From assembly GCA_014634225.1 (NCBI GenBank), contig BLFN01000295.1, forward strand, positions 248,238 to 260,737: a stretch of DNA of 12,500 nt, read 5' to 3'. Under the pieces are notes generated by a model. It saw nothing but the letters and a program-made list of their open reading frames with translations. It was not told the origin of the DNA and ran no database searches. This DNA is from Acropora yongei. Taxonomy: Eukaryota; Cnidaria; Anthozoa; Scleractinia; Acroporidae. Of this stretch, positions 1 to 12,500 are shown piece after piece (within the stretch, counting starts at the first letter, position 1; the number at the start of each line of letters is the position of its first letter). The position numbers and the translations under genes were made by a program.

Positions 1-160
1 ACATTTATTAAAGATATGAATAAAGAGCTACGAAGGTCGAACCTCACTTTTTTTTTATTGCTTGCATGGACGCGTCTTATTTTTCAAGCAAACATATGCG
101 ACCTTTTGTATTCTCTCGTAGACAATCGCTAATAAATCCAGTACATCCTAGCTTGATTCG

Positions 161-209
161 GTCGTTCGTGTCACGTACTCTCTATCTCTCTCTGCGTGAC
201 ACGAGCGAC
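161..209. repeat. Imperfect inverted repeat (hairpin)
   Basis: The arms 161-175 and 195-209 are complementary at 14 of 15 positions, and the one exception would be a U-G wobble in plus-strand RNA. The 19-base loop is CT-rich (CTCTCTATCTCTCTCTG). Weaker complementarity appears to continue outward to about 150 and 226 with gaps. It could be the centre of a small palindromic transposon or a hairpin RNA; nothing here decides between them. Confidence 0.7.
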
Positions 210-328
210 AGTAAGTGAACCAGGCTAAATATATCCCGGAATGAACGGAACTGACTGCGATAATAAAAACTACTCCGATTGGAATATTTCCTTTGCTGTA
301 TTCTTCCTTTTCTTCTTTTTCTTTTATT

Positions 329-364
329 TTAACACATTCATTTTTCTTAACACATTCATTTAAC
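329..364. repeat. Two-copy 18-bp tandem duplication
   Basis: TTAACACATTCATTTTTC at 329-346 is followed at once by a copy matching at 16 of 18 positions (347-364). It lies beside a pyrimidine-rich tract and is probably a slippage product. Confidence 0.8.
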
Positions 365-646
365 CCAGAGGTTGAGGACAATTACTAACGATGTGTAATT
401 TCTCTTGCTGGATATACAAGCGTTGTCACTTTTGAGACATATCTATGTAGCGAGCAGCTTTTCAGACATTTCTTGAATATTCTGGTCCATAAGTTGCAAA
501 TTCACTTAACGTTGTATGTTACTTTGGGCAATTTTCTTCTTTTTTATTAGTTGTTTCAAAGAAGACAAAAGGCCGTTACCATAATTGCTCAGGTTTCACG
601 TGTGCAGCAAACGAAAAACGCCGGTCAGAATCGCAATTGGCACTGC

Positions 647-660
647 TGTTGAATTCAACA
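647..660. repeat. 14-bp perfect palindrome
   Basis: TGTTGAATTCAACA reads the same on both strands. It could be a binding site for a dimeric factor, but such a site can also arise by chance in AT-rich DNA. Confidence 0.85.
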
Positions 661-780
661 ATACAGCTCTTATCTCCCCTGATCGCCTGCCTTTATCAAC
701 AACTATCAAACATAAACTTAAAAAGGGCGAAGTAAGAATGAATTAAAACGACAATTTTCGTTGCTTCAGTCAGTATTACG

Positions 781-804
781 TTGAACGACGAATTTGCCGT
801 TCAA
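781..804. repeat. Small stem-loop, 7-bp stem
   Basis: TTGAACG (781-787) pairs with CGTTCAA (798-804) around a 10-base loop. Function is unknown and it may be chance. Confidence 0.5.
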
Positions 805-1332
805 TCGAAACGCGGAGCTTAATCAGGCTCATATGACTAGTACTCCTTCCGGTCGAGATGACAGCAGGTCACCTATTTGCTTTAAGTCTACTCTATAATC
901 CTTCTTTTTAATGTCTCTCCGTTAAAATCACTCTTCACTTTTAAATTAGCGCTTAACCTACTTCAGTTTTTATTTCATCAGGTAACTGAAAAATCCGTTC
1001 ACACTGTACTAGTGATTATACGTGTTACCCAGCACACACACCGCTAATGATATCATCAGTTAAATTAGGGTTTTCAAAGATCTATCACACTAGATTTCAG
1101 AAAAGCCATTTCAGGTGTCATTGCTGTACTTATCCAAAAACTTAATCGTCACATTTGGCATAAAACTGAATTAAAACGTCTACCTCTTCATTGTTTTGGT
1201 TGTTTACTCAATTATCTCCTTGATAGAATTGTCTGAGCAAAATGACTTCGAGAACATTAGTTTGAGCATTTAAACAAAACCACAAAAAAAGTTAATTCAC
1301 AGTAACTTTTAAATTGAGATTATACCATGTAA

Positions 1333-4300
1333 ATGCACAATTGTATTAAGCCTCACTTTTCACGTTTTCCTGGTCATTCAAAAGGTGTGGCCCAATCAAC
1401 TAACGGACCTAACAGAAGCCTACATACAGCAGTGGCCTCTCCAGCCTGCGTAACAACACCATCCTTTCACACCATTTCAAAAAGTGCATCATGGATCCAA
1501 TGGGCACATGAAACAATTTGGCCGTCCTCCTCAATGACATCGTCCGATAGTAAGGCGTTTGCTGTTAGCGTAAGTATTTCTCCCTCCTCAGTTGTCTTAA
1601 AAGAAGCGTCTTTCTCATGGAGTTCAAGAGCTTCGATATCAACAAGCGTCCTGGCAAACCATTCGGCATATGTGAAACCACGAATTTCGAGTTCGATGAC
1701 TCTAAGCAAAATGGACAAAATCTCAAAGAACTCGCAGTCAACTGCGGCGTTCTATCTCAGCCTTACTGTTTCGGAATCAAGACATATACCGAAAAGTGTG
1801 TCGTCCATTTCACTCTCAGCAAGTGCTATCCGTGATTTACAGACTACTGTCCGTCCCAGTGCTTCACTTTCATTAAGCAACAGTCAAGTTGGGTCAGTGT
1901 ATCCAAGCCTTGCACAATCTTTAATCTCGATTGTGGCGTCCACTACAACTACAGGCTTGAGTCAATCTGACTCTGTCAACTCAAGTATGTCCTACTCGTC
2001 AAGCACATCGCACAGCCAGTCACCATCGAATAGCACAAGCCCCTCCGCGTTGGAAAGCCTTTCTCAAAGTGAGTCTGTGTTCGACAACCAAACGCCGTCC
2101 TCTATAGTTACCTCGTCTCAAAGTGAGACCTTTGCTGCCAGCCTAAGTGTTTCTTTCTTCACAGCTGTTTCCAAAAGTGCGTCTGCCTCTTGGAGTTCGA
2201 GTGCATCGATATCAACAAGCCTCTTAGAAACTAATTCGTTATCTCTTAGTGTTTCACTTTCGTCGAGAAGTGTTCAAGGTGCACTGTCGTCAAGTAGCAG
2301 GTCTCAGAGCCATTCCCAATCTGTAATTTTGAGCGTGCCCTCTTCAGAAAGTATGCTTCCAAGTAATTTGTACTCTGTCAGCCGGGAAATGTCATCCTCG
2401 GAGTTTTTTCAAAGCCACTCACTCTCGACAACGGGATCTTTGTCTTCATCGAGAGTGCCCAATTTGAGTGCTACATTGACTGTTAGCCAGAGGGATGTAT
2501 CCTCAAACAGCTTGCGGTCTAGTGCCACGTTCTTTGTCAGCCTAAGTGTCTCGGCGTCGACAGACATCTCGGAAAGTGTGTCATCCACTTTGAGCCCAAG
2601 CTTTTCGTTCTCACCAAGTGTCCTCGAAACTGCTTCAGAAACTGTCCGTCCCAGTGCTTCACTTTCATTAAGCAACAGTCAAGTTTGGTCAGTGTATCCA
2701 AGCCTTGCACAATCATTAATCTCGATTGTGGCGTCCCTTAAAACTACAGGCTTGAGTCAATCTGACTCTGTCGGCTCAAGTATGTCCTACTCGCCAAGCG
2801 CATCACGCAGCGCGTCAGCATCGATTAGCACAAGCTCCTTCGCGTTGGAAAGCCCCTCTAAAAGTGAGTCCGTGTTCGACAGCCAAACAGCGTCCTCTAC
2901 AGTCACCTCGTCTCAAAGTGAGGCATTTGCTGCCAGCCTAAGTGTTTCTTTCGCCACAGCTGTTTCTAAAAGTGTGTCTGCATCTTGGAGTTTGAGTGCA
3001 TCGATATCAACAAGCGTCTCAGAGAGTGATTCGTTATCTGCTAGCCCAAGTGTTTCACGACTGTCGGGAAATGTTCAAGGTGCATTGTTGACAAGTAGCA
3101 AGTCTCAGAGCCAATCCCAATCTTTAACTTTGAGCGTACCCTTGTCAGAAAGTATGCTTCAAAGTAATTTGTACTCTGTCAGCCAGGAAATGTCAGCCTT
3201 GGAGTTTTTGGAAAGCCAGTCACTCTGGACAACAGGATCTTTGTCGTCATCGATAGACCCGGATTTGAGTGCTGCATTGACAGTTAGCCAAATGGATGTA
3301 TACTCAAACAGCTTGCGATCCTTTGCCACATTCTTTGTCAGCCTAAGTGTCTCGGCGTCGACAGACATCTCGAAAAGTGTGGCATCCACTTCGAGCCCAA
3401 GCTTTTCGTACTCACCAAGTGTTCTCGAAACTCCTTCAGAGACTGTCCGTCCAAGAGCTTCACTTTCATTAAGCAACAGTCAAGTTGGTTCAGTGTATCC
3501 AAGCCTTGCAGAATCTCTAGTCTCGATTGTGGCGTCCACTAAAACTACAGGTTTGAGTCAATCTGACTCTGTCAGCTCAAGTATGTCCTACTCGTTAAGC
3601 ACATCACACAGCCAGTCAGCATCGATTAGCACAAGCTCCTCCGCGTTGGAAAGCCCTTCCAAAAATGAGTCTGAGTTCTACAGCCAGACGTCGTTCTCTA
3701 GAGTCACCTCGTCTCAAAATGAGGCATTTGCTACAAGCCTAAGTGTTTTTTTCTCCACAGCTGTTTTCAAAAGTGTGTCTGCATCTTGGACTTCGAGTGC
3801 ATCGATATCAACAAGCGTGTCAGAAAGTGATTCGTTATCTGTTAGCCCAAGTGCTACACGTTCGTCGAGAAGTGTTCAAAGTGCATTGTTGACAAGTGGC
3901 AGGTCTAAGAGCCAGTCCCAATCTGTAACTTTGAGCGTGCCATCTTCAGAAAGTATGCTTCCAAGTATTTTGTACTCTGTCAGCCAGGAAATGTCATCCT
4001 TGGAGTTTTTGGAAACCCAGTCACTCTGGACAACAGGATCTTTGTCGTCATCGATAGACCCGGATTTGAGTGCTGCTGTCTCAGAGAGTGCTTCGTTATC
4101 TTTTAGCCCAAGTGTTTCACGATCGTCGTTAAGTGTTCAAAGTGCATTGTTGACAAGTAGCAGGTCTCAGAGCCAATCCCAATCTGTAACTTTGAGCGTG
4201 TCCTCGTCAGAAGGTATGCTTCCAAGTAATTTGTACTCTGTCAGCCAAGAAATGTCATCATTGGAGTTTTTGGAAAGCCAGTCACTCTGGACAACAGGAT

Positions 4301-7300
4301 CATTGTCGTCATCGATAGACCCGGAATTGAGTGCTGCATTGACTCTTAGCCAAAGGGATGTATCGTCAAGAAGCTTGCCGTCGACTGCCACGTTCTTTGT
4401 CAGCCTAGGTGTGTCAGAGTCGACTGACATATCGGAAAGTGTGTCATCCACTTTGAGCCCAAGCGTTTCGTTTTCAAAAAGTGTCCTCGAAAGTGATTCA
4501 GAAACTGTCCGTCCCAGTGCTTTACTTTCATTAAGCAACAGTCAAGTTGGGTCAGTGTATCCAGGCCTTGCACAATCTTTAGTCTCGATTGTGGCGTCCA
4601 CTACAAGCACAGGCCTGAGTCAATCTGACTCTGTCAGCTCAAAAATGTCCCACTCGCCAAGCACATCGCACATGGCGTCAGCATCGATTAGCACAAGCCC
4701 CTCTTGGTTGGAAAGCCCTTCTAAAAGTGAGTCTGTGTCCGACAGCCAAACGGCGTCCTCTACAGTTACCTCGTATCAAAGTGAGGCATTTGCCACCAGC
4801 CTAAGTGTTTCTTTCTCCCCAGCTTTTTCCAAAAGTGTGTCTGCATCTTGGAGTTCGAGTGTATGGGTATCAACAAGCGTGTCAGAAAGTGATTCGTTAT
4901 CTGTTAGCCCAAGTGCTACACGTTCGCCGAGAAATGTTCAAACTGCATTGTTGACAAGTAGCAGGTCTCAGAGGCAATCCCTGTCTTTAACTTTGAGCGT
5001 GCCCTCTTCAGAAAGTATGCTTTCAAGTAGTTCGTACTCTGTCAGCCAGGAAATGTCATCCTCGGAGTTTTTGGAAAGCCAGTCACTCTGGACAACAGGA
5101 TCTTTGTCGTCATCAATAGACCTGGGTTTGAGTGCTGCATTGACTCTTAGCCAAAGGGATGTATCGTCAAGCAGCTTGCCGTCGAGTGCCACGTTCTTTG
5201 TCAGCCTAGGTGTGTCCGCGTCGACTGATATATCGGATAGTGTGTCATCCACTTTGAGCCCAAGCTTTTCGTTCTCAAAAAGTGTCCTCGAAAGTGATTC
5301 AGAAACTATCCGTCCCAGTGCTTTACTTTCATTCAGCAACAGTGAAGTTGGGTCAGTGTATCCAAGCCTTGCAGAATCTCTAGTCTCAATTGTGGCGTCC
5401 ACTACGACTCTAGGTTTGAGTCAATCTGACTCTGTCAGCTCAAGTATGTCCTGCTCGTTAAGCACATCGCACAGCCAGTCAGCACCGATTAGCACAAGCT
5501 CTTCCACGTTGGAAAGCCCTTCCAAAAATAAATCTGAGCTCTACAGCCAAACGTCGTTTTCTAGAGTCACCTCGTCCCAAAATGAGGCATTTGCTACAAG
5601 CCTAAGTGTTTTTTTCTCCACAGCTGTTTCCAAAAGTGAGTCTGCATCTTGGAGTTTGAGTGCCTCGATATCAACAAGCGTCTCAGAGAGTGGTTCGTTA
5701 TCTTTTAGCCCAAGTGTTTCAGGATCGTTGGTAAGTGTTCAAAGTGCATTGTTGACAAGTAGCAGGTCTCAGAGCCAATCCCAATCTGTAACTTTGAGCG
5801 TACCCTCGTCAGAAGGTATGCTTCCAAGTAATTTGTACTCTGTCAGCCAGGAAATGTCATCCTCGGAGTTTTTGGAAAGCCAGTCACTCTGGACAACAGG
5901 ATCTTTTTCTTCATCAATAGACCCGGATTTGAGTGCTGCATTGACTCTTAGCCAAAGGGATGTATCGTCAAGTAGCTTGCCGTCGAGTGCCACGTTGTTT
6001 GTCAGCCTAAGTGTGTCAGCGTCGACTGATATATCGGATAGTGTGTCATCCACTTTGAGCCCAAGCTTTTCGTTCTCAAAAAGTGTCCTCGAAAGTGATT
6101 CAGAAACTGTCCGTCCCAGTGCTTTATTTTCATTAAGCAACAGTCAAGTTGGTTCAGTGTATCCAAGCCTTGCAGAATCTCTAGTCTCGATTGTGGCGTC
6201 CACTAAAACTACAGGTTTGAGTCAAACTGACTCTGTCAGCTCAAGTATGTCCTACTCGTCAAGCACATCGCACAGCCAGTCAGCATCGATTAGCACAAGC
6301 TCCTCCGCGTTGGAAAGCCCTTCCAAAAATGAGTCTGAGTTCTACAGCCAGACGTCGTTCTCTAGAGTCACCTCGTCTCAAAATGAGGCATTTGCCACCA
6401 GCCTAAGTGTTTTTTTCTCCACAGATGTTTCCAAAAGTGTGTCTGCATCTTGGAGTTCGAGTGCATCGATATCAACAAGCGTGTCAGAAAGTGATTCATT
6501 ATCTGTTAGCCCAAGTGCTACACGTTCGTCGATAAGTGTTCAAAGTGCATTGTTGACAAGTAGCAGGTCTCAGAGCCAATCCCAATCTGTAACTTTGATC
6601 GTGCCCTCTTCAAAAAGTATGCTTCAAAGTAGTTTGTATTCTGTCAGCCAGGAAATGTCATCCTCGGCGTTTTTTGAAAGCCAGTCACTCGAGACAACAG
6701 GATCTTCCTCTTCATCGATAGTGCCGGACTTGAGTGCTGCATTGACTGTTAGCCAGAGGGATGTATCCATAAGCAGCTTGCGGTCTAGTGCCACGCTCTT
6801 TGTCAGCATAAGTGTCTCGGCGTCGACAGACATATCGGAAAGTGTGTCATCCACTTTGAGCCCAAGCTTTTCGTTCTCACCAAGTGTTCTCGAAACAGCT
6901 TCAGAAACTTTCCGTCCCAGTGCTTCACTTTCATTAAGCAACAGTCAAGTTGGGTCAGTGTATCCAAGCCTTGCACAATCGTTAATCTCGATTGTGGCGT
7001 CCACTACAAGTACAGGCTTGAGTCAATCTGACTCTGTCAGCTCAAGTATGTCCTACTCGTTAAGCACATGGCACAGCCTGTCAGCATCGATTAGCACAAG
7101 CTCCTCTGTGTTGGAAAGCCCCTCTAAAAGTGAGTCTGTGTTTGAGAGCCAAACGGCGTCCTCCACAGTCACCTCGTCTCAAGGTGAGACATTTGCTAAC
7201 AGCCTAAGTGTTTCTTTTTTAACAGCTGTTTCCAAAAGTATGTCTGCATCTTGGAGTTCGAGTGCATCGATATCAACAAGCGTCTCAGAGAGTGCTTCGT

Positions 7301-10300
7301 TATCTTTTAGCCCAAGTGTTTCACGATCGTCGGTAAGTGTTCAGACTGCATTTTTGACAAGTAGCAGGTCTCAGAGCCAATCCCTGTCTTTAACTTTGAG
7401 CGTGCCCTCTTCAGAAACTATGCTTTCAAGTAATTCGTACTCTGTCAGCCAAGATATGTCATCCTCGGAGTTTTTGGAAAGCCAGTCACTCTGGACAACA
7501 GGATCTTTCTCGTCATCAATAGACCTGGATTTGAGTGCTGCATTGACTCTTAGCCAAAGGGATGTATCGTCAAGTAGCTTGCCGTCGAGTGCCACGTTGT
7601 TTGTCAGCCTAAGTGTGTCAGCGTCGACTGATATATCGGATAGTGTGTCATCCACTTTGAGCCCAAGCTTTTCGTTCTCAAAAAGTGTCCTCGAAAGTGA
7701 TTCAGAAACTGTCCGTCCCACTTTATTTTCATTAAGCAACAGTCAAGTTGGTTCAGTGTATCCAAGCCTTGCAGAATCTCTAGTCTCGATTGTGGCGTCC
7801 ACTAAAACTACAGGTTTGAGTCAAACTGACTCTGTCAGCTCAAGTATGTCCTACTCGTTAAGCACATCGCACAGCCAGTCAGCATCGATTAGCACAAGCT
7901 CCTCCGCGTTGGAAAGCCCTTCCAAAAATGAGTCTGAGTTCTACAGCCAGACGTCGTTCTCTAGAGTCACCTCGTCTCAAAATGAGGCATTTGCCACCAG
8001 CCTAAGTGTTTTTTTCTCCACAGATGCTTCCAAAAGTGTGTCTGCATCTTGGAGTTCGAGTGCATCGATATCAACAAGAAGGTCAGAAAGTGATTCATTA
8101 TCTGTTAGCCCAAGTGCTACACGTTCGTCGATAAGTGTTCAAAGTGCATTGTTGACAAGTAGCAGGTCTCAGAGCCAATCCCAATCTGTAACTTTGATCG
8201 TGCCCTCTTCAAAAAGTATGCTTCAAAGTAATTTGTATTCTGTCAGCCAGGAAATGTCATCCTCGGCGTTTTTTGAAAGCCAGTCACTCGAGACAACAGG
8301 ATCTTCCTCTTCATCGATAGTGCCGGACTTGAGTGCTGCATTGACTGTTAGCCAGAGGGATGTATCCATAAGCAGCTTGCGGTCTAGTGCCACGCTCTTT
8401 GTCAGCATAAGTGTCTCGGCGTCGACAGACATATCGGAAAGTGTGTCATCCACTTTGAGCCCAAGCTTTTCGTTCTCACCAAGTGTTCTCGAAACAGCTT
8501 CAGAAACTTTCCGTCCCAGTGCTTCACTTTCATTAAGCAACAGTCAAGTTGAGTCAGTGTATCCAAGCCTTGCACAATCGTTAATCTCGATTGTGGCGTC
8601 CACTACAAGTACAGGCTTGAGTCAATCTGACTCTGTCAGCTCAAGTATGTCCTACTCGTTAAGCACATGGCACAGCCAGTCAGCATCGATTAGCACAAGC
8701 TCCTCTGTGTTGGAAAGCCCCTCTAAAAGTGAGTCTGTGTTTGAGAGCCAAACGGCGTCCTCCACAGTCACCTCGTCTCAAGGTGAGACATTTGCTGCCA
8801 GCCTAAGTGTTTCTTTTTTAACAGCTGTTTCCAAAAGTATGTCTGCATCTTGGAGTTCGAGTGCATCGATATCAACAAGCGTCTCAGAGAGTGCTTCGTT
8901 ATCTTTTAGCCCAAGTGTTTCACGATCATCGGTAAGTGTTCAAACTGCATTTTTGACAAGTAGCAGGTCTCAGAGCCAATCCCTGTCTTTAACTTTGAGC
9001 GTGCCCTCTTCAGAAACTATGCTTTCAAGTAATTCGTACTCTGTCAGCCAGGATATGTCATCCTCGGAGTTTTTGGAAAGCCAGTCACTCTGGACAACAG
9101 GATCTTTGTCGTCATCAATAGACCTGGATTTGAGTGCTGCATTGACTCTTAGCCAAAGGGATGTATCGTCAAGTAGCTTGCCGTCGAGTGCCACGTTGTT
9201 TGTCAGCCTAAGTGTGTCAGCGTCGACTGATATATCGGATAGTGTGTCATCCACTTTGAGCCCAAGCTTTTCGTTCTCAAAAAGTGTCCTCGAAAGTGAT
9301 TCAGAAACTGTCCGTCCCAGTGCTTTACTTTCATTAAGCAACAGTCAAGTTGGGTCCGTGTATCCAGGCCTTGCACAATCTTTAATCTCGATTGTGGCGT
9401 CCACCACAAGTACAGGCGTGGGTCAATCTGACTCTGTCAGCTCAAGTATGTCCTACTCGTCAAGCACATCGCACAGCCAGTCAGCATCGATTAGCACAAG
9501 CTCCTTTGTGTTGGAAAGCCCTTCTAAAAGTGAGTCTGTGTTTGAGAGCCAAACGGCGTCCTCCACTGTCACCTCGTCTCAAGGTGAAACATTTGCTGCC
9601 AGCCTAAGCGCTTCTTTCTCCACAGCTGTTTCCAAAAGTGTGTCTGCATCTTGGAGTTCGAGTGCATCGATATCAACAAGCGTCTCAGAGAGTGGTTCGT
9701 TATCTTTTAGCCCAAGTGTTTCACGATCGTCGTTAAGTGTTCAAAGTGCATTGTTGACAAGTAGCAGGTCTCAGAGCCAATCTCAATCTGTAACTTTGAG
9801 CGTGTCCTCGTCAGAAGGTATGCTTCCAAGTAATTTGTACTCTGTCAGCCAGGAAATGTCATCCTTGGAGTTTTTGGAAAGCCAGTCACTCTGGACAACA
9901 GAATCTTTCTCGTCATCGATAGACCCGGATTTGAGTGCTGCATTGACTCTTAGCCAGAGGAATATATCGTCAAGCAGCTTGCCGTCGAGTGCCACGTTGT
10001 TTGTCAGCCTAGGTGTGTCAGCGTCAACTGTCATATCGGAAAGTGTGTCATCCACTTTGAGCCCAAGCGTTTCGTTCTCAAAAAGTGTCCTCGAAAGTGA
10101 TTCAGAAACTGTCCGTCCCAGTGCTTTATTTTCATTAAGCAACAGTCAAGTTGGGTCAGTGTATCCAGGCCTTGCACAATCTTTAGTCTCGATTGTGGCG
10201 TCCACTACAAGCACAGGCCTGAGTCAATCTGACTCTGTCAGCTCAAAAATGTCCCACTCGCCAAGCACATCGCACATGGCGTCAGCATCGATTAGCACAA

Positions 10301-12500: not shown

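Follow-up and report, generated by a model that had tools for sequence, protein, structure and literature searches.

A stop-free array of 267-residue serine-rich repeats in Acropora yongei, probably the mucin domain of a MUC4-like transmembrane protein

It is through mucus and surface mucins that a coral first meets microbes, sediment and symbionts, and repeat arrays of the kind described here are hard to assemble. As set out in one account of the group, the hallmark of a mucin is a content of more than 40% serine plus threonine together with around 5% proline (PMC9080433). For the human membrane mucins MUC3A and MUC3B, PMC9578598 describes giant ‘PTS’ exons of 15,873 bp and 39,267 bp, the length of which changes by recombination; for MUC4, self-cleavage at a GDPH site within the VWD domain is proposed in PMC8660890, yielding a repeat-bearing alpha subunit and a membrane-bound beta subunit. 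Within Acropora itself, a skeletal mucin4-like protein of A. digitifera is reported as carrying N-terminal TSP1 domains alongside a NIDO-AMOP-VWD-EGF arrangement (PMC4890752). Further afield, the serine-rich repeat proteins of bacteria (SRRPs) are described as having serine in alternation with alanine, valine, threonine and others such as glutamate, methionine and leucine, arranged in repeats of 10–20 residues, with an AST region and an LPXTG anchor (PMC6973325).

Here, we analyse a stretch of 12,500 nucleotides from Acropora yongei (GCA_014634225.1, contig BLFN01000295.1, positions 248,238 to 260,737 of the forward strand), referred to throughout as ‘the window’. Most of it is taken up by a serine-rich repeat array, which we read, with a probability of roughly 0.78, as the serine-rich mucin domain of an acroporid MUC4-like transmembrane mucin, carried on one giant exon.

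The open frame and the map of the array

We find that the frame of the array is free of stops from 1333 to 12498, where it runs off the end of the window (Table 1); the initial annotation had proposed a single open frame of at least 3,722 codons, and this is borne out in full. Over the whole window the same frame contains 24 stops, all of them upstream of 1333, and each of the five other frames between 121 and 367. The motif SVYP provides a convenient anchor for the individual units, occurring at 1894, 2689, 3490, 4552, 5353, 6154, 6955, 7753, 8554, 9355, 10156, 10957 and 11758; the spacings between these 13 positions are, in order, 795, 801, 1062, 801, 801, 801 and 798, followed by 801 five times, all multiples of three, just as had been claimed. 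The one outlying value, 1062, arises from 801 plus a tandem duplication of 261 bases inside the unit (2.0 copies, 91% match). A unit profile built from the 12 close units, U1–U12, recovers these together with an older copy, U0, at residues 172–433 of the frame, and gives weak matches of 15 and 19 bits within residues 28–160. The frame, described initially as ‘almost wholly’ made of 267-residue repeats, is not filled by them throughout: residues 1–171 are at most weakly repeat-like.

Table 1. Coordinates of features in the window, counted from its first base
Feature	Position	Strand	Remarks
Upstream sequence, AT-rich, without repeat	1-1332	+	~37-38% GC (array: 45-50%); each of the three + frames has stops
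Serine-rich repeat domain, open frame	1333-12498	+	3,722 codons, off the window end
N-terminal cap	1372-1845	+	Similarity to A. millepora P0002; weakly repeat-like
U0, older full-length copy, 263 aa	1846-2634	+	Profile 367 bits, tree
U1, 267 aa	2635-3435	+	
U2, 354 aa, holds the 261-base tandem duplication at 3820-4337	3436-4497	+	
U3, 96% aa identical to U10	4498-5298	+	
U4, copy used for the structure model	5299-6099	+	
U5 + U6, first copy of two-unit block	6100-7701	+	
U7 (one codon shorter) + U8, second copy of two-unit block	7702-9300	+	
U9, U10, U11	9301-11703	+	U9/U11 93% aa
U12, window ends two residues short of unit end	11704-12498	+	

Several units are nearly identical to one another. 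U5 and U7 agree in 792 of 804 aligned DNA columns and U6 and U8 in 793 of 801 bases, equivalent to 98% and 99% identity in protein (the U3/U10 and U9/U11 values are given in Table 1); this points to a recent duplication of a two-unit block. Further exchanges probably spanned several units, and unequal exchange between near-identical units would shift the length of the array. Beneath the level of the unit there is a sub-period of 54 bases (18 residues), apparent as identities of 0.40, 0.36 and 0.34 at lags of 54, 108 and 162, where the mean for lags 3–399 is 0.25, from which we infer that the 267-residue unit probably descends from an 18-residue ancestor.

This sub-period is real, and could be taken to favour a non-coding satellite, free of stops simply because its 54-base sub-unit is free of them. 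We consider such a satellite extremely improbable, since annotated genes of A. palmata and, at a greater distance, of A. millepora encode this protein sequence (see below), and since dN is lower than dS in 63 of the 66 unit pairs; both a satellite and a chance frame are ruled out by these homologues and by the stop test described next, unless the gene models are wrong too.

Averaged over the 66 pairs, dN is 0.093 and dS 0.138 (a ratio of 0.68), and the first, second and third codon positions have 73, 77 and 87 variable base columns, each of 267; amino-acid constraint on the units is thus weak. The stop-free frame is stronger evidence for coding: the 12 close units hold at least 254 distinct base variants, and with 4.0% of random changes creating a stop, some 10.2 stops would be expected where 0 are observed (P ~3e-5). 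This count supersedes a version of the test run on a star phylogeny (22.4 stops expected, and never fewer than 6 over 1,000 runs), in which shared changes were overcounted. The initial view that the array is coding and not a decaying satellite agrees with all of this—the lack of stops, length changes that keep the frame, the dN/dS value and the finding of the unit in coral proteins already annotated.

A gene fragment or pseudogene, held in frame through recent duplication and unexpressed, would be compatible with a dN/dS that is not low, with near-identical blocks that speak of recent duplication, and with the lack of a signal-peptide match upstream (bases 1–1500). That no stop appears amongst the distinct variants, that the length changes from unit to unit are all in frame, and that the homologous units of A. 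palmata (77% identical) are also in frame make this reading, in our judgement, very unlikely.

In 116 of the 117 unit columns that hold serine, every serine codon belongs to the same class, AGY or TCN, as a consequence of the common descent of the units. On the opposite strand, eleven ORFs of 105–144 aa are found between 3159 and 12500. Most units have such a frame in a similar position, and these ORFs seem to be a side effect of the repeat and of its serine codon pattern. A phage origin was considered and rejected, bases 1333–4000 giving no DNA match in the phage collection; U3, the sole query used against viral contigs, drew 18 pattern matches, none of them a relative. No tRNA was found within the window.

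Relatives of the unit and the start of the gene

Residues 150–750 of the frame, searched against 5.77 billion proteins (2,435 candidates scored, E<=1e-3), give two matches, both from Acropora and both with NIDO, VWD and EGF domains. The first, P0001, is isoform X2 of A. palmata LOC141877470 (2,441 aa, ‘uncharacterized protein’; 77% identity, 95% coverage); the second, P0002, is isoform X3 of A. millepora LOC114975818 (3,153 aa; 51% identity, 64% coverage). A second search with residues 1–1389 (7,984 scored) adds P0003, isoform X4 of the A. palmata locus (50% identity, 30% coverage), and a weak match, P0004. Scoring in these searches, as in that for homologues of P0001 described below, was confined to candidates with shared short words and a limited length, and shorter or more diverged relatives may be missed.

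P0001 has units at 5–271, 272–538 and 539–805, with a partial one at 807–933, and as it begins inside a unit, its N-terminus is probably incomplete. In this gene model the unit is joined to a NIDO domain (991–1210, E 2.7e-21), a VWD domain (1370–1534, with GDPH at 1372), a C8-3_MUC4 domain (1588–1630), eight EGF_CA stretches and a transmembrane part (hydrophobic helix at 2376). Its units are 73–81% identical to those of the window (mean 77% over 36 comparisons, U2 left out), and the two proteins have in common the 267-residue unit (set before NIDO in P0001), a similar serine content (37% in P0001), and serine alternation; they differ in number, with 3.5 units in P0001 against at least 13 in the window. 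Both P0002 and P0003 have a serine-rich N-terminal region with parts of the unit, and P0002 also has a matching N-terminal cap and a signal-peptide-like start. Where P0002 departs from the pattern is in having two NIDO, VWD and C8-3 stretches, which by Pfam suggests that the MUC4-like ectodomain has been duplicated in tandem within a single chain; two GDPH sites are found in P0002 and likewise in P0005 from A. muricata.

MUC4 has an AMOP domain, as do the coral mucin4-like proteins described so far in print. No match to AMOP was found at E<=10 in P0001 or in Oculina P0006 (the HMMER filters may hide very weak ones), and we therefore call the protein MUC4-like and not MUC4. TSP1, searched for in P0001 and P0002, gave no match at E<=0.01 in either; the window gene is therefore probably not the A. 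digitifera skeletal mucin4-like gene.

Residues 950–1760 of P0001 have 179 homologues at E<=1e-3. The 120 of these that were examined come, among others, from corals, anemones, lancelets, placozoans, echinoderms, annelids and molluscs, and a large number bear mucin-like names. When 121 proteins are scanned with the unit profile (E<=1e-3), P0001, P0002 and P0003 match and the others do not, whilst GDPH is present in 114 of the 121, including P0001, P0002 (twice) and P0003. Taken together, the spread of homologues and the profile result indicate that the C-terminal half belongs to an old animal family and that, in the proteins seen, the unit is restricted to Acropora. The suggestion that the array might represent an ‘undescribed protein family’ consequently needs to be narrowed: the family is MUC4-like, with the unit present in annotated Acropora proteins as an N-terminal repeat domain, and it is the repeat itself that may be undescribed. 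A mucin-like protein of A. muricata (P0013, isoform X3), 39% identical to P0001 over 950–1760, has different short Ser/Thr/Pro repeats of the TGVNPPTSSPSTSS type. A search of solved structures with P0001 returned 35 sequences, the best stretches all lying within 1770–2193 (the EGF part) and none on the repeat.

At the 5' end, similarity to P0002 begins at base 1372 (GHSKGVAQSTNG / GHAKNVAQSING; score 59), the start of the cap reading GHSKGVAQS in the window and GHAKNVAQS in P0002. The N-terminus of P0002 itself, MRVLEIGFLCLVQVVLK, looks by eye like a signal peptide (best 19-residue hydropathy 1.3, near the start); no counterpart of it was found in bases 1–1500 of the window (query scores 18–21; shuffled mean 23.4). 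The ATG at 1333 comes directly after a stop, no hydrophobic signal stretch is seen behind it, and the A. millepora similarity starts only at 1372; for the last two reasons, this ATG is probably not the true start. The frame-open sequence before 1400 contains AG at two places only, 1349–1350 and 1383–1384, the latter, which follows a pyrimidine-rich stretch, being a candidate splice acceptor. We infer an intron ending near 1372–1384, with a signal exon farther upstream; bases 1–1332 are probably intron, and perhaps also 5' flank.

Alternating serine and two serine-rich cassettes

In the frame as a whole, serine makes up 36.7% of residues (a little below the figure of ~40% given initially), followed by leucine (9.2%), valine (8.0%), threonine (7.9%), alanine (6.2%), proline (3.5%), glycine (1.9%) and cysteine (0.1%); aspartate plus glutamate amount to 6.6%. 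Serine tends to fall on every second residue: its autocorrelation at lags 1–4 is -0.31, +0.28, -0.32 and +0.29, and is negative at all odd and positive at all even lags from 1 to 24. The lag-2 value has a z of 17.9 against 200 shuffles, and the longest strict Ser-x run spans 33 residues (base 5629), compared with a maximum of 17 in 500 shuffles. Within the unit, serine is commoner at odd positions in the ten 20-residue blocks up to residue 200, the margin being very small in the three at 21, 81 and 181; over the next four blocks it is commoner at even positions.

We measured alternation in 15 segments, chosen as serine-dominated from the 39 proteins with a Ser/Thr-rich stretch. The lag-2 value is 0.26 in A. 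palmata P0001, 0.21 in A. millepora P0002 and 0.29 in Porites P0016, low in P0011 of Stylophora (0.08) and in P0050 (0.09), and negative in Trichoplax P0069 (-0.26) and sea urchin P0101 (-0.23); alternation is therefore no family-wide rule of serine-rich regions. Of the proteins found by searching, P0004, a metagenome protein of 1,025 aa with LamG, has two serine-rich stretches, the first with a lag-2 autocorrelation of 0.99; we take its match (E 1.1e-4, 6% coverage) as compositional likeness.

An alternation in register, with the sign still changing at lag 24, and a strict run well beyond the shuffled maximum are what might be expected of a structural, silk-like or adhesive polymer, in which serine and other residues by turns would form extended amphipathic strands packed into fibres with little glycosylation. 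Such a polymer seems unlikely to us, as the A. palmata unit is joined to a MUC4-like, membrane-anchored half, glycine is scarce, and no strand is predicted, this last point being weak evidence from a low-confidence model. The AlphaFold model in question, of U4 (with 11 unit sequences; U0 and U2 left out of the alignment), has a mean pLDDT of 27.3, with 267/267 residues below 50; the unit is thus predicted to be without structure, although low pLDDT may also stem from a shallow alignment. The initial annotation recognised no domain, and for the repeat we concur, the sole Pfam match (E 0.22) reaching 11.9 bits against a cut-off of 22.8.

S-x-E is a secretory-kinase motif, and in the frame it is depleted, with 37 sites against 57.4 +/- 5.7 in shuffles; N-glycosylation sequons are depleted also (11 against 21.5 +/- 3.3). 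The first of these figures, along with the small share of acidic residues and the absence from P0001 and P0002 of TSP1 matches as in the skeletal mucin4-like protein, counts against a skeletal organic matrix protein whose serine-rich array is phosphorylated and plays a role in calcification, a reading we hold to be quite improbable even though mucin-like and mucin4-like proteins are listed from Acropora skeleton (PMC4890752, PMC4043741).

The A. palmata locus has a further feature of note. Isoforms X2 and X4, both of them database gene models, are 99% identical over X2 residues 950–1760, slightly different in the initial residues ahead of NIDO and reaching into it, and have different serine regions; that of X4 is 97% identical to its A. 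millepora counterpart (469 columns). In a midpoint-rooted tree of 17 rows, from which U2 was left out for its internal duplication, the pieces from A. millepora and X4 cluster (100/100) apart from all window and X2 units. The three A. palmata X2 units group together at 88/94 and window units U1 and U3–U12 at 93/94, with U0 beside these two groups in a branching order that is not settled. The separate window and A. palmata groups suggest that homogenisation or expansion of the array took place within each lineage on its own; the evidence is moderate, the supports being below 95 and the root a midpoint.

A proposed glycan brush and its known counterparts

On the reading of the array as a mucin domain, a signal peptide on an upstream exon would export the protein, and the repeats would form a disordered, extended chain; dense O-glycosylation of serine and threonine, often at every second residue, would make of this chain a long extracellular brush. 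The NIDO, VWD, C8-3, EGF and transmembrane parts would act as its C-terminal anchor, the GDPH site in VWD permitting cleavage and shedding of the brush, as proposed for human MUC4. The window ends inside the repeats and the NIDO-to-tail half lies outside it; the same C-terminus as in A. palmata would be expected to the right. A glycosylated mucin extends by ~0.25 nm per residue, at which value the visible array would, if glycosylated, span ~0.9 micrometre.

A broader proposal, possible but on balance doubtful, is that acroporids have a MUC4-like gene with exchangeable giant serine cassettes. One of these would be near-invariant, with 97% identity of A. palmata to A. millepora, and the other an array of 267-residue units with alternating serine that expands fast. 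The splice form chosen and the length of the array might then determine a cleavable glycan brush, roughly a micrometre long, that differs from species to species and perhaps from colony to colony; its pattern would make it a counterpart among eukaryotes of the bacterial serine-rich repeat adhesins.

The accessible parts of the open literature on coral and Acropora mucins contain no paper that we could find on this 267-residue repeat, and the locus names LOC141877470 and LOC114975818 likewise led to no paper there; a mucin-5AC-like gene, under another locus name, is reported to differ between A. palmata and A. cervicornis (PMC6505131). The kind of protein is known, and the 267-residue repeat is apparently undescribed. 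What appears to be new is serine at every second residue in long runs, the 18-residue sub-period, the recent multi-unit duplications, and the pair of different serine cassettes that isoform models of a single A. palmata locus carry. As a defined unit, the repeat could serve in Acropora to measure variation in length, the use of transcripts and glycosylation; the array is also an example of a mucin-like domain built on alternating serine.

Set against the described systems, the array has the Ser/Thr-rich repeat domain of a mucin, with serine plus threonine at 44.6% and 13 units, its proline content being a little low. The human membrane mucins have their repeats on one giant exon; the frame of the array is unbroken over 11.2 kb. 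Human MUC4 and the coral mucin4-like proteins share with P0001 the NIDO domain, VWD with GDPH, C8-3_MUC4, EGF domains, a transmembrane helix and Ser/Thr-rich repeats on the N-terminal side; the differences lie in AMOP, undetected in P0001, and in a 267-residue unit with far more serine than threonine and little proline. From the coral skeletal mucin4-like SOMP the relatives tested differ in that neither TSP1 nor AMOP is amongst the P0001 and P0002 matches at E<=0.01. The bacterial SRRPs, finally, are alike in pattern only, through their alternating serine (+0.28 at lag 2 in the window), the unit here being 267 residues long with an 18-residue sub-period and its relatives being coral proteins.
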